From a bacterium (GTDB taxonomy: Bacteria; Actinomycetota; Acidimicrobiia; Spongiisociales; ZC4RG35): a DNA stretch of 64,000 bases. The notes beneath the pieces were generated by a model. It did no database searches. It was not told the DNA's origin and saw only the letters and a program-made list of their open reading frames with translations. Numbering within the stretch: position 1 is the first letter of the stretch; the number at the start of each line of letters is the position of its first letter. Position numbers and translations under genes: made by a program. Positions 1-64,000 of this stretch are shown here, in pieces. The DNA lies in assembly GCA_024638655.1 (NCBI GenBank), contig JAHEJW010000009.1, positions 1 through 64,000 of the forward strand, read 5' to 3'.

Positions 1-1098
1 TACGAGAAGCTGGGTATACCGGAGGCCGAGCGGAAGTACCTGGCCGGTGTGACCGCCCAGTATGAGTCCGAGGTCGTCTATCACCGCAACCGTGAAGACC
101 TGGAGAAGCTAGGTGTGCTGTTCACGGACATGGACACAGCGCTCAGGGAGTATCCCGACATCGTCAAGAAGCACTTCGGGACGGTCATCCCACCCAACGA
201 CAACAAGTTCGCCGCCCTCAACTCTGCGGTCTGGTCAGGTGGATCCTTCATCTACGTCCCTCCGGGTGTCCATGTCGACCAACCGCTCCAGGCCTATTTC
301 AGGATCAACAGCGAGAACATGGGTCAGTTCGAGCGGACACTGATAATCGTGGACGAGGGCGCATATGTTCACTATGTCGAAGGCTGCTCGGCACCCACCT
401 ACACAACGAATTCGCTGCACTCGGCGGTCGTCGAGATCATCGTCAAGGAAGGCGGCCGTTGCCGCTACACCACCATCCAGAACTGGTCCGACAACGTGTT
501 CAACCTGGTGACCAAGAGGGCCGCCGCCTATCGCAACGCCACCATGGAGTGGGTCGACGGCAACCTGGGCAGCCGCCTCACCATGAAGTACCCGGCAGTC
601 TGGCTGATGGAGCCGGGCGCACACGGCGAAGTCCTGTCTATCGCCTTCGCCGGCACCGGCCAGCATCAGGACGCCGGCGCCAAGATGGTCCATGTTGCCC
701 CCGACACAACTTCGACGATCGTGTCGAAGTCGATCTCGAAAGGCGGGGGACGAGCCGGCTACCGGGGTCTCGTTCGTGTCGAGCCGGGTGCGGAGAACGC
801 CAGGAGCTTCGTTCGCTGCGACGCCCTGATCCTCGACGAGGACAGTCGCTCGGACACCTACCCCTACATGGAAATCGAAGAGAACGACGCTGAGATCGGC
901 CATGAGGCCACCGTCTCCAAAGTCGGTGAGGAACAGCTCTTCTATCTCATGTCACGCGGGCTCACCGAGGACCAGGCAACCTCGATGATCGTTGCCGGAT
1001 TCATCGAGCCGATCGTGAAAGAGCTGCCAATGGAATACGCGGTGGAGATGAACCGCCTCATCGAGCTGAACATGGCCGCTGCCGGCGCCGTCGGCTGA
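1..1098 (+). CDS. sufB: Fe-S cluster assembly protein SufB (5'-truncated by window edge)
   Basis: Frame is open from base 1 ([28 protein letters not shown]...), with SufB-typical [20 protein letters not shown] and [15 protein letters not shown] motifs; stop at 1098. Confidence 0.97.
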
Positions 1099-1120
1099 TC
1101 GGTTCAGCGCAGACTCGTCG

Positions 1121-1384
1121 TCAGTTGCTTCGGCCGACGACGAAGCCGAGAAGGAGACCGCCGGCCGCACCCCAGACGAGCGAGAAGTCGTCGCCCACGC
1201 CGTAGATCACCGGACCGTTTGCGATTCGAACGATGGCCGACAGTGATATGCCGCCGATGACGCCCATGAGCATGGCTCCGATGAGATTGTCCGCAGAGGA
1301 GAAGAAACCTCCGATGAACCCGGCGATCGCACCAACGCCACCGACGATGGCGAGCGCTTCGACTATCTCGGCTTCAACGAACAT
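1121..1384 (-). CDS. Small glycine-rich membrane protein, hypothetical
   Basis: 87 aa ORF with hydrophobic segments; no family recognised. Confidence 0.6.
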   Translation of the reverse strand: MFVEAEIVEALAIVGGVGAIAGFIGGFFSSADNLIGAMLMGVIGGISLSAIVRIANGPVIYGVGDDFSLVWGAAGGLLLGFVVGRSN

Positions 1385-1417
1385 GAGCTGTCACTCTCCC
1401 AGGCATCGTGAGAGGGA

Positions 1418-1666
1418 TCAAGCCGAGACGACCTTTTCTTCCACGACGTCGGTGATTGGGAATTGGACGGATCTGCCTGCCATGCTGAACGGCTCGGTCA
1501 GCAGCAGGACGACGGTGGAAGGTCCCCGGCAGATCACGTGACCGGTATAGGTGTGCAAACCGTCCCGGTCCTCGGTGATGAAAGTTACGACCATGTCTCT
1601 GTATCTCCGACTCCCTTTATCGGCAATACGTTTCATGACTTCATAGGTCGATGGACCAGTCTGCAC
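1418..1666 (-). CDS. Hypothetical protein (82 aa)
   Basis: Complete ORF between 1121-1384 and the divergent response regulator; plausible codon usage. Confidence 0.5.
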   Translation of the reverse strand: MQTGPSTYEVMKRIADKGSRRYRDMVVTFITEDRDGLHTYTGHVICRGPSTVVLLLTEPFSMAGRSVQFPITDVVEEKVVSA

Positions 1667-1728
1667 GACCCGCAGTCGAATTCGGTGGTTTATCCAGTTG
1701 TTATCCGGAATGACCTAGTTTTCGGCGT

Positions 1729-2406
1729 GTGCGCTTACTCGTAGTCGAAGACGAGCCTGATCTCGCCGAGGCGATAGCTCGCGGGCTGAGACGCGACGGG
1801 TATGCCGTAGATGTTGCGCTGAAGGCGTCCGACGCCGAACTGAAGCTCAGATCCGCCGGTTACGACCTCGTTTGCCTCGACTGGAACCTGCCCGACGGGT
1901 CCGGCTTGCAGCTTTGTCGTGAACTCATCTCGGGAGAGCTCCCGACTCTGGAGGGGGAGCGACCGCGCATCCTCATGCTCACGGCCCGGGATGACATCGA
2001 GGCGAGGGTCGCCGGTCTGGATGCGGGTGCCGACGACTACCTGGTCAAACCCTTTGCCTTCGCCGAGCTCTCGGCCCGAGTGCGGGCCCTGCTCCGTCGA
2101 GAGTCGGCTACCGACCCTGTGCTGAGAGTGGGCCCGCTCACACTGGATCAGCCCCGGTTCCAGGCCACCAGGGACGGCGAGCCGCTGGAGCTAACGGCCA
2201 AGGAGTTCTCCTTGCTCCACTACTTCATGGCGAACCCGGGGATCGTGATGAGCCAAGAGCACCTCCTGGAGCACGTCTGGGATGAGATGACCGACCCCCT
2301 GACGAACGTGGTGCGGGTGACGGTCAGCAACCTGAGGAAGAAGCTCGGGGATCCCGCATTGATCACGACCGTCCCCGGGCGGGGCTACAAGCTCGAGGAG
2401 GACTGA
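1729..2406 (+). CDS. OmpR/PhoB-family response regulator
   Basis: GTG start; receiver domain (VVEDEPDLAEAIARGL, LDWNLPDGSG, KPFAFAEL) and winged-helix C-terminus (LTAKEFSLLHYF...VRVTVSNLRKKLGDP...VPGRGYKL). Confidence 0.96.
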   Translation: MRLLVVEDEPDLAEAIARGLRRDGYAVDVALKASDAELKLRSAGYDLVCLDWNLPDGSGLQLCRELISGELPTLEGERPRILMLTARDDIEARVAGLDAGADDYLVKPFAFAELSARVRALLRRESATDPVLRVGPLTLDQPRFQATRDGEPLELTAKEFSLLHYFMANPGIVMSQEHLLEHVWDEMTDPLTNVVRVTVSNLRKKLGDPALITTVPGRGYKLEED

Positions 2407-3557
2407 TGCCGAGCTGGCAGTCGATACGGTTTCGTCTCTCGGTCCAGTACTCGGCCGTGGTCTTCGGTCTCGGGGGCGCTCTCCTCGGCCTCGTCTTCCT
2501 TGCCATCCGCCAGTGGCTGAAGTCCCAGACGATGACCCGGGCGATGCTCACCAGAGAAGTGGTTGTCTTGCCCGACGGTCGGTTCATCTCGATGCCCCAG
2601 CTTCGCGAGGTCGAGATCCAGGCAATAGACAACTACGTATCGGGCATCGTGCTCGATCAGGTAGCCAAGCTGACCCTGATCGCAGTCATCGCCCTGTTCC
2701 TACTCAGCCTGGTGGTCGGCTGGGTCATGTCGGGGAGGGTGTTGAAGCCCGTCGAGGAGATCACCAACGTCGCCCGTGACATCCAGGCGTCGGATCTGAG
2801 TCGGAGGATCGCCTTGGAGGGACCGGACGACGAGCTGCGTCGCCTGGCGGACACCTTCGATGGCATGCTGGAGCGCCTCGACCGCGCCTTCACCAGTCAG
2901 CGTCAGTTCCTGGCAGACACCAGCCATGATCTACGCACCCCCCTTGCCGTCATACAGTCGAATGTCGAGTTGGCCGAGAGCGACCCCGGTTCGTCGGTCG
3001 AAGACTGGAAGAGTGTGGGCGGGATCGTCAGACGCAATACCGAGCGGATGTCAGCCATGATCGATGATCTCCTTTCGGCCGCGAGACTTCAGACCGGGAG
3101 GGCACAAGCGGTGGCTCTCGACCTGAAAGAGCTCGTCGAAGCCAAGGTGAGCGAGTTCGAGCCGGTTGCAGCGGCCGACGACGTCTCGGTGGCTGCGGAG
3201 GCGTCCTCTGCCATCGTCCAGGGTGTCGAAGTCGTTCTCTATCGCGCCCTGGCCAATTTGGTCGACAATGCGCACAAAGCTGCGCCACCGGGCTCGCGCA
3301 TCATCCTGAGCTCCGGCTCCGATGGCGAATGGGCCTGGATGGCAGTGATCGACGAGGGCCCTGGTCTGGAGAATATGGATCCCGAGGATCGAATCGGGTT
3401 GGGGCTCTCGATCGTGACCCAGATAGCTGAAAGTCACGGAGGTGCCCTCCGAACATTCGCAGGGCCTGCTGAGACGGGAACGACCCAAGTCGTTTGGCTC
3501 CCGGTCGGCGACGCACAGGGAGAACCACCTGGCCACTCTCCGATCGCCCAACCATGA
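2406..3557 (+). CDS. Sensor histidine kinase (HAMP + HisKA + HATPase)
   Basis: Two TM segments, HAMP, H-box FLADTSHDLRTPLAVIQSN, N-box LANLVDNAHKAAP, G-box DEGPGL/GLGLSIV; overlaps the RR stop. Confidence 0.96.
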   Translation: MPSWQSIRFRLSVQYSAVVFGLGGALLGLVFLAIRQWLKSQTMTRAMLTREVVVLPDGRFISMPQLREVEIQAIDNYVSGIVLDQVAKLTLIAVIALFLLSLVVGWVMSGRVLKPVEEITNVARDIQASDLSRRIALEGPDDELRRLADTFDGMLERLDRAFTSQRQFLADTSHDLRTPLAVIQSNVELAESDPGSSVEDWKSVGGIVRRNTERMSAMIDDLLSAARLQTGRAQAVALDLKELVEAKVSEFEPVAAADDVSVAAEASSAIVQGVEVVLYRALANLVDNAHKAAPPGSRIILSSGSDGEWAWMAVIDEGPGLENMDPEDRIGLGLSIVTQIAESHGGALRTFAGPAETGTTQVVWLPVGDAQGEPPGHSPIAQP

Positions 3558-4450
3558 CCGTATATTCATCGACCGTGAAGCGATTCGGCGCGATTGAGAT
3601 CGGAGGAACCAAGACTCTCGTCGCTGCTGCCGAATCTGTCGACGACCTCGCCGATCATCGCCGGATTCCGACCACCACCCCTGACGAGACTCTCGAGGAG
3701 GTCATCGGCGAGCTCGAGTCGGCTGGGGTAGACGCCGTGGGAGTGGCCTCTTTCGGGCCAGTGGAGCTCCGGCCCGGCCATCCCCGGTACGGCTACATCA
3801 CTTCTACGCCCAAGCCGGATTGGTCGGATACCCCGGTCGTCCAGATCTTCGTCGAGAGGCTCGGAGTACCGGTGGGCTTCGATGTCGACGTCAACGGTGC
3901 TGCCCTGGGCGAGGGGAGATGGGGGGCCGCCGCGGGAATGGACGATTTCGCCTATATCACGGTCGGCACCGGGATCGGTGGAGGAGTGGTGGTTGCGGGC
4001 TCACCCGTTCATGGGGCACCACACCCCGAGGTCGGCCACGTCGTGGTGAGGCGGCACCCGGACGATGACTATCCGGGCTCGTGCCCCTTCCATGGTGATT
4101 GCCTCGAGGGCCTTGCGGCTGGGCCCGCCGTAGAGGCAAGGTTCGGCCGGCCCGGCAACGAGCTCTCGGGCTCAGAGATCGAGCAGGCTGTCGAGCTGGT
4201 CACCTTCTACCTCGCGCAGGGTTTTCGCAACCTGGTCTACGCGGTAGCCCCTGCACGGCTCGTGGTCGGCGGGGGGATCTCGAAGATGCACGGCTTCCAC
4301 GAGACAGTCCGGGGTAGCTTGACCGCGGAACTCGCCGGCTACCCGTACGAGGAAGCACATCTGGCTCCGGAGTTCGTGGTCCCACCGGATCTGGGAGACA
4401 TGTCCGGGCTGGCCGGGGCGCTGATCCTGGCCGAGAGGCAATCCGTCTGA
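3554..4450 (+). CDS. ROK-family sugar kinase
   Basis: MTVYSSTVKRFGAIEIGGTKT start; ITVGTGIGGGVVVAGSPVHGAPHPEVGH ROK signature; CPFHGDCLEG zinc motif. Confidence 0.92.
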   Translation: MTVYSSTVKRFGAIEIGGTKTLVAAAESVDDLADHRRIPTTTPDETLEEVIGELESAGVDAVGVASFGPVELRPGHPRYGYITSTPKPDWSDTPVVQIFVERLGVPVGFDVDVNGAALGEGRWGAAAGMDDFAYITVGTGIGGGVVVAGSPVHGAPHPEVGHVVVRRHPDDDYPGSCPFHGDCLEGLAAGPAVEARFGRPGNELSGSEIEQAVELVTFYLAQGFRNLVYAVAPARLVVGGGISKMHGFHETVRGSLTAELAGYPYEEAHLAPEFVVPPDLGDMSGLAGALILAERQSV

Positions 4451-4542
4451 GACGGCCGTTCCGAAAGGCTTTACGTCCCGTTGACGAAATGTTTAGCGCT
4501 GGCTTAATGCTCTACTCATAGCCTGGAGTTGCCAGGAGGTTT

Positions 4543-5628
4543 GTGATGACTCATCAGACTGAGACGACAGAAGACAAGAAGGGGCCTGGGATCTGGTCGG
4601 CGATCGCCTATTTCGCCGGCGTTGCAGCGCTCGTCGCCGGCATATGGCTGATCGACGACCCCAGGGGCCCCGACCCCACCCTGGACGCCGCCTCTGAGTC
4701 GACAACCACCACAACCGTCGCCGAGGTCGAGGTCAACACTCCGACAGTCATCCCAGGAGACGAGCCGATTGCCGACGCCGCCGAGGTGATCCTGCCATCC
4801 GTGGTGCGAATCGAGACTCCCAGCGGAGTGGGCTCCGGTGTCATCTACGACCGCGACGGCCTCATCATGACCGCCGCTCACGTGGTCGAGGGCCACGACA
4901 CCGTCAGGGTCAGATTCGCCGACGGCACTCAGGTGGACGGCAACGTCCTCGGCGGGGTCACCGAAGTGGACATCGCGGTGATCGAAGTAGATCGGACGGG
5001 TTTGCCGGCCGCCGAGTTCACGAGGGACAAACCGCGAGTCGGTCAGACGGCCATAGCGGTGGGCAGTCCATGGGGTCTCTCCTCCACTGTGACGGCTGGA
5101 ATCATCTCCGCCGTCGATCAGACCGCAAATTGCTCACTCGGCGGGTGTGCTTCCCTGGTCCAGACCGACGCCGCCATCAATCCGGGCAACTCGGGAGGCG
5201 CGTTGGTCGATCGGTTTGGACGCGTCGTCGGCATCAACGTCTCGATCTTCAGCAGCTCCGGGGCGAACGACGGCGTGGGATTCGCCGTGCCCAGCGACAT
5301 CGCCCTCGACTACGCGGAGAGCATCGTCTCAGGTGAGCCCATCGAGACGGCCTTCCTCGGCGTCAGCGGCGGGGAGTTCAACGAAGAAGGGCGCGCCGGG
5401 GCCCTTGTGAACGCAGTCACGCCGGACACGGCCGCCGAAGAGGTAGGAATCGAAGTTGGCGACGTAATCATCTTTTTCGACGGTGTCGAGATCCAGAGTC
5501 TGTTCGATCTCAGTGCTCAGGTTCGGGCGCACCGCCCCGGCGACACGGTGCAACTCATCCTCCTGCGAGATGGCGAAGAGATCGCCCTAGAGGTGACTCT
5601 CGGCGTCAAGCCCGAGGAACTCAACTAG
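4543..5628 (+). CDS. HtrA/DegP-like trypsin-type serine protease with TM anchor and PDZ domain
   Basis: GSGVIYDRDGLIMTAAHVV (His), DIAVIEVD (Asp), DAAINPGNSGGALVD (Ser); C-terminal PDZ. Confidence 0.95.
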   Translation: MMTHQTETTEDKKGPGIWSAIAYFAGVAALVAGIWLIDDPRGPDPTLDAASESTTTTTVAEVEVNTPTVIPGDEPIADAAEVILPSVVRIETPSGVGSGVIYDRDGLIMTAAHVVEGHDTVRVRFADGTQVDGNVLGGVTEVDIAVIEVDRTGLPAAEFTRDKPRVGQTAIAVGSPWGLSSTVTAGIISAVDQTANCSLGGCASLVQTDAAINPGNSGGALVDRFGRVVGINVSIFSSSGANDGVGFAVPSDIALDYAESIVSGEPIETAFLGVSGGEFNEEGRAGALVNAVTPDTAAEEVGIEVGDVIIFFDGVEIQSLFDLSAQVRAHRPGDTVQLILLRDGEEIALEVTLGVKPEELN

Positions 5629-5631
5629 CAG

Positions 5632-5873
5632 CTAACCTCGGCGTCCCTGCCACTACCGGCAGGTGCGCTGAGAGCAGCGAAGGCCGGTTGAAATCCGGCG
5701 CTGTCCCGCAACTGTGAAGGCGTCTCTTTGGTCGACGGAGGTTCGTCGCCCGCCAGGAGCCGCACGAGCCAGGTCGCCTGAGCTCAGCGCCACGAGAAAG
5801 TCTCGGATGAAGACGGAACCGTGAGCTCAGGGAAGCCACAGACCTCTTCATCCTCCGAAACGGAGGATGTCCT
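5632..5873 (+). promoter_or_regulatory. Cobalamin (AdoCbl) riboswitch with putative SD-sequestering expression platform
   Basis: Core gaaggccggttgaaatccggcgctgtcccgcaactgtgaag (about 5679-5719) and B12-box-like cgagccaggtcgcct (5765-5779) upstream of a btuF-like gene; a perfect 9-bp hairpin catcctccg-aaa-cggaggatg (5849-5869) covers the SD of the ATG at 5874. Confidence 0.93.
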
Positions 5874-6812
5874 ATGAAGGGAGTCGCACTCGCTGCCTTG
5901 GCGGTGCTGACCCTGTCCGCCTGTGGCCTGGCCGATGGCGCTACAACTACGACCGTCCCGGGTCAGACCACCACAGCCCAGCCGGTCTACCCCGTCACCG
6001 TCACGGACGACCTCGGCGACGTTGTCATCGAGACGATGCCCCAGGCCATAATCTCGTTGTCGACTGTCGCCACCGAGATGCTCTACGAGATCGGAGCCGG
6101 CGAGCGGGTGGTAGCGGTAGACGACCAGTCGAACTACCCGGAGGAAGCTCCGATGACAGATCTCTCGGGCTTCACACCGAATCTGGAGGCGATCCTCTCC
6201 TACGAGCCGGATCTGGTGGTTATCAGCTTCGATCCGGGAGACCTGGTGTCCGGCCTCACAACAGCAGGGGTGCCCGTGATCTCGTTCGGGGCGGCAGCCA
6301 GCATCGAGGATGTCTACCGGCAGATGGAAGCTCTGGGTAGGGCCACCGGCAACCCCGAGGCTGCTCTCGAAGCGACTCAGCGGATCGAGTGGGGTCTTGC
6401 CGACGTGCTCGCCGGAGCCGGCGGCGCGGGAGTTGGCGTGTCCTATTACCACGAGATCGATTCGAACTACTACAGCGTGACATCCGCGACGCTCTTCGGT
6501 GAGATCTATGGCCTGTTCGAGATGGTCAACATCGCGGATGCGGCCGATGAGGACGGGTCAGCATTTGGATATCCCCAGCTCTCGTCGGAATACATCGTGT
6601 CCGAGGACCCGGACATCATCTTCCTGGCCAACACGCTGTATGGGGTCGATGCCGAGGATGTGGCCCAACGCCCGGGATGGGATGCGATGATCGCGGTGCA
6701 GGACGGCGCCATAGTCGAGCTCGACTCGGATGTTGCATCTCGTTGGGGGCCACGAATCGTCGACTTCGCCGAGGCTGTGGCAGCGGCCCTCAGAGAGCGC
6801 GAGCCGGCTTGA
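5874..6812 (+). CDS. btuF: Cobalamin ABC transporter substrate-binding lipoprotein (BtuF-like)
   Basis: Lipobox LTLSACGL; periplasmic-binding fold (SLSTVATEMLYEIGAGERVVAVDDQSNYPEEA); behind a cobalamin riboswitch. Confidence 0.88.
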   Translation: MKGVALAALAVLTLSACGLADGATTTTVPGQTTTAQPVYPVTVTDDLGDVVIETMPQAIISLSTVATEMLYEIGAGERVVAVDDQSNYPEEAPMTDLSGFTPNLEAILSYEPDLVVISFDPGDLVSGLTTAGVPVISFGAAASIEDVYRQMEALGRATGNPEAALEATQRIEWGLADVLAGAGGAGVGVSYYHEIDSNYYSVTSATLFGEIYGLFEMVNIADAADEDGSAFGYPQLSSEYIVSEDPDIIFLANTLYGVDAEDVAQRPGWDAMIAVQDGAIVELDSDVASRWGPRIVDFAEAVAAALREREPA

Positions 6813-7852
6813 GCGCAGCAGCCGTTCCGCCTGCGGTTCGCTCCTCGCAACTGGGTTGGGGCCCGGCTGTCATTGGAGTCGGAGTCCTGGTCGCGACGGT
6901 GATTCTCGGGCTTCTCGTCGGTGCGGCCGGGATGGGGGTTCGTCCGGTCGTGCTCGCCCTCTTCGACGTACTTCCCTTCGTGGAGGTGCAGCACGGCCTG
7001 AGCGCCGTTGAGCAAAGTGTCCTCTTCGAGATCAGGTTCCCCAGGGTCGTCCTGGGCGGCCTCGTCGGAGCGGTGCTGGCACTGGCCGGCGCCGCATATC
7101 AGGGGGTGTTTCGCAACCCTCTCGCCGACCCTTTTCTCCTCGGTGTGGCGGCCGGCTCGGGGCTCGGGGCCACCATTGCCCTGGCCTCGACCGGAAACAG
7201 TGGTCTGCTCGCACCTTTCGCTTTCATCGGCGGGCTGGCCGCGGTGGGGGCTACCTATGTCCTCGGCCGGTCCGTAGGTGGCCGGACTGCCACATCGCTG
7301 ATCCTGGCCGGAGTCGCAGTAGCTGCCTTCGCCACAGCCATCCAGACCTATCTGCTTCAGAGAAACGTCGAGAACCTGCGTGAGGTCTATTCGTGGCTCC
7401 TGGGCAGGCTGACGACGGTGGGGTGGGGGGAGGTCGTCCAGCTTCTTCCCTACGCACTGGTCTCGGGGTTGGTACTGGTTGGCAGCCGCCGTCTGCTCGA
7501 CGTTCTCTCGGTAGGTGACGAAGAGGCGGCTTCACTCGGAGTGAATGTCAACCGGGTGCGATGGACCGTGGTAGTAGCTGCCACCTTGGCGACGGCCGCT
7601 GCCGTGTCGGTCAGTGGCCTCATCGGGTTCGTCGGGATCATCGTGCCGCACACGGTCCGGATCTTGTTCGGGTGGAGCTACCGGTTGATCGTGCCCCTTT
7701 CGGTGCTTTTTGGTGCGGCCTTCTTGATGTTGGCGGACATCGCGGCTCGAACCTTGGTGACCCCCGCCGAGCTGCCTATCGGTGTCGTCACCGCCTTCTT
7801 CGGGGCGCCCTTCTTCGTGGTCGTGCTGCGAACGGTGGGGCGGGCCCCATGA
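6809..7852 (+). CDS. btuC: Cobalamin/Fe-siderophore ABC transporter permease (BtuC/FecCD family)
   Basis: TTG start overlapping btuF stop; FPRVVLGGLVGAVLALAGAAYQGVFRNPLADPFLLGVAAGSGLGA; GLIGFVGIIVPHTVR. Confidence 0.9.
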   Translation: MSAAAVPPAVRSSQLGWGPAVIGVGVLVATVILGLLVGAAGMGVRPVVLALFDVLPFVEVQHGLSAVEQSVLFEIRFPRVVLGGLVGAVLALAGAAYQGVFRNPLADPFLLGVAAGSGLGATIALASTGNSGLLAPFAFIGGLAAVGATYVLGRSVGGRTATSLILAGVAVAAFATAIQTYLLQRNVENLREVYSWLLGRLTTVGWGEVVQLLPYALVSGLVLVGSRRLLDVLSVGDEEAASLGVNVNRVRWTVVVAATLATAAAVSVSGLIGFVGIIVPHTVRILFGWSYRLIVPLSVLFGAAFLMLADIAARTLVTPAELPIGVVTAFFGAPFFVVVLRTVGRAP

Positions 7853-8625
7853 TTCGTTGGGGAGAAGTGACCGCCGCCTTCAACGGTGAGTTCACGCTGG
7901 GCCCGATCTCCGTGGAGGTTGGCGACGGCGACTGGGTCGGGCTCATCGGGCCCAACGGTGCCGGGAAGTCCACCATGCTGAAGACCGCTGTCGGCTTGGT
8001 CGATCACAAGGGTCGGATCTCTCTGACCAACGGACACCGTCGGCCCGGACTCGACATCGCCTGGATGCCGCAGCGCCCGCGCCTACCCGAGGGCATGTCG
8101 GTCGCCGATTACGTGCTCCTCGGTCGCACCCCTCACATCGGTTATCTGGGGTCGGAAGGGCGGGCCGACATCGATTCGGTGGCCGTCGCTCTCGACAAGT
8201 TGGGTCTGGGAGCCTTGGCCCATCGTCCCTTGGGGACACTCTCCGGAGGTGAGGCACAACGGGCGGTCCTTGCCCGGGCTCTGGCACAGGAGGCGCCGGT
8301 CCTCCTGCTCGACGAGCCGACGGCGAGTCTCGACATCGGGCATGCGATCGACGTCTTGGAGGTCATCGACGATCTGCGGAAGACCGAGCGCCTCACCGTC
8401 GTCACCGCTGTTCACGATTTGACTCTCGCCGGGCGATTCGCCGATCGGCTCGTCCTCCTGGCCGAGGGTGTGGTGCGGGCCGACGGCGCTCCCGCAGATG
8501 TGCTGACCGAGGAGAATCTGAAAGCTCACTACGGTGCCGGGATACGTGTCATCCACGACCCGGACGGTCCGACAGTGATCCCATCGAGAGCCTCCAGTGC
8601 CGAAGCAACAGACCCCGCCCACTAG
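7849..8625 (+). CDS. btuD: Cobalamin ABC transporter ATP-binding protein (BtuD-like)
   Basis: Walker A GPNGAGKST, signature LSGGEAQRAVLARALAQ, Walker B VLLLDEPTASLD. Confidence 0.9.
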   Translation: MIRWGEVTAAFNGEFTLGPISVEVGDGDWVGLIGPNGAGKSTMLKTAVGLVDHKGRISLTNGHRRPGLDIAWMPQRPRLPEGMSVADYVLLGRTPHIGYLGSEGRADIDSVAVALDKLGLGALAHRPLGTLSGGEAQRAVLARALAQEAPVLLLDEPTASLDIGHAIDVLEVIDDLRKTERLTVVTAVHDLTLAGRFADRLVLLAEGVVRADGAPADVLTEENLKAHYGAGIRVIHDPDGPTVIPSRASSAEATDPAH

Positions 8626-9166
8626 CCCTCCTCCCAAGGGCAACATCCGCCAGCCGTCGTTGCTCCTCGTAAACACCGGCGATGGCAAAGGGAAGTCCAC
8701 TGCTGCCTTTGGCACCGCTATGCGCGCGGTGGCGCGGGGGTGGAGGGTGGCAGTCGTCCAGTTCCTCAAGTCGGGTGAATGGCAGGTCGGGGAAGAGAAG
8801 ATCGGCCGTCGGATAGGAATCGACTGGTGGGCTCTGGGTGATGGGTTCACGTGGGATTCGACAGACATGGACGAGTCAGAGGCAATCGCCCGGGAGGCCT
8901 GGGGCGAGGCCTCGGAGAAGATCGCCGGCGGCGACTACGAACTGGTAGTCCTCGACGAGATCACCTACCCGATCAATTGGGGCTGGGTCGACCTGGAAGA
9001 AGTGATCACAACTCTGAGCCGGCGGCCATCGAAGGTCAACGTCATCATCACCGGTCGTGATGCTCCTCGAGAGATCATTGAAATCGCCGACACCGTCACC
9101 GAGATGAAGAATGTCAAGCACGCCTACGACAAAGGTGTGATGGCCCGTCGAGGCATCGACTACTGA
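8597..9166 (+). CDS. cobO: Cob(I)yrinic acid a,c-diamide adenosyltransferase (CobO/BtuR/CobA type)
   Basis: NTGDGKGKSTAAFGTAMRAVARGWRVAVVQFLKS; LVVLDEITYPINWGWV; VIITGRDAP; terminal KGVMARRGIDY. Confidence 0.95.
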   Translation: MPKQQTPPTSPPPKGNIRQPSLLLVNTGDGKGKSTAAFGTAMRAVARGWRVAVVQFLKSGEWQVGEEKIGRRIGIDWWALGDGFTWDSTDMDESEAIAREAWGEASEKIAGGDYELVVLDEITYPINWGWVDLEEVITTLSRRPSKVNVIITGRDAPREIIEIADTVTEMKNVKHAYDKGVMARRGIDY

Positions 9167-9188
9167 ACAGTCGGTGGGCCAGACCCGT

Positions 9189-10028
9189 CTAGCCGACGCT
9201 CTTCTTGTATTGCCTCACCGACAGGTAGCCGAAGACGACGATGATCCCCACGATCCAGGCGAGTGACTGGGCGATGAGCGCACCCTGATCCAGATCGAGA
9301 AAGGCGAGGGCCTCCTCTGGGATCATCAGAGAGCGAACCGTGTTTGCGATGACTGTGATCGGCTGATTGTCGGCGAAGGCCTGAAGCCATCCAGGCATCG
9401 TGTCGGTGGGGACGAAGACCGACGAGGCGAATACGAGTGGAAAGATCGGCAGGAATCCGGCCGACTGAGCCGCTTCCGGGGTTTTCGTGATAAGACCGAT
9501 CGCAGCCATGACCCACGAGAAGGCGTAGCCGAACAGCAGGGCGATCGCCACACCCAGGAGCATCTTGAAGAACCCTTGCTCGAACCTCCAGCCCATGAGG
9601 AAGCCAACGACGAGCATCAGGGAGTTGACGAAGGTATTGCGTACCAAGTCGGCGATCGTTCGACCGGCCAGCACCGCAGAACGCGCCATCGGAAGAGACC
9701 GAAACCGGTCGATTACTCCGGCCGTGAGATCCTCGGTCAGCCCGAGAGCGGTCGCTGTCGCGCCGAACACCGCGGTCTGGACGAGGATCCCCGGGATCAG
9801 CCAATTGATGTAGGCGCTCGATCCGCTGATCGGTGCCCCTCCGAGATTGATTGCACCCCCAAACACGTAGTTGAAGAGCAGCAGAAACATCACCGGCTGC
9901 ACCGTGGAGAACAGGAGGAGTTGAGGGAGGCGGATCACACGAAGCACGTTGCGCTTGGCTATCACCGCCGTGTGAACTGCGGCGGCGCCCGGTGAGACTC
10001 GGTGCGCTTGCTCGGCTGTGACCGTCAT
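9189..10028 (-). CDS. ABC-2 type transporter permease (DrrB-like)
   Basis: RNVLRVIRLPQLLLFSTVQPVMFLLLFNYVFGGAI...; next to a DrrA-like ATPase. Confidence 0.9.
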   Translation of the reverse strand: MTVTAEQAHRVSPGAAAVHTAVIAKRNVLRVIRLPQLLLFSTVQPVMFLLLFNYVFGGAINLGGAPISGSSAYINWLIPGILVQTAVFGATATALGLTEDLTAGVIDRFRSLPMARSAVLAGRTIADLVRNTFVNSLMLVVGFLMGWRFEQGFFKMLLGVAIALLFGYAFSWVMAAIGLITKTPEAAQSAGFLPIFPLVFASSVFVPTDTMPGWLQAFADNQPITVIANTVRSLMIPEEALAFLDLDQGALIAQSLAWIVGIIVVFGYLSVRQYKKSVG

Positions 10029-11011
10029 CTCCGCCCCCTTCGCCCTCCGGTGGGTGCCGGCTCCACCTCAGGGCTGGCTCCGTTCTCGGCGTGGTGCCCG
10101 GTGAGCGATAAGAAGACGTCGTCGAGTGTCGGCCGACGTAGCGCGATGTCCCGGGGCTCCAGATGGGCCTCGTCGAGACGTCGCACTGCTGCGGCCAGTG
10201 TTCGCGAGCCCTCGATCGCCGGAATCACGATGGAGTTGCCCTCTGTTCTGATGTCGCCGCCACCAACCGGGGTGAGTGCCGCGGTTGCTGCCACCCGATC
10301 CTCGTCCTGAACGTGGATCTCCACCACACTTCCCCCTAGACGGTCCTTGAGCTGATTGGAGGTGCCTTCCTCGATCAGGTGCCCGTGGTCGATGATTCCG
10401 ATTCGATCAGAAAGACGATCAGCCTCGTCCAGATACTGGGTCGTGAGCAGGAGCGTCGTGCCCCCACTGACCAACTCCTCGATCAGCTCCCAGAGATCGA
10501 GCCGGCTGCGCGGGTCGATTCCGGTGGTGGGTTCGTCGAGAAAGAGGACTTGAGGTCGCCCGACCATCGAGGCGGCCAGATCGAGACGGCGGCGCATGCC
10601 CCCCGAGTAGGTGCTGACCGGTCGATTGGCCGCATCCATCAACTTGATTCGATCCAGCACGTCCTCGGCGCTACGTCGCGCCTCCTGCGCCGAGAGGTTG
10701 TAGAGGCGACCAACCATCTCCACGTTTTCCATCCCGGTGAGGAACGGGTCGACTGCGGCAAACTGACCGGCGAGACCGATGCGGTGACGGACCGCCACCG
10801 GGTTCTCGATAACATCGATCCCGGCGACCTCGGCCGTGCCTGCATCCGGCTTGAGGAGTGTTGTCAGCACCCGGATCAGGGTGGTCTTGCCGGCACCGTT
10901 GGGGCCCAACAGCCCGTACACGATCCCTTCCTCGAACTCGATGCTCACCCCGTCGAGGGCAACCACGTCGCCGAACGTCTTGACGATGTTCTGGGTGCGG
11001 ACAGCTTTCAT
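10025..11011 (-). CDS. ABC transporter ATP-binding protein (DrrA-like, daunorubicin resistance family)
   Basis: GLLGPNGAGKTTLIRVLTTLLKPDAG; YSGGMRRRLDLAASMVGRPQVLFLDEPTTGIDPRSR. Start chosen at MKAVRTQNI. Confidence 0.92.
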   Translation of the reverse strand: MKAVRTQNIVKTFGDVVALDGVSIEFEEGIVYGLLGPNGAGKTTLIRVLTTLLKPDAGTAEVAGIDVIENPVAVRHRIGLAGQFAAVDPFLTGMENVEMVGRLYNLSAQEARRSAEDVLDRIKLMDAANRPVSTYSGGMRRRLDLAASMVGRPQVLFLDEPTTGIDPRSRLDLWELIEELVSGGTTLLLTTQYLDEADRLSDRIGIIDHGHLIEEGTSNQLKDRLGGSVVEIHVQDEDRVAATAALTPVGGGDIRTEGNSIVIPAIEGSRTLAAAVRRLDEAHLEPRDIALRRPTLDDVFLSLTGHHAENGASPEVEPAPTGGRRGRR

Positions 11012-11106
11012 GCGGCTGCGCAGGTTAGGCGCCGGCTCTGTCTGCGAGACCATCGGACAACTCACATGGTGGTTTGGCTATTCGGCGCGCCCTCGACGCG
11101 GGATGC

Positions 11107-12153
11107 TCAGGGTCGTCGCTCCGCGGCCAACTCGAACAACAGGCGAGCGCCCTCATCCAAGTCGGAGAATCGCTCGTCCTGGGTTTGACCTCGTAGCCAT
11201 CGAATGTAGATCTGTTGGAGGATCACTCCGAGCTTCCATGAGCCGAATACGAGGTACCAGTCCACCCCTGACAGGTCGCGGCCCGACCGCTCCCCGTACC
11301 TGGCAACCGCTTCTTCCCTCGGCATCCAGCCCGGAGCCGCTGTGGGCATCATCCTGAGGCCTTCCGGTGCCTCGCCCGGGTCGAACCAGGATCCCATCAG
11401 CGTTCCCAGGTCGGCGAGAGGGTCTCCTCTGGTGGCCATGTCCCAGTCGTAGACGGCGGTGCATACGCCCGGGTCGGTCTCGTCCACAGCCATGTTGTCG
11501 AGGCGCCAGTCGTTGTGGAGGAGGGTGGGATGCGAAGAAACGGGAAGGTGAGCCGAGAGCCAGCTGCCGACCTCTTCAGCGACGGCATTGTCCTCATGTC
11601 TGGCTGCCCGCCACCTCTTGGCCCACCCTTCGACTTGTCGCCCGAGAAATCCATCCGGATGCCCCAAGTCATCGAGATCGCACTCGGCTGGATCCACGGC
11701 GTGAAGATCTGCCAGCGTGTCGATGACGACTTCGGAGAGTTTTCGGTTCGAGACCGGGTCTTCTCCGCCGCCGAAGACGTCGGGGACCTCTCCCCGCACG
11801 ACGACACCGTGTCGGCGCTCCATGATCAAGAACTGGGATCCGATGAGGCTCTCGTCGTCACAAAGGGCCAGGGCACGCGGCGCTTTTTCGAAGACTCTCC
11901 ACAGTCGCGAGAGCACCTGATATTCCCGGGCCATGTCGTGGGAGGACTCGGCCACCGGGCCCAAGGGCGGTCGCCTCAGCACGAGCTCCTGGCCGCCCGG
12001 GAAGATGAGCAAGTAGGTGAGATTGGCCTTCCCACCTCCGAATTGGAGGACCTCGGGGCGGCCCGACGGGAGGCCGTCTCGAGATGAGATCCAATGGCTC
12101 ACCTTTTCAACGTCGAAGCGTTCGTCGCGTCGGACTTCGATGACGTCTGTCAT
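11107..12153 (-). CDS. Phosphotransferase (APH) family protein
   Basis: LLHNDWRLDNMAVDE and AVYDWDMATRGDPLADLG catalytic motifs, acyl-CoA-dehydrogenase-associated type. Confidence 0.9.
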   Translation of the reverse strand: MTDVIEVRRDERFDVEKVSHWISSRDGLPSGRPEVLQFGGGKANLTYLLIFPGGQELVLRRPPLGPVAESSHDMAREYQVLSRLWRVFEKAPRALALCDDESLIGSQFLIMERRHGVVVRGEVPDVFGGGEDPVSNRKLSEVVIDTLADLHAVDPAECDLDDLGHPDGFLGRQVEGWAKRWRAARHEDNAVAEEVGSWLSAHLPVSSHPTLLHNDWRLDNMAVDETDPGVCTAVYDWDMATRGDPLADLGTLMGSWFDPGEAPEGLRMMPTAAPGWMPREEAVARYGERSGRDLSGVDWYLVFGSWKLGVILQQIYIRWLRGQTQDERFSDLDEGARLLFELAAERRP

Positions 12154-12218
12154 ATGTGCGAGGAGCAGGGTATCCGCGTCGGTGGGCCCGTCCCGAGCGG
12201 TTTAGCCTGCTGCTTCAA

Positions 12219-13871
12219 ATGACGACGCCGTTCCAGATAGCCGACGAATTCACCGAGCGGTGGGCAGATCTCTCCCCACTGGCGGCGACCGGCATGGGAA
12301 TTGTCGGCCGCGATGATCTGTGCACCGACTTCTCTCCCGAGGGTGCGGGGCGAAGGCTCGACCTCTACCGAGAGACCTTGAAGCAGTTCGATCGTCATCT
12401 CTCCGACGCAGACCCCGACCAGTCTTTTGCAGCACGGGTCATGCACGGCTGGCTCGAGGAGAGGATCTCCAATTACGAGGACCAGAAGTGGGCCCGGGAC
12501 CTCAACCACATTCACAGTCCGTTCCAGTCGATGCGGGATGTCTTCGACGTGATGCCCCGAGCCACCGGGAAAGACTGGGCTTGCATCACGGCGAGACTCG
12601 GCGGCTTTGGCGCCATGTTGGACGGCTATCGACGGGCGCTCGAAGTCGGGGTCTCCAAGGGTGATACGGCAGCACGGCGTCAAGCCAAATCCGTGCTCCA
12701 GCAGGTCGAAGAGACCGCGGCAGGCCGGTCGAGGTTCGATCGGCTGCCGGGGGATGCCCATGCGGTCGGGGTAGACGCCGATGAGGTGGAAGCGGCCGTC
12801 AAGAGCGCCAAGGCGGCTTGTGCATCGTTCGCCGGCTGGTTGAGATCGGTCTATGTGCCGTCCGCTCGGCCCGACGATGCAGTGGGTGAAGAGCGCTATC
12901 TGCGTGAGGCCGATCATTTCTTGGGAATGGAACTCGACCCCCACGAGACCTACGAGTGGGGATGGGAGGAGATTCACCGCATTCGGTCCGAGATGGACAA
13001 GACGGCCTCTATCGTCGATCCGGGCAAGAGTGTCGAAGAAGTCATCGAGCTGCTCGAGACGGACCCGAACCGGGCCGCCGCCACGCGGCAGGAGTTCATC
13101 GACTTCATATCCGGTATCCAGAAAAAGGCGATCGACCAACTCGCGGGGGAGCACTTCGAGGTCCCCGACGAATTGAAGGTCGTGACGGTGAACATCGCCC
13201 CACCGGGCGGTTCGCTCGGAGCTTGGTATGTGGGCCCTTCTGAGGACTTCAGCCGCCCCGGCTCGATCTGGTACTCGCCCGGTGAGAGAGAGCGCCTTCC
13301 CTTCTGGCAGGAAGTGTCGACCGCATATCACGAGGGCTTTCCCGGCCACCACCTCCAGGTCGGGACAGCGGTTATGGAGCGCGAGAAGCTCTGCCGATTT
13401 CATCGCACTGTCATTTGGTATTCGGGGGCCGGAGAAGGCTGGGCTCTCTACGCCGAGCGTCTCATGGACGAGTTGGGATTCTTCGAGAAGCCCGAATACC
13501 GCCTCGGGCTACTGGCCAGCCAGTTGTTCCGAAGCGTCAGAGTGGTCGTCGACATCGGCTGTCAACTGCAGAAGGAGGTGCCGAAGGATGCGCCGCTGTA
13601 CCCGGGCGAGACGTGGAACTACGACATCGCAGTCGACTACATGGAACGGGTCGGGTTGCAGGCCAGAGACGTCGCCGAGAGTGAGGTGAAGAGATACCTG
13701 GGCTGGTGGGGTCAGGCGATCTCATACAAAGTGGGGGAGCGGGAGATACTCGACATCCGCGACCAGGTTTCAACCCTCGAGGGACCCGGCTTCGATCAGA
13801 GCGCGTTCCACCGCCGAGTTCTCGAGGCCGGTGCCATCAGACTCGATCACTTGAGAGAAGAGCTCACTTGA
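12219..13871 (+). CDS. DUF885 family protein (putative metallopeptidase-like)
   Basis: HEGFPGHHLQ motif (tayHEGfPGHHLQ), SGAGEGWALYAERLMDELGFF; start at MTTPFQIADEF. Confidence 0.9.
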   Translation: MTTPFQIADEFTERWADLSPLAATGMGIVGRDDLCTDFSPEGAGRRLDLYRETLKQFDRHLSDADPDQSFAARVMHGWLEERISNYEDQKWARDLNHIHSPFQSMRDVFDVMPRATGKDWACITARLGGFGAMLDGYRRALEVGVSKGDTAARRQAKSVLQQVEETAAGRSRFDRLPGDAHAVGVDADEVEAAVKSAKAACASFAGWLRSVYVPSARPDDAVGEERYLREADHFLGMELDPHETYEWGWEEIHRIRSEMDKTASIVDPGKSVEEVIELLETDPNRAAATRQEFIDFISGIQKKAIDQLAGEHFEVPDELKVVTVNIAPPGGSLGAWYVGPSEDFSRPGSIWYSPGERERLPFWQEVSTAYHEGFPGHHLQVGTAVMEREKLCRFHRTVIWYSGAGEGWALYAERLMDELGFFEKPEYRLGLLASQLFRSVRVVVDIGCQLQKEVPKDAPLYPGETWNYDIAVDYMERVGLQARDVAESEVKRYLGWWGQAISYKVGEREILDIRDQVSTLEGPGFDQSAFHRRVLEAGAIRLDHLREELT

Positions 13872-14473
13872 AGAGCTCCTTCCGACTGGGAGAGACCGGG
13901 TCCCGTGACGCGTACAAGCTCCTCTCCGGGCTGGTTGTTCCCCGCCCGATCGGCTGGATCGGGACGCGAAGGGCCAACGGCTCGTTCAACCTCGCCCCCT
14001 TCTCGTTCTTCAATGTCGTCTCGACGAACCCGCCCACCGTCATCTTCTCCGGTGGGCGCCACTCGGACCGACCCAAGGACTCGGTGACCCTTGCCGAGAT
14101 GGCAGGGGAGTTCACGGTCAACATCGTCTCCGAGGCAGTGGCCGAAGCGATGAACGTCACCGCCGGCTCTTTCACCGCGGAGGACGATGAGTTCGAGATC
14201 GCCGGGCTGACTCCCGTGATCGGGTCGGTCGTCGATGCGCCGATGGTGGACGAGTCCCCTGCCAACCTCGAATGTCGGGTTGTAGAGATTCTGGACCTGG
14301 GCTCCTTGCCGACGACGAGGGTCGTGGTTGGCGAGGTCGAGGTCATCCATGTGCGCGACGACGTGCTTGACGGAACTCGAGTCGATAGCGACGCGCTGGC
14401 CGCCATCGGCCGCATGGCTGGCAACACCTATATCCACACCCGCGACCGATTCGAATTGAACCGGCCGGGATGA
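13868..14473 (+). CDS. Flavin reductase-like (FMN-binding split barrel) protein
   Basis: TTG start overlapping preceding stop; YKLLSGLVVPRPIGWIGTRRANGSFNLAPFSFFNVVSTNPPTVIFS. Confidence 0.9.
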   Translation: MKSSFRLGETGSRDAYKLLSGLVVPRPIGWIGTRRANGSFNLAPFSFFNVVSTNPPTVIFSGGRHSDRPKDSVTLAEMAGEFTVNIVSEAVAEAMNVTAGSFTAEDDEFEIAGLTPVIGSVVDAPMVDESPANLECRVVEILDLGSLPTTRVVVGEVEVIHVRDDVLDGTRVDSDALAAIGRMAGNTYIHTRDRFELNRPG

Positions 14474-15187
14474 TCAGGCGCCGTCGGCCTCCTCGCCGCG
14501 CCGCTCCAGACCATCGAGAATCAGATCCAGCCCGAAGAGGAACTCGGTTTGGTCGTCGCACCATCCCAACGTCGTTTCCGGTTCGTCGTGGGTGATGTCG
14601 TTGAGCATGGCCACCAAATAGGGCACGTGGTCCGACATCGTCTCGAGCATGGCGTCCGAGCTGACGTCCGGCTCGGCTTGCTCGTCGGGCTCGAAGAGCT
14701 CCTGGGTGAACCCGAGCGCCCGGCTGCCCAATGCATGCATCGCATGATGGGCGAGGTCATATGACAATCCGCCCCTGTGGAAGATCTCTATCAGCCCGTC
14801 GAAGTAGAGCACCATCTGGGGGCTGATGGTTGTCCGCTCCTCGATCACATTCGGCGCCCATCGGTGCCGCAACATCATCTCCCGGGCGGTGAGGATCCGC
14901 ATCCGCATGGCTCGCTTCCAGTCGTCCTCGGGACGGGGGACATCGATGGTCGCCAATTCTGAGTTGATCTCACCGACGATCATGTCGACCACACCATCGA
15001 GGAGGGCTTCCTTGTTGGATACGTGGTAGTAGAGAGACATCGCCTCGACACCCAGCTCCTCGGCCAGTCTTCTCATGGTCAGGGCCCGTATCCCCTCTCG
15101 ATCGGCGAGGTCGATCGCAGCTTTGAGAACCCGCTCCTTGTTGAGCGGCCTCCTCGTCTCGACAGTCTCCGACGGTTGTGTGGTCAT
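14474..15187 (-). CDS. TetR-family transcriptional regulator (TetR_C_1-type C-terminal domain)
   Basis: RPLNKERVLKAAIDLADREGIRALTMRRLAEELGVEAMSLYYHVSNKEALLDGVVD. Confidence 0.93.
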   Translation of the reverse strand: MTTQPSETVETRRPLNKERVLKAAIDLADREGIRALTMRRLAEELGVEAMSLYYHVSNKEALLDGVVDMIVGEINSELATIDVPRPEDDWKRAMRMRILTAREMMLRHRWAPNVIEERTTISPQMVLYFDGLIEIFHRGGLSYDLAHHAMHALGSRALGFTQELFEPDEQAEPDVSSDAMLETMSDHVPYLVAMLNDITHDEPETTLGWCDDQTEFLFGLDLILDGLERRGEEADGA

Positions 15188-15205
15188 CTCTCGCCAGTAT
15201 CGCCG

Positions 15206-15282
15206 TACGCGGTAAGTCTACAACGGACTCTTGACAACCTTACGTCGTATGAAGTACCTTACGTCGTACAACTTACACCGTA
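15206..15282. promoter_or_regulatory. Divergent promoter with candidate TetR operator array
   Basis: Repeats cttacgtcgta (15239-15249), cttacgtcgta (15258-15268), cttacaccgta (15272-15282) plus inverted cttaccgcgta (15216-15206); TTGACA at 15231-15236. Confidence 0.65.
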
Positions 15283-15319
15283 TGGCGGTTGGGAAGCCGT
15301 CCGGAGGAGGAAACGAAGC

Positions 15320-16303
15320 ATGTCAAAGACGATGAGAGCCTGGGTCTATGAGAGGTACGGGCCCCCCGATGAGGTTTTGGAGCTGAAAGAGCTGGAGACG
15401 CCCTCCATCGCGGACGATCAAGTGCTGGTTCGGGTCAGGGCGGTCTCGGTCAACCCCCTCGACTGGCACTTCATCACCGGGACACCTCGCTTTGCCCGTG
15501 TCTCCTTCGGTTTGCGTGAACCGAAGCGGAACGTCCCCGGTGCCGATGTCGCCGGGGTCGTCGAGCAAGTTGGCGCGAACGTCACCCGTTTCGAGCCCGG
15601 CGATGAGGTGTTCGGTGAGTCTGTGGCCACTCTCGCCGAATATGTCGCCGTCTCCGAGAGTGGTCTGGTGGCCAAGCCGGCCAACATCACTTTCGAGGAG
15701 GCTGCGGCCGTCCCGGTGGCCGGTCTCACTGCGCTCCAGGGCCTCAGGGACTGGGGCGAGCTCGAGCCGGGGGATAAGGTCCTGATCAACGGGGCCTCCG
15801 GGGGAGTCGGCACCTACGCAGTTCAGGTGGCGAGGGCGCTCGGAGCCTCGGAGATCACAGCCGTCTGCAGCACCAGGAATGTGGACATCGCCCGCGGCCT
15901 GGGTGCGGACCGTGTGATCGACTACACCAGAGAGGACTTCACCCGGAGCGGCGAGCGTTACGACCTGGTCTTCGACGGCCCGGCCAATCGGTCGCTATCC
16001 GACTTGAGGTCGATTCTCGCACCAGGTGCCACGCACGTGCTCATCGGTGGCCCGAAGGGCGGCTGGATACAGCCGATTCCCGTCATGGTGAAGATGAGGC
16101 TGATGTCGCTCTTCTATGACTTCACCGCCGCCGGCGGCACAGCGAAGCGGAAACTCGAGGATATGCAGACTCTCGCCGACTGGCTCGAAGCAGGTGTGAT
16201 CACATCCGTGATCGACCGCAACTACAAGCTGGCGGAGGTCGTCGACGCCCTGACGTATCAAGGCTCGTTCCACGCACAGGGCAAGGTGGTCGTCTCCCTG
16301 TGA
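15320..16303 (+). CDS. NAD(P)-dependent alcohol dehydrogenase / quinone oxidoreductase (zinc-less MDR)
   Basis: MRAWVYERYGPPDEVLELKELETP; GDKVLINGASGGVGTYAVQVARALGA. The longer ORF from 15023 overlaps tetR and is rejected. Confidence 0.93.
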   Translation: MSKTMRAWVYERYGPPDEVLELKELETPSIADDQVLVRVRAVSVNPLDWHFITGTPRFARVSFGLREPKRNVPGADVAGVVEQVGANVTRFEPGDEVFGESVATLAEYVAVSESGLVAKPANITFEEAAAVPVAGLTALQGLRDWGELEPGDKVLINGASGGVGTYAVQVARALGASEITAVCSTRNVDIARGLGADRVIDYTREDFTRSGERYDLVFDGPANRSLSDLRSILAPGATHVLIGGPKGGWIQPIPVMVKMRLMSLFYDFTAAGGTAKRKLEDMQTLADWLEAGVITSVIDRNYKLAEVVDALTYQGSFHAQGKVVVSL

Positions 16304-16340
16304 GCCGGGGCCGCAGGTCTTTTGGCCCTGGCTCACAGGG
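16296..16340 (+). terminator. Long stem-loop at the 3' end of the alcohol dehydrogenase gene
   Basis: ccctgtgagccggggcc - gcaggtctttt - ggccctggctcacaggg; 17-bp stem with one G-U; no U tract follows. Confidence 0.55.
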
Positions 16341-16385
16341 TGCGTCGCAGCCAATGATCGACCAGGACGCAGAAGGAGGAATCCA

Positions 16386-17027
16386 ATGGTGACCCAGGCA
16401 GAGCCTTATGCGGCGCGTCTAGAGGTCGACTATCCCGAGAGCCTCGACAGGTTCACGACGTTCTTCAGGATCGTCTGGGTCATTCCGATCTTGATCATCC
16501 TGATCCTGCTGTCGGCCACAGGCGATCAGACCCTCGTGACAGAGACGGGCGAGAAGTTGGAGCGGACTGGATGGGGGATCACCAGCGGGCTGGCGATCGC
16601 CACGATGCTGATGATCGTATTCCGGCTCCGCTACCCACGGTGGTGGTTCGATTTCGCCAGAGAGCTCACCCGGTTCTCGGCCAGAGTGGGCGCCTACCTG
16701 GCGCTAGTGACGGATCGCTACCCATCCACAGTCGAGGAGCAGGCCGTCCATTTGGAGATCGACTATCCCGACGTCGAGCGCGATCTCAATCGCTGGCTCC
16801 CACTCGTGAAATGGCTTCTCGCCATACCTCACTACATAGTGCTCGTGGTTCTGGTTGCGGCAGCCCTCATCGCGGTATTCGTTGCCTGGTTCGGCATCCT
16901 CTTCACAGGCAGATACCCGAGGGCGCTCTTCGACTTCGTGGTCGGCGTGGGCAGATGGGGTCTTCGGGTTCAGGCCTATGCCTTCCTCCTGGTCACGGAC
17001 CGCTATCCGCCGTTCAGCTTGAGCTGA
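16386..17027 (+). CDS. DUF4389 domain-containing membrane protein
   Basis: Two repeated YPESLDRFTTFFRIVW / YPDVERDLNRWLPLVKWLLAIPHYIVL units with RYPRWWFDF / RYPRALFDFVVGVGRW. Confidence 0.88.
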   Translation: MVTQAEPYAARLEVDYPESLDRFTTFFRIVWVIPILIILILLSATGDQTLVTETGEKLERTGWGITSGLAIATMLMIVFRLRYPRWWFDFARELTRFSARVGAYLALVTDRYPSTVEEQAVHLEIDYPDVERDLNRWLPLVKWLLAIPHYIVLVVLVAAALIAVFVAWFGILFTGRYPRALFDFVVGVGRWGLRVQAYAFLLVTDRYPPFSLS

Positions 17028-17039
17028 CCTTCCTCGGCG

Positions 17040-18188
17040 TTATTTGCAGCCGTGGGCGATGAGTGTCGGGTAGGGGTTGATCGCCAGGTCGTTCAGGTAC
17101 ATGCCGAAGTGGAGGTGCGGACGAGTCCCTACCGCGTTGCCACTGTTGCCCACGTAGCCGACGACCTCGCCGCCGTTGACCCTTCCGCTCTTGCCGAACT
17201 CACTCATGTGACTGCCCAGATAGTCCACTCCGTCGTCTCCGTGGAGGGTGAACTGCTTTCCCCCGATGGAGCCCGTTTGGAACTCGACCGTGCCCGACAC
17301 GGGGGCGTAGACGGGGGCGCCATGAGCCGAGAAGAGATCGTTGCCTTCGTGGAAACGGACCCCACCTGCTCGGGGAAATCCCCAGTCATTGAAGAAGCTG
17401 GCACTCTGGATCGGGCACACCCATCTTGCCCCGGATGGGATTTGTAGTGCGCTCCCCGACCTGATCAGGTTGGGATTCTGGATGTTGTTCGCCTCGATCA
17501 GGCGTGTGAGGGTGACCCCGAACTGTGCGGCGATATCGGCGAGGCGATCACCATTCTGGATTCGATAGGTGGTCTCGCCTTCTGTTCCGTTACCGAGATA
17601 GGAAGGCCCGTCGAGAAAGAGCCGGGTCCCCCTGTAGATGGTCCTGCCGACGATTCCGTTGGCCTCGGCGATTTGTGAGGCGCTCACCCCGCCGTATTGC
17701 GACGCGATCGAATCGAGACTCTCGCCCCCTCTGACGATGTGGTGACGACCCGACCTGGTGGCCCCAGAATTGGAGGGTGCACTGCTAGACGGCTGGGAGT
17801 TGGACCCACCCGACGATGTCGATCCTGGCACCACGATGCTCTGGCCGATGCGAATCAGGTTGGGGTTCCTGATCCCGTTGGCATCCGCTAGCGCGGTGAT
17901 CGTGGATCCGTAGGCCGCTGCGATGCGGGCCAGGGTCTCACCCCGGGTGACGACGTGGGTCAGGTCAGGCTCCTCACCAGGGATCACCAGGACCTGACCC
18001 GGATGAATCAGGTTGGGATTGGAGATGTTGTTCGCCGCGATCAGATCCGAGAGTGACACGCCGTTGTCTCTGGCAATCCTGCCCATTGTGTCACCACGCT
18101 GAACGGTGTAATCGACAGAGAAGACACCAACCAACAGGGTGAGGACGGCTCCAACCGCAATGGCGCGGGTACGTCGAAATCTGGGCAT
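17040..18188 (-). CDS. LysM-repeat, M23-family peptidoglycan endopeptidase-like secreted protein
   Basis: Four LysM units (e.g. YTVQRGDTMGRIARDNGVSLSDLIAANNISNPNLIHPGQVLVIP) and C-terminal M23 (HEGNDLFSAHGAPVYAPVSG...HLHFGMY). Confidence 0.94.
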   Translation of the reverse strand: MPRFRRTRAIAVGAVLTLLVGVFSVDYTVQRGDTMGRIARDNGVSLSDLIAANNISNPNLIHPGQVLVIPGEEPDLTHVVTRGETLARIAAAYGSTITALADANGIRNPNLIRIGQSIVVPGSTSSGGSNSQPSSSAPSNSGATRSGRHHIVRGGESLDSIASQYGGVSASQIAEANGIVGRTIYRGTRLFLDGPSYLGNGTEGETTYRIQNGDRLADIAAQFGVTLTRLIEANNIQNPNLIRSGSALQIPSGARWVCPIQSASFFNDWGFPRAGGVRFHEGNDLFSAHGAPVYAPVSGTVEFQTGSIGGKQFTLHGDDGVDYLGSHMSEFGKSGRVNGGEVVGYVGNSGNAVGTRPHLHFGMYLNDLAINPYPTLIAHGCK

Positions 18189-18236
18189 ATGAAGGCACAG
18201 CTCCTTCTGCCCCTGATCCGCTCCGCGGACTAGAGC

Positions 18237-19283
18237 CTAACCCGCTGCCTTTCGATTTCCAGCCATCACACGGAGTTGACCACACGCCGCATCGATGTCC
18301 TGGCCTCTGGTGTCTCGCACCGTGACGGTGACGCCGTGAGAGGCGAGGATCCGGGCGAACTCTTCGATGTGGAGACGTGAGGAGGGTCGTTCCTCGCTCA
18401 GCGGGGTCGGGTTGAGGGCGATCAGGTTGACGTGGGCCTCCAGCCGGTTGGCTATGGCAGCCAGTTTTCGTGCCTGTTCATCGATGTCGTTGACGCCATC
18501 CATCATCGTCCATTCGATGGAGACCCGGCGTCCCTTGGCCTCGAAGTATCGGCGGGCCGCACTCTCCAGCTCGGCGATTGGGTAACGCTTGTTGATCGGC
18601 ACGAGGGAGCTACGCAGCTCGTCGTCGGCCGCATGCAGACTTATGGCCAGGTTGAGCTGCCACGGCTCCTCGGCGAGCCGCAGTATGCCTGGCACGATCC
18701 CAACCGTGGACACAGTGAGGGACCTGGCCGACATGCCCATGACATCGACCATCCGACGAATCGCCTCCCTGACCCGGCTGTAATTCGCCAAGGGCTCACC
18801 CATGCCCATGAAGACCACATTGGTGAGCCGATCGGGCACCCCCGGCATCCCGATTTGGTGAAGGAAGGCCTTGGCGTATGCAACCTGGGCGACGATTTCA
18901 CCCGCTTCGAGATGCCGCTCGAACCCAAACTGTCCCGTCGCACAGAATGTGCAGGCGAGGGCGCATCCGGCCTGACTCGAGATGCACAACGTGGCCCGAC
19001 GTGGATAACCCATGAGCACGGCCTCGATCGCCGCACCGTCGGGGGCTCGGAATAGCCACTTTCGCGTGGTCCCGCGGTCCGAGCTCTGCTCTGCTTCGGC
19101 ATCGAACGGCCAGAGAGAGCCGCTGAGGGACTCCCTCAGAGTCGTTGGCAGGTTGGTCATGTCTGCGGCGTGCAGCACCGGGTGCTCGTACAGCCACTCC
19201 CGCAGCTGGTCGCTCCTGTAGGCAGGCTCGTCGGTGAGCAACGTGCCGAGATCTTCGGGCGATGGAAGGTAGGGGCTAGCCAC
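18237..19283 (-). CDS. rlmN: 23S rRNA (adenine2503-C2)-methyltransferase RlmN
   Basis: Radical SAM motif SSQAGCALACTFCATGQFGFERHLEAGEIVAQV; NVVFMGMGEPLANY; VRDTRGQDIDAACGQL. Confidence 0.97.
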   Translation of the reverse strand: MASPYLPSPEDLGTLLTDEPAYRSDQLREWLYEHPVLHAADMTNLPTTLRESLSGSLWPFDAEAEQSSDRGTTRKWLFRAPDGAAIEAVLMGYPRRATLCISSQAGCALACTFCATGQFGFERHLEAGEIVAQVAYAKAFLHQIGMPGVPDRLTNVVFMGMGEPLANYSRVREAIRRMVDVMGMSARSLTVSTVGIVPGILRLAEEPWQLNLAISLHAADDELRSSLVPINKRYPIAELESAARRYFEAKGRRVSIEWTMMDGVNDIDEQARKLAAIANRLEAHVNLIALNPTPLSEERPSSRLHIEEFARILASHGVTVTVRDTRGQDIDAACGQLRVMAGNRKAAG

Positions 19284-19593
19284 CGATGCGACTGCGAGCC
19301 TGGGAGATCCAATCCCGGGCCCGACTGGCGCTCACCCCAGCTGCCTCGGCGACCGAGTCAGGAGACGCCTTCGCCAGAGCTTCAATCCCGGTGATTCCGG
19401 ACTCGATGAGTCGCGACTCGTAGACAGGGCCGATGCCGTCGATCGCTGCCAGAGGCTCGACATCCTCCACCGCACGAAAGCGTGGTGGCTCCGGCTCCCG
19501 CGAAGCGGCCACTGAAATGAAGCGGTCCCGCATCGCCCAGGCCACTGCCACGATCGCGCCCACCAATCCGACGATGCGCAGCAGTCTCTTCAT
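19276..19593 (-). CDS. Small membrane-anchored helix-hairpin-helix protein
   Basis: N-terminal TM; PLAAIDGIGPVYESRLIESGITGIEALAKASPDSVAEAAGVS; start chosen at MKRLLRIVG. Confidence 0.75.
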   Translation of the reverse strand: MKRLLRIVGLVGAIVAVAWAMRDRFISVAASREPEPPRFRAVEDVEPLAAIDGIGPVYESRLIESGITGIEALAKASPDSVAEAAGVSASRARDWISQARSRIGG

Positions 19594-19638
19594 TGCTCCA
19601 AGACTACCGCCCCTCGGCGGCTCCCCTAGCCTGGCGTC

Positions 19639-20655
19639 ATGAAGGTCGACTTCTACTTTCCCCCATCCCCGCCGGACGGAGCGGCGGAGGCCGCGGCCCG
19701 GGCGCGCGATCTCGGCTACGACGGCTTCTTCAGCGCAGAGACGCAATACGACCCGTTTCTTCCGCTGGCATTCGCGGCGAGGTCGGCTCCTGAGCTCGAG
19801 ATCGGCACGGCCATCGCCGTTGCCTTTCCCCGGTCCCCGATGGTCACGGCCATGACTGCTTGGGATCTTGCCCGGCTCTCGAAAGGGAAGTTCCTACTTG
19901 GGCTGGGGACCCAGGTCCGGGGTCACATCACCCGGCGGTTCAGCACCGACTGGACGAGCCCGGGGCCGAGGCTGAGGGAATACATCGAGTCGATGAGGGC
20001 GATCTGGGACACCTGGCAAAACGCTGCCCCACTCGAATACAAGGGCGAGTTCTACCAGTTCTCCCTGATGACGCCCTTCTTCAACCCAGGGCCAATTCCC
20101 AACCCGCGCATACCCGTCTACATCGCAGGAGTCGGCCCCTATTTGAGCGCACTGGCGGGGGAGACCTGTCAGGGTTTTCACGTCCATCCGTTCCATACCA
20201 CCGCCTATCTGGACCAGGTCGTCCTGCCCAAAATGCGAGATGGAGCCGAGCGAGCAGGGAGGTCGCTGGAAGACGTCGAACGGGTGACGACCGTGTTCGT
20301 CATGACGGGGACGGACGAGGCCGAGATCGAAGCTTCGAAGGCCGCGGTTCGACAGCAGATCGCCTTCTATGCCTCGACGCCGTCCTATCGCCCGGTCCTG
20401 GAGTCGAGCGGATGGGACTTCGGTGAGAAGCTGACCGCGCTCTCCAAGCGAGGCAAGTGGGACGAGATGCCCGGTATGGTTCCCGATGATGCCTTGACCG
20501 AGGTGGGAGTCGTAGCACCGGTAGATCAGCTGGGGAAAGCGATCAGGGAGAGATACGGGGACCGCGTCCAGCGCATCGGTCTCTACTCCCTCGGCTCGAT
20601 ACTCGATATCGACCCGGAGGCGCGGCGTCAGGTCGTAGGGGACCTCAAGGGCTGA
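19639..20655 (+). CDS. LLM-class F420-dependent oxidoreductase
   Basis: MKVDFYFPPSPPDGAAEAAARARDLGYDGFFSAETQYDPFLPL; GKFLLGLGTQVRGHITRRFSTDW. Confidence 0.92.
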   Translation: MKVDFYFPPSPPDGAAEAAARARDLGYDGFFSAETQYDPFLPLAFAARSAPELEIGTAIAVAFPRSPMVTAMTAWDLARLSKGKFLLGLGTQVRGHITRRFSTDWTSPGPRLREYIESMRAIWDTWQNAAPLEYKGEFYQFSLMTPFFNPGPIPNPRIPVYIAGVGPYLSALAGETCQGFHVHPFHTTAYLDQVVLPKMRDGAERAGRSLEDVERVTTVFVMTGTDEAEIEASKAAVRQQIAFYASTPSYRPVLESSGWDFGEKLTALSKRGKWDEMPGMVPDDALTEVGVVAPVDQLGKAIRERYGDRVQRIGLYSLGSILDIDPEARRQVVGDLKG

Positions 20656-20666
20656 GACCCCATCGT

Positions 20667-22217
20667 TCACCAAACCAGTGAGCGGCTGGTGTTCACGCGT
20701 GGGTCTGCGGCGGCTCTGCGCTCATCGCCATCGACCTCGATGATCGAAGCAGGCCCCCAACCGGGCTGCTGCTCGGTGAGTACCTCGACCTGGTGCCCTC
20801 GGTCATGAAGGCCCGCCAAGACCGTGTCAGGGACACCCGGCTCGATCGCCAGTCGCGGCCCCGATCCTGGGCCGAACTCGCTCATTGTCCAGCGAGGCGC
20901 CGCCATGGCATCGTCGAGGCTCTCGTTCCCGAGGATGGCTCTGGCCGCCACCTGTGCCACCAGCTGGGGCTGCACCGCCCCGCCCCTCGTGCCGAGAAGC
21001 CATCGAGGGAGCGAGCCTCCAGTCCAGAGGGTAGGGGAGAGGGTGTGCAGCGGGCGTTTCCCCGGCGCCACCTGATTGGGGTGACCTTTGGTGAGGCTGA
21101 AGCCGGCACCGCGGTCATGAAGCAGGAATCCGGACCGGGAGGCGCCGAGCGGTGAGCCGGTGCCGTGATAGTTCGACTGGATAAGTGAGACCGACAGCCC
21201 CTCCTGGTCGGCGACACAGAGATACGCCGTGCCCGATACCGCGCCGATCCTGTCCGGCCAGATTCCGGCGCGGTCGATCGTCACAGACGCGGCTGCGCGC
21301 TCCAGGCGGTCGCGATCTAGATAGAGATCGAGGGGGAGAGGCAGGTGGTCGGGGTCCGCCACAATGTCGTTGCGCTCCCAGGCCAGGCATCTGTATGACT
21401 CGATCAGAAGATGCCACCAGAGAGGGCTCTCCGAGTCTTCGGGAGGTTGCTGCATCTCGAAGACCGCCAGTGCGCCGGGACCGAGATAGCCCTGAGAGTT
21501 GGGGGGAATGGTCCAGGCAGTCAGACCCGCCACTTCGATCCCGATCGGCTCTACCCAGTCTGAGTGGTCTCGTTCCAGGTCGTCTCGAGTGATGATCCCG
21601 TCGACGGCCTCGATGATGTCCTCGCCGGGCGACCCGAGGTAGAAGGCCTCGCGGCCGCCGTCGGCCACACCCTCGAGCGTCTCGGCCAAATGCGGTCTCC
21701 TGACTGGCTCGCCGAGGCCAACCGGTTGGCCGGCCGGATAGAGGTCAGCAACTGCAGGGTTGGCGTGGTAAACGGATCGCTTCAGGGTGAAGGCCCTCGT
21801 CAGCTCGTCCGATGCCGCGAATCCTTCCCTGGCCAGCTCGATGGCCGGCCCGAGGGATGTAGCCAGCGACACACGACCAAACTCTTCGGCCATGGCGACC
21901 AGTCCGTCGACACACCCCGGGATCGTCACTGCGAGAGGGTGGTCCCTTGGGACGGTTCCCGATCGGCCGTCGACAAGGGCGGCATCGGCTCCCGAGCCGG
22001 CACGACCCGAGGCGTTGATCGCCCGGGGGCGCTCCCAACCCGGGTGGTGTATCAGGGCGAAGAGATCGCCGCCGACCCCACAAGTCTCTGGCGCGACGAC
22101 TCCCTGAGCGGCTATGGCGGCGATGACAGCATCGACTGCGTTGCCCCCGGCATCGAGAATGAGTTGCGCCGCCCGGGCACTCTCGTCATGTGGGGTGGCT
22201 ACGGCGCGACTTGTCAA
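20667..22217 (-). CDS. Gamma-glutamyltransferase family protein
   Basis: AAQLILDAGGNAVDAVIAAIAAQGVVAPETCGVGGDLFALIH; GTAYLCVADQEGLSVSLIQSNYHGTGSPL nucleophile region. Confidence 0.93.
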   Translation of the reverse strand: MTSRAVATPHDESARAAQLILDAGGNAVDAVIAAIAAQGVVAPETCGVGGDLFALIHHPGWERPRAINASGRAGSGADAALVDGRSGTVPRDHPLAVTIPGCVDGLVAMAEEFGRVSLATSLGPAIELAREGFAASDELTRAFTLKRSVYHANPAVADLYPAGQPVGLGEPVRRPHLAETLEGVADGGREAFYLGSPGEDIIEAVDGIITRDDLERDHSDWVEPIGIEVAGLTAWTIPPNSQGYLGPGALAVFEMQQPPEDSESPLWWHLLIESYRCLAWERNDIVADPDHLPLPLDLYLDRDRLERAAASVTIDRAGIWPDRIGAVSGTAYLCVADQEGLSVSLIQSNYHGTGSPLGASRSGFLLHDRGAGFSLTKGHPNQVAPGKRPLHTLSPTLWTGGSLPRWLLGTRGGAVQPQLVAQVAARAILGNESLDDAMAAPRWTMSEFGPGSGPRLAIEPGVPDTVLAGLHDRGHQVEVLTEQQPGWGPASIIEVDGDERRAAADPRVNTSRSLVW

Positions 22218-22834
22218 TGGAGCTTGATGTCGGGCAGGACCCTGTTCAGGGCGTCGAGGACGGCGCGGACGATCGCGCGGGTCTCATCGTCTTCGACGTA
22301 AGCAGATCCGATGAGCATTCTCTCGCTACCTTGGGATACCAGGACTATCTGGGCGACGGCGACCCTCCTGCCGCCGAGCATCGGCACGTCCATCGAAGTG
22401 ACCGCCAATGCCGTGCCACCCCGAATCGACTGTCGGAGGGCAGCCAGCGTTGCCTCGGCGATGAGCCTGGGGCGTGTGGAGTGTGCTGCGGCGCCCGAAG
22501 CCTTGCCTATGAGGAGACTGTCTTCCCATCGCATGGTGACCGTCAAATCCGCCGTCGCGCCGTCGACGGCCTCGGACACGTCGACGAGGGCCGGTCTGAT
22601 GCCACCCTCGATATCCGAGTCGGCCAACTGTACGACGGACACCACTCGTCGATCGATCTCGAGGTCGAAGAGCGCATGGCCCAGCGATTGGATGTCGCGA
22701 ACCAGCTGCTTGGGTGTCTTGGTACGTCTGGCCAGGACGTGGATCTCTTCGATGTGACCGTTGGGCGCCACGACTCGCGCCGCTTCTATGCCCTCGATCC
22801 GTCTGATCTTGTCCTGGAGAGAGGGGATATCCAT
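22214..22834 (-). CDS. Hypothetical protein with RIEG.EAARVV...EEIHVLA pattern
   Basis: Overlaps the downstream GGT gene by ATGA; start chosen at MDIPSLQDKIRRIEGIEAARVV. Confidence 0.75.
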   Translation of the reverse strand: MDIPSLQDKIRRIEGIEAARVVAPNGHIEEIHVLARRTKTPKQLVRDIQSLGHALFDLEIDRRVVSVVQLADSDIEGGIRPALVDVSEAVDGATADLTVTMRWEDSLLIGKASGAAAHSTRPRLIAEATLAALRQSIRGGTALAVTSMDVPMLGGRRVAVAQIVLVSQGSERMLIGSAYVEDDETRAIVRAVLDALNRVLPDIKLH

Positions 22835-23020
22835 CGTCGTGGGCCAGCGTACCGGTCTCAAGCGGTGGTCCCCGACCACTTCGCGTAAGTATCTCGCCTT
22901 GTGGGCACGACCCCAGCCGTATAGATTGACCTTGCTGGAAGCGCTATTTGGACAAGTGGGGCAATCGGCCTTTGGCCGCTTGCCAGACCCGTGGCGGGCG
23001 AAGTCAGGGGCCTTTTGACA

Positions 23021-23172
23021 TTTCAGGGTTCCCGAGGTTTCGGGAGCAAGGGGTGAGCCCGGCGTGAACGTCGGCCGACAACGTCAGCGAACGCCCACTA
23101 CCTAGCGGAGCGGATGGTCTCCACCGGCATGCAAAGCCGGTGCAAAAAAGACATCGAAGGTGAGCGTGTGAT
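23021..23172 (+). ncRNA. Candidate structured 5' leader (class not assigned)
   Basis: cccga-ggtt-tcggg (23031-23044), ccggcg-tgaa-cgtcgg (about 23059-23074), and nested gatg.gtct..caccggc-atgcaaa-gccggtg..agacatc (about 23113-23154) hairpins in a roughly 400-nt intergenic region. Confidence 0.35.
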
Positions 23173-23262
23173 ATGAAGGCCCGTTTGGTCCGAATTCTCG
23201 CAGCCGCAGCCAGCCTCGCAGCATTGATTGCAGCGGGCTCGGCGTCAATGAAGATCGGTTGA
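23173..23262 (+). CDS. 29-aa micro-ORF resembling a Sec signal peptide: MKARLVRILAAAASLAALIAAGSASMKIG
   Basis: ATG with upstream gaaggtgag; positively charged N-region, Ala/Leu-rich core, A-x-A-like end; TGA at 23260-23262. Confidence 0.45.
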   Translation: MKARLVRILAAAASLAALIAAGSASMKIG

Positions 23263-23294
23263 TGATTGACGCCGGGTCACCATCCCGATAGGGC

Positions 23295-24716
23295 ATGATG
23301 TCAGACCCCTGGGGTCCCATGAGTTTGTTCGAAAAACTGGCTATCCGGCTCACACAGCGGCGTTATCCGCCGTCGGTGATACGCAAGATCAAGATCGCGA
23401 TTCCCTACGCGCTCATAGGTCTCGTGGTGCTCGCCGCCAGCTTCATCTGGTCTGAGATGCCGTCGTGGCCGGTGTGGGGTCTCTTCGCCGTCTTGTTCGT
23501 GATCCTCGAGATGTTCACCGTCGAAGTGAACGACCGGCTCTTCATCAGCTCTTCGATCATGGTCATCATGACCGCGGGGACGATCTTCGCCATCCAACCC
23601 GATTCCAACGCCACCTTCGCCATGGCCTTGATGGCCGCCACCGGCTCATTCGTCCCAGAGGACTTCAGACAGGGGAGGTTCTTCCAACCCATATCCAACT
23701 TCGGGCAGCTGGCGGCATGTGGTGCGGCGGGCGGCCTGGTACTCGATCTCGGTCTTGGCCACATCGAACGGATCTCGACCGACAGCCTGCTCCAGGTGGC
23801 CCTCTTTGCTGCACTGGCCTCGATCGCCTACGTCACCATCAACAACCTGCTGGTTCGGCAAGCGGTGAAGACGGTCTACGGAAGCCGCAATCTGCAGCCC
23901 TGGTCGCAGATGAACATCCTCATGGGAGGTCAGGGCGCCATGGGACTGCTGGGTGGTCTGATCGGCGCCGCCTACTTGATCGCCGGTCAGCCCCCCGCCG
24001 TGCTCGTACTCATGGTGGCCGTCTACGGGATCGGACATCTCTCGCTCTACGCCTTCGCCCAGCTGAGAGAGTCGCATCTGTCCGCGATCCGGGGGTTTGT
24101 CAAGACCCTGGAGGCCAAAGACATGTACACCCGGGGCCATACCGAGAGAGTGGCCTTCTTCGCTCAAATGATTGGTGCGGAACTCGGCTTCAGTGGAACC
24201 CAGCAGGAGCGGGTGAAGTGGGCCGCGCTGATTCACGACCTCGGCAAACTGGCCGTGCCCACCGAGCTCATTCGAAAGAAGGGCCGTCTCGAGAAGGAGG
24301 AGTACGACCAGATGAAACAACACGCCCATCTGGTCGAGGAGATCCTCGCCGAGGTCGATTTCCTCCAGCCAATGGTGGAGATCGCTTCCGGCCATCACAG
24401 CCACTACGACGGGAATGGATACGGGGGCCGAGGGCACACCGAAGGCGAGACCCCCAGTCTCGAGGCTTGCATCGTTGGGGTCGCCGACGCCTTCGACGCA
24501 ATGACGTCTGCCCGGTCCTATCGGATGGCCCTCTCTCAGGAGTACGCCCTCGACGAGTTGCGGACCAACGCCGGTGGCCAGTTTCACCCGGAGGTCGTCG
24601 ACGCCTTCGAACGGGCGTTGGGCAAGCAGGGTCGCAGCTGGGGCGCCCCTCATGTGAACGACGAAGAGATGGCAAGGAGACTCGCCGAGGATCCGGAGTA
24701 CACCATCTATGGCTAG
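23295..24716 (+). CDS. Membrane HD-GYP domain phosphodiesterase
   Basis: Multi-TM N-terminus; GHTERVAFFAQMIGAELG, HDLGKLAVPTELI, HHSHYDGNGYGG, VADAFDAMTSARSYR. Confidence 0.93.
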   Translation: MMSDPWGPMSLFEKLAIRLTQRRYPPSVIRKIKIAIPYALIGLVVLAASFIWSEMPSWPVWGLFAVLFVILEMFTVEVNDRLFISSSIMVIMTAGTIFAIQPDSNATFAMALMAATGSFVPEDFRQGRFFQPISNFGQLAACGAAGGLVLDLGLGHIERISTDSLLQVALFAALASIAYVTINNLLVRQAVKTVYGSRNLQPWSQMNILMGGQGAMGLLGGLIGAAYLIAGQPPAVLVLMVAVYGIGHLSLYAFAQLRESHLSAIRGFVKTLEAKDMYTRGHTERVAFFAQMIGAELGFSGTQQERVKWAALIHDLGKLAVPTELIRKKGRLEKEEYDQMKQHAHLVEEILAEVDFLQPMVEIASGHHSHYDGNGYGGRGHTEGETPSLEACIVGVADAFDAMTSARSYRMALSQEYALDELRTNAGGQFHPEVVDAFERALGKQGRSWGAPHVNDEEMARRLAEDPEYTIYG

Positions 24717-25953
24717 CTGGAGCCCTCGAACCGTCGCTGCCCTCTCGTGGCTCTTCCCCGTCGGCGCACTTCTGATCGGCGTCTTGAGTGCCACCCGAGC
24801 AACCACCGACCAGGGGTCCATGCTCCTCGCGGCGGCAGCACTCGTGGTCGGCTCGCTCGTAGGGGTGGCGACATCGAACTCCGGGAATCGGTTCACGACG
24901 GGTCTGGCCGTCGCCGCGGCCATTCCGTTCGTCTTTTCGGATGCCACCGGTGTCGATTTGCCTGCCACCATCACCGCCTACGGGGTGGGTCTCGCCGCGG
25001 TCTGGGCCCTGCGCCTCTCTCGCGGCGAGAGTCATTCGGAGCTCCTTCCGACGATGGCCCGGCGTTTGGTCGGATATCTGACCTACGCCACCGTGTACGC
25101 CGCAATGAGGGTCGGGGAGTTCGCCTCTCTGGACGGCGGCTGGGGGGACCTGGTCCCCTTCCTCTTCGCACTCATGGCTTGGCTGGCGGTAGAAATAGTT
25201 CTGCGGGCAATGCTGGTCCTCGGACCGAGAGAGCTCTCGCGGACTTACCTGGCCCGTGCTTTGATCCACGATCTCAACGCCTTCGTCGGTCTGGTTCTCA
25301 CCGGGGCTCTGTTTGGCGAGCTCTATCCGGTCATAGACTGGTGGGCACTCCCGATCGCGCTTCTGCCGTACTCGTTCGCCCACTCCGCCTTCAAGAGGCT
25401 CCAGGAGACCAAGGTCACCTACAAGCAGACCATCAGGGCCCTGGCGCGCATACCCGAGGTCTCCGGCCTCGGCGTCGACGGTCACGCCGATCGGACGACT
25501 GCTCTGGCCACGTCAGTGGCCAAGGAGATGGGGCTGGGCCCATCACAGGTGGAAAACGTCGAGTACGCAGGCCTGATGCACGACATTGGCCGGGTCAGCC
25601 TCAACGAGCCTCAGATCCTCAAGCGCGGATTCACGCCTGAAGACCTGGCACGCTGGAGCTCGGAGATCATCGCGGAGTCTCCCTATCTCGAGCGGGTCGC
25701 CCAGGACGTGTTGCATCAGTACGAGCCATACCGGCGCCCGGGTCAACAGGATGACCCCGATGTGTCGACGGTGTCCCGGATCGTCAAGGTCGCGGCGGCA
25801 TACGACTGGAGGGTCCACCTCGATCGGATCTCGCCGTTGGAGGCGTTGGAGGACCTGCATGCGGGCGCCGCCTACGAGTACGACCCCGAGGTCGTTGCCT
25901 CGTTACGACGGTTGCTGGAGACGCGAGGTGTGCTGACGCCCGTGCGCGTCTGA
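24709..25953 (+). CDS. Membrane HD-domain protein with degenerate GYP region
   Basis: Multi-TM N-terminus; MHDIGRVSLNEPQILKRGFTPEDLARWSSEI; HQYEPYRRPGQQ in place of HHE.xDGxGYP. Overlaps the upstream HD-GYP gene. Confidence 0.85.
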   Translation: MASWSPRTVAALSWLFPVGALLIGVLSATRATTDQGSMLLAAAALVVGSLVGVATSNSGNRFTTGLAVAAAIPFVFSDATGVDLPATITAYGVGLAAVWALRLSRGESHSELLPTMARRLVGYLTYATVYAAMRVGEFASLDGGWGDLVPFLFALMAWLAVEIVLRAMLVLGPRELSRTYLARALIHDLNAFVGLVLTGALFGELYPVIDWWALPIALLPYSFAHSAFKRLQETKVTYKQTIRALARIPEVSGLGVDGHADRTTALATSVAKEMGLGPSQVENVEYAGLMHDIGRVSLNEPQILKRGFTPEDLARWSSEIIAESPYLERVAQDVLHQYEPYRRPGQQDDPDVSTVSRIVKVAAAYDWRVHLDRISPLEALEDLHAGAAYEYDPEVVASLRRLLETRGVLTPVRV

Positions 25954-25955
25954 GG

Positions 25956-26555
25956 TCACTCGGAGGGCGGTCTCGTCGCCGATCCAGCCTGGGCGCTCGC
26001 TCCGCGGCGGAACCACCTCCTCGGCCTTCGAAGCTCGTGTTCGAGGAAGACCCCGAGCCCCAGCGCCAGGAATATGTCGCCCAGGCTGATCACCTCGCCG
26101 ATCCCGACCAGCCGCAGCGGGACGACGTCTGCGAGAAAGGTGAGGCTCGAGCCTTCCTCCAGGAGCACATGCTTGTAAGTGCCGGAGAGGTCTGGCTCGG
26201 CGACGGTGAACCCACTCGCCACCTCGGCAGCCCCGGCCAGCACGGGCATACCTCCGTTGAGGGCTATGACGGTGAAGTTCATGAGGACACCGAGCCCGGC
26301 CAGCCACATTCCGGGTGAGGATCTGTTGAGGATCACCAGGGCCATGAGGAGGACAAAGGAGCCGAGGATCATCACCAGCCCCGCGGTCTCAGACCAGGGC
26401 TCGGCGGGTAGGAGGCGTGTGCCTGCCTGCAGTCCAAAAGCCAGGAAGAGCAACCACCACGCCTTGAGCTCGATATCGCCGAGATTGACCAGATGCCCGC
26501 CGCGCAGCATCGATATGGCAAGAGCAAAGAAGAGGACGATCGCGAGCCATAGCAT
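25956..26555 (-). CDS. DUF5317-like multi-pass membrane protein
   Basis: MLWLAIVLFFALAISMLRGGHLVNLGDIELKAWWLLFLAFGLQ; NGGMPV motif. Confidence 0.8.
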   Translation of the reverse strand: MLWLAIVLFFALAISMLRGGHLVNLGDIELKAWWLLFLAFGLQAGTRLLPAEPWSETAGLVMILGSFVLLMALVILNRSSPGMWLAGLGVLMNFTVIALNGGMPVLAGAAEVASGFTVAEPDLSGTYKHVLLEEGSSLTFLADVVPLRLVGIGEVISLGDIFLALGLGVFLEHELRRPRRWFRRGASAQAGSATRPPSE

Positions 26556-26602
26556 GGAGACCGTGACGCTATCAGAGCATTGGACATTCGCCAGGGGTCG
26601 TA

Positions 26603-27373
26603 ATGAGCGTTGACTACCAGGTGGCCGGGGCCCGGGCGACCATCACCATCAACGACCCCGAGCGCCGTAATCCGATGTCTGTGGAGACCATGGCGGGCCT
26701 GGTGGAGGCGACGAGATCTGCTCTGTCCGATCCGGAGGTGAAGGTCATCGTCTACACCGGGGCGGGGGATCGATCATTCTCCGCCGGTGGAGATCTCTCC
26801 GGTTCCTTTGCCGACGATCCCATTGGGCTTCATAGATCGCGCGGCAAGCTGGCCGACTTGTTCCGCATGATGCTGCGTGGCGGCAAACCCACCGTGGCCA
26901 GGGTGAACGGACATGCTCTCGCTGGTGGGTTCGGACTGGCCGTCGCGTGTGACGTCACGATCTGTGTAGACGACGCCAAGCTGGGGACCACCGAAGTCGG
27001 GGTTGGGCTTTGGCCAATGATGATCTCGGCGATCCTCGTCAGGGTGATGCCACGCAAGGCCGCCTTGGAGATGATGCTCACCGGCCGGATGATCGACCCC
27101 GATGAGGCGATGAGGCTCGGCGCCGTGAGTCGAGTGGTGACCCGTGGGGAGCTCGACGAGGCGGTCGACGATGTGGTGGAGGCGTTGGCCGCTGCGAGCC
27201 CAGCGACTTTGATGATCGGCAAGGACAGCTTCATCTCGATGGCCGATGCGTCCCTCGATACAGCGCTCGACAGACTCCAGGGGGGTTTGACTGAGACGAT
27301 CCTCACCGAGGACGCGACCGAGGGGGTGAGCGCGTTTCTCGAGAAGCGGCCCCCTGAGTGGAAAGGCCGATAG
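26603..27373 (+). CDS. Enoyl-CoA hydratase/isomerase family protein
   Basis: TGAGDRSFSAGGDLSGS; RVNGHALAGGFGLAVACDVTICVDDAKLGTTEVGVGLWPMMI. Confidence 0.93.
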   Translation: MSVDYQVAGARATITINDPERRNPMSVETMAGLVEATRSALSDPEVKVIVYTGAGDRSFSAGGDLSGSFADDPIGLHRSRGKLADLFRMMLRGGKPTVARVNGHALAGGFGLAVACDVTICVDDAKLGTTEVGVGLWPMMISAILVRVMPRKAALEMMLTGRMIDPDEAMRLGAVSRVVTRGELDEAVDDVVEALAAASPATLMIGKDSFISMADASLDTALDRLQGGLTETILTEDATEGVSAFLEKRPPEWKGR

Positions 27374-27430
27374 CGGCCCCATATCGGCTCCTGGGTTTTC
27401 ACTGGTCTATCGACGCTCCCGATTTAGCCT

Positions 27431-28141
27431 TTGATCGTGCGGAGGAACATCCAGGTCTTCGGGTGGACGCTCATCTGGAGCGGCGTATTCATCTTCGGCT
27501 ATCTCGGTTGGCAGTTGTTCGGAACGGGCCTGGTCAACGCCGGGGTTCAGCAGGCGGCCAAGGAGAATCTTCGTCAGGTCTTCGAAGAGAACCTCCCTCC
27601 AGAAGTCGAGCTGGTGAATGCCGAGGAGTTCCTCGGCCCGGAGGTGCCCTCCGATCCAGAGGTCCCCGATCAAGTCGACTTCCACCCCGAGGAGGTGCCT
27701 GGCCAGGGCGAGGAGCTCGCTCTCCTCAGAATCCCAAAGATCGGTGTCGACGAGGTGCTCTTCGAAGGGGTGGGTCGGGAGACTCTCAAGAACGGGCCAG
27801 GTCATATGGAGAACACCCCGATTCCCGGTCAGCCCGGAAACTCGGTCTTGTCAGGGCACAGGACGACCTATGGGAGCCCGTTCTTCGATTTCGACCTTCT
27901 CGAGAGCGGGGACCGCATCGAGGTAGAGACCTCGATCGGCACTCACGTCTACGAGATACGTGAGATCATCGTCGTCGAGCCGACAGACGTTTGGGTAACC
28001 GACAGCCGTCCGGGTGGGTGGTTGACCCTCACGACGTGCAACCCCAAATTCTCCGCCCGTCAGCGGCTGGTCGTATTCGCCGAAATGGTCGCGGGCCCCA
28101 ACCTCGGCTTCGTCGAACTGCACAAGCAGAAATTCAGCTGA
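27431..28141 (+). CDS. Class E sortase
   Basis: TTG start; TM; LALLRIPKIGVDEVLFEGV, GHMENTPIPGQPGNSVLSGHRTTYGSPF, LTTCNPKFSARQRLVVFAEM (TLxTC catalytic Cys). Confidence 0.93.
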   Translation: MIVRRNIQVFGWTLIWSGVFIFGYLGWQLFGTGLVNAGVQQAAKENLRQVFEENLPPEVELVNAEEFLGPEVPSDPEVPDQVDFHPEEVPGQGEELALLRIPKIGVDEVLFEGVGRETLKNGPGHMENTPIPGQPGNSVLSGHRTTYGSPFFDFDLLESGDRIEVETSIGTHVYEIREIIVVEPTDVWVTDSRPGGWLTLTTCNPKFSARQRLVVFAEMVAGPNLGFVELHKQKFS

Positions 28142-28619
28142 ACGGAGACGTCAGCTCATTGAGAGCCTGCTCGTCGAGGATTCCGTTGAAGACGTCGGTG
28201 ATGAACCCCTCCGGGTCGATGATGTACGTGACCGGGAGCCCGAGCCGCGGGTAGGCGTCTTCGAATTCGGGGTTTCCCAGTGCGAGTGGATATGTCGCGT
28301 CGATCTCCCTCGCGAACGAGATCGCTGACGTCCGAGTGTCATCGACGGCAACTCCGATCACCTTCACGTCCGGTCTCTGATCGCTGAATGCCGAAAGCTC
28401 GGGGATCTCGGTGCGACAGGGGATGCACCACGACGCCCACAGATTGAGGACCAGCAGCCGGCCGTCGTTCTCGAGGTGCTCGGTCAGTTCGAAGACCTGG
28501 CCATCGATGACATGTACCGCGAAGCCAGGCGCCGACAGGCCCACGCTGGCTCGAGGAGTGTCGCCACTGCGCACCAGCCAGGCGACGAGTAGGCCGGCTA
28601 GGACCACCCCGAGGAACAC
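28134..28619 (-). CDS. TlpA/ResA-like membrane-anchored thioredoxin
   Basis: LLVLNLWASWCIPCRTEIPELSAFSD; GLPVTYIIDPEGFI. Confidence 0.93.
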   Translation of the reverse strand: MFLGVVLAGLLVAWLVRSGDTPRASVGLSAPGFAVHVIDGQVFELTEHLENDGRLLVLNLWASWCIPCRTEIPELSAFSDQRPDVKVIGVAVDDTRTSAISFAREIDATYPLALGNPEFEDAYPRLGLPVTYIIDPEGFITDVFNGILDEQALNELTSPFS

Positions 28620-28692
28620 CCCGGTGAGTTTGAGGCTCGGGCGCGGTAGCGGGCCCGGGTCTACCGGTGCCTCGACTGAGCCCGGTCCTGTC

Positions 28693-31425
28693 TCAGGCAG
28701 ATGCCATGTCCCTCAAGACAAAGTGGAGGATGCCACCATGTCTCAGATAATCGACCTCGATCGGCGAGTCGACCCTGGCGATTGTCTCGAACACGGTCAC
28801 CGAGCCGTCTGCGGACGTAGCTCTGACCGTCACCGTGTCGCGCGGCTCGAGGTCGTTGCCGACGTCGATGTCGTAGGTTTCGGTCCCGTTCAGCCCGAGC
28901 ATCTGGCTACTTTCGCCGTTGGCGAACATGAGGGGAAGGACACCCATCATGACGAGATTCGACCGATGGATCCGCTCATAGGAGGTCGCGATGACGGCTT
29001 TGACTCCGAGCAGGAAGGTTCCCTTCGCCGCCCAGTCGCGCGAGGAGCCCATGCCGTAATCGGCACCGGCCAGCACGATGAGGGGTATCCCCTGCTCCTG
29101 GTAGTGCATCGAGGCTTCGTGGATCGACTTGACCTCACCGTCGAGGAAGTCGGTAGTCCAGCCACCCTCTGTCCCGGGCGCCAGTTGGTTCTTGACGCGC
29201 ACATTGGCGAAAGTCCCGCGGGTCATGACCCGGTCGTTCCCTCTGCGGGAACCATATGAGTTGAACATGGGGGGCTGAACCCCCCTGGAGATCAAGTAGC
29301 GGCCGGCGGGCGTGTCCGGGGCTATGGCGCCTGCCGGGCTGATGTGATCGGTCGTCACCGAGTCCGCCAGCTTCACCAGGACCCGGGCCCCGGAAATGTC
29401 CTCGATCGGGTGTACCTCGGGTGTGAGATTGGTGAAAAAGGGCGGCTCCTGGATGTAGGTCGATTCATCGTTCCAGTCGTAGAGGTCCGATTCGGTTGTG
29501 GAGATCTCCCTCCATTCCTCGGATCCGGTGAAGACATCGCTGTACTTCTCCACAAACTGTCTTTGTCTCACGTTCTCGTTGACCAGGTCGCCGATCTCCT
29601 GTTGGGTCGGCCATATGTCCCTCAGGTAGACCTCGTTCCCGTCCCGGTCGGTGCCTATTGGCTCGTTGATCGGGTCCCAGTCGACCGACCCTGCGAGGGC
29701 ATAGGCCACCACAAGAGGCGGGGAGGCGAGGTAGTTCGCCCGAACGTCGGGTGATATCCGCCCTTCGAAGTTCCGGTTCCCGGAAAGCACGGATGCGGTC
29801 ACGAGGTCGTAGGCGTTGATGGCCCTCGAGATGGGCTCGGGAAGCGGTCCGGAGTTGCCGATACAGGTCGTGCAGCCGTAGCCAACGACACCGAATCCCA
29901 GAGATTCCAGGTCGTCCATCAGCCCGGAAGCCGTGAGGTACTCAGTCACGACCTTCGATCCCGGTGCCAGTGAGCTCTTCACCCACGGCTTGCGTTCCAG
30001 GCCGAGCCGGCGAGCCTTGCGGGCCACCAGGCCTGCACCGATCATGACGTCGGGGTTGGAGGTGTTGGTGCACGACGTGATTGCGGCGATGACGACGTCC
30101 CCGTCGCCGAGTTCGAAGGTCTGACCGTCGTAGTCGACCTCAACTCCCTCTTTGGCCTGCAGTGCGTCAGGATCAGCCGGCGCACCGCCCTCACCCTCCC
30201 AGCTGACCACGGTGGAGGCCGAGGAGCCTCCGTTCTTGGCGAAGAGGTTGGTGAGGTCGCTGGCCCACTGGTCTTTCATCGCGGACAGTGCGATCCGATC
30301 CTGGGGCCGTTTTGGCCCGGCGAGCGACGGCTCGACAGTGGACATGTCGAGTTCCAAGTGGGAGCTGTACTCGATTTGGTGGGTGTCGTCCCGCCACAGG
30401 CCTTGTGTCCTGTAGTACTGCTCGACTGTGTCGATGAGCTTGTCATCCCGGCCGGTGAGCCTCAGGTAAGCGAGGGTCTGCTCGTCGACGGGGAAGAATC
30501 CGACGGTGGCGCCGTACTCCGGCGCCATGTTGGCGATGGTCGCCCGGTTGGCAATCGGCATCGTGTCCATACCAGGTCCATAGAACTCGACGAACTTCCC
30601 GACCACACCGTGTTCCCTGAGCATCTCCGTCACCGTGAGGACGAGGTCCGTGGCCGTGCATCCTTCGGTGAGTCTCCCAGTGAGCCGAAAGCCGACGACC
30701 TCGGGGAGCAGCATGTATATCGGCTGGCCGACCATTGCCGCCTCGGCCTCGATTCCGCCAACACCCCAGCCGACTACCCCGAGACCGTTGATCATCGTCG
30801 TGTGTGAGTCGGTGCCGACGAGGCTGTCCGGATAGAGATGGGTGCCGTCGTCCCAGACGACCTTGGCCAGATACTCCAGGTTGACCTGGTGGACGATCCC
30901 GGTTGCGGGCGGCACCACGCTGAAGTTGGCGAAAGCCGACTGGCCCCACTTCAGGAACTCGTACCGCTCCTGGTTGCGCTCGAATTCCTTCCGGGAGTTG
31001 ATTATGAGCGCATCGGGTCGAGCGAACGCGTCCACCTGAACGGAGTGATCGATGACGAGGTCGGCGGGAATCAGTGGATTCACCTTCTGAGCGGCGCCTT
31101 CGTCTCCCGTCATGCGGACAATGGCCTCGCGCATTGCGGCGAGATCGACCACGGCCGGCACCCCGGTGAAGTCCTGTAGGACGACCCTGCCGGGGATGAA
31201 AGGGATCTCGACATGTCTCACATCGGTTGCGTCGTAGTCGGATATCCGTTCGACGTCCTCGGCGGTGACGGAGCGGCCATCCAGGTTGCGCAACGCCGAC
31301 TCGAGGAGGACTTTGATCGAGTAGGGCAGGTTCTCGGTGCCTTCGAGCGCATCGAGACGGACTACTTCGCGGGTGCCTAGCGCCGTCTCCATGGTGTCGC
31401 GAGCCCCGAATGGGTCGTTTGACAT
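28693..31425 (-). CDS. acnA: Aconitate hydratase AcnA
   Basis: [113 protein letters not shown]. Confidence 0.98.
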
Positions 31426-31563
31426 CTCAGCCTTTCGGGTGGAATTACGGGTGTTCTTTTGAGACTAACCAAGGCCGGCCGGGTAGCCATTCCGGGGCAT
31501 TCCGGTAAGAACCGCCGGAGTTTCCAGAGATGGAAAGGAGGAGTGGCGTCCTCGGTCTCGTTC

Positions 31564-32265
31564 CTAGCCGATGCTCACCGGGACCTTGGTGATGCAGTCG
31601 TCATCGAGATGCTTGTGGGGTATCACCACCGGATCGCACGGATATGACAGCGCGCCGAACAGCCCGGTCACAATGCCCCGGTCCAGGGAGCAGATCAGTT
31701 CGGGGTGATTGGTGGCGGTCTCTCCAAACGGGCAGTGGCTGGTCAAGAGTCGCTGCCCCTCGACATCGGGATCCATGGAGAACCCGAGACCGGTCATGGC
31801 GCTCGCCACAGCCTGGACTGCTTCGTCGTAACCCGGGTCGTCCTGGCCACCGATCTCTGCAGCCAGCTGCTCGCCGTACTCGCGCCCCACCTTCTCGGCG
31901 ATCTGGGATACGTCGTCCACACCCAACTCTTCGATCACTTTGAAGAGCATCTCGGCCAGCATCTCGAAACGCCTCGGTGCAAAGTGGACGGTGACCTCCT
32001 TGTTGGTGGCCTCGTAGCACTTGGCCGGTCTGCCTCGCTCGGTTCCGGACGGCTTGCGATGACTGATTCTGAGATAACCCTCCTCGGCGAGCCGATCGAG
32101 GTGGTGACGGGCCACGTTCGGATGAATCTCGAACAGGGAGGCCAGGTTGGAGGTGGTCAGCGGCTCCGGAGACTCCCGGACAGCGATGTAGATCGCACGA
32201 CGCGTCGGATCACCGAGGGCGGAGGTGAGGTCCGAGATGCGACTGTTGAGTGTTTCTGTGTCCAT
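31564..32265 (-). CDS. ArsR/SufR-like winged-helix regulator with C-terminal Cys-rich (likely Fe-S) domain
   Basis: SALGDPTRRAIYIAVRESPEPLTTSNLASLFEIHPNVARHHLDRLAEEGYL; C-terminal CPFGETATNHPELICSLDRGIVTGLFGALSYPCDPVV. Start chosen at MDTETLNSR. Confidence 0.88.
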   Translation of the reverse strand: MDTETLNSRISDLTSALGDPTRRAIYIAVRESPEPLTTSNLASLFEIHPNVARHHLDRLAEEGYLRISHRKPSGTERGRPAKCYEATNKEVTVHFAPRRFEMLAEMLFKVIEELGVDDVSQIAEKVGREYGEQLAAEIGGQDDPGYDEAVQAVASAMTGLGFSMDPDVEGQRLLTSHCPFGETATNHPELICSLDRGIVTGLFGALSYPCDPVVIPHKHLDDDCITKVPVSIG

Positions 32266-32281
32266 GAGGGGTAACCGACGC

Positions 32282-32299
32282 TCAAAACTATAGTTTTGA
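32282..32299. promoter_or_regulatory. 18-bp perfect palindrome TCAAAACTATAGTTTTGA, candidate operator in the sufR-like/mrp divergent promoter
   Basis: Exact inverted repeat; its centre reads TATAGT, a -10-like element, on both strands; 43 nt upstream of the mrp ATG and 17 nt upstream of the regulator ATG. Confidence 0.75.
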
Positions 32300-32341
32300 C
32301 CCGTACATAGAACGCTTTGAGCCCCAGGACGGCAGGCCCCC

Positions 32342-33424
32342 ATGGCCATTCACCAAGAAATGCAGGACGCCGTCGCGTCCATCGAATCACCCCTGTTCGT
32401 AGGTAGAACGCTGGGGGAGTTGGGCCTGGTCAAGGAGGTCTCCAAGACGATCACGGGGAAGGCAAAGGTGGCGCTACGAACCCCTGCCCCCGGACGCCAG
32501 GACGAGCTGAGGGAAAGGCTCAAAGAATCCCTCGAGCCGATCGTCAGTGGAGCCGATGTCGACATCGAAGTCATGGACCAATCTGTCGCTGAAACCTGGA
32601 TCAACACGCTGAAAGACAAGGCGGGCCCCGGCATCGGTGAGCCCGGCTCGGCGACACGGACTGTGGCGGTGTCTTCGGGCAAGGGCGGGGTCGGCAAGTC
32701 CTCGATCTCGGCCAACATGGCTATCGCCCTGGCCAGAGCGGGCAAGAGGGTGGGGATTGTCGATGGTGACATCTGGGGATTCTCCATCCCCGCGATGCTT
32801 GGCATCGTTCAGCCTCCGGTGATGGTCGGCGACATGATCGTCCCGCCGGTCGCCCATCGGGTGAAGGTCATGTCGATGGATTACTTCGTGGGGGACGACA
32901 AAGCAGTGATCTGGCGGGGACCGATGCTGCACAAGGCAATCGAGCAATTCCTCAAGGACGTCTTCTGGGACAACCTGGACTTCCTGATCGTCGACATGCC
33001 ACCGGGAACCGGTGACATCGCCATCTCCATGTCTCAATTCTTGCCTCGGGCGCAGGTGATTCTGGTCACCACTCCCCAGCCGACGGCTCAGCGTGTGGCG
33101 CGCCGGGCCGCATTGATGGCCGCGGAGGTCGATCAGGAGGTGATCGGCGTCGTGGAGAACATGTCGTGGTTCACCGGCGACGACGGCAAGCATTACGAGC
33201 TGTTCGGCGCGGGCGGGGGTCAGGCGCTGGCAGACGAGCTCGGTGTCGAGCTGATGGCTCGAATCCCACTCCTGCCCGAGATGGGTCGTGGAGCCGACGC
33301 CGGTCGTCCGGTGGCAATCGCCGCCCCGGGCTCAGAGGCGGCCGAGGGCTTCGAGCTTCTGGCTGCCGCAGTCATCGAGAAGCGCCCGCGTATCAGGACG
33401 AATCCGGCTCTCATCATCAAGTGA
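32342..33424 (+). CDS. Mrp/NBP35-family Fe-S carrier P-loop ATPase (ApbC)
   Basis: VAVSSGKGGVGKSSISANMAIALA; DFLIVDMPPGTGDIAISMSQFLP; N-terminal DUF59-like domain. Confidence 0.95.
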   Translation: MAIHQEMQDAVASIESPLFVGRTLGELGLVKEVSKTITGKAKVALRTPAPGRQDELRERLKESLEPIVSGADVDIEVMDQSVAETWINTLKDKAGPGIGEPGSATRTVAVSSGKGGVGKSSISANMAIALARAGKRVGIVDGDIWGFSIPAMLGIVQPPVMVGDMIVPPVAHRVKVMSMDYFVGDDKAVIWRGPMLHKAIEQFLKDVFWDNLDFLIVDMPPGTGDIAISMSQFLPRAQVILVTTPQPTAQRVARRAALMAAEVDQEVIGVVENMSWFTGDDGKHYELFGAGGGQALADELGVELMARIPLLPEMGRGADAGRPVAIAAPGSEAAEGFELLAAAVIEKRPRIRTNPALIIK

Positions 33425-34308
33425 GCAAGAAGACTCTTCTGAAGGGCGTTTCTGCCTGGCTGTTCGGCCTTGCCACGACGGTGTTCCTCATCGCTATGTG
33501 GGGACGTGCCGTGGTGATCGACGTTGACGCTCTCGAAGCGTCTGCAGCCCCGCTCGCAGACTCCTCGGCCGTCGGCGAGCTCTTCACCGATTGGCTGGAT
33601 CGAGAGTTGGTCGAAACCGGGGTGGAGCCGGTCGTCGCAGACACCGTCGTGGAGGGCGTACTCGATCGCTCCTCGGTCGCCGCGGTCCTCGGCGAGTTCA
33701 CCGGCGAGGTGGTCGTCGCGGCGGCCGCACCGGGGCCTGAAGCAGCCATAGTGGATGTTTCGCGGCTGCTGCAACCGGCAGTGCCCGAGATTGGAGCAGC
33801 ACTTGGCGCCGCGGGTGTCCCGATCCCTGAGTCCCGCCTGGCCCAAGTGGTCGATGAGCTGGACCCGCTCGTGATCAAGGCGGCCGGCTCTCAGCCCTAC
33901 ATCGGCCCCTCGTCTCCCACCGCAGGCCGGCTGGGGACCGCGGCCGCTCTGGCCATGATGATGATGGTGGCGACCGGGTGGGCGACCGTCGCCCTGGCAG
34001 AGGACCGAACCGCCGAGGCGAAGTCGCTGCTCAGCCGGGTCGCCCTCGGGGCTCTCAGCTTCGCCATCCTCCTCAAGGCGGGATCGTGGGTCCTCGACCC
34101 CTCAGGCGGACGGGCGCCTCTGGCAGAGTCGGCCAGCAGGGTCGCGGACGCCAAATGGCTCCATCCTCTGTTCGTCTCCTTCGTCGCTGCCGCCGCTGCG
34201 GCGGCCGTGTGGTGGAGACGCCGCTACTTCAAACCGACGGCAGAGTCCCCGTCAGGAGACGAGCCAGCCACACCGCCAAGAGAGCGACACTTGATCCGAT
34301 CAGGATGA
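33421..34308 (+). CDS. Membrane protein, hypothetical
   Basis: GTG start overlapping mrp stop; TM at N-terminus and further TMs at the C-terminus. Confidence 0.75.
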   Translation: MSKKTLLKGVSAWLFGLATTVFLIAMWGRAVVIDVDALEASAAPLADSSAVGELFTDWLDRELVETGVEPVVADTVVEGVLDRSSVAAVLGEFTGEVVVAAAAPGPEAAIVDVSRLLQPAVPEIGAALGAAGVPIPESRLAQVVDELDPLVIKAAGSQPYIGPSSPTAGRLGTAAALAMMMMVATGWATVALAEDRTAEAKSLLSRVALGALSFAILLKAGSWVLDPSGGRAPLAESASRVADAKWLHPLFVSFVAAAAAAAVWWRRRYFKPTAESPSGDEPATPPRERHLIRSG

Positions 34309-34633
34309 GGTTGAGCGTCCGCTGAGAGAGCGGGCGCACGCTCCCCGTGAGTCGGAGGACATACCAACCCCAGCCCGCGACAAGTGCCAGTGCGGTCATT
34401 GGGACGAGGGGGTGATAGCGCAGAGCCAGACCCAAGTCGCCTCTGATCAGATGGGACGCCGCCCGGGTCATACCGCATCCGGGGCAGGCCATGCCGGTGC
34501 AGAGGGCGAAGGGGCACACGGTGGGGCCGTCGTCAGAAGGTGTGAAAACGGCCAGGGCGGCAACGGCAACGAAGGGAATAGAGAGAACCAGCCGATCGCG
34601 CCAGGTCGTGGTCACGGCAGGGACTCTAGGCAA
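34229..34633 (-). CDS. DUF2752 domain-containing membrane protein
   Basis: CPFALCTGMACPGCGMTRAASHLIRGDLGLALRYHPL. Confidence 0.92.
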   Translation of the reverse strand: MPRVPAVTTTWRDRLVLSIPFVAVAALAVFTPSDDGPTVCPFALCTGMACPGCGMTRAASHLIRGDLGLALRYHPLVPMTALALVAGWGWYVLRLTGSVRPLSQRTLNLILIGSSVALLAVWLARLLTGTLPSV

Positions 34634-34643
34634 CCGAGCCTGT

Positions 34644-35918
34644 TCAGACGCCGAGTTTGTCCAGTGCCCTGTAGAGATGGGACGCCGGTGTCAGGAACCA
34701 GGGTCTGCCCCCGGTGTAATAGAAGCGGCCGTCGTGCTCTATTTCGCTGTAGACGCTGGGGGGGTCCTCGTCGAGCAGCATCCCGGCGAGCTCGTGACCG
34801 AGCTGACAGGAGAGCCCCACGCCGTGACCGGCGTATCCCATGGCGTACCAGGCGCCGTCGATCCGCCCAATGTGAGGAGTCAAATCGAAAGGGACGGCGA
34901 GCTTTCCCCCCCAAACGTGGGTGATCTCCGCGTCCGCGAGGGTTGGCCAATAGGTGATGAGGCTCTGTCGCAAGTCGCGTGCCGAGTCCTTGAGATCGAG
35001 ACCGGGGTGGAGACTCCGCCTCCCTCCGAGGATGATCCGGTCGTCGTGTGTCCGTCTCTGATAGTTGAGAAGTCGCTTCCTGGTGTAAGTCATTGCGCCA
35101 CCGGGAAAGACCGACGACGCCCTGGCTTCTCCGAGTGGCTCCGTTGCGATGATGTAGGAGCCCACCGAAACAATCAGCCTGTCGAGCTCGCGGCTTGGTT
35201 GACGGGTTGTATATCCGTTCGTAGCCAGGATCACCTCCCCCGCATCGATCGGGCCGCGTTTTGTCTGGACCCTGGTCCCGGTACTACGGCGCTCGATGGA
35301 AACCGCCTCGCAGTCATCGACGAGGACGGCACCCTGACGGGCGACCCGCGCCGCCAGCCCGAACGACAGGCGAGCCGGGTGGACTCCGAATCCTTCCGGC
35401 TCGAACAGCGCCACGTTGAAATGATCCCCCCCGACGATCTTGTCGATGTCGCGAGCGTCGATCACCTCCCAATCGACGCCGAAGCGGTTCCGGTACCACT
35501 GCACCGTCTGGTCGAACTCCTTCAATTTCCGCGAGCCCCTCCCCAGGGCTGCCATCCCGCCCTCATGGATTACGGCGTCGATGTCGGGGCTCTTTCCGAT
35601 CTCCCGAACCAACTCGACGGATCGAACGGTCGAGGCCCACATCTCGTGAGCGATTCGTGGCCCGTAGTAGGCCAGGACAGTGCGGATCCCGGCCTTGACG
35701 TCAGGTGACACCATGCCACCATTCATCGAGGAGGCGCCACCGGCGATCTCACCTGAGTCGATGATGGTGACGGTCTTGCCGGCACCGACAAGCCGGTGTC
35801 CTGCTGACAGTCCGGTCAGCCCTGAGCCGACGATCAGATACTCGGTCTCCTTCGGCAGGTCGGACGTGAGCCCGTCCGGGCGCGAGTGATCGTCCACCCA
35901 GAAGGGGATGTGCTTCAC
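34644..35918 (-). CDS. FAD-dependent oxidoreductase (DAO family, gamma-glutamylputrescine-oxidase-like)
   Basis: YLIVGSGLTGLSAGHRLVGAGKTVTIID; GGASSMNGGMVSP; HIGRIDGAWYAMGYAGHGVGLS. GTG start overlaps the upstream aminotransferase stop. Confidence 0.88.
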   Translation of the reverse strand: MKHIPFWVDDHSRPDGLTSDLPKETEYLIVGSGLTGLSAGHRLVGAGKTVTIIDSGEIAGGASSMNGGMVSPDVKAGIRTVLAYYGPRIAHEMWASTVRSVELVREIGKSPDIDAVIHEGGMAALGRGSRKLKEFDQTVQWYRNRFGVDWEVIDARDIDKIVGGDHFNVALFEPEGFGVHPARLSFGLAARVARQGAVLVDDCEAVSIERRSTGTRVQTKRGPIDAGEVILATNGYTTRQPSRELDRLIVSVGSYIIATEPLGEARASSVFPGGAMTYTRKRLLNYQRRTHDDRIILGGRRSLHPGLDLKDSARDLRQSLITYWPTLADAEITHVWGGKLAVPFDLTPHIGRIDGAWYAMGYAGHGVGLSCQLGHELAGMLLDEDPPSVYSEIEHDGRFYYTGGRPWFLTPASHLYRALDKLGV

Positions 35919-37153
35919 AGACTGTTGAGCCCGTCTGCGAAGAGCTGTCCCATCTCGGATACCTGTTCCGGGTTCATTGTCAGAGGTGGCGACACTTGCA
36001 GTCCGCCTCCGCCTACGGCCCTGGTCAGAACGCCCGCTCGCCTGCATGCTTCGGCGGCGCGGTAAGGCAGCGCGTCGTCGTCACCCACCTCGAGTTGTAT
36101 GGCCGCGAGAGCGCCGACGCCCCGACGGATGTTGTCGACGACTGGCAGGTCTTCGAGAGGGCGGAGCGCCTCGTAGATCTCAGACTCCAATTGTGCCGCC
36201 CGCTCCAGCAGACCCTCGCGTTCGATGATGTCCATGACCACGAGACCAGCCACACATGCCGTCGCGTGCCCGGAATATGTGTAGCCGTGACGGAACACCA
36301 GGCCAGGTGTGCTGAAAAACGGCTCCGCAATGTGGGGCGCGGCGACCACACCTCCCAGCGGTGCATAGCCACAGGTCACACCCTTGGCGAATGTGATCAG
36401 GTCGGGATCGAGGTCATAGAGGTTGGCCGCGAACCAGTCGCCCACCCGTCCAAAACCCGTGATGACCTCGTCCGAGATGTACAGGCCGCCGGCTTCTCTG
36501 ACCATCTCGCGCACGCTCGTCAGGTAGCCGGAGTCCACCGGTCGGATGCCCCCGGCTCCGATCACGGCCTCCACGAATATCCCGGCGATTCGCTCCGAAC
36601 CGGCGTGGTCTATCGCCTTCTCCACCGCCTCGGGGTCGTCGTGAGGCACGATGACGACTTCGGACACCAGTTCGCCCCCATATCCGGCCCTGTTCGGCTC
36701 CATTCCACCGAGTGCTGTCCCGTAGGTGTGCATGCCGTGGTAGGCCCACTCCCGTGAGATGAAAACTGTCCTCTCGGGCTGGCCGATCGCATTGAAATAG
36801 CGTCGCGTCAGCTTGGCAGCGGTGTCCACGGCATCGGACCCACCCGATCCGAAGAACACCTTCGAGTCCGGGTCAGGGGACACACCTGCGATGCGCTCGG
36901 CGAGCTCCATCGGGGCGCGGGTCCCGTAGTCGATGAAGGCGTGGAAGGCGGGGAGTTTGCGGGCTTGTGCCGACATCGCATCGATGATCTCGTCACGGCC
37001 GTAGCCGACGTTCATGTACCAGAGCGAGGCGGCGGCGTCGAGGTAGCGGTTTCCCTCTTCGTCGTAGACGTAGATGCCCTCACCACGGTCCACGATGAAT
37101 GGCTTGTGCTTCACCTTGCTCATCTCGGCGAATGGATGCCAGAAGTGGGTCAT
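35915..37153 (-). CDS. Class III aminotransferase (putrescine/omega-amino acid-pyruvate type)
   Basis: MTHFWHPFAEMSKVKHKPFIVDRGEGIYVYDEEGNRYLDAAASLWYMNVGYG; ISDEVITGFGRVGDWFA; DLITFAKGVTCGYAPLGGVV (PLP Lys). Confidence 0.93.
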   Translation of the reverse strand: MTHFWHPFAEMSKVKHKPFIVDRGEGIYVYDEEGNRYLDAAASLWYMNVGYGRDEIIDAMSAQARKLPAFHAFIDYGTRAPMELAERIAGVSPDPDSKVFFGSGGSDAVDTAAKLTRRYFNAIGQPERTVFISREWAYHGMHTYGTALGGMEPNRAGYGGELVSEVVIVPHDDPEAVEKAIDHAGSERIAGIFVEAVIGAGGIRPVDSGYLTSVREMVREAGGLYISDEVITGFGRVGDWFAANLYDLDPDLITFAKGVTCGYAPLGGVVAAPHIAEPFFSTPGLVFRHGYTYSGHATACVAGLVVMDIIEREGLLERAAQLESEIYEALRPLEDLPVVDNIRRGVGALAAIQLEVGDDDALPYRAAEACRRAGVLTRAVGGGGLQVSPPLTMNPEQVSEMGQLFADGLNSL

Positions 37154-37163
37154 GGGCGGGAGG

Positions 37164-37721
37164 CTAACCGTCGCAGAGCCCCGAAACACGGGCAGACGAC
37201 AGGAAACGCTCGACCGCATCGGTGGAGGTCAGGCGGGAGACATCTGCGTGGCTCCACGTCCCATCTTCCAGGCAGTTCCGGAACTTTTCGCGGTTGTGAT
37301 GAAACGTTGTCCAGGCCCAGAGCATGATGTTTCGGTGCGGGTCTGCCGAGTACAGATTGCTCCATGGCTCACTGACCCCATCCCACAGCTGTTCACGTGT
37401 GACGACGCGTCGTAGGGTCCTCCGGATCACCCTGGTCACCACGACTCTTCGTGGCAGGTCGAGCCAAACGAAGGTCTCGGCGCGAGGCCAGAGAACCTCC
37501 CGGGTCCAATGACTGGTGTAGTTGCCGTCGGCGACCCATGCGGATCCCTTGGCGAACTCCATCACTTCGGCCCGGAACGCATCATCTGGAGTGGCACTCC
37601 ATCCTCCGCGATGGAAGATCGCATCCATCTCGACTTGGGGCACACTCATCTCGAGGGCAAGACTCCTGGCGAATGCCGTTTTGCCCGATCCGCTGGTACC
37701 GACCACCACCACGCGGTTCAT
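37164..37721 (-). CDS. P-loop adenylate kinase/topology-modulation-like protein
   Basis: MNRVVVVGTSGSGKTAFARSLA; WVADGNYTSHWTREVLWPRAETFVWLDLPRRVVVTRVIRRTL. Confidence 0.85.
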   Translation of the reverse strand: MNRVVVVGTSGSGKTAFARSLALEMSVPQVEMDAIFHRGGWSATPDDAFRAEVMEFAKGSAWVADGNYTSHWTREVLWPRAETFVWLDLPRRVVVTRVIRRTLRRVVTREQLWDGVSEPWSNLYSADPHRNIMLWAWTTFHHNREKFRNCLEDGTWSHADVSRLTSTDAVERFLSSARVSGLCDG

Positions 37722-37781
37722 CTGCAGATCTTCCCATAGTGCTGCGGGAAGAAGCAGCAGTCCGCGCGTGTTGCTGTTGCC

Positions 37782-38192
37782 GTGAGCGATTGGAACAAGA
37801 ACATCATCGAAGAATTCCGGCAGAATGGGGGAGAGGTCGGGGGGCATTTCGCAGGCAGACCCTTGCTGCTCCTTCACCATCAAGGTGCGAAGACAGGGAA
37901 GCATCGGGTGACTCCTCTGATGTATCAGGAGGTGGATGGTGGCTATGCCGTCTTCGCTTCCAAGGCAGGCGCCGATACCAATCCCGACTGGCTACACAAC
38001 CTGAAAGCCAATCCCGAGACGACAATCGAAGTCGGTTCTGAGACGCACGAGGTCAGGGCGCGGTTGGCCGAAGGGAAGGAACACGAGTCGATCTGGGAGA
38101 GGCAGAAGTCCGACTACGCGTTCTTCGCCGAGTATGAGGCGAAGACGGCTCGCGATCACATCCCGGTGGTGGTGCTAGAACGCAGCCAATGA
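37782..38192 (+). CDS. Deazaflavin (F420)-dependent nitroreductase, DDN family
   Basis: LLLLHHQGAKTGKHRVTPLMYQEVDGGYAVFASKAGADTNPDWLHNLKANPETTIEVG. Confidence 0.93.
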   Translation: MSDWNKNIIEEFRQNGGEVGGHFAGRPLLLLHHQGAKTGKHRVTPLMYQEVDGGYAVFASKAGADTNPDWLHNLKANPETTIEVGSETHEVRARLAEGKEHESIWERQKSDYAFFAEYEAKTARDHIPVVVLERSQ

Positions 38193-38255
38193 GCTGCGGC
38201 CAAAGACCGTCGTAACGGCTCCACGGCCGTTTCAGGCCTTCTACTCTCCCGCAAA

Positions 38256-39860
38256 ATGACGGCCGACCTGGCGATAGTGGGAGGGAGAGTCTTCACCTCG
38301 GTGAAGGACGGGCTCTTCGTGGACGCCGTGGCCGCACGCGGAGACAGGATCCTCGCCCTCGGCGAGGACGTATTCGACCTCATCGGGCCGCGCACAGAGG
38401 TTCATGACCTAGAGGGCGGCCTGGCGACTCCGGGTTTCATCGACGCCCACGTGCACCCTGTGACCAGCGGTCTCGACCGTTTGCGCTGCTCATTCGAGGA
38501 TTGCTCGAATGCCGAGGAAGCTGTCGCCTCGATCGCGGCATATGCCCGAGACCACCCGGGAGAAGAGTGGGTGTTGGGGGCGGGTTGGTCACAAGACTGG
38601 TTTGACCGGGGCTGTCCGCCCGGGGAGTTGATCGATGAGGTGGTTCCGCAGCGGCCGGTACTCGTCTGGAACACCGATGGTCACGGGGCCTGGGCCAATG
38701 GTCGCGCGCTGGAGATGGCCGGGATCACGTCGAGCACACCCGACCCCCCCGATGGCAGGATCGAGCGCAACCCCGACGGGTCGCCCCAGGGGACTCTTCA
38801 CGAAGGAGCCGTCAGCCTCGTCGAGAGAGTTGCGCCGGCCAACACGCGCGATGACATGCTCAGGGGCCTTCTCCGTGGTCAGGAAGAGCTGCTGCGCCAC
38901 GGTGTCACAGGCTGGCAGGATGCCGCCGTGGATCCGTTGACCCAGGACGCCTACCGCCAGGTCGCCGAAGAAGGTCACCTGGTCGGCCGAGTCGTGGGCG
39001 CACTCTGGTGGGACCGCCACCGCGGCCTCGAGCAAGTGGACGAGATGACCGAGCGACGCGAGCAGGGCGCTCCCGGCTTTTCACCCGTGTCGGTCAAGCT
39101 CATGCTCGACGGGGTCGCCGAGAATTTCACGGCCTCGCTCACCGAACCCTGGCTCGACTCGAACGGGCTGGCCACCGACAACGCAGGCATCGACTTCATC
39201 GATCCCGAGGACCTCGGGGTAATCGTCGCGGCCCTCGACGCCCGCGGGTTTCAATGCCACTTCCATGCCATTGGGGATGGCGCCGTTCGCAACGCCCTCG
39301 ATGCCGTGGAAGCCGCCAGGTCGCAGAATGGCCCGTCGGCCAACAGGCATCACATCGCCCACATACAGGTGGTGCATCCCGACGACGTCAGACGGTTTGC
39401 AGCCCTAGACGTGGTGGCCAATGCACAGCCATTGTGGGCCTGCAACGACCCGTACCAGATCGAGCTCACCAGGCCGTTCCTCGGCCCGCTCCGAGCCGGG
39501 TGGCAGTACCCGTTTCGCTCGCTCATGGACGCCGGGGCCCGCCTCGGCATGGGAAGCGACTGGGGTGTGTCGACGGCGAACGTGATGGAAGAGATCGACG
39601 TCGCGGTGACTCGAACATGCCCGGACGGCGAGCCGCTAGTCCCGGGAGAAGCCCTGGACCCCGTTGACGCCCTGATCGCATTCAGCCACGGGTCCGCCTA
39701 CATCAACCACTCGGAGACCGAGACGGGGTCGCTCGGCGTGGGTAAGCTCGCTGACTTCGCATTACTGGACCGCGATCCATTTCGTGACGGGCCATTCCGT
39801 GAGACGAGGGTCGCCGCAACGATTGTGGGAGGACGAGTTGTCTACGAAGGCAACCGATGA
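38256..39860 (+). CDS. Amidohydrolase (YtcJ-like)
   Basis: GFIDAHVHPV; CHFHAIGDGAVRNALDAVEAA; MGSDWGVSTANVMEEIDVAVTR; terminal DFALLDRDPF. Confidence 0.92.
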   Translation: MTADLAIVGGRVFTSVKDGLFVDAVAARGDRILALGEDVFDLIGPRTEVHDLEGGLATPGFIDAHVHPVTSGLDRLRCSFEDCSNAEEAVASIAAYARDHPGEEWVLGAGWSQDWFDRGCPPGELIDEVVPQRPVLVWNTDGHGAWANGRALEMAGITSSTPDPPDGRIERNPDGSPQGTLHEGAVSLVERVAPANTRDDMLRGLLRGQEELLRHGVTGWQDAAVDPLTQDAYRQVAEEGHLVGRVVGALWWDRHRGLEQVDEMTERREQGAPGFSPVSVKLMLDGVAENFTASLTEPWLDSNGLATDNAGIDFIDPEDLGVIVAALDARGFQCHFHAIGDGAVRNALDAVEAARSQNGPSANRHHIAHIQVVHPDDVRRFAALDVVANAQPLWACNDPYQIELTRPFLGPLRAGWQYPFRSLMDAGARLGMGSDWGVSTANVMEEIDVAVTRTCPDGEPLVPGEALDPVDALIAFSHGSAYINHSETETGSLGVGKLADFALLDRDPFRDGPFRETRVAATIVGGRVVYEGNR

Positions 39861-40930
39861 GTAGCCCTGCGGTCGAGCTCAGGGGAGTGACCAAGCGATT
39901 CGGCGACGAGGTGGTCGCTGTCGATTCTCTCGACCTGGTCATCGAAGACGGCGAGTTCTTCTCGCTCCTCGGCCCGTCCGGATGTGGGAAGACCACCACC
40001 CTGCGGATCATCGCCGGGTTCGAATTCCCCACCGAGGGCAGTGTGCGGATCCATGGCGCCGAGATGGGCCTGAAGGCGCCCAATGAACGCCCGGTGAACA
40101 CTGTGTTCCAGTCTTATGCCTTGTTTCCACACATGAGCGTCTTCGACAACGTCGCTTTTGGGCTCCGCATGCGCAAGGTGGAGAAGTCGGATGTGGAGAA
40201 CAGGGTTCGAAGGGCGCTCGACCAGGTCCAGCTGAGCAGGCGAGCCGACGCCAGGCCGAGCCAGTTGTCGGGTGGGATGCAGCAGCGTGTTGCCCTCGCC
40301 CGCGCTCTAGTCAACGAGCCGGAGGTCTTGCTCCTCGACGAGCCGCTTGGTGCCCTCGACTTGAAGCTGCGCCAGAACATGCAACTGGAGCTCAAGGACC
40401 TCCAGAACCGTGTCGGGATCACCTTCGTCTATGTCACCCACGATCAAGAAGAGGCCCTGACCATGTCCGATCGAATCGGGGTGATGAGCGAGGGGCGCCT
40501 CCTCCAGGTGGGAAACTCCGAGAAGATCTACGAGAACCCCGAATCTCGTTTCGTGGCGGACTTCATCGGGGACATCAACCTGCTCAACGCAACTGTGACG
40601 GCCAAGGGCCTGGCCAGGCTTGCCAACGGGGTGGAAGTCGGGATCGGGGACCGACACCCGGGCTCGGGCAATGTGATCCTCGCTCTCCGGCCGGAGCGAC
40701 TCGTCCTCCAGCGCGTCGACGAGGATGTTCCGGCTGGGAGAAACCAGCTCAGGGCCCGTGTTGCTCGGCGGACGTACTACGGCGATGTCTTCTACTACGA
40801 CGTCGAGGCCGGCCTCGAAGAGCATCTCGAGGTCAAGGAGGAGAACCGACCGGACGTGGAGAGGTTCGAGGTCGGGGAAGAGGTCTTGGTCACGTGGCGT
40901 CCGAGGGCGGCGAACGTGGTGAGCGACTGA
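39857..40930 (+). CDS. potA: Spermidine/putrescine ABC transporter ATP-binding protein
   Basis: [64 protein letters not shown]-terminal TOBE domain. Confidence 0.93.
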
Positions 40931-41838
40931 TGACGACGACCAGACGGCGACCGGATCTCGATGAGGAGACCCCGGTAACCCCTGAGTTGGAGAAGGCCGC
41001 GGAGAAGGCTGAGTCACGGCGCGGGTTCCTGATATCCGTACCTGCGTACGGATATCTCGTCCTCTTCTTCGCACTGCCACTCGTGTTGGTGCTGGTCTAT
41101 TCATTTGCCAGCCGCTCCTCGACGGGGCGAACTCTTCTCGAGGACTGGAACGTTGAGTCATATCGCCGGCTGTTCAGCGACCTGGTGTTGGAGATCTCGG
41201 CTCGGTCGTTTCTTCTCGCGTTGGTCACCACCCTGCTCTGCCTCGTCGTCAGCTATCCGTTTGCCTATTACATCGCGACGAGGACGCCCCGTATCCGCAA
41301 CGTGCTGCTCGTCCTGGTGATGATCCCGTTCTGGTCGAACTTCCTGGTGAGGACATATGCATGGAGAGTCATCCTGGGCAGTGACGGGTTCGTCTCTCAG
41401 ATCAGCCAGGCCTTCGGCGGTGAGGAGATTCGCGTGCTCTTCACCATCTGGGCTGTGTTGATCGGTCTCGTCTATGGCTATCTCCCATTCATGGTCCTCC
41501 CCTTATATGCCGCCATCGAGCGGCTCGACTGGAGCCTCGTCGAAGCAGCGCGAGACCTCTATGCCAACGGGTTCACCGCATTTCGGAAGGTGACTCTCCC
41601 GCTGTCTATGCCAGGAGTGGTGGCAGGCTCCATCCTGGTCTTCATTCCCTCCCTGGGCGCCTATGTGACGCCCGCCATCCTGGGTGGGGCGCGTGAGACT
41701 CTGCTGGGTGACTACATCGTCTCCCAGTTCCTGACCGCAAGGAACTGGCCGTTCGGCTCGGCGCTTTCATTCGCTGTCATGTTCGTGATGCTGCTGGCCA
41801 CGATCTTCTACTTCCGAGCAGGGGCAAAGACGTTGTGA
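40930..41838 (+). CDS. potB: Spermidine/putrescine ABC transporter permease
   Basis: EAARDLYANGFTAFRKVTLPLSMPGVVAGSILVFIPSLGAYVTPAILGG (EAA loop). Confidence 0.93.
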   Translation: MTTTRRRPDLDEETPVTPELEKAAEKAESRRGFLISVPAYGYLVLFFALPLVLVLVYSFASRSSTGRTLLEDWNVESYRRLFSDLVLEISARSFLLALVTTLLCLVVSYPFAYYIATRTPRIRNVLLVLVMIPFWSNFLVRTYAWRVILGSDGFVSQISQAFGGEEIRVLFTIWAVLIGLVYGYLPFMVLPLYAAIERLDWSLVEAARDLYANGFTAFRKVTLPLSMPGVVAGSILVFIPSLGAYVTPAILGGARETLLGDYIVSQFLTARNWPFGSALSFAVMFVMLLATIFYFRAGAKTL

Positions 41839-42746
41839 GCGCCCGGGGGGCTCCGCGAACCCTCGTCGATCGGCTTCTGGCCGGTCACTCGGCACTGGTC
41901 TACCTCTTCTTCTATGCACCGATCCTGCTTCTGATGGTGTTCTCGTTCAACGACAACGACAACGTCCAGATATGGACCGGCGCCTCGTTGCGCTGGTACC
42001 GGGCGATGTTCGAGAACGACGCCGTGATGAGCGCCTTGCGCAACTCGCTGGTGGTTGCGCTGTTGTCGACGGTGGTCAGCACGATCATCGGGACGATGCT
42101 CGCAATCGCTTTGGAGCGTTATCGCTTCCGGGGGCGGGGCGCACTCGACGGACTGGCCTACCTTCCCATCATCATCCCCGATGTGACCATGGCGGTGATG
42201 CTGCTCATCTTCTTCTTCCAGTCGCTCGGGATCGTCAACGACATCTTCGGCACTTCCTTGGGAGCCGGGTTGGGGACGATCACCCTGGCGCACATCGCCT
42301 TCAACATCTCCTTCGTGGCCGTGGTGGTGAGAGCACGGATCGCCCAGTTCGACCCTGCGATGGAGGAAGCCGCTGCCGATCTCTACGCCTCGCGCTGGCA
42401 GACGTTCCGAAGAGTGACCCTGCCCCTGATCGCACCGGGCGTCGCCGGCGGGGCCCTCCTTGCCCTCACTCTCTCCCTCGACGACGTGGTCATCACCCAG
42501 TTCGTATCGGGACCTGGATCGGCCACCCTTCCCGTCTACGTCTTCGGCCTGGTCCGAAGGGGGGTCACCCCGCTGATCAACGCCGTCAGTGTGGTCATGC
42601 TGGTGGCCTCGATGATCCTGGTCGCGATCTCGCTCGGCTTTCAGAGGGGTTCCGTCGCGCGGGGCCAGGGCCTCGCCGATCCGGCCGCGCTCGAAGAGGA
42701 TCTGCGTGGCTCCCGTTCGGACGCCGAGACTTCACCGGCCATCTAA
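41835..42746 (+). CDS. potC: Spermidine/putrescine ABC transporter permease
   Basis: GTG start; EEAAADLYASRWQTFRRVTLPLIAPGVAGGALLALTLSLDDVVITQFVSGPGS. Confidence 0.93.
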   Translation: MSARGAPRTLVDRLLAGHSALVYLFFYAPILLLMVFSFNDNDNVQIWTGASLRWYRAMFENDAVMSALRNSLVVALLSTVVSTIIGTMLAIALERYRFRGRGALDGLAYLPIIIPDVTMAVMLLIFFFQSLGIVNDIFGTSLGAGLGTITLAHIAFNISFVAVVVRARIAQFDPAMEEAAADLYASRWQTFRRVTLPLIAPGVAGGALLALTLSLDDVVITQFVSGPGSATLPVYVFGLVRRGVTPLINAVSVVMLVASMILVAISLGFQRGSVARGQGLADPAALEEDLRGSRSDAETSPAI

Positions 42747-42762
42747 TGTTGTGACCATTCAC

Positions 42763-42776
42763 GTTGGGTACCCAAC
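42763..42776. other. 14-bp perfect palindrome GTTGGGTACCCAAC between potC and potD
   Basis: Exact inverted repeat; the only sizeable intergenic gap within the pot operon. Confidence 0.5.
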
Positions 42777-42799
42777 TGACTCTTGGAGGAGAGATACCA

Positions 42800-43930
42800 A
42801 TGCAACGACTCACGAGACTGGTGGCCCTGATCGCCGTGATCGCCATGGTTCTGGCCGCTTGTGGTAGCGATGAAGGAGGTGGTGACCCCGGGACGACCGT
42901 TCCCGACACCTCCGACGAGATGGTGGCGTGTGAGGCCGACGAAGTCGATGGTGACCTGAACTTCTACAACTGGACGGAGTACATCGACCCGGAGCTGATC
43001 GCCCAATTCGAGGCCGAATACGGGGTGGATGTAGTCGAAGACTTCTACGACTCCAATGAGGCCATGCTGGCCAAGCTGCAGTCCGGGGCCGTATACGACT
43101 TGATCGTCCCGTCTGATTACATGGTTGCAATCATGATCGAGGAAGGTCTGTTGGCCGGGGTGCAGAAGGATGCGGTCCCCAACATCTCGAATCTGGATCC
43201 CTTCTTCGCCGATCCCGCCTACGACCCGGGTGGGGTCTACTCCGTGGCGTACCAGTGGGGCACGACCGGTCTCGGTATCGACATGTCGGTGGTTGGTGAG
43301 GACTTCGAGCCCAGTTGGGCCCTGGTCTTCGATCCCGATCTGGTGTCGCAGTACGCCGGAGGAATCTCACTGCTCAACGACCCGCGTGAGACGATGGGGG
43401 CTGCCCTCAAGTATCTCGGCTACTCGCTCAACAGCACGAGTGAGGAAGAGCTGCAAGAAGCCGCCGATCTCATCGCCGCGGTCAAGGAGTACATAAGGGC
43501 ATTCGACAGCGACAACTTCGATGAGACTCTGGTCACCGGCGAGTTTGCAGTCACGCACGGCTATTCGGGGGGCTACTTCACTGCAATCGATGACACAGAG
43601 GAGGGCTGGGACAGGTTCACCTACGTCATCCCCGAGGAAGGTGGCACCGTCTGGATCGACAACATGGCTGTCCCGACGACCTCAGAGCATCCTTGCACTG
43701 CCCACACGTTCATGAACTTCCTCCTGGACGCGGAGAATGGTGCTGCGTTGACCAACTGGAACTTCTACGCCAGCCCCAACGCCGCCGCCGAGGAGTTCAT
43801 CGATCCAGAGATCCTCGAGGACGGGACGATCTACCCCTCAGACGAGCTGTCGGAGCGTCTGGAGATCATCACGGACACCGGTGACTTCGAAATCAACTAC
43901 ACGGACTACTTCGCCATAGCCCGGAGTTGA
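42800..43930 (+). CDS. potD: Spermidine/putrescine-binding lipoprotein
   Basis: Lipobox MVLAACGS; GDLNFYNWTEYIDPELIAQFEAEYGVDVVEDFYDSNEAMLAKLQSG. Confidence 0.93.
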   Translation: MQRLTRLVALIAVIAMVLAACGSDEGGGDPGTTVPDTSDEMVACEADEVDGDLNFYNWTEYIDPELIAQFEAEYGVDVVEDFYDSNEAMLAKLQSGAVYDLIVPSDYMVAIMIEEGLLAGVQKDAVPNISNLDPFFADPAYDPGGVYSVAYQWGTTGLGIDMSVVGEDFEPSWALVFDPDLVSQYAGGISLLNDPRETMGAALKYLGYSLNSTSEEELQEAADLIAAVKEYIRAFDSDNFDETLVTGEFAVTHGYSGGYFTAIDDTEEGWDRFTYVIPEEGGTVWIDNMAVPTTSEHPCTAHTFMNFLLDAENGAALTNWNFYASPNAAAEEFIDPEILEDGTIYPSDELSERLEIITDTGDFEINYTDYFAIARS

Positions 43931-43949
43931 TGCTTCGGAACGAAGATGA

Positions 43950-43983
43950 GAGAACACCCCCGGCACGTGCCGGGGGTGTTCTC
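43950..43983 (+). terminator. 34-bp perfect palindrome downstream of potD, probable transcription terminator
   Basis: gagaacacccccggcac|gtgccgggggtgttctc, 17-nt arms, 20 nt after the potD stop; no U-tract. Confidence 0.7.
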
Positions 43984-44003
43984 GTTGGTCGTCGGATTAC
44001 CGT

Positions 44004-45038
44004 ATGACCATGTTTGGCGGACGGCTCAGGACCCTCATCGCGCAAGGCGACGCCGCGGCGCGCGGCAAAACCCACGGGGCCGCGTTGCGCGACTTGATCA
44101 GGGCGTATCTCGACGACCGAATCGGACTAGCCGCGGAGGAGAGATGGAGCGGAGGCACCGCCGGTCGCGACCTGATCCTCGAAGTCGCCGAGGAGACGCT
44201 GTCCCACCATGAGCGCTATTCCACAGAGCTCCACGCGGAGATGATGGCAATGGCCCAGGCTTCCGGGATCACCCCGGCCGAAGCCATCGTGGTCGGCGGT
44301 TTCACCGATCTCGTCGACGTGGTCCGCTCCAGGGTCGGGGTCGCTCCCACCGAGGACAATTGCACCGCGGTTATCAACCCGGCCGCGGGCTTCTATGCCC
44401 AGACCTGGGACATGCACGCATCAGCCGGCGAATTCGTCGTCCTTCTCGACGTGAGACCCGCGACTGGGCCCCGGGCGCTCGTTCAAACCACTGCCGGCTG
44501 TCTCGGGCAGATGGGTATGAACGAGGCCGGCGTGACTGTGGGCATCAACAATCTCACTTCCATGGGACAACCCGGGGTCACCTGGCCCACCGTTGTCCGT
44601 GAGGCACTGGCCCAGACAGAGTTCGAGGATGCAGTCGAAGCGGTAATGCGCGCAGATCTAGCGGGTGGCCACAATTTCATGGTCATGGGCCCCGACGGCC
44701 GCGCCGCCAACATCGAGGCCATGCCCTCGAACAAGAGGGTCACGATGGTCGAGGGCTCATACGTCCACACCAACCACTGCGTCGACCCGGTCACAGCTGC
44801 CGAGGAAGGCCAGCGGCTACCCGAGCACGTCGAGAACAGCAACATCCGTCTCGAAGTCGGTGTGAAGCTGGCCCAAGATGTCGAGGCGTTCTTCGAGGAG
44901 CCGATCATCTCCCGTCGCGTCGATGGCAGACACGACGTGGGGACCTGCGGGGCGGTCATCATGGAGCCCGGCTCGGGAGTGATGAGGGCTGTCTGGGGCG
45001 TTCCCGGAGATCAGCCCTGGGAGACCTTCCAGCTGTGA
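44004..45038 (+). CDS. C45-family autoproteolytic acyltransferase/hydrolase (AAT-like)
   Basis: PTEDNCTAVINPAAGFYAQTWDMHAS (Ntn Cys nucleophile region), GCLGQMGMNEAGVTVGINNL, HTNHCVDP. Confidence 0.9.
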   Translation: MTMFGGRLRTLIAQGDAAARGKTHGAALRDLIRAYLDDRIGLAAEERWSGGTAGRDLILEVAEETLSHHERYSTELHAEMMAMAQASGITPAEAIVVGGFTDLVDVVRSRVGVAPTEDNCTAVINPAAGFYAQTWDMHASAGEFVVLLDVRPATGPRALVQTTAGCLGQMGMNEAGVTVGINNLTSMGQPGVTWPTVVREALAQTEFEDAVEAVMRADLAGGHNFMVMGPDGRAANIEAMPSNKRVTMVEGSYVHTNHCVDPVTAAEEGQRLPEHVENSNIRLEVGVKLAQDVEAFFEEPIISRRVDGRHDVGTCGAVIMEPGSGVMRAVWGVPGDQPWETFQL

Positions 45039-45664
45039 GCGAGGTCGAGATCGTCAATCTCGACGCTTCCATGGCCGAGGATCTGGAAACGATCGAGCTG
45101 GCCAGCTTCCCGATGGCCAATCCGGAAGATCTGCTGTCGGCCGACGACATTCGTGCCTACGCCGAGACCTTCCCTGAAGGCTTCTTCGTGGCTCTGGTGG
45201 ACGGTCTGCCGGTCGGGATGGGAGCCGGCATCTATCTCGACTTCGACTTCGATCGGCCGCAGCACACGATTGCCGAGATCACCGGGGAGCATCAATGCGG
45301 CAACCATGATCCCGACGGTGACTGGTATTACGGCACCGACATCTCGGTGCTCCCCGAATTCAGGGGTCGCGGGATCGGCGGGATGCTCTATGACCGGCGC
45401 AAGGCCCTGGTCGTCGAGGCAGGGAAGAGGGGGATACTCGCCGGTGCCTCACTTCCGGGCTACTTCGATCACAAGACGACAACTAGCGCTCACGATTACG
45501 TGGCCAAGGTGGTTTCCGGGGAGCTTCGGGATCCAACCCTCACCTTTCAGATGTCCAACGGATTCGAGGTTCGGGGCCTATTGGCGAACTACCTCGAAGA
45601 CGAAGCCGATGATGGTTGGGCGGCTCTCATCGTGTGGAAGAACCCAACATGGGGCACTTCCTAG
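45035..45664 (+). CDS. GNAT-family N-acetyltransferase
   Basis: DISVLPEFRGRGIGGMLYDRRKALVVEAGKRGILAG acetyl-CoA motif; ATGA-type overlap with the previous gene. Confidence 0.88.
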   Translation: MSEVEIVNLDASMAEDLETIELASFPMANPEDLLSADDIRAYAETFPEGFFVALVDGLPVGMGAGIYLDFDFDRPQHTIAEITGEHQCGNHDPDGDWYYGTDISVLPEFRGRGIGGMLYDRRKALVVEAGKRGILAGASLPGYFDHKTTTSAHDYVAKVVSGELRDPTLTFQMSNGFEVRGLLANYLEDEADDGWAALIVWKNPTWGTS

Positions 45665-46258
45665 ATGGACGTCGTAGGGCTAATCGCCGGTTCGGGCTGG
45701 GCGTCGGGTCTCAACCTATATCTCGTGACGCTGCTGCTCGGCCTGGCCGGAAGGCTCGGTTGGACTGACATCCCCGATCTGCTGTCCCGCACTGATGTGA
45801 TGGTGGTGGCTGCGGTCTTGTTCGCAGTCGAGTTCGTTGCCGACAAGATCCCCTATCTGGACAACCTGTGGGATGCGATCCATACCTTCGTGAGGCCCAT
45901 AGGCGCGGCTGCCCTGGGTGCGGTCCTCGCCGGGGACTCCAACAGCATTGGCGCGGCCCTCGGCGCGATCGTTGCCGGAGCTCTCGCCCTGGATGCACAT
46001 GCGGCGAAGGCGACGACCAGAGTCGTGGCAAACACCTCGCCCGAGCCTGTCAGCAATATCGTCCTCTCTCTATTCGAGGATCTGTCGGTGGGACTGCTGG
46101 TTGTGCTGGCGATCACGTTCCCTGTTATCACCGTCATCGTCGTTGCCATTCTGGTGGTCGCCGCCGCAGCGGTCACCTCCTGGCTCTGGCGTGTGGCCCG
46201 GCGCGGCTGGCGAAACATTCGGGAGCGTCGCTCGACGGCGACGACTAGGCGGGGTTGA
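45665..46258 (+). CDS. DUF4126 domain-containing membrane protein
   Basis: GSGWASGLNLYLVTLLLGLAGRLGW; EFVADKIPYLDNLWDAIHTFVRPIGAAALG. Confidence 0.9.
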   Translation: MDVVGLIAGSGWASGLNLYLVTLLLGLAGRLGWTDIPDLLSRTDVMVVAAVLFAVEFVADKIPYLDNLWDAIHTFVRPIGAAALGAVLAGDSNSIGAALGAIVAGALALDAHAAKATTRVVANTSPEPVSNIVLSLFEDLSVGLLVVLAITFPVITVIVVAILVVAAAAVTSWLWRVARRGWRNIRERRSTATTRRG

Positions 46259-47260
46259 TCAACCGCTCTTTCGCTCGGCCATGCCGTTGAGGATCTCGAG
46301 GACGACCCGGTTGGCCAGATAGGCCGTCTGCTCGCCCGGCCCGTCATAGGGAGGGGAGACTTCGACGATGTCGGCGCCGAGGACCCGCAGCTCCCTCGAC
46401 ACTCTTCTGACCGTGTCGAGCAGCTCTCTCGCGTGGAGGCCACCAGGCTCCGGTGTCCCGGTACCGGGGGCGATCCCGGGGTCGGCGACGTCGATGTCGA
46501 CCGAGATGAAGATCCCCTTGGCACCGCCTTCCAACGCGTGCTCGATCGCCTCGTCGGTCACCGCGTCGAGACCTCTCTCGACTATCTGGTCCATGCGATA
46601 AGACCTCATCTTCTGGTCTTCCATCCACTCGACGACCTCGGGCTCCGGCCAATAGCCCCTGAGGCCAATTTGGACGAAGCGATGACCGGGGACGGCTCCA
46701 GACTCGATCAGCCGGCGCATCGGGGTTCCGTGGCCGATGAGCCCACCATTCTGCATGAACCCGGTGTCGGCGTGTGCATCGAAGTGGATCAAGGCAACCT
46801 CGCCGAACCCGTGGGCTCGAGCCACACCCATGGCATCGGGCCAGGTGATCGTGTGATCCCCACCGAGGACGATTGGCACCTTGCCGGCCGCGGCGACATC
46901 CCCGACGACCTCGGCGATACGCCGGACTGATACCTCGAGATCGCCCGGTCTCACATAGACATCTCCCAGATCGACGACACCGAGGGTGGAGAAGGGGTCG
47001 ATGCCGGTGGGCAGGTGGGGACGGTATCCATCCATCGCCCCATAATCGGCGTTGCGGATTGCGGCCGGGCCAAACCGGGCCCCCGGCCGGTAGGTCGTGC
47101 CCCAGTCGAAAGGTGCCCCGATGATCACGACCTCTCCTTCGCCGAGATCATCCGGCGTCACCCAGGGGACGCCCAAGAATGTGTTGCGGGAGGCGAAAGA
47201 TATGTACTCCGCCGACGCGAAAGGGATCTCGTTCTTGCGCTTTTCATAAGGCGTGTACAT
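46259..47260 (-). CDS. speB: Agmatinase / ureohydrolase
   Basis: VLGGDHTITWPDAMGVA; LIHFDAHADTG; ISVDIDVADPGIAPGTGTPEPGGL. Confidence 0.95.
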   Translation of the reverse strand: MYTPYEKRKNEIPFASAEYISFASRNTFLGVPWVTPDDLGEGEVVIIGAPFDWGTTYRPGARFGPAAIRNADYGAMDGYRPHLPTGIDPFSTLGVVDLGDVYVRPGDLEVSVRRIAEVVGDVAAAGKVPIVLGGDHTITWPDAMGVARAHGFGEVALIHFDAHADTGFMQNGGLIGHGTPMRRLIESGAVPGHRFVQIGLRGYWPEPEVVEWMEDQKMRSYRMDQIVERGLDAVTDEAIEHALEGGAKGIFISVDIDVADPGIAPGTGTPEPGGLHARELLDTVRRVSRELRVLGADIVEVSPPYDGPGEQTAYLANRVVLEILNGMAERKSG

Positions 47261-47337
47261 CGAGCCGTCACGGTAACCGACGTCCAGAATCGTCGCAGCA
47301 TCAAGGGCTGTCGCGATCGCCTCTTGAATCTGGCATC

Positions 47338-47577
47338 ATGCCCTCGATGGCCGAGCACACAGACGACTTCGACGGCTCAAGCGATTCTCGCATGGGCAGG
47401 GCGATCCTCCGCGGCGTCGCCATCGGGTTCCCCGTCGCAGTCCTCTTCCTGACCGCGGTCGTCTTCGTGATAACCGACCTGGACCTGGGCGACTCGTTCG
47501 CTACAGCCCTCCTTCCCGGCATCCTTCTCGGCGGGTTCGGCGGAGGCTTCGTCGGTGTTGCCTCGACAATGGACTGA
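47338..47577 (+). CDS. Small membrane protein, hypothetical
   Basis: MPSMAEHTDDFDGSSDSRMGRAILRGVAIGFPVAVLFLTAVVFVITDLD...; two TM segments. Confidence 0.65.
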   Translation: MPSMAEHTDDFDGSSDSRMGRAILRGVAIGFPVAVLFLTAVVFVITDLDLGDSFATALLPGILLGGFGGGFVGVASTMD

Positions 47578-47587
47578 GGGGCAGGGC

Positions 47588-48355
47588 CTAGGCCGCCAGC
47601 GTGCCTCCAAACACCTGCCAGGCAAGTGCGGACTTGGCGACCAGGCTCAACAGGACGTAGGTCGACTCGCCGAACTCGTAGTTGGCCCAACGCCCGACCT
47701 GCTTGTACTGCAGCACCATGACGATCGCGAACACGTTGAAGAAGGCGAACAATGAGAAGAAGATCCCGTAGACGAACGCCGGGGGCTCTGCGGCCACCCC
47801 TGGGCTGACCAGGTAGATGGCGATGGCAATCCAGGGTATGGCTCCGGCGAGGACGCCGAACCAGTAGGAGATCCAGCTCACGTCGCCGCCCGGGCTCTCG
47901 TACTTCTCCTGGAGTAGGCCAAAGAGGATCATCGAGGCGTTCACCCCTGCGATCGCCAGCAGCGCGGCAATGTCGGCGATTCCGACCAGCATGGCTATCA
48001 GCACAACCATCACAGACGAGGAGAGGGAGTACTCGATCCACCGGGCGTAGTTGCGCTTGGTCTCGAGGTTGCGCAGATACCAGGAGTAGATGCCGGGCGT
48101 GATTATCGCGAAGTGGGCGAGGGCCGACATGAACAGGAAGATCGCCACACCCCAGGCGATGCTGATGTCGAAGAGTGGCTCGATCTCGGGTGCCGCAACC
48201 CCCGGAGGTCCGGTCATGAACGTGCCGATCACGGGCAGGGAGAAGTCGTTGGCCAGGGCGAGAACGGCGCCGCCCTGGACCGTGTGAAGGATCCCCATCA
48301 CGAGGTTGTAGATGCGGAGTCTCCCCCGACTTCGGGGCTTGGTTGTCGATGTCAT
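47588..48355 (-). CDS. Heliorhodopsin
   Basis: Hallmark segments LALANDFSLPVIGTFMTGPPG, RWIEYSLSSSVMVVLIAMLVGIADIAALLAIAGVNASMILFGLLQEKYE, and TM7 LSLVAKSALAWQVFGGTL. Retinal Lys is residue 241 by count (AAG on minus strand, 47633-47635); counterion-position Glu is E108. Confidence 0.98.
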   Translation of the reverse strand: MTSTTKPRSRGRLRIYNLVMGILHTVQGGAVLALANDFSLPVIGTFMTGPPGVAAPEIEPLFDISIAWGVAIFLFMSALAHFAIITPGIYSWYLRNLETKRNYARWIEYSLSSSVMVVLIAMLVGIADIAALLAIAGVNASMILFGLLQEKYESPGGDVSWISYWFGVLAGAIPWIAIAIYLVSPGVAAEPPAFVYGIFFSLFAFFNVFAIVMVLQYKQVGRWANYEFGESTYVLLSLVAKSALAWQVFGGTLAA

Positions 48356-48401
48356 GTGTTGGATTCGCTGCCGACGCGCATCTCAGATGAGGTCTTGGGC
48401 G

Positions 48402-49403
48402 TCATTTGTCTTCCCGGGCCCGGGCAAGCACACCAGCCGCCGCTGGCGCCACATCCTCCAGGACACTCATGAGCGCATCGATCATCAGGTCCTGAGAGTC
48501 GATTCCGTGGACCGGCAGAGTCGCCTTCTGCCAGTCGAGCATGTCTGTGACGACACCCTGATCCTCGACGAGCACCCCGGCGATGACCGAGTCGAGGGCG
48601 AGACCCAGCTCGGAGAGGACTCGGGCGTTCTTGTTCGGGGGAATCGAGTCCTCGGGAATGGCAGCCCTGGCCCTGGCCACGACCCCGGGCCATTGGTCGA
48701 TGAGGCTCTGCAACTCGGCATTGGGGCTCTTGGCGGCAGCCTCGGAGGTCTCGGGATCCGGGTTCCAGGTTTCGAGAGTCTCGGCCACCTCCTGTAGGGA
48801 GGCCACCCAACCGTCGGCCCCGATGTCCAATGCCCACCGGCCGTCTTCTCCGAAGCCGGCCCCGCCTGCGAGTACCGGTACTCCGACCTCGTGACTGGCA
48901 GCGATGGTCGCTCTCGCGCCGGGAAGGTGGGTGCTCATCGTGCATGAGAGGACCAGGGCATCGGGCTCTTCGGACTTCAGGTACTCAGCCAAGTCGGAGG
49001 CCAGCACATTGGCCCCGAGGAAAAGGGTCCTGTAGCCGAGAAACAGGAGATGGGCGGCCGTCGTCCTGGCCGGGAGCGAGTGATCGTCTCCCTCGGCGGC
49101 GGTCACCACGAAGGTCCGGGCGTCTTCCGGCTGGTCGAAAGAGCCGGCAAGTAGCGAGATGACGGTCTCGATGGCGGCGGTGGCCGCATGTTCCTCAGAG
49201 ACCAGGTAGTCGCCCTGTTGCCAACGAGTTCCCAGATCACGTTCGGCCGGGATCAGCAGGTCGAAGAGAACACGGTCGAAGCTGACGCCCTGACCGAGCA
49301 GCCCCGAGACGATGTTGTAGAGGCCCCCAGGGTCTCCGGCGAGAGCCGCCGAGGTCACGGCGAGACGCGAGGCGCTGAGGTCGGTAGCTTCCATATCGTT
49401 CAT
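48402..49403 (-). CDS. Stand-alone B12-binding photosensor-like protein (CarH/LitR-type cap + Rossmann domain, no MerR HTH seen)
   Basis: LLIPAERDLGTRWQQGDYLVSEEHAATAAIETVI has the CarH-like W-x9-EH motif; AEGDDHSLPARTTAAHLLFLGYRTLFLGANV is a B12-binding fold (degenerate DxHxxG). The ORF extends to 49598, but MNDMEATDL at 49403 avoids overlap with the divergent gene; exact start uncertain. Confidence 0.85.
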   Translation of the reverse strand: MNDMEATDLSASRLAVTSAALAGDPGGLYNIVSGLLGQGVSFDRVLFDLLIPAERDLGTRWQQGDYLVSEEHAATAAIETVISLLAGSFDQPEDARTFVVTAAEGDDHSLPARTTAAHLLFLGYRTLFLGANVLASDLAEYLKSEEPDALVLSCTMSTHLPGARATIAASHEVGVPVLAGGAGFGEDGRWALDIGADGWVASLQEVAETLETWNPDPETSEAAAKSPNAELQSLIDQWPGVVARARAAIPEDSIPPNKNARVLSELGLALDSVIAGVLVEDQGVVTDMLDWQKATLPVHGIDSQDLMIDALMSVLEDVAPAAAGVLARAREDK

Positions 49404-49523
49404 GTTTCGGATTGCCGAGGAGGCTAGCTGTCCGGCCGAACCGGTCGCCGATCGAATGATCCGGCCGAGTCCCCGGTGTCGAATATTCGGTGACACGGTC
49501 CAGACAGGAAGGGTGCGGTCGAG

Positions 49524-50993
49524 TTGAGAATCCTCGTCACAGGTGCAAGCGGGTATATCGGGGGCCGTTTGATTCCCCGACTGCTCGCCGAAGGGCATCA
49601 GGTCCGCGCCATGACACGCGATCCCAGGAGGCTCGAGTCGGACCCTTGGCGGTCGGAGGTCGAGGTCGTTCGTGGGGATGTGCTCGATCGCGACAGCCTC
49701 GAGACTGCGATGTCAGGTTGTGACGCTGCCTTCTACCTGATCCATTCCATGGATGACAGCGACGAGGACTTCCAGGAGCGCGACCGCCGCGCTGCGCAGA
49801 ACTTCGCCGACTCAGCCGCCGCAGTCGATTTGTCGAGGATCGTCTACCTCGGAGGGTTGGGGGAAGGCTCGGATCTGAGCGAGCATCTGGCCAGTCGGCA
49901 GGAGGTAGGGGAGATCCTGGCTTCCGGTCCTACTCCAGTCACAGAGCTGCGCGCCGCCGTCATCATCGGGTCCGGATCGGTCTCCTTCGAGATGCTGAGA
50001 TACCTGACCGAGGTCCTCCCGGTCATGGTGACGCCCAAATGGGTGAGGACGGTTTGCCAACCCATCGCCATCGCCGATGTCCTGAGAATCCTGATCCACG
50101 CGATCGAGGAAAGCGGCGGTGGAAGCTGGATCCGCCGCATCGGCGGACCCGACCGGCTGACCTACGAGCAGATGATGCGGATCTACGCGGAGGTGGCCGG
50201 CCTGCCCAGACGTCTGATCGTTCCCGTGCCCGTGCTGTCGCCAAAGCTCTCCTCCCACTGGGTCGGCCTCGTCACCCCACTCCCTACGGGTGTCGCCAAG
50301 CCGCTAGTCGAGAGTCTGCGAGTGGAAGTGAGTGTTGAAGACAACAGCTACGCAGAGGAAGTCGTCGGGGATCTCATGGGGTATCGAGAGGCTGTCACCC
50401 GAGCTCTCGATCACGCCAACAGCCGCGACGTCGCGACGCGCTGGTCGGACACTGCCGAATCACCGGCGCGGTCTCTACCCGGGGATCCCGAATGGGCAGG
50501 AGGCTCGGTCCTCGTCGACCTCCAGTCGACTACCTCCAAGGCAAGCCCTGACGACCTCTTCTGGGCCTTCGCACGCATAGGCGGGACCTTCGGGTATTAC
50601 ACGATGAACTGGGCGTGGGCGCTACGCGGCCTGATTGACTCGCTGGTCGGCGGGGTGGGTTTGAGGCGAGGGAGACGCCACCCGGAGGAGATCCGCCAGG
50701 GCGAGGCGCTCGACTTCTGGCGAGTCGTCGAAGTCGTACCGGGCCGACGTCTGCAGCTCTATGCGGAAATGCGGCTGCCCGGCGAGGCATGGCTCACGTT
50801 CACCGCGGAGCCCGACGAGGGTGGGAGCAGGCTCGAGCAGAAGGCGGTTTTCGTGCCGCGCGGTCTCCTTGGCCGGCTCTACTGGTGGGCGATGCTGCCT
50901 TTCCACGTGGCGATCTTCAGGGTCATGGCCGAACGCATAGCACGTGCCGCAGAGACAAGACGCTCCGAGACGAGCATCGAGCTGCCCGGGTGA
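49524..50993 (+). CDS. NAD(P)H-binding SDR-type protein with C-terminal DUF2867-like domain
   Basis: TTG start; MRILVTGASGYIGGRLIPRLLAEGHQVRAMTRDPRRL; C-terminal GFYTMNWAWALRGLIDSLVGGVGLRRGRR...FWRVVEVVPGRRLQLYAEMRLPGEAWLTF...RGLLGRLYWWAMLPFHVAIFRVMAERI-type segment. Confidence 0.9.
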   Translation: MRILVTGASGYIGGRLIPRLLAEGHQVRAMTRDPRRLESDPWRSEVEVVRGDVLDRDSLETAMSGCDAAFYLIHSMDDSDEDFQERDRRAAQNFADSAAAVDLSRIVYLGGLGEGSDLSEHLASRQEVGEILASGPTPVTELRAAVIIGSGSVSFEMLRYLTEVLPVMVTPKWVRTVCQPIAIADVLRILIHAIEESGGGSWIRRIGGPDRLTYEQMMRIYAEVAGLPRRLIVPVPVLSPKLSSHWVGLVTPLPTGVAKPLVESLRVEVSVEDNSYAEEVVGDLMGYREAVTRALDHANSRDVATRWSDTAESPARSLPGDPEWAGGSVLVDLQSTTSKASPDDLFWAFARIGGTFGYYTMNWAWALRGLIDSLVGGVGLRRGRRHPEEIRQGEALDFWRVVEVVPGRRLQLYAEMRLPGEAWLTFTAEPDEGGSRLEQKAVFVPRGLLGRLYWWAMLPFHVAIFRVMAERIARAAETRRSETSIELPG

Positions 50994-51628
50994 TCATCGA
51001 GACAATCCCTGCCCGAGAGGCGGAAGCCGGTCTCGGGGCAATATCATCAATGATCGATGTCCAACGCTCTGCGCTCTTGACCGTGCCCAACCCGCGTGAC
51101 GCCGAGCTCGCCGCCGGGGTGGGCTCACGCGATCGGACCTCGCTCGAGCTCGCGTTCAAAGAGCATGGCGCAGCGGTGAAGGGTGTGGCCTGGAGAGTCC
51201 TCAAGGACGAGAATCTCGCCGAGGACATCGTCCAGGAGACCTTCGTCACCTTTTGGGACAGTCCCGACAAATACGACTCGTCGCGGGGAACCCTGCGCAC
51301 CTTCCTTCTCACCATCGCCCACCGGAAGTCGGTGGACGTGGTGAGGTCGGAAGTAGCCCGGACGCGAAGAGAACAGAGACCGCCAGACCCGATTCACCAC
51401 GACGTCGAGGAGGAGGTCTGGTCCCGAGACCTCTCTGACACGGTCCGGAACGCGCTTATGGAACTGGCCGAAGGAGAGAGGGAGGCCATAGCACTGGCTT
51501 ACTACGGGGGTCTCAGTTACGTCCAGGTCGCCGAGCGGCTCGGCCTCCCCGAGGGAACGGTCAAGAGCCGTATCAGAGCAGGTATGAAGAAGCTCTCACG
51601 AAGCCTCAGTGGGGCCGAATCGGAATGA
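50990..51628 (+). CDS. ECF RNA polymerase sigma factor
   Basis: Sigma2 EDIVQETFVTFWDSPDKYDSSRGTLRTFLLTIAHRKSVDVVR; sigma4 LAYYGGLSYVQVAERLGLPEGTVKSRIRAGMKKL. GTG start overlaps the previous stop; ATG at 51050 is an alternative. Confidence 0.94.
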   Translation: MIIETIPAREAEAGLGAISSMIDVQRSALLTVPNPRDAELAAGVGSRDRTSLELAFKEHGAAVKGVAWRVLKDENLAEDIVQETFVTFWDSPDKYDSSRGTLRTFLLTIAHRKSVDVVRSEVARTRREQRPPDPIHHDVEEEVWSRDLSDTVRNALMELAEGEREAIALAYYGGLSYVQVAERLGLPEGTVKSRIRAGMKKLSRSLSGAESE

Positions 51629-51840
51629 ACCACGATGCGGCTCTCGAGCTGTTGCCACTCTTCTCCTTGCATGCCCTGGATGAGGCCGGTGCTCGCGCCG
51701 TGGAAGTCCACGTCGCAGTCTGTCCGGTCTGCCGGAGTGAATTGGCCGGGTATGCCGCAGTGACCGAGGCGCTCAGTGGAGAGCTCGAACCGGGCCCTGA
51801 AGTCTGGCCCTCCATAGTGGCCCGAATCGGCGTCGTCTAG
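51625..51840 (+). CDS. Short zinc-finger anti-sigma factor (ZAS motif)
   Basis: 71 aa; ELLPLFSLHALDEAGARAVEVHVAVCPVCRSELAGY with H-x3-C-x2-C; ATGA overlap with the sigma gene. Confidence 0.85.
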   Translation: MNHDAALELLPLFSLHALDEAGARAVEVHVAVCPVCRSELAGYAAVTEALSGELEPGPEVWPSIVARIGVV

Positions 51841-51842
51841 CT

Positions 51843-53279
51843 TCAGTCCTCCCGGAGGCTGAAGACGATCGTCTGCAGGTCGGTGAATTCCTCTATTCGC
51901 TGCCTCCCCCATCCGGTATCGGTGCCCGCCGCCCCGCCAAAGGGCTGGAAGGTCTCCCAGGTGTCGGTGGAGTCGTTGACTATCACCGTCCCGGATCGGA
52001 TGCGATCGGCGTAGTAGAAGGCCTTGGTGAGATCGTTGGTGAACACCGCGGCCTGGAGGCCGAGACGGGTTCGGTTGGCGACTCCGACTGCGTCTTCGTC
52101 GTCGCGAGCCCGAAGGATCGGCAACACCGGACCGAACGACTCCTCCTGTGACACCATCGAGTCCTCGGGCACGTCATCGATGATCGTGAACTCGTAGTAG
52201 AGCTCGGTTGGGTGGCCGATGGCCCGGCCGCCCCCCATGAGCACCTCTGCGCCGCGATCGCGGGCATCTGCGACGTGTCGGTCCATCTTGGCGGCCGTGG
52301 CCTCGTTGTTGAGGGGGCCCATGTTGGTGTGCTCGTCGAATGGATCACCCAGTTTCACCACATCGGCCGCCTTGATCGAGGCCTCGACGAACTCGTCGTG
52401 GACTTCGTCGAGCACGATCAGTCGCTCTGTGGCGACGCACACCTGGCCGGCGTTGTAGTAGGCGCCGTAAACGGCTGCCTCCGCAGCTTTGACGATGTCG
52501 GCGTCTTCGGTGACGATCGTCGGGCCGTTGCCCGACATCTCCATGATCGACCGCTTGAGCCCCATCTGTGAGACGATCCGGGCGCCGGTAGGGGACGAGC
52601 CGGTGAATCCGATCGCGTCGATGCCCTGGTGGGTGACGAGGGCCTCACCGATGTCTCCGGCGCCGGGGATGATGGATATTGCCCCCTTGGGCACACCGGC
52701 CTCTTCGAAGACCTGCGCCATCTCCAGCAGGGCCCAGGAAGTGAACTCCGGCGGTTTCACGATCAGAGCGTTGCCCGTGGCCAGGCCCGGGCCCACGTAT
52801 TCCATCGGGATCATGACCGGGAAGTTCCATGGTGTGATTGCGGCCCAAACCCCGACCGGGCGATGGACGGTGAACATGCGGCGATTACGTTCGGTCGTCG
52901 GGATGTACTCGCCGGAGAGCCTCTTGACGTCTTCCGCTGCGATCTGGAAGTAGTCACCCGACTCTTCGATGTCGTCGATCGACTCGGCTTGGAGAGGTTT
53001 GCCCTGCTCGAGGGTGAGTATCCGGGCCACCTCATCGACCCTGGGCTGCCAGAGGTCGTATATGCGAAGGCACATGTCTGCGCGCTCGAACGCAGTCCAG
53101 TGACGCATCTCCTCGGTGGCCTCGCGGGCCGCCGCGACCGCCCTGTCGATGTCCTGCTGTGATGCCTTGGGGACGCTGTAGATGTGCTCTCCGGTGACAG
53201 GCGAGCTGATCTCGTAATGGTCGTCTCCGGTGCCCTCGGTCCATTCTCCGGCTATGAGCAGCTTGAGGTCTCGTGCCAT
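51843..53279 (-). CDS. Aldehyde dehydrogenase family protein
   Basis: AITPWNFPVMIPMEYVGPGLATGNALIVKPPEFT; MEMSGNGPTIV (Glu); NAGQVCVATERLIV (Cys). Confidence 0.95.
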   Translation of the reverse strand: MARDLKLLIAGEWTEGTGDDHYEISSPVTGEHIYSVPKASQQDIDRAVAAAREATEEMRHWTAFERADMCLRIYDLWQPRVDEVARILTLEQGKPLQAESIDDIEESGDYFQIAAEDVKRLSGEYIPTTERNRRMFTVHRPVGVWAAITPWNFPVMIPMEYVGPGLATGNALIVKPPEFTSWALLEMAQVFEEAGVPKGAISIIPGAGDIGEALVTHQGIDAIGFTGSSPTGARIVSQMGLKRSIMEMSGNGPTIVTEDADIVKAAEAAVYGAYYNAGQVCVATERLIVLDEVHDEFVEASIKAADVVKLGDPFDEHTNMGPLNNEATAAKMDRHVADARDRGAEVLMGGGRAIGHPTELYYEFTIIDDVPEDSMVSQEESFGPVLPILRARDDEDAVGVANRTRLGLQAAVFTNDLTKAFYYADRIRSGTVIVNDSTDTWETFQPFGGAAGTDTGWGRQRIEEFTDLQTIVFSLRED

Positions 53280-53434
53280 TCGCAGGAAGTTACTCCGCTC
53301 TCGACTTCAGCGAACTCCCTCGGCCTTTCGGGCGATGCTCGGATTATCCTGATCCGGTCCATACCTACCGCCCACCGGCACTTGGGACTCCTGGAGCACC
53401 TCAAACCGGAGCGGTCCGAGAGGAGTGAGATCTG

Positions 53435-54757
53435 ATGAGCCTCCAGGGAGCCAAGACAGCGGAGTGGTTCGATCGGGCCTACGCCGCGCTGATAAACGGC
53501 GTTTCCAGCCAGTTCCGATATTGGGGCGACGACGACACCATCGTCATAGACCACGGCGAGGCTGGCCATGTCATCGACATGGACGGGAAACGCTACATCG
53601 ACTACCAGCTCGGTTTCGGGCCGATCATTCTGGGCCATGGTGAGCCGTCGGTCGTGGCGGCCGTAGTCGACGCAGCCTCGGCCGGGCCCAGCTTCGCCAT
53701 GACCCAGCGACGTGAGATCGAGGCGGCCGAGAAGGTCAGGGAAGCGCTGTCCTGGGCGGAGGGCATGCGATTCACAAATACCGGCACAGAGGCCACGATG
53801 CACGCCATCAGACTGGCCAGGGGCGTCACGGGTCGTGACATCGTCATCAAGTTCGAAGGTCAGTACCACGGCGTACACGACTACGTCATGTTCTCGACGG
53901 CGGGGGCTCCTCCTGAAGGGCTTGGTTCCCGCTTTCGACCGGTTCCCTGGCAGTCGAGCTCGGGGATACCCGATAGCATTCGCACCTACATCCGGACTCT
54001 TCCCTACAACGATCTCGAGTTGGTGCAGAAGGTGTTTCGCAACGAAGGCAATCGGATAGCTGCCGTGATCGTGGAGCCCACTTTGGGCAACGCCTTCGGC
54101 TTCATGCCGGTCGACGGTTTCCTGGAAGGGCTCAGAGACCTATGTGACGAGTCCGGCGCTGCACTGATCTTCGACGAGGTGAAGACGGGTTTCCGGATCG
54201 CGACCGGCGGTGCGGCCGAGTACTTCGGTGTGGTGCCGGACATCGGCACCTACGCCAAGGCCCTCGGAAACGGCTTTCCCGTGGCGGCCATCGCCACCAG
54301 GGGCGAGATGGTCGAGGGCTGGCGAAAGGGTGGTATCGCGCAGGCGGGCACCTATTCCGGCAATGGGGTGGCCGCCGCAGCCGCCAAGGCCACCGTCGAG
54401 CAGCTACTCACAGGAGAGCCTCTGGCCAGGGTGGAGAAGGTGGGCCGGTCGCTCATGGAGGGTATCGATCGCGTTCTGTCGGATGTGAGCCTGGAAGGGA
54501 TGGCCACCGGTCATCCGGCGATGTTCTCGATCTATTTCGGCGAGGGCACCCCCAAGGAGTTCCGCGACACCAAGGGCCACGACTCCGAGTTGTACGAGGA
54601 TGTCATCTTCCGGATGATCGGCAAGGGAGTCATGCCCTGTCCAGACGCCCTCGAACCCTGGTTCGTCTGTGCGGCGCACACCGATGAGGACGTCGCCAAG
54701 ACTCTCGAGGTGTTCCAGGAGTCGGTGAGCGAGGCGCGGGACGGGTCGACCAAGTGA
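53435..54757 (+). CDS. Class III aminotransferase (glutamate-1-semialdehyde aminotransferase-like)
   Basis: MRFTNTGTEATMHAIRLARGVTGRDIVIKFEGQYHGVHD; LIFDEVKTGFRIATGGAAEYFGVVPDIGTYAKALGNGFPVAAIA. Confidence 0.92.
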   Translation: MSLQGAKTAEWFDRAYAALINGVSSQFRYWGDDDTIVIDHGEAGHVIDMDGKRYIDYQLGFGPIILGHGEPSVVAAVVDAASAGPSFAMTQRREIEAAEKVREALSWAEGMRFTNTGTEATMHAIRLARGVTGRDIVIKFEGQYHGVHDYVMFSTAGAPPEGLGSRFRPVPWQSSSGIPDSIRTYIRTLPYNDLELVQKVFRNEGNRIAAVIVEPTLGNAFGFMPVDGFLEGLRDLCDESGAALIFDEVKTGFRIATGGAAEYFGVVPDIGTYAKALGNGFPVAAIATRGEMVEGWRKGGIAQAGTYSGNGVAAAAAKATVEQLLTGEPLARVEKVGRSLMEGIDRVLSDVSLEGMATGHPAMFSIYFGEGTPKEFRDTKGHDSELYEDVIFRMIGKGVMPCPDALEPWFVCAAHTDEDVAKTLEVFQESVSEARDGSTK

Positions 54758-55503
54758 TTCGCGTCGCGATTTCTGGCGCGGGCGGGAAGCTGGCCGGGCC
54801 GATAATTGCCGGGCTGGCCGCCGCGGACGATCTCGAACTGGCCGCCCTCTACAACCCCAATCGAGCGGGGTCCGTAGTCGAGGGGATAGCGGTGACGGCC
54901 GACCAATCGGAAGTTCAGGCCGACGTCGTCATCGAGACCGTCAACGCCGACTCGGTTTTCGACAACCTCCCCGGCTGGCGCGACGGCGGCATGGCAGCCG
55001 TGGTGGGCACTTCGGGATTCACACCGGAGCGTCTCGACCGGCTGAGAGATCTCTGGGGCTCCGGCACTCCGTGCCTCGTGGTCCCCAACTTCTCGATCGG
55101 AGCCGTGCTGATGATGCGATTCGCCGCGGAGGCTGCTCCCCACTTCGAGGCAGTAGAGGTGATCGAGCGGCATCACGCCACCAAACCCGACGCACCCTCG
55201 GGCACCTCGCTAGCCACCGCCATGGGTTTGAGCGAGTCGGGCGGGGTCTCATCGGAGGGCTCCGAGGAGCTGGTCGAAGGAGCGCGCGGGGCGATCGTCA
55301 AAGGGGTGAGGGTCCATTCCCTCCGCCTGCCAGGAGTGATCGCCCAGCAAGAGGTGGCATTGTCGAACAAGGGAGAAGTGCTGTCGATAGAGCACCTGTC
55401 GACAAGCTACGAATCGTTTGCCGCCGGCGCTCTGCTTGCCGCTCGTAAGGTCCAATCCCTCGACGGAGGGGTCCATCTCGGGCTCGACTCGGTCCTGCAA
55501 TAG
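54754..55503 (+). CDS. 4-hydroxy-tetrahydrodipicolinate reductase (DapB)-like protein
   Basis: IRVAISGAGGKLAGPIIAGL; PNFSIGAVLMMRFA; VIERHHATKPDAPSGTSLATA. Confidence 0.88.
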   Translation: MIRVAISGAGGKLAGPIIAGLAAADDLELAALYNPNRAGSVVEGIAVTADQSEVQADVVIETVNADSVFDNLPGWRDGGMAAVVGTSGFTPERLDRLRDLWGSGTPCLVVPNFSIGAVLMMRFAAEAAPHFEAVEVIERHHATKPDAPSGTSLATAMGLSESGGVSSEGSEELVEGARGAIVKGVRVHSLRLPGVIAQQEVALSNKGEVLSIEHLSTSYESFAAGALLAARKVQSLDGGVHLGLDSVLQ

Positions 55504-55512
55504 GCTCGCATC

Positions 55513-57141
55513 ATGGCCAAGATCCATGGTGGGCAGATCATCGCAAGGGCGCTTCGCAACGAAGGCGTCGACGCGGTCTTCACCCTCACCGGCGGGCATA
55601 TCGTCCCGATTCTCGATGGTTGTGTTCACGAGGGAATCCGGGTCGTCGACGTCCGTCACGAGCAGGCGGCGGCTCACGCCGCCGAGGCCTACACACGTCT
55701 GACCGGTCGGCTCGGTGTGGCTGTGGTCACGGCCGGCCCGGGTGTCACCGGGACCGTCACCGGGGTCGCCACCGCCTTCCATGCTTCAACGCCGATGCTG
55801 GTCATCGGTGGTCGTCACATGATCCGTCAGGAGCTCAAGGGTGGTCTCCAGGAGATGGATCACCCCCGGATATTCGAGTCGATCACCAAGTGGGCTGTCA
55901 CTGCCTGGCAGGTCGACCGGCTGGCCGACTACGTTGCGACGGCGGCACGCCATGCGTTCGAAGGCAGGGGAGGTCCGGTCTTCATCGACATTCCGATGGA
56001 TGTCCAGTTCGACATGGTTGAGGAGACGGCCATCCGCTTTCCCGAGTCCTACAGGGCGAACACAGGTCTCGGGGCGGATTCGGAGACCATCGACCGGATC
56101 GTGGAGGTGCTCGCAGGCGCCGAGCGGGTGATGATCTTCGCCGGAACCGGGGCCCGAGCCGGTATCGAGAACAGACTCGACGATCTTGCCAACCTGCTCA
56201 AGGCCCCGACCTTCGTCAACAGCCGGGCTCGTGGGTCTTTGTCGCACGGACATAGGCTCCTAGGCAACTTCATGCGATCCCGGGCGATGGCAGAGGCCGA
56301 TGTCGTGGTTGCACTCGGTGTCGACTGGGACTTCAGGACGGGATACGGCGAGAAGATCTCCAGGGAAGCCACGGTCATCCAGGTGGATGCGGATGCCGCC
56401 AAGATCGGTTGGAACCGTCCCGCACACATCGGAGTTCGAGCAGATCCCATGGATGTCGTCTCACAGTTGGTGGAACGCGGAGAACTGCGCCGGGAGGAGA
56501 TGCCGGTTTGGACCAAGGACATCATGGGGGCCGAGGAAGAAAAGGCCGAGGCGGCCCGGGCCGAGGCCGACGACGACTCCTCTCCGGTGATGCCCCAGCG
56601 GTTCGCCCGGGAGGTAAGCGAGTTCTTCGGCACCGACTCCATAGTTGCCGTCGACGGTGGCGACATCGTCTCCACCACCGCCCGATGGCTCCGAATCTCG
56701 TCACCGGGCCACGTTCTCGACGCCGGGCCGTTCGGGACGCTGGGCGTGGGAGCACCGTACGCCATCGCCGCCAAGACGGTCTTCCCCGAGAAGCTCGTCG
56801 GGGTCGTTTTCGGAGACGGCGGATTCGGATTCAACGCCATGGAGTACGACTCCATGATTCGTCACGACCTGCCGGTGATCGGTGTGATCGGCAATGACGG
56901 CGTCTGGTCGAACATAAAGACGTTCCATCGCATGGCCTATCCCGACCGGCTGGTGGCGACCGATCTGGGGATCCGGCCATATCAAGAGATGGTGAAGGGT
57001 CTCGGTGGCTACGGCGAGTTCGTCGAGGACCCGGCCGAGATCAGACCGGCATTGGACCGGGCGGTGGAATCAGGGCTCCCGGCCCTGATCAACGTCCACA
57101 TCGCCGAGACGACGCGGATGTCTTCCAACTACTCGCAGTAG
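55513..57141 (+). CDS. Thiamine-pyrophosphate enzyme, acetolactate synthase large subunit-like
   Basis: ALRNEGVDAVFTLTGGHIVPILDGCVHEGIRVVDVRHEQAAAHAAEAYTRLTGRLGVAVVTAGPGVT; TPP motif VFGDGGFGFNAMEYDSMIRHDLPVIGVIGNDGVW. Confidence 0.93.
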   Translation: MAKIHGGQIIARALRNEGVDAVFTLTGGHIVPILDGCVHEGIRVVDVRHEQAAAHAAEAYTRLTGRLGVAVVTAGPGVTGTVTGVATAFHASTPMLVIGGRHMIRQELKGGLQEMDHPRIFESITKWAVTAWQVDRLADYVATAARHAFEGRGGPVFIDIPMDVQFDMVEETAIRFPESYRANTGLGADSETIDRIVEVLAGAERVMIFAGTGARAGIENRLDDLANLLKAPTFVNSRARGSLSHGHRLLGNFMRSRAMAEADVVVALGVDWDFRTGYGEKISREATVIQVDADAAKIGWNRPAHIGVRADPMDVVSQLVERGELRREEMPVWTKDIMGAEEEKAEAARAEADDDSSPVMPQRFAREVSEFFGTDSIVAVDGGDIVSTTARWLRISSPGHVLDAGPFGTLGVGAPYAIAAKTVFPEKLVGVVFGDGGFGFNAMEYDSMIRHDLPVIGVIGNDGVWSNIKTFHRMAYPDRLVATDLGIRPYQEMVKGLGGYGEFVEDPAEIRPALDRAVESGLPALINVHIAETTRMSSNYSQ

Positions 57142-57175
57142 GGCGGCGACCCGGGATCTGCTCCCAGGGCCGCCC
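57141..57175. terminator. Hairpin between convergent genes, putative terminator
   Basis: gggcggc ... gccgccc with an internal ggga-tctgc-tccc stem immediately after the TPP-enzyme stop. Confidence 0.55.
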
Positions 57176-57194
57176 CTCTGATTTGCCTGGGCGA

Positions 57195-58349
57195 TTACCT
57201 GCTCGACCCCCAAGCGGCGGTGTCTCCCGACTCGAAGCCGTCGGTGAAGATCTCCATGTCGGCGATCCCCTGGGTCAAGGAGTTTCGAAGGTAAACGGTC
57301 CCATCACTGGGTCGGAACAATCCGGGAGTGTCGATACCGTCGTTGTCCCAGTCCCCGCCAAAGACCGAGTCATTGGGATCACCCCAGATGAAGTCGACAT
57401 CGGCAGCACCGGTTGTCAGCGTGGTCCGTCCATAGACCCGTCCGGTCGAGGTTCGGTGAAGTGCGACCTCACTCTTCCCGTCACCATCCCAGTCGCCGGC
57501 GAAGGGGCGATCGCCCACGTCGCCGAACAGGAAGCTGAAATCGGCTGCGCCGAGGCCTTCGTTCTTCGATCCGAGCTCGTTGATTATGTAGAAGCGGGCC
57601 TCACTCGGTCGGTAGAGGCTCACCGTGTCATCACCGTCACCGTCCCAGTCGCCAATGACCGGCACATCGCCGGGGTTGCCGAAGAAGAACTCGATGTCGG
57701 CCACGCCGGAGGTGTTGGAATTCCGAAGGTAGACCTTGCCATCCGAGGCACGGTGCAGTCCGGGAGTGACCACGCCGTCGCCGTCCCAATCTCCGAGGAA
57801 CGGTGTGTCGGCCGGGTCGCCGAAGTAGAACGGCGCAATGGACTCGCCCGAGAGCTGGCCACGCACCGCGCCCGACGGGAAGAGGTCCGTGTGCACGTTG
57901 ACGTAGTAACCGGCCGGGTTGGCCAGGATTGCGTCGACCTGGCTTCTGGTCGACGTCACGCATCCTTCTGCGCCTTCATTGGGCCAATCGAGATTGACGA
58001 CAACCGGCCCGTTCACACCTGCTGCGCCCTGGTGGATGTGCGCCGCAGCCACAGTGCCCTTCACATTCTCCAGGTTCATGCTGAAGCAAACTCCGCCGGT
58101 GAGCTCGTTGAAGGCAAGGATCGCCAAGCCGGAGGCGCCCAGGTCTCCAGATCCCTCCGGGACCTCCTTCGCGCCGGCCAATTCGGCTGTGACTGCTTCC
58201 TGGATGTGCCAGAGCCCGGTGTCTTGGTCCACCGTGCCGACAGGGTCTACTGGCAAATGACCTGCTCCCATCGCCAATGGTGTCATGGCTATCACCATTG
58301 CAACGGTGACGGCTGTGACGAACGCCGCCTTCCGCGTACGTGCACGCAT
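57195..58349 (-). CDS. Secreted CHRD-domain protein with four FG-GAP/VCBS-like GDWDGDG repeats
   Basis: Signal peptide; CHRD (ELAGAKEVPEGSGDLGASGLAILAFNELTGGVCFSMNLENVKGTVAAAHIHQGAAGVNGPVVVNL); repeats FGDP.D.PF.GDWDGDG..T.GLHR...G.VYLRNS; C-term DGFESGDTAAWGSSR. Confidence 0.9.
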   Translation of the reverse strand: MRARTRKAAFVTAVTVAMVIAMTPLAMGAGHLPVDPVGTVDQDTGLWHIQEAVTAELAGAKEVPEGSGDLGASGLAILAFNELTGGVCFSMNLENVKGTVAAAHIHQGAAGVNGPVVVNLDWPNEGAEGCVTSTRSQVDAILANPAGYYVNVHTDLFPSGAVRGQLSGESIAPFYFGDPADTPFLGDWDGDGVVTPGLHRASDGKVYLRNSNTSGVADIEFFFGNPGDVPVIGDWDGDGDDTVSLYRPSEARFYIINELGSKNEGLGAADFSFLFGDVGDRPFAGDWDGDGKSEVALHRTSTGRVYGRTTLTTGAADVDFIWGDPNDSVFGGDWDNDGIDTPGLFRPSDGTVYLRNSLTQGIADMEIFTDGFESGDTAAWGSSR

Positions 58350-58498
58350 CGAAATCCTCCAATCGCCGTGACCCAGTGGTCACTCTGAGCTGAGCGCTCC
58401 CACGAGACCGGTGTCTCATGACGCGATCACGACCCTACAGATCGCCCGGTGCTACCGGTTGGGCTCGGATGGGCTGGGCTCAGTCGGCTAAGGGTCGA

Positions 58499-59860
58499 TC
58501 ATGACCTGGGCGCCCAGTCCTCCAACAGACCGTTCGGGTGGAAGTAGTCGCCGGAGCTGATCTCTCGCTCGGCGACTGTCGCCCCGCTGTCCAACGACAC
58601 GACTCTCAGCAACGTCCTCTCTTCTCGATACTCCGTGCAAACCAAATGCGCACCGTCCGTGATGAGTTGACAGCCCCCGCTGTGCACAGCGAAGGGGCCC
58701 TGGGTGGTGACACTGCCTCCGGGACCGATGCCGAGCACGTATATCTCGTCCTCCCACGGCTGTTCCGAGAGAGTATTGACTCCCAAGATCATCCCACCAT
58801 CACTGCGGACGTACTGCATGTCGAGATCTGGTGCGTCTATCTTCGACCAGTTTTCGAGGTCGACGACTGTCAGACCAAGGTGCTCGCTGCTGTCCACGAG
58901 CTGTCCGTTCTCTGAGACTTCGATGGTGATGCGGTTCCCGCTGATGAAGAGATGGCGCCCGTCTGCCGAGAGCGCGGCACTGCTACGGGTGCCGAGTGAC
59001 GGGCCTTTCGCCACTGCCGTCGGGAACCAGTTGCCGACGAGTCGCTCCCACCAGGTAGCCGTCTCGATGGTGTGATTGTGGATCGTTCCTTCGATCAGGT
59101 CGACCTCGATGATCTCCAGATCATCGGCATGCACCACGAATAGTCGATCCTCTCGCCAGGCGACCCCGGGTAAGTCCATGTCAGGGATCTCGTAGCCGCC
59201 ATCGAACACGCCACTGTCAGGGTTGGTTCGCACTATCTCTCCCACCGATATCTCGGTCGTACTGCCAAGGCCGGGGTCGTAGATGAGTACTCCGTAGACA
59301 TCTCCTGAGGCCGATGAGACCAGCGCCGCGATCCGGTCACCGGAGACGATGTGCAACTCATCCCACGGCCATCGGTCTCGAGGCCACGCCGCCAGGGTCT
59401 CTGTCTTCCCAGACTTCAGGTCGGATGCAGTGAGAGCACCGCTCTGGCTGTCGTACATGTACAGAGTGTCTTTGTGAAACACGCTCCCGCCGAACGCCCC
59501 CAACTCGAGATCAGCCAGCCGGCGCCAGGTCTGAACGTCGACAGTGCGTGCGGCAACGATGCTCTCGCTAGGCGCGTCCCATTCGAAGTTGACCACGAAG
59601 GCCCCATCCCCGGACACGAGGTTCCATGAGTCGACGGGGTGTTGAATCGGATCCAATCCGGGCACCGGCTCCAGCGTCAGAGGATCGAGTCTGACGAGTT
59701 GGCCACCGATGGACTGCGGAGCGGTGATGGTGCTCCCGCCAGCAGGAGCGGTCGAGGACGTGATGGAAGATGTCGTGGATGAGACCCTGGTGTCAGACAC
59801 CACAGGAGCAGCGCTGCACCCGACTATCACCAGCAGCGCCGCGAGCGTGATCCGCCGCAT
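58499..59860 (-). CDS. Hypothetical secreted lipoprotein, probable beta-propeller
   Basis: Lipobox VIVGCSAAP, Ser/Thr-rich linker (SSTTSSITSSTAP), repeated beta-strand-like segments. Confidence 0.75.
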   Translation of the reverse strand: MRRITLAALLVIVGCSAAPVVSDTRVSSTTSSITSSTAPAGGSTITAPQSIGGQLVRLDPLTLEPVPGLDPIQHPVDSWNLVSGDGAFVVNFEWDAPSESIVAARTVDVQTWRRLADLELGAFGGSVFHKDTLYMYDSQSGALTASDLKSGKTETLAAWPRDRWPWDELHIVSGDRIAALVSSASGDVYGVLIYDPGLGSTTEISVGEIVRTNPDSGVFDGGYEIPDMDLPGVAWREDRLFVVHADDLEIIEVDLIEGTIHNHTIETATWWERLVGNWFPTAVAKGPSLGTRSSAALSADGRHLFISGNRITIEVSENGQLVDSSEHLGLTVVDLENWSKIDAPDLDMQYVRSDGGMILGVNTLSEQPWEDEIYVLGIGPGGSVTTQGPFAVHSGGCQLITDGAHLVCTEYREERTLLRVVSLDSGATVAEREISSGDYFHPNGLLEDWAPRS

Positions 59861-59868
59861 GAGTCAAT

Positions 59869-60498
59869 CTACGTCGGCAAAGGATCAGAAGTTCCCGGAA
59901 GTCGAAGCGATTCTCCTGCCTGACGCCCGGCCACGACGATTCCCGCATCCCATCCTGGCGCACGGCCTCCTTCTGGAGCGGTCACGGAATTCATCTCCAC
60001 CCCGGCCCGCGTCAGCAGCCAAGAGATGACCGAGTTGGAGTTCCACATCTCACCGACATCTGCCTCGTCACGACCCCAGACCAGTTTCGGCACCTTCTTG
60101 GTCAAGTCGAGGACACGACGTGACACGTCCTCGTCCCGGCTGACGGGCTGCGGTCCCCCGAAGGCTTCATCGGCGTCGGGCAGGTTGCCGTCGGGCCAGC
60201 ACCGAACCTCGTAGCGAAAGATTCGAGTGAAGGAAAGCCAGCTGGCGAAAACCGGGGCAACTACCACAACGCCCCGCTCGGCTGGGTTCCCCGCCGGCGA
60301 GGGCCACATCGTCTCGACGATGAAGCGCCTCTCAGGAAGCCGCACCTGGAGCGCGGTGTGATAGAGATCCACTGCGGACCGGCTTCTGCGACGGGACTCG
60401 ATTGCCTCATAGATGCGGCCGTTGGTCCTCACGAAGCCGGATCCACCGGCACCGAGCGGGATCCAGTAGAGATATATCCCAGTGTCCACACTGTCCAT
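59869..60498 (-). CDS. Hypothetical protein
   Basis: ORF of 209 aa from MDSVDTGIYLYWIPLGAGGSGFVRTNGRIYEAIESRRR; no assigned family from inspection. Confidence 0.65.
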   Translation of the reverse strand: MDSVDTGIYLYWIPLGAGGSGFVRTNGRIYEAIESRRRSRSAVDLYHTALQVRLPERRFIVETMWPSPAGNPAERGVVVVAPVFASWLSFTRIFRYEVRCWPDGNLPDADEAFGGPQPVSRDEDVSRRVLDLTKKVPKLVWGRDEADVGEMWNSNSVISWLLTRAGVEMNSVTAPEGGRAPGWDAGIVVAGRQAGESLRLPGTSDPLPT

Positions 60499-60613
60499 GG
60501 TGGCGGGATCATAGGAGCAAGGGAGGGACCGACTACGGCGATTCTGCGGAATGACGGGCTCCTCTGAAAGACATCGCAAAAGGGCCTTGTTTTATCTTAT
60601 ACAGTGTGTAGTC

Positions 60614-60629
60614 TCGAACACATGTTCGT
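60614..60629. promoter_or_regulatory. Candidate LexA (SOS) box TCGAACacatGTTCGt
   Basis: Matches the actinobacterial TCGAAC-N4-GTTCGA consensus at 11 of 12 defined positions; overlaps the ATG (60622) of the HNH gene. Confidence 0.65.
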
Positions 60630-61902
60630 GTCACAGGTTGATGACGGACTCTTGGCAGGAGTGTTCCACACTGGACAGACCGATGGGTCGGCTGCCGGAG
60701 AGGTTCATCTACTACCCGCCGACCTGGAGACCATTCCTCCGGGCCCGTTCCTCGGGTCGATCCTCTCGGTTGTGGATCCGGGAAGCCTGGTCGGTCGGGA
60801 CGTGGTTCGGTACGTGCAGGCCCAGGCCAGGCTGGTCTCCCACCATCAGGCGTCGTATTACATCGGGATCACAGAATTGGCCCGCGCCACCCACGCCACC
60901 ACCACGGAGAGAGACACGGTGCCCAACGAGTTCGCCTCGGACGAGCTGGCTGCTGCCGTTGCCAAGACCCGGAGGGCTGCGGAGGCAGACGTCGACCTTG
61001 CTTTGGATTTGAGATACCGGCTACCCAGTGTGTGGAAGGCTCTCGAGGCCGGGAAGATAGACCTGGCCAAGGCCAGAGTCTTCTCCCAGGAACTGGTCAC
61101 GCTCCATACCAGACACATTCCCGTCGTCGTCGATTCGCTAGTCGACTCCGCAGCCGACTTGACCACCGGCCAACTTCGCACCCGACTGAAGAAGGCCGTA
61201 CTTGAAGCCGACCTCGAAGCAGCGCAAATCCAATATGAGTTGGGGTTGGGAGACCGAAAACTGGTTGTCTACCCCAACCCGGACCACACCGCCAGCATGG
61301 CGCTGGCGTCGGTCGACCCGCTCGAAGCCGTCGCCGCCGGCAACCACGTACATCACGTAGCACTCGAGCTGAAGCGGCTTCCCGGTGAGAGCAGAACCAT
61401 TGACCAGCTCAAAGCCGACGTAGCCATCGACCTGCTGCAGGGAAAGACCACGCACGTCAGCGACGGCACCTCCATCCAGCCCAATAGGGTCGTCGTTCGG
61501 TCCACCAGTGACTCACCGACTGGGCACATCACCGGCTACGGACCCGTCCTGACCACCACAACAGCTTCTGAAACACCACCTGCCGAAAAAGACGACCGAG
61601 TCGGCGACTGCCATCACACAGAAGCCAGGAAACCCACCAAGACCCAGATCCAACACATCGTGGGCCGTTACCCCAGCTGCATCCACCCCGGATGTCGCAT
61701 GCCCGCCAACCAGTGCGATATCGATCATCGTCGACCCTGGCACAACGGTGGCAAAACCAGCTGCGCCAATCTCGCCCCACTCTGCCGGCATCACCACAGG
61801 TGCAAAGATCAGGGCGGTTGGCGGCTCCAGCGAAACCCGGACGACAGCCATACGTGGACCAGCCCCCTCGGGCACACCTACACCACCGAAAGGCCCCCGT
61901 AG
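60622..61902 (+). CDS. DUF222 / HNH endonuclease (13E12 repeat family-like)
   Basis: DUF222 N-terminal region (LRYRLPSVWKALEAGKIDLAKARVFSQEL); HNH CIHPGCRMPANQCDIDHRRPWHNGGKTSCANLAPLCRHHHRCKDQGGW. Alternative GTG start at 60604. Confidence 0.92.
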   Translation: MFVSQVDDGLLAGVFHTGQTDGSAAGEVHLLPADLETIPPGPFLGSILSVVDPGSLVGRDVVRYVQAQARLVSHHQASYYIGITELARATHATTTERDTVPNEFASDELAAAVAKTRRAAEADVDLALDLRYRLPSVWKALEAGKIDLAKARVFSQELVTLHTRHIPVVVDSLVDSAADLTTGQLRTRLKKAVLEADLEAAQIQYELGLGDRKLVVYPNPDHTASMALASVDPLEAVAAGNHVHHVALELKRLPGESRTIDQLKADVAIDLLQGKTTHVSDGTSIQPNRVVVRSTSDSPTGHITGYGPVLTTTTASETPPAEKDDRVGDCHHTEARKPTKTQIQHIVGRYPSCIHPGCRMPANQCDIDHRRPWHNGGKTSCANLAPLCRHHHRCKDQGGWRLQRNPDDSHTWTSPLGHTYTTERPP

Positions 61903-61956
61903 CCGGCCCAAGGAAACTTGGAGAGGCCCGTTAGTCGATCCGGTTAATCGATCCCA

Positions 61957-62349
61957 TTATTCGATGAGGTCTCCGGGGAAGTCGGGGACGTCCACCGCAT
62001 ACCGCTCGAGGAGCTCCAGTGGGACGATCTGGTTTGCTAGCTCATGTGTGGCAGCAAGAACCACCGGTGCGGCTGCTCCATCGTGGTGTGCTTTCAGCCA
62101 GTTGCGTGCCGTCACACACCACCGATCTCCCGGCTGCAAACCTGGGAATTGATACATGGGCATCGGTGTCATCAGGTCGTTGCCTATCTCCTTCTGATGA
62201 TCGAGAAACTCGGCGGTGACCACCGCGCAGATCGTGTGACTGCCAAGGTCTTCGGGCGACGTCGCGCAAGAGCCGTCACGGAACCAGCCAGTGACAGGAT
62301 CCAGACTGCACGGCTCCAGCTCATCTCCAAGCACGTTCTTCTCCGGCAT
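61957..62349 (-). CDS. DUF2237 family protein
   Basis: NVLGDELEPCSLDPVTGWFRDGSCATSPEDLGSHTICAVVTAEFLDHQKEIGNDL. Confidence 0.93.
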   Translation of the reverse strand: MPEKNVLGDELEPCSLDPVTGWFRDGSCATSPEDLGSHTICAVVTAEFLDHQKEIGNDLMTPMPMYQFPGLQPGDRWCVTARNWLKAHHDGAAAPVVLAATHELANQIVPLELLERYAVDVPDFPGDLIE

Positions 62350-62369
62350 CGATCCTCCTCCGGGCTACA

Positions 62370-63140
62370 TCAAAACACGAGCACGGTCAAGAGCCCCACC
62401 GACAGGCAATAGACCGCAAATGGTATGAGCCCGGTGCGTCGCAAAGCTGCCAGAAGCCAGGCTATGGCCAGATATCCGGACACGGCGGCGACCAGGAGCC
62501 CTACGAGTAATTCCACCTGGAGCCCGGCTCCCATCACGTCGGGTAGTTGGGTCAGACCAGCGCCTGCTATGGCTGGAATGCCGAGGAGGAAGCTGAATCG
62601 AGCCGCCTCCACGGGTTGAAACCCTCTGCCATTGCCTGCAGAGATCGTTATCCCCGATCTGGAAATGCCCGGAATCAGGGCAAACGCCTGTGCGACGCCT
62701 ACCACCACCGCGTCCGGAACGCGACCATCGGCCAGCGATCTCACTCCCTGTGCCAGCCGCTGTCCGATGAGGAGGATGACACCGGTCGTCATCAGGGTCC
62801 ACCCGACGTTGGAAACCGTCTCCTGGAACCGCTCCAGTGTGGGCTCGAGAGGGAGGCCGATGATGGCGGGGACGGTCCCCACTGCGACGAGGAGCATTAT
62901 CCGTCGGCCCTCCGCATCGGACCTGAATCGGAGGACTTTCATGACGTCAGATCGGAAATAGACGAGGACGGCGATGAGGGTGCCGAGGTGGAGCACGGCC
63001 GAGACCTCGAGGCTCGGGGGGGAGATGTCCATTCCGGCACGCTCCAGGAACGCAGGAACCACCACCAGGTGACCCGACGACGATATGGGCAGAAACTCGG
63101 TGAGACCCTGGACGAGGCCCCAGATGATCGCAGGGAGCAC
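62370..63140 (-). CDS. uppP: Undecaprenyl-diphosphatase UppP
   Basis: IWGLVQGLTEFLPISSSGHLVVVPAFL; AFALIPGISRSGITISAGNGRGF. Confidence 0.96.
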   Translation of the reverse strand: MLPAIIWGLVQGLTEFLPISSSGHLVVVPAFLERAGMDISPPSLEVSAVLHLGTLIAVLVYFRSDVMKVLRFRSDAEGRRIMLLVAVGTVPAIIGLPLEPTLERFQETVSNVGWTLMTTGVILLIGQRLAQGVRSLADGRVPDAVVVGVAQAFALIPGISRSGITISAGNGRGFQPVEAARFSFLLGIPAIAGAGLTQLPDVMGAGLQVELLVGLLVAAVSGYLAIAWLLAALRRTGLIPFAVYCLSVGLLTVLVF

Positions 63141-63252
63141 GAGGGCACGCTAGCCAGGCATGTGTTGGTTATGGGTGGGCGAGCTCGACCGCATACAAGT
63201 CGTATACGAATGGGAGGTCATGCTGAGCTGGAGGGGGAAGCACCCAAATCCT

Positions 63253-63771
63253 TCAATCGGTGGCGACGAGAACACTCACCCTGCCGGCTATGGCAGCCAG
63301 CGCAACTCGAGGCGCCAGATCCGATGGGACGGCGACTCCGCCGAGCGACGACGTCAGACCGTCGGAGTCGCCGGTCGAGCTGATCACCCCATCGATCAAA
63401 TCACCGTCGTCGAGCAGGGCGATCTTCACTCGATCGCCGGTAAGGGCGCCTTGGGGCACGTCCATCGACACGATCAGCCATCCCCGGGGCATGACCGATG
63501 ACTCGTCTCCGGTGTGGGCGGCGAGGACCGGAGCGCCCGCCGGGATCGCAGCGAGGGCATGTGCTCCCGCCTCGGGCGCCTCCAATAGCCCCTTGGGCAA
63601 CGGGCGCAACTCGGTGTTGTGGGTGCCCAGTTGTTCTCCCGCCTCGATGTCGGTCGTGGCAAAGGGGTGATCGACCACAGGTTCGGGTTTGACCTCCATC
63701 CAGAGTGCGAAGAGAGAGAACGCGGCCACCGCTACCCATTTGGACCACGGCGGTCGGTCGAGCCAGATCAT
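63253..63771 (-). CDS. SAF-domain-like membrane-anchored protein (CpaB/FlgA-type)
   Basis: N-terminal TM; ATTDIEAGEQLGTHNTELRPLPKGLLEAP...AAIPAGAPVLAAHT. Confidence 0.75.
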   Translation of the reverse strand: MIWLDRPPWSKWVAVAAFSLFALWMEVKPEPVVDHPFATTDIEAGEQLGTHNTELRPLPKGLLEAPEAGAHALAAIPAGAPVLAAHTGDESSVMPRGWLIVSMDVPQGALTGDRVKIALLDDGDLIDGVISSTGDSDGLTSSLGGVAVPSDLAPRVALAAIAGRVSVLVATD

Positions 63772-63818
63772 GGCCCGAAAGTACGGTCAGGCCGGCCGGG
63801 TTGGAAGAGGGGTGAGGC

Positions 63819-64000
63819 TCAGTCGTCCGAAGAGGTCTTCGCCGCCGTTTCAGCTTTTGGCTTCGACTCGCTCGTCGTCTTTGACTTCTTGTCGTCGGAA
63901 GAGGCCGACTTGGTGGCGCTGGCGGTCTTCGAATCGGTTGCGTAGAAGCCTGATCCCTTGAAGACGATCCCACTGGCGTGGAATCGCTTCTTCAAATCGC
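63819..64000 (-). CDS. FmdB-type zinc-ribbon protein (5' end beyond window)
   Basis: Reverse-strand reading ...DLKKRFHASGIVFKGSGFYATDSKTASATKSASSDDKKSKTTSESKPKAETAAKTSSDD*; FKGSGFYATD is typical of the region following the FmdB ribbon. Confidence 0.8.
   Translation of the reverse strand, partial: DLKKRFHASGIVFKGSGFYATDSKTASATKSASSDDKKSKTTSESKPKAETAAKTSSDD

Follow-up and report, generated by a model that had tools for sequence, protein, structure and literature searches.

The locus described here raises the question of which cellular programme employs a heliorhodopsin (HeR) whose gene lies next to genes for a B12-type photoreceptor and a sigma factor. It is located in a contig of an Acidimicrobiia genome, within the window, i.e. 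the whole stretch of 64,000 nucleotides that was analyzed. The gene itself is as follows:

47588..48355, (-) strand: HeR gene, 255 aa, ATG at 48355; K241, E108, H24, H81 and S237

The original prediction, made from the nucleotide sequence, identified this ORF as an HeR; profile searches, phmmer, fold comparison and phylogeny all agree with that assignment. The encoded protein matched the Pfam family Heliorhodopsin (PF18761; E-value 8.1e-98, 327 bits, 242/242 profile positions covered) and the NCBIfam HeR equivalog NF038020 (322 bits), for which the curated cut-offs are 26.7 and 100 bits, respectively. The retinal Lys (K241, within VAKSALAWQ) and the TM3 counterion Glu (E108, within RWIEYSLSSS) are placed as originally counted, and both residues, together with H24, H81, W106 and S237, are invariant in an alignment of 16 HeR sequences. 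The proposed likeness to 48C12 was confirmed by a phmmer search of the PDB (6su3, 2.3e-77; TaHeR, 6is6, followed at 1.2e-59), as well as by a structural model derived from these relatives (pLDDT 77, i.e. moderate confidence), whose best Foldseek match was also 6su3 (TM 0.82).

A maximum-likelihood tree was calculated from 87 HeRs, with no type-1 rhodopsin as outgroup. In it the protein was nested inside the heliorhodopsins and formed a clade with three HeRs from the same family (support 99/90), apart from the branches of 48C12 and TaHeR. Its named close relatives are Acidimicrobiia MAGs. This is the sole HeR of the genome, in which no type-1 rhodopsin (PF01036) was found. The same tree contained HeRs from six MAG contigs titled as Bifidobacterium breve group (L127, L134, L142, L143, L159 and L172); these branch as freshwater actinobacterial HeRs, and the titles look wrong. 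It is practically certain that the gene encodes an HeR, and its product is an unexceptional new addition to the heliorhodopsins. The protein shares with 48C12 (PDB 6su3/6uh3) full-length homology, the retinal Lys, the counterion Glu and the fold, but differs from it in clade and in its neighbours, which comprise a photocobilin and a SigK-type module. This neighbourhood, on which the original prediction did not remark, is more informative than the gene itself. Its features, and a distant group of B12-related genes in the same window, are:

48402..49403, (-) strand: photocobilin homologue, 333 aa, with B12-binding_2, B12-binding and C-terminal globin-type bilin domains
49524..50993, (+) strand: fusion of an NAD(P)-binding SDR with DUF2867 (listed with a TTG start, although its real start is uncertain)
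50990..51628, (+) strand: ECF sigma factor with its best match to SigK (NCBIfam PRK09646, 7e-44; PDB 4nqw, 5e-25)
51625..51840, (+) strand: short RskA-like anti-sigma factor, 71 aa, zf-HC2
5623..9166, (+) strand: cobalamin riboswitch (5623-5795), BtuF/C/D-type transporter and corrinoid adenosyltransferase

The photocobilin gene is located 46 bp upstream of the HeR gene, on the same strand. Its product aligned end to end with SasPcob (8j2w; phmmer 4e-40, profile 6e-69), and the top five Foldseek matches of its AF2 model (pLDDT 94) were SasPcob and AbPcob (8j2w/8j2y) over the full length (E 9e-20, TM 0.83-0.87). Residues W61, E71, H72, H108 and W291 correspond to W61, E71, H72, H108 and W296 of SasPcob, the first four of which lie in the AdoCbl pocket of that protein (residue roles from PMC10979010); all five, as well as E265, are invariant in ten photocobilin orthologues. 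The B12 domain motifs GxxW (G58-W61), EH (E71-H72) and GxxH (G105-H108) are likewise present and invariant in the ten orthologues. The GxxxP motif, one element of the light-responsive CarH signature (PMC11796333), is not conserved in the window photocobilin (GANVL, with L for P) and is kept in 4/9 orthologues. On the basis of sequence and modelling, the protein encoded by 48402-49403 is a photocobilin-type B12 photoreceptor with putative bilin binding.

Compared with SasPcob and AbPcob (8j2w, 8j2y; PMC10979010), the protein has the same order of B12 and globin-type bilin domains, the same W/E/H/H residues and an equivalent of W296. It differs in the position of the bilin-contact Asp270 of SasPcob, which is Glu265 here (Glu in all ten orthologues) and His in the weak binder AbPcob, and in adjoining an HeR, a neighbour unmentioned in the main text of PMC10979010. 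It shares the B12 light-sensing module with CarH/LitR, but has no N-terminal MerR-type DNA-binding domain and scores 46 bits against a CarH equivalog cut-off of 400; no output domain is present. The genes at 5623..9166 are likely to secure the supply of AdoCbl for the photocobilin. Heme oxygenase (PF01126) was considered as a source of bilin; none was found in the genome by a search whose control was positive, which leaves bilin loading of the photocobilin without support.

The sigma factor of the divergent operon matched PRK09646 with 149.7 bits, under the curated cut-off of 226, and is described here as closest to SigK. The accompanying anti-sigma factor ends after its sigma-binding zinc-finger part, whereas the RskA proteins of relatives are 232-263 aa long and carry membrane and C-terminal (RskA_C) parts; thus, no membrane-bound RskA is encoded together with the window sigK. 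Since the N-terminal cytoplasmic part of RskA suffices to inhibit SigK in mycobacteria (PMC7509140), the 71-aa form could still act as an anti-sigma factor, but a cytosolic one. The truncated gene and the convergent gene of an aldehyde dehydrogenase are separated by 2 bp. The similarity to the mycobacterial SigK-RskA system (PMC7509140) includes the sigma factor, the RskA carried by relatives, and, in the vicinity of the sigma factor, genes for fasciclin, FAD oxidoreductase, DUF1365 and cyclopropane-synthase-type proteins. The differences are the anti-sigma factor cut down to its cytosolic domain and a regulon that appears to take in HeR and photolyase-type genes. In M. kansasii, light raises the SigK-type fasciclin genes mpk83 and mpk70 (PMC9861118).

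A de novo dyad search of the upstream regions of HeR and B12 neighbourhoods identified a motif of the form ATCC...CG[A/T]A, more fully TCATCC-N17-CG[A/T]A, whose spacer is nearly always 17 bases long. The mycobacterial SigK promoter consensus is probably close to CCATCC-N16-CCGAAT, which the de novo motif, written as TCATCC-N16-CCGAAT, would resemble. With spacers of 16-17 bases, the motif precedes 11/83 HeR genes, compared to 21/1225 other genes (1.7%; Fisher 1.5e-6, a p value that, like any other for this motif, is optimistic because this upstream set had also served to derive the motif), and it is also present before 4/17 ECF, 4/4 FAD-oxidoreductase and 4/5 DUF4397 genes. In control searches at HeR genes, the reversed pattern was found in 0/86 cases and the antisense strand gave 2/86.

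Within the genome itself, a pattern search yielded 26 strict sites, compared to 6 for the reversed control. These sites precede the SDR-DUF2867 gene of the window, DUF4397, fasciclin and epimerase genes and a TM-TM-DPRP photolyase-related operon; the main photolyase is encoded on contig C58, a few genes away from further motif sites. A full-length RskA homologue is also encoded on C58 (L210:16508-17212), with a 20-bit motif site and no obvious sigma factor neighbour. A pair of tiny membrane proteins (L215:3906-4300, L217:3940-4385 and L214:5541-5935) is encoded upstream of HeR in two genomes and, in the genome of the window, upstream of the DPRP photolyase-related gene, in the latter case with a 21.5-bit motif site. 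The sites identified around the HeR locus are:

49457..49483, (+) strand: ECF/SigK-type promoter site TGATCC-N17-CGAA before the SDR-ECF operon; 16.95 bits (scored from 49455), the top score of both window strands
49481..49514, (-) strand: weaker ECF-type site before the photocobilin gene; 9.0 bits; it overlaps the palindrome CGAATATTCG that the divergent site has at its -10
48364..48388, (-) strand: SigK/ECF-type promoter-like site ATCT-N17-CGAA before the HeR gene; 5.96 bits

The motif shared by the sigma factor operon is strong, whereas that of HeR is conserved in position in this clade and degenerate in the window. The strict form (ATCC) is absent before the window HeR, which has a one-mismatch form (ATCT) in the -35 part; its three closest orthologues, L066, L068 and L069, have ATCC at this site. 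By score alone the window site is unremarkable, with 35 sites equal or better in 128 kb, and as evidence it is weak on its own; its first base is located 33 bases before the ATG in 4/4 members of the HeR clade, a position that it shares with L066, L068 and L069. A scan of the HeR region for sigma-70 promoters found none. In its clade, HeR probably belongs to the SigK-type regulon.

The distribution of HeR and B12 photosensors was compared in 201 genomes of the class, i.e. almost every genome that had some B12-type match, with photosensors defined by a best E-value of at most about 1e-36. This analysis revealed an association (counts 51/32/23/95; OR 6.6, p 1e-9) that was retained after stratification by family (OR 4.8, CMH p 4e-4), with phylogenetic dependence remaining within families. 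It was also observed in all 247 genomes (p 3e-5), including those of the streamlined family f12 (roughly 1 Mb), in which HeR is present and no B12 photosensor was found. The two genes lie no more than 3 kb apart in six genomes (G000, G012, G020, G100, G151 and G218), compared to 0.14 expected; when the genome of the window is excluded, the probability of at least five adjacent pairs is 4e-7. The adjacent pairs occur in separate HeR clades.

Outside the class, in Chloroflexota, a MerR-B12 protein and a photolyase (L117) and an XRE-B12 protein (L113) are encoded near HeR, while an HTH_17-like B12 sensor, an ECF sigma factor, DUF1365 and an FAD oxidoreductase are encoded near HeR in a MAG titled Armatimonadetes (L135). 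The B12-sensor neighbour of HeR recurs while its architecture changes (HTH_17, MerR, XRE). The protein of the Dehalococcoidia contig (L113:3-896) has an unusual architecture, with B12-binding domains followed by a C-terminal Cro/C1-type HTH. In two further genomes (L094 and L095, from G050 and G037, respectively), an HTH-B12 photosensor gene is flanked by two glutamine synthetase genes, of interest given the reported binding of HeR to glutamine synthetase; an ECF/anti-sigma pair (G037) or an anti-sigma gene (G050) is also located beside this photosensor.

The best explanation for these observations, which we regard as fairly probable, is that a retinal-binding HeR is produced within a regulon for light and photo-oxidative stress that depends on a SigK-type ECF sigma factor. 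Against it count the mismatch and low score of the window HeR site, the loss of the GxxxP element, the negative searches for heme oxygenase and blh, and the many HeR genomes, those of family f12 for example, that have no B12 photosensor. That the photocobilin serves as the input to this sigma factor is suggested by gene position only, and is put forward tentatively. Somewhat more doubtful is the complete scheme, a three-chromophore module in which the B12/bilin photocobilin would control SigK via the soluble truncated anti-sigma factor, with HeR among the genes switched on. According to such a scheme, AdoCbl bound to the photocobilin would be photolysed and the protein would change its oligomeric state; this change would free SigK from the anti-sigma factor, directly or indirectly, and the released SigK would transcribe the SDR-DUF2867 gene, its own gene, the HeR gene and, elsewhere in the genome, photoprotective genes. 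Once it has bound scavenged retinal, HeR might then act as a slow second light sensor tuning a membrane or enzyme partner, a role we infer by analogy with other HeRs that bind or tune proteins encoded by neighbouring genes.

The source of retinal bears directly on this reading. The original prediction had noted the lack of blh in the window; this holds, and it extends to the whole genome (93% complete), in which no BCD/blh (PF15461) was found, nor was it found in 60 relatives. Because the search, when repeated over the class, detected BCD in 3/247 genomes, this absence is meaningful within the limits of 93% completeness, and blh was rejected as the retinal source. A carotenoid cluster was considered for the one squalene/phytoene-synthase-like (SQS_PSY) match, located on another contig (G000:C31), and was also rejected: the match is weak and squalene-synthase-like, and it adjoins a weak HpnE-like protein. 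The same absence of BCD, found with a search able to detect it elsewhere in the class, would be expected if the organism made no retinal and its HeR worked retinal-free, either in its apo form or bound to a different ligand. We consider this very unlikely, since strict conservation extends over K241, E108 and the residues of the retinal site; moreover, the search covered BCD alone among the cleavage enzymes, which also include the carotenoid oxygenases (PF03055), in a genome that is 93% complete, and HeRs of hosts that make no retinal themselves probably take up exogenous retinal. In two of the three blh-bearing genomes (L218 from G093 and L219 from G191) blh adjoins a B12-photosensor gene, and in L218 it is also located next to a lycopene cyclase gene; these relatives may regulate their retinal synthesis by way of B12 light sensing.

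The proximity of the HeR and photocobilin genes, found again as the same gene pair in G012, could also indicate a direct partnership, in which membrane HeR and soluble photocobilin form a two-colour signalling unit (retinal plus B12/bilin) and are not linked only via SigK. Such a partnership has precedents, since neighbour-encoded partners bind HeR in other species (PMC9769723, PMC11109279) and HeR pairs elsewhere with photolyase, glutamine synthetase or ABC transporters. However, HeR and photocobilin are encoded on different contigs in G005 and G026, two of the four genomes of the clade, and the varying architecture of the B12 sensors found near HeR speaks against a single conserved interface between the proteins, so we judge this alternative improbable. 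Still less probable is that a sunlit lifestyle is all that HeR and B12 photosensors share, with incidental clustering and an unrelated membrane function of HeR. Both genes are patchy in their distribution and common in aquatic Actinobacteria and Chloroflexota, as this would predict, but the association survives family stratification, adjacent pairs exceed expectation in separate HeR clades, and HeR carries the promoter motif of the regulon. Production of HeR within the SigK-type regulon is the reading that we retain.

HeR genes that have photolyase, SDR, MerR regulator or Sigma70 genes as neighbours were already on record (PMC11109279, PMC8612252, PMC12008989), and part of the reported HeR-MerR group may be CarH-like. 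In the main texts of the open-access literature, nothing was found that links HeR with B12 photoreceptors, photocobilins or SigK; the B12/photocobilin link, the SigK identity and the shared promoter motif distinguish the present locus from the HeR operon groups (PMC11109279) and contexts (PMC8612252, PMC12008989) described in the text searched. Glutamine synthetase, an HeR partner in other Actinobacteria, was considered and is not encoded adjacent to the window HeR. It is the context, rather than the protein, that is new: a photocobilin and a SigK-type ECF module around an HeR.

For the function of HeRs, the promoter motif together with the recurrent B12-photoreceptor neighbours provides a specific, testable assignment, to a SigK-type light-stress regulon. 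If the three-chromophore module were true, the HeRs of this group would gain a defined place in the photo-oxidative stress response, and SigK-family sigma factors would gain a light input. These results suggest that light may be among the signals to which SigK systems respond, in keeping with the induction of SigK-type genes by light in M. kansasii (PMC9861118).
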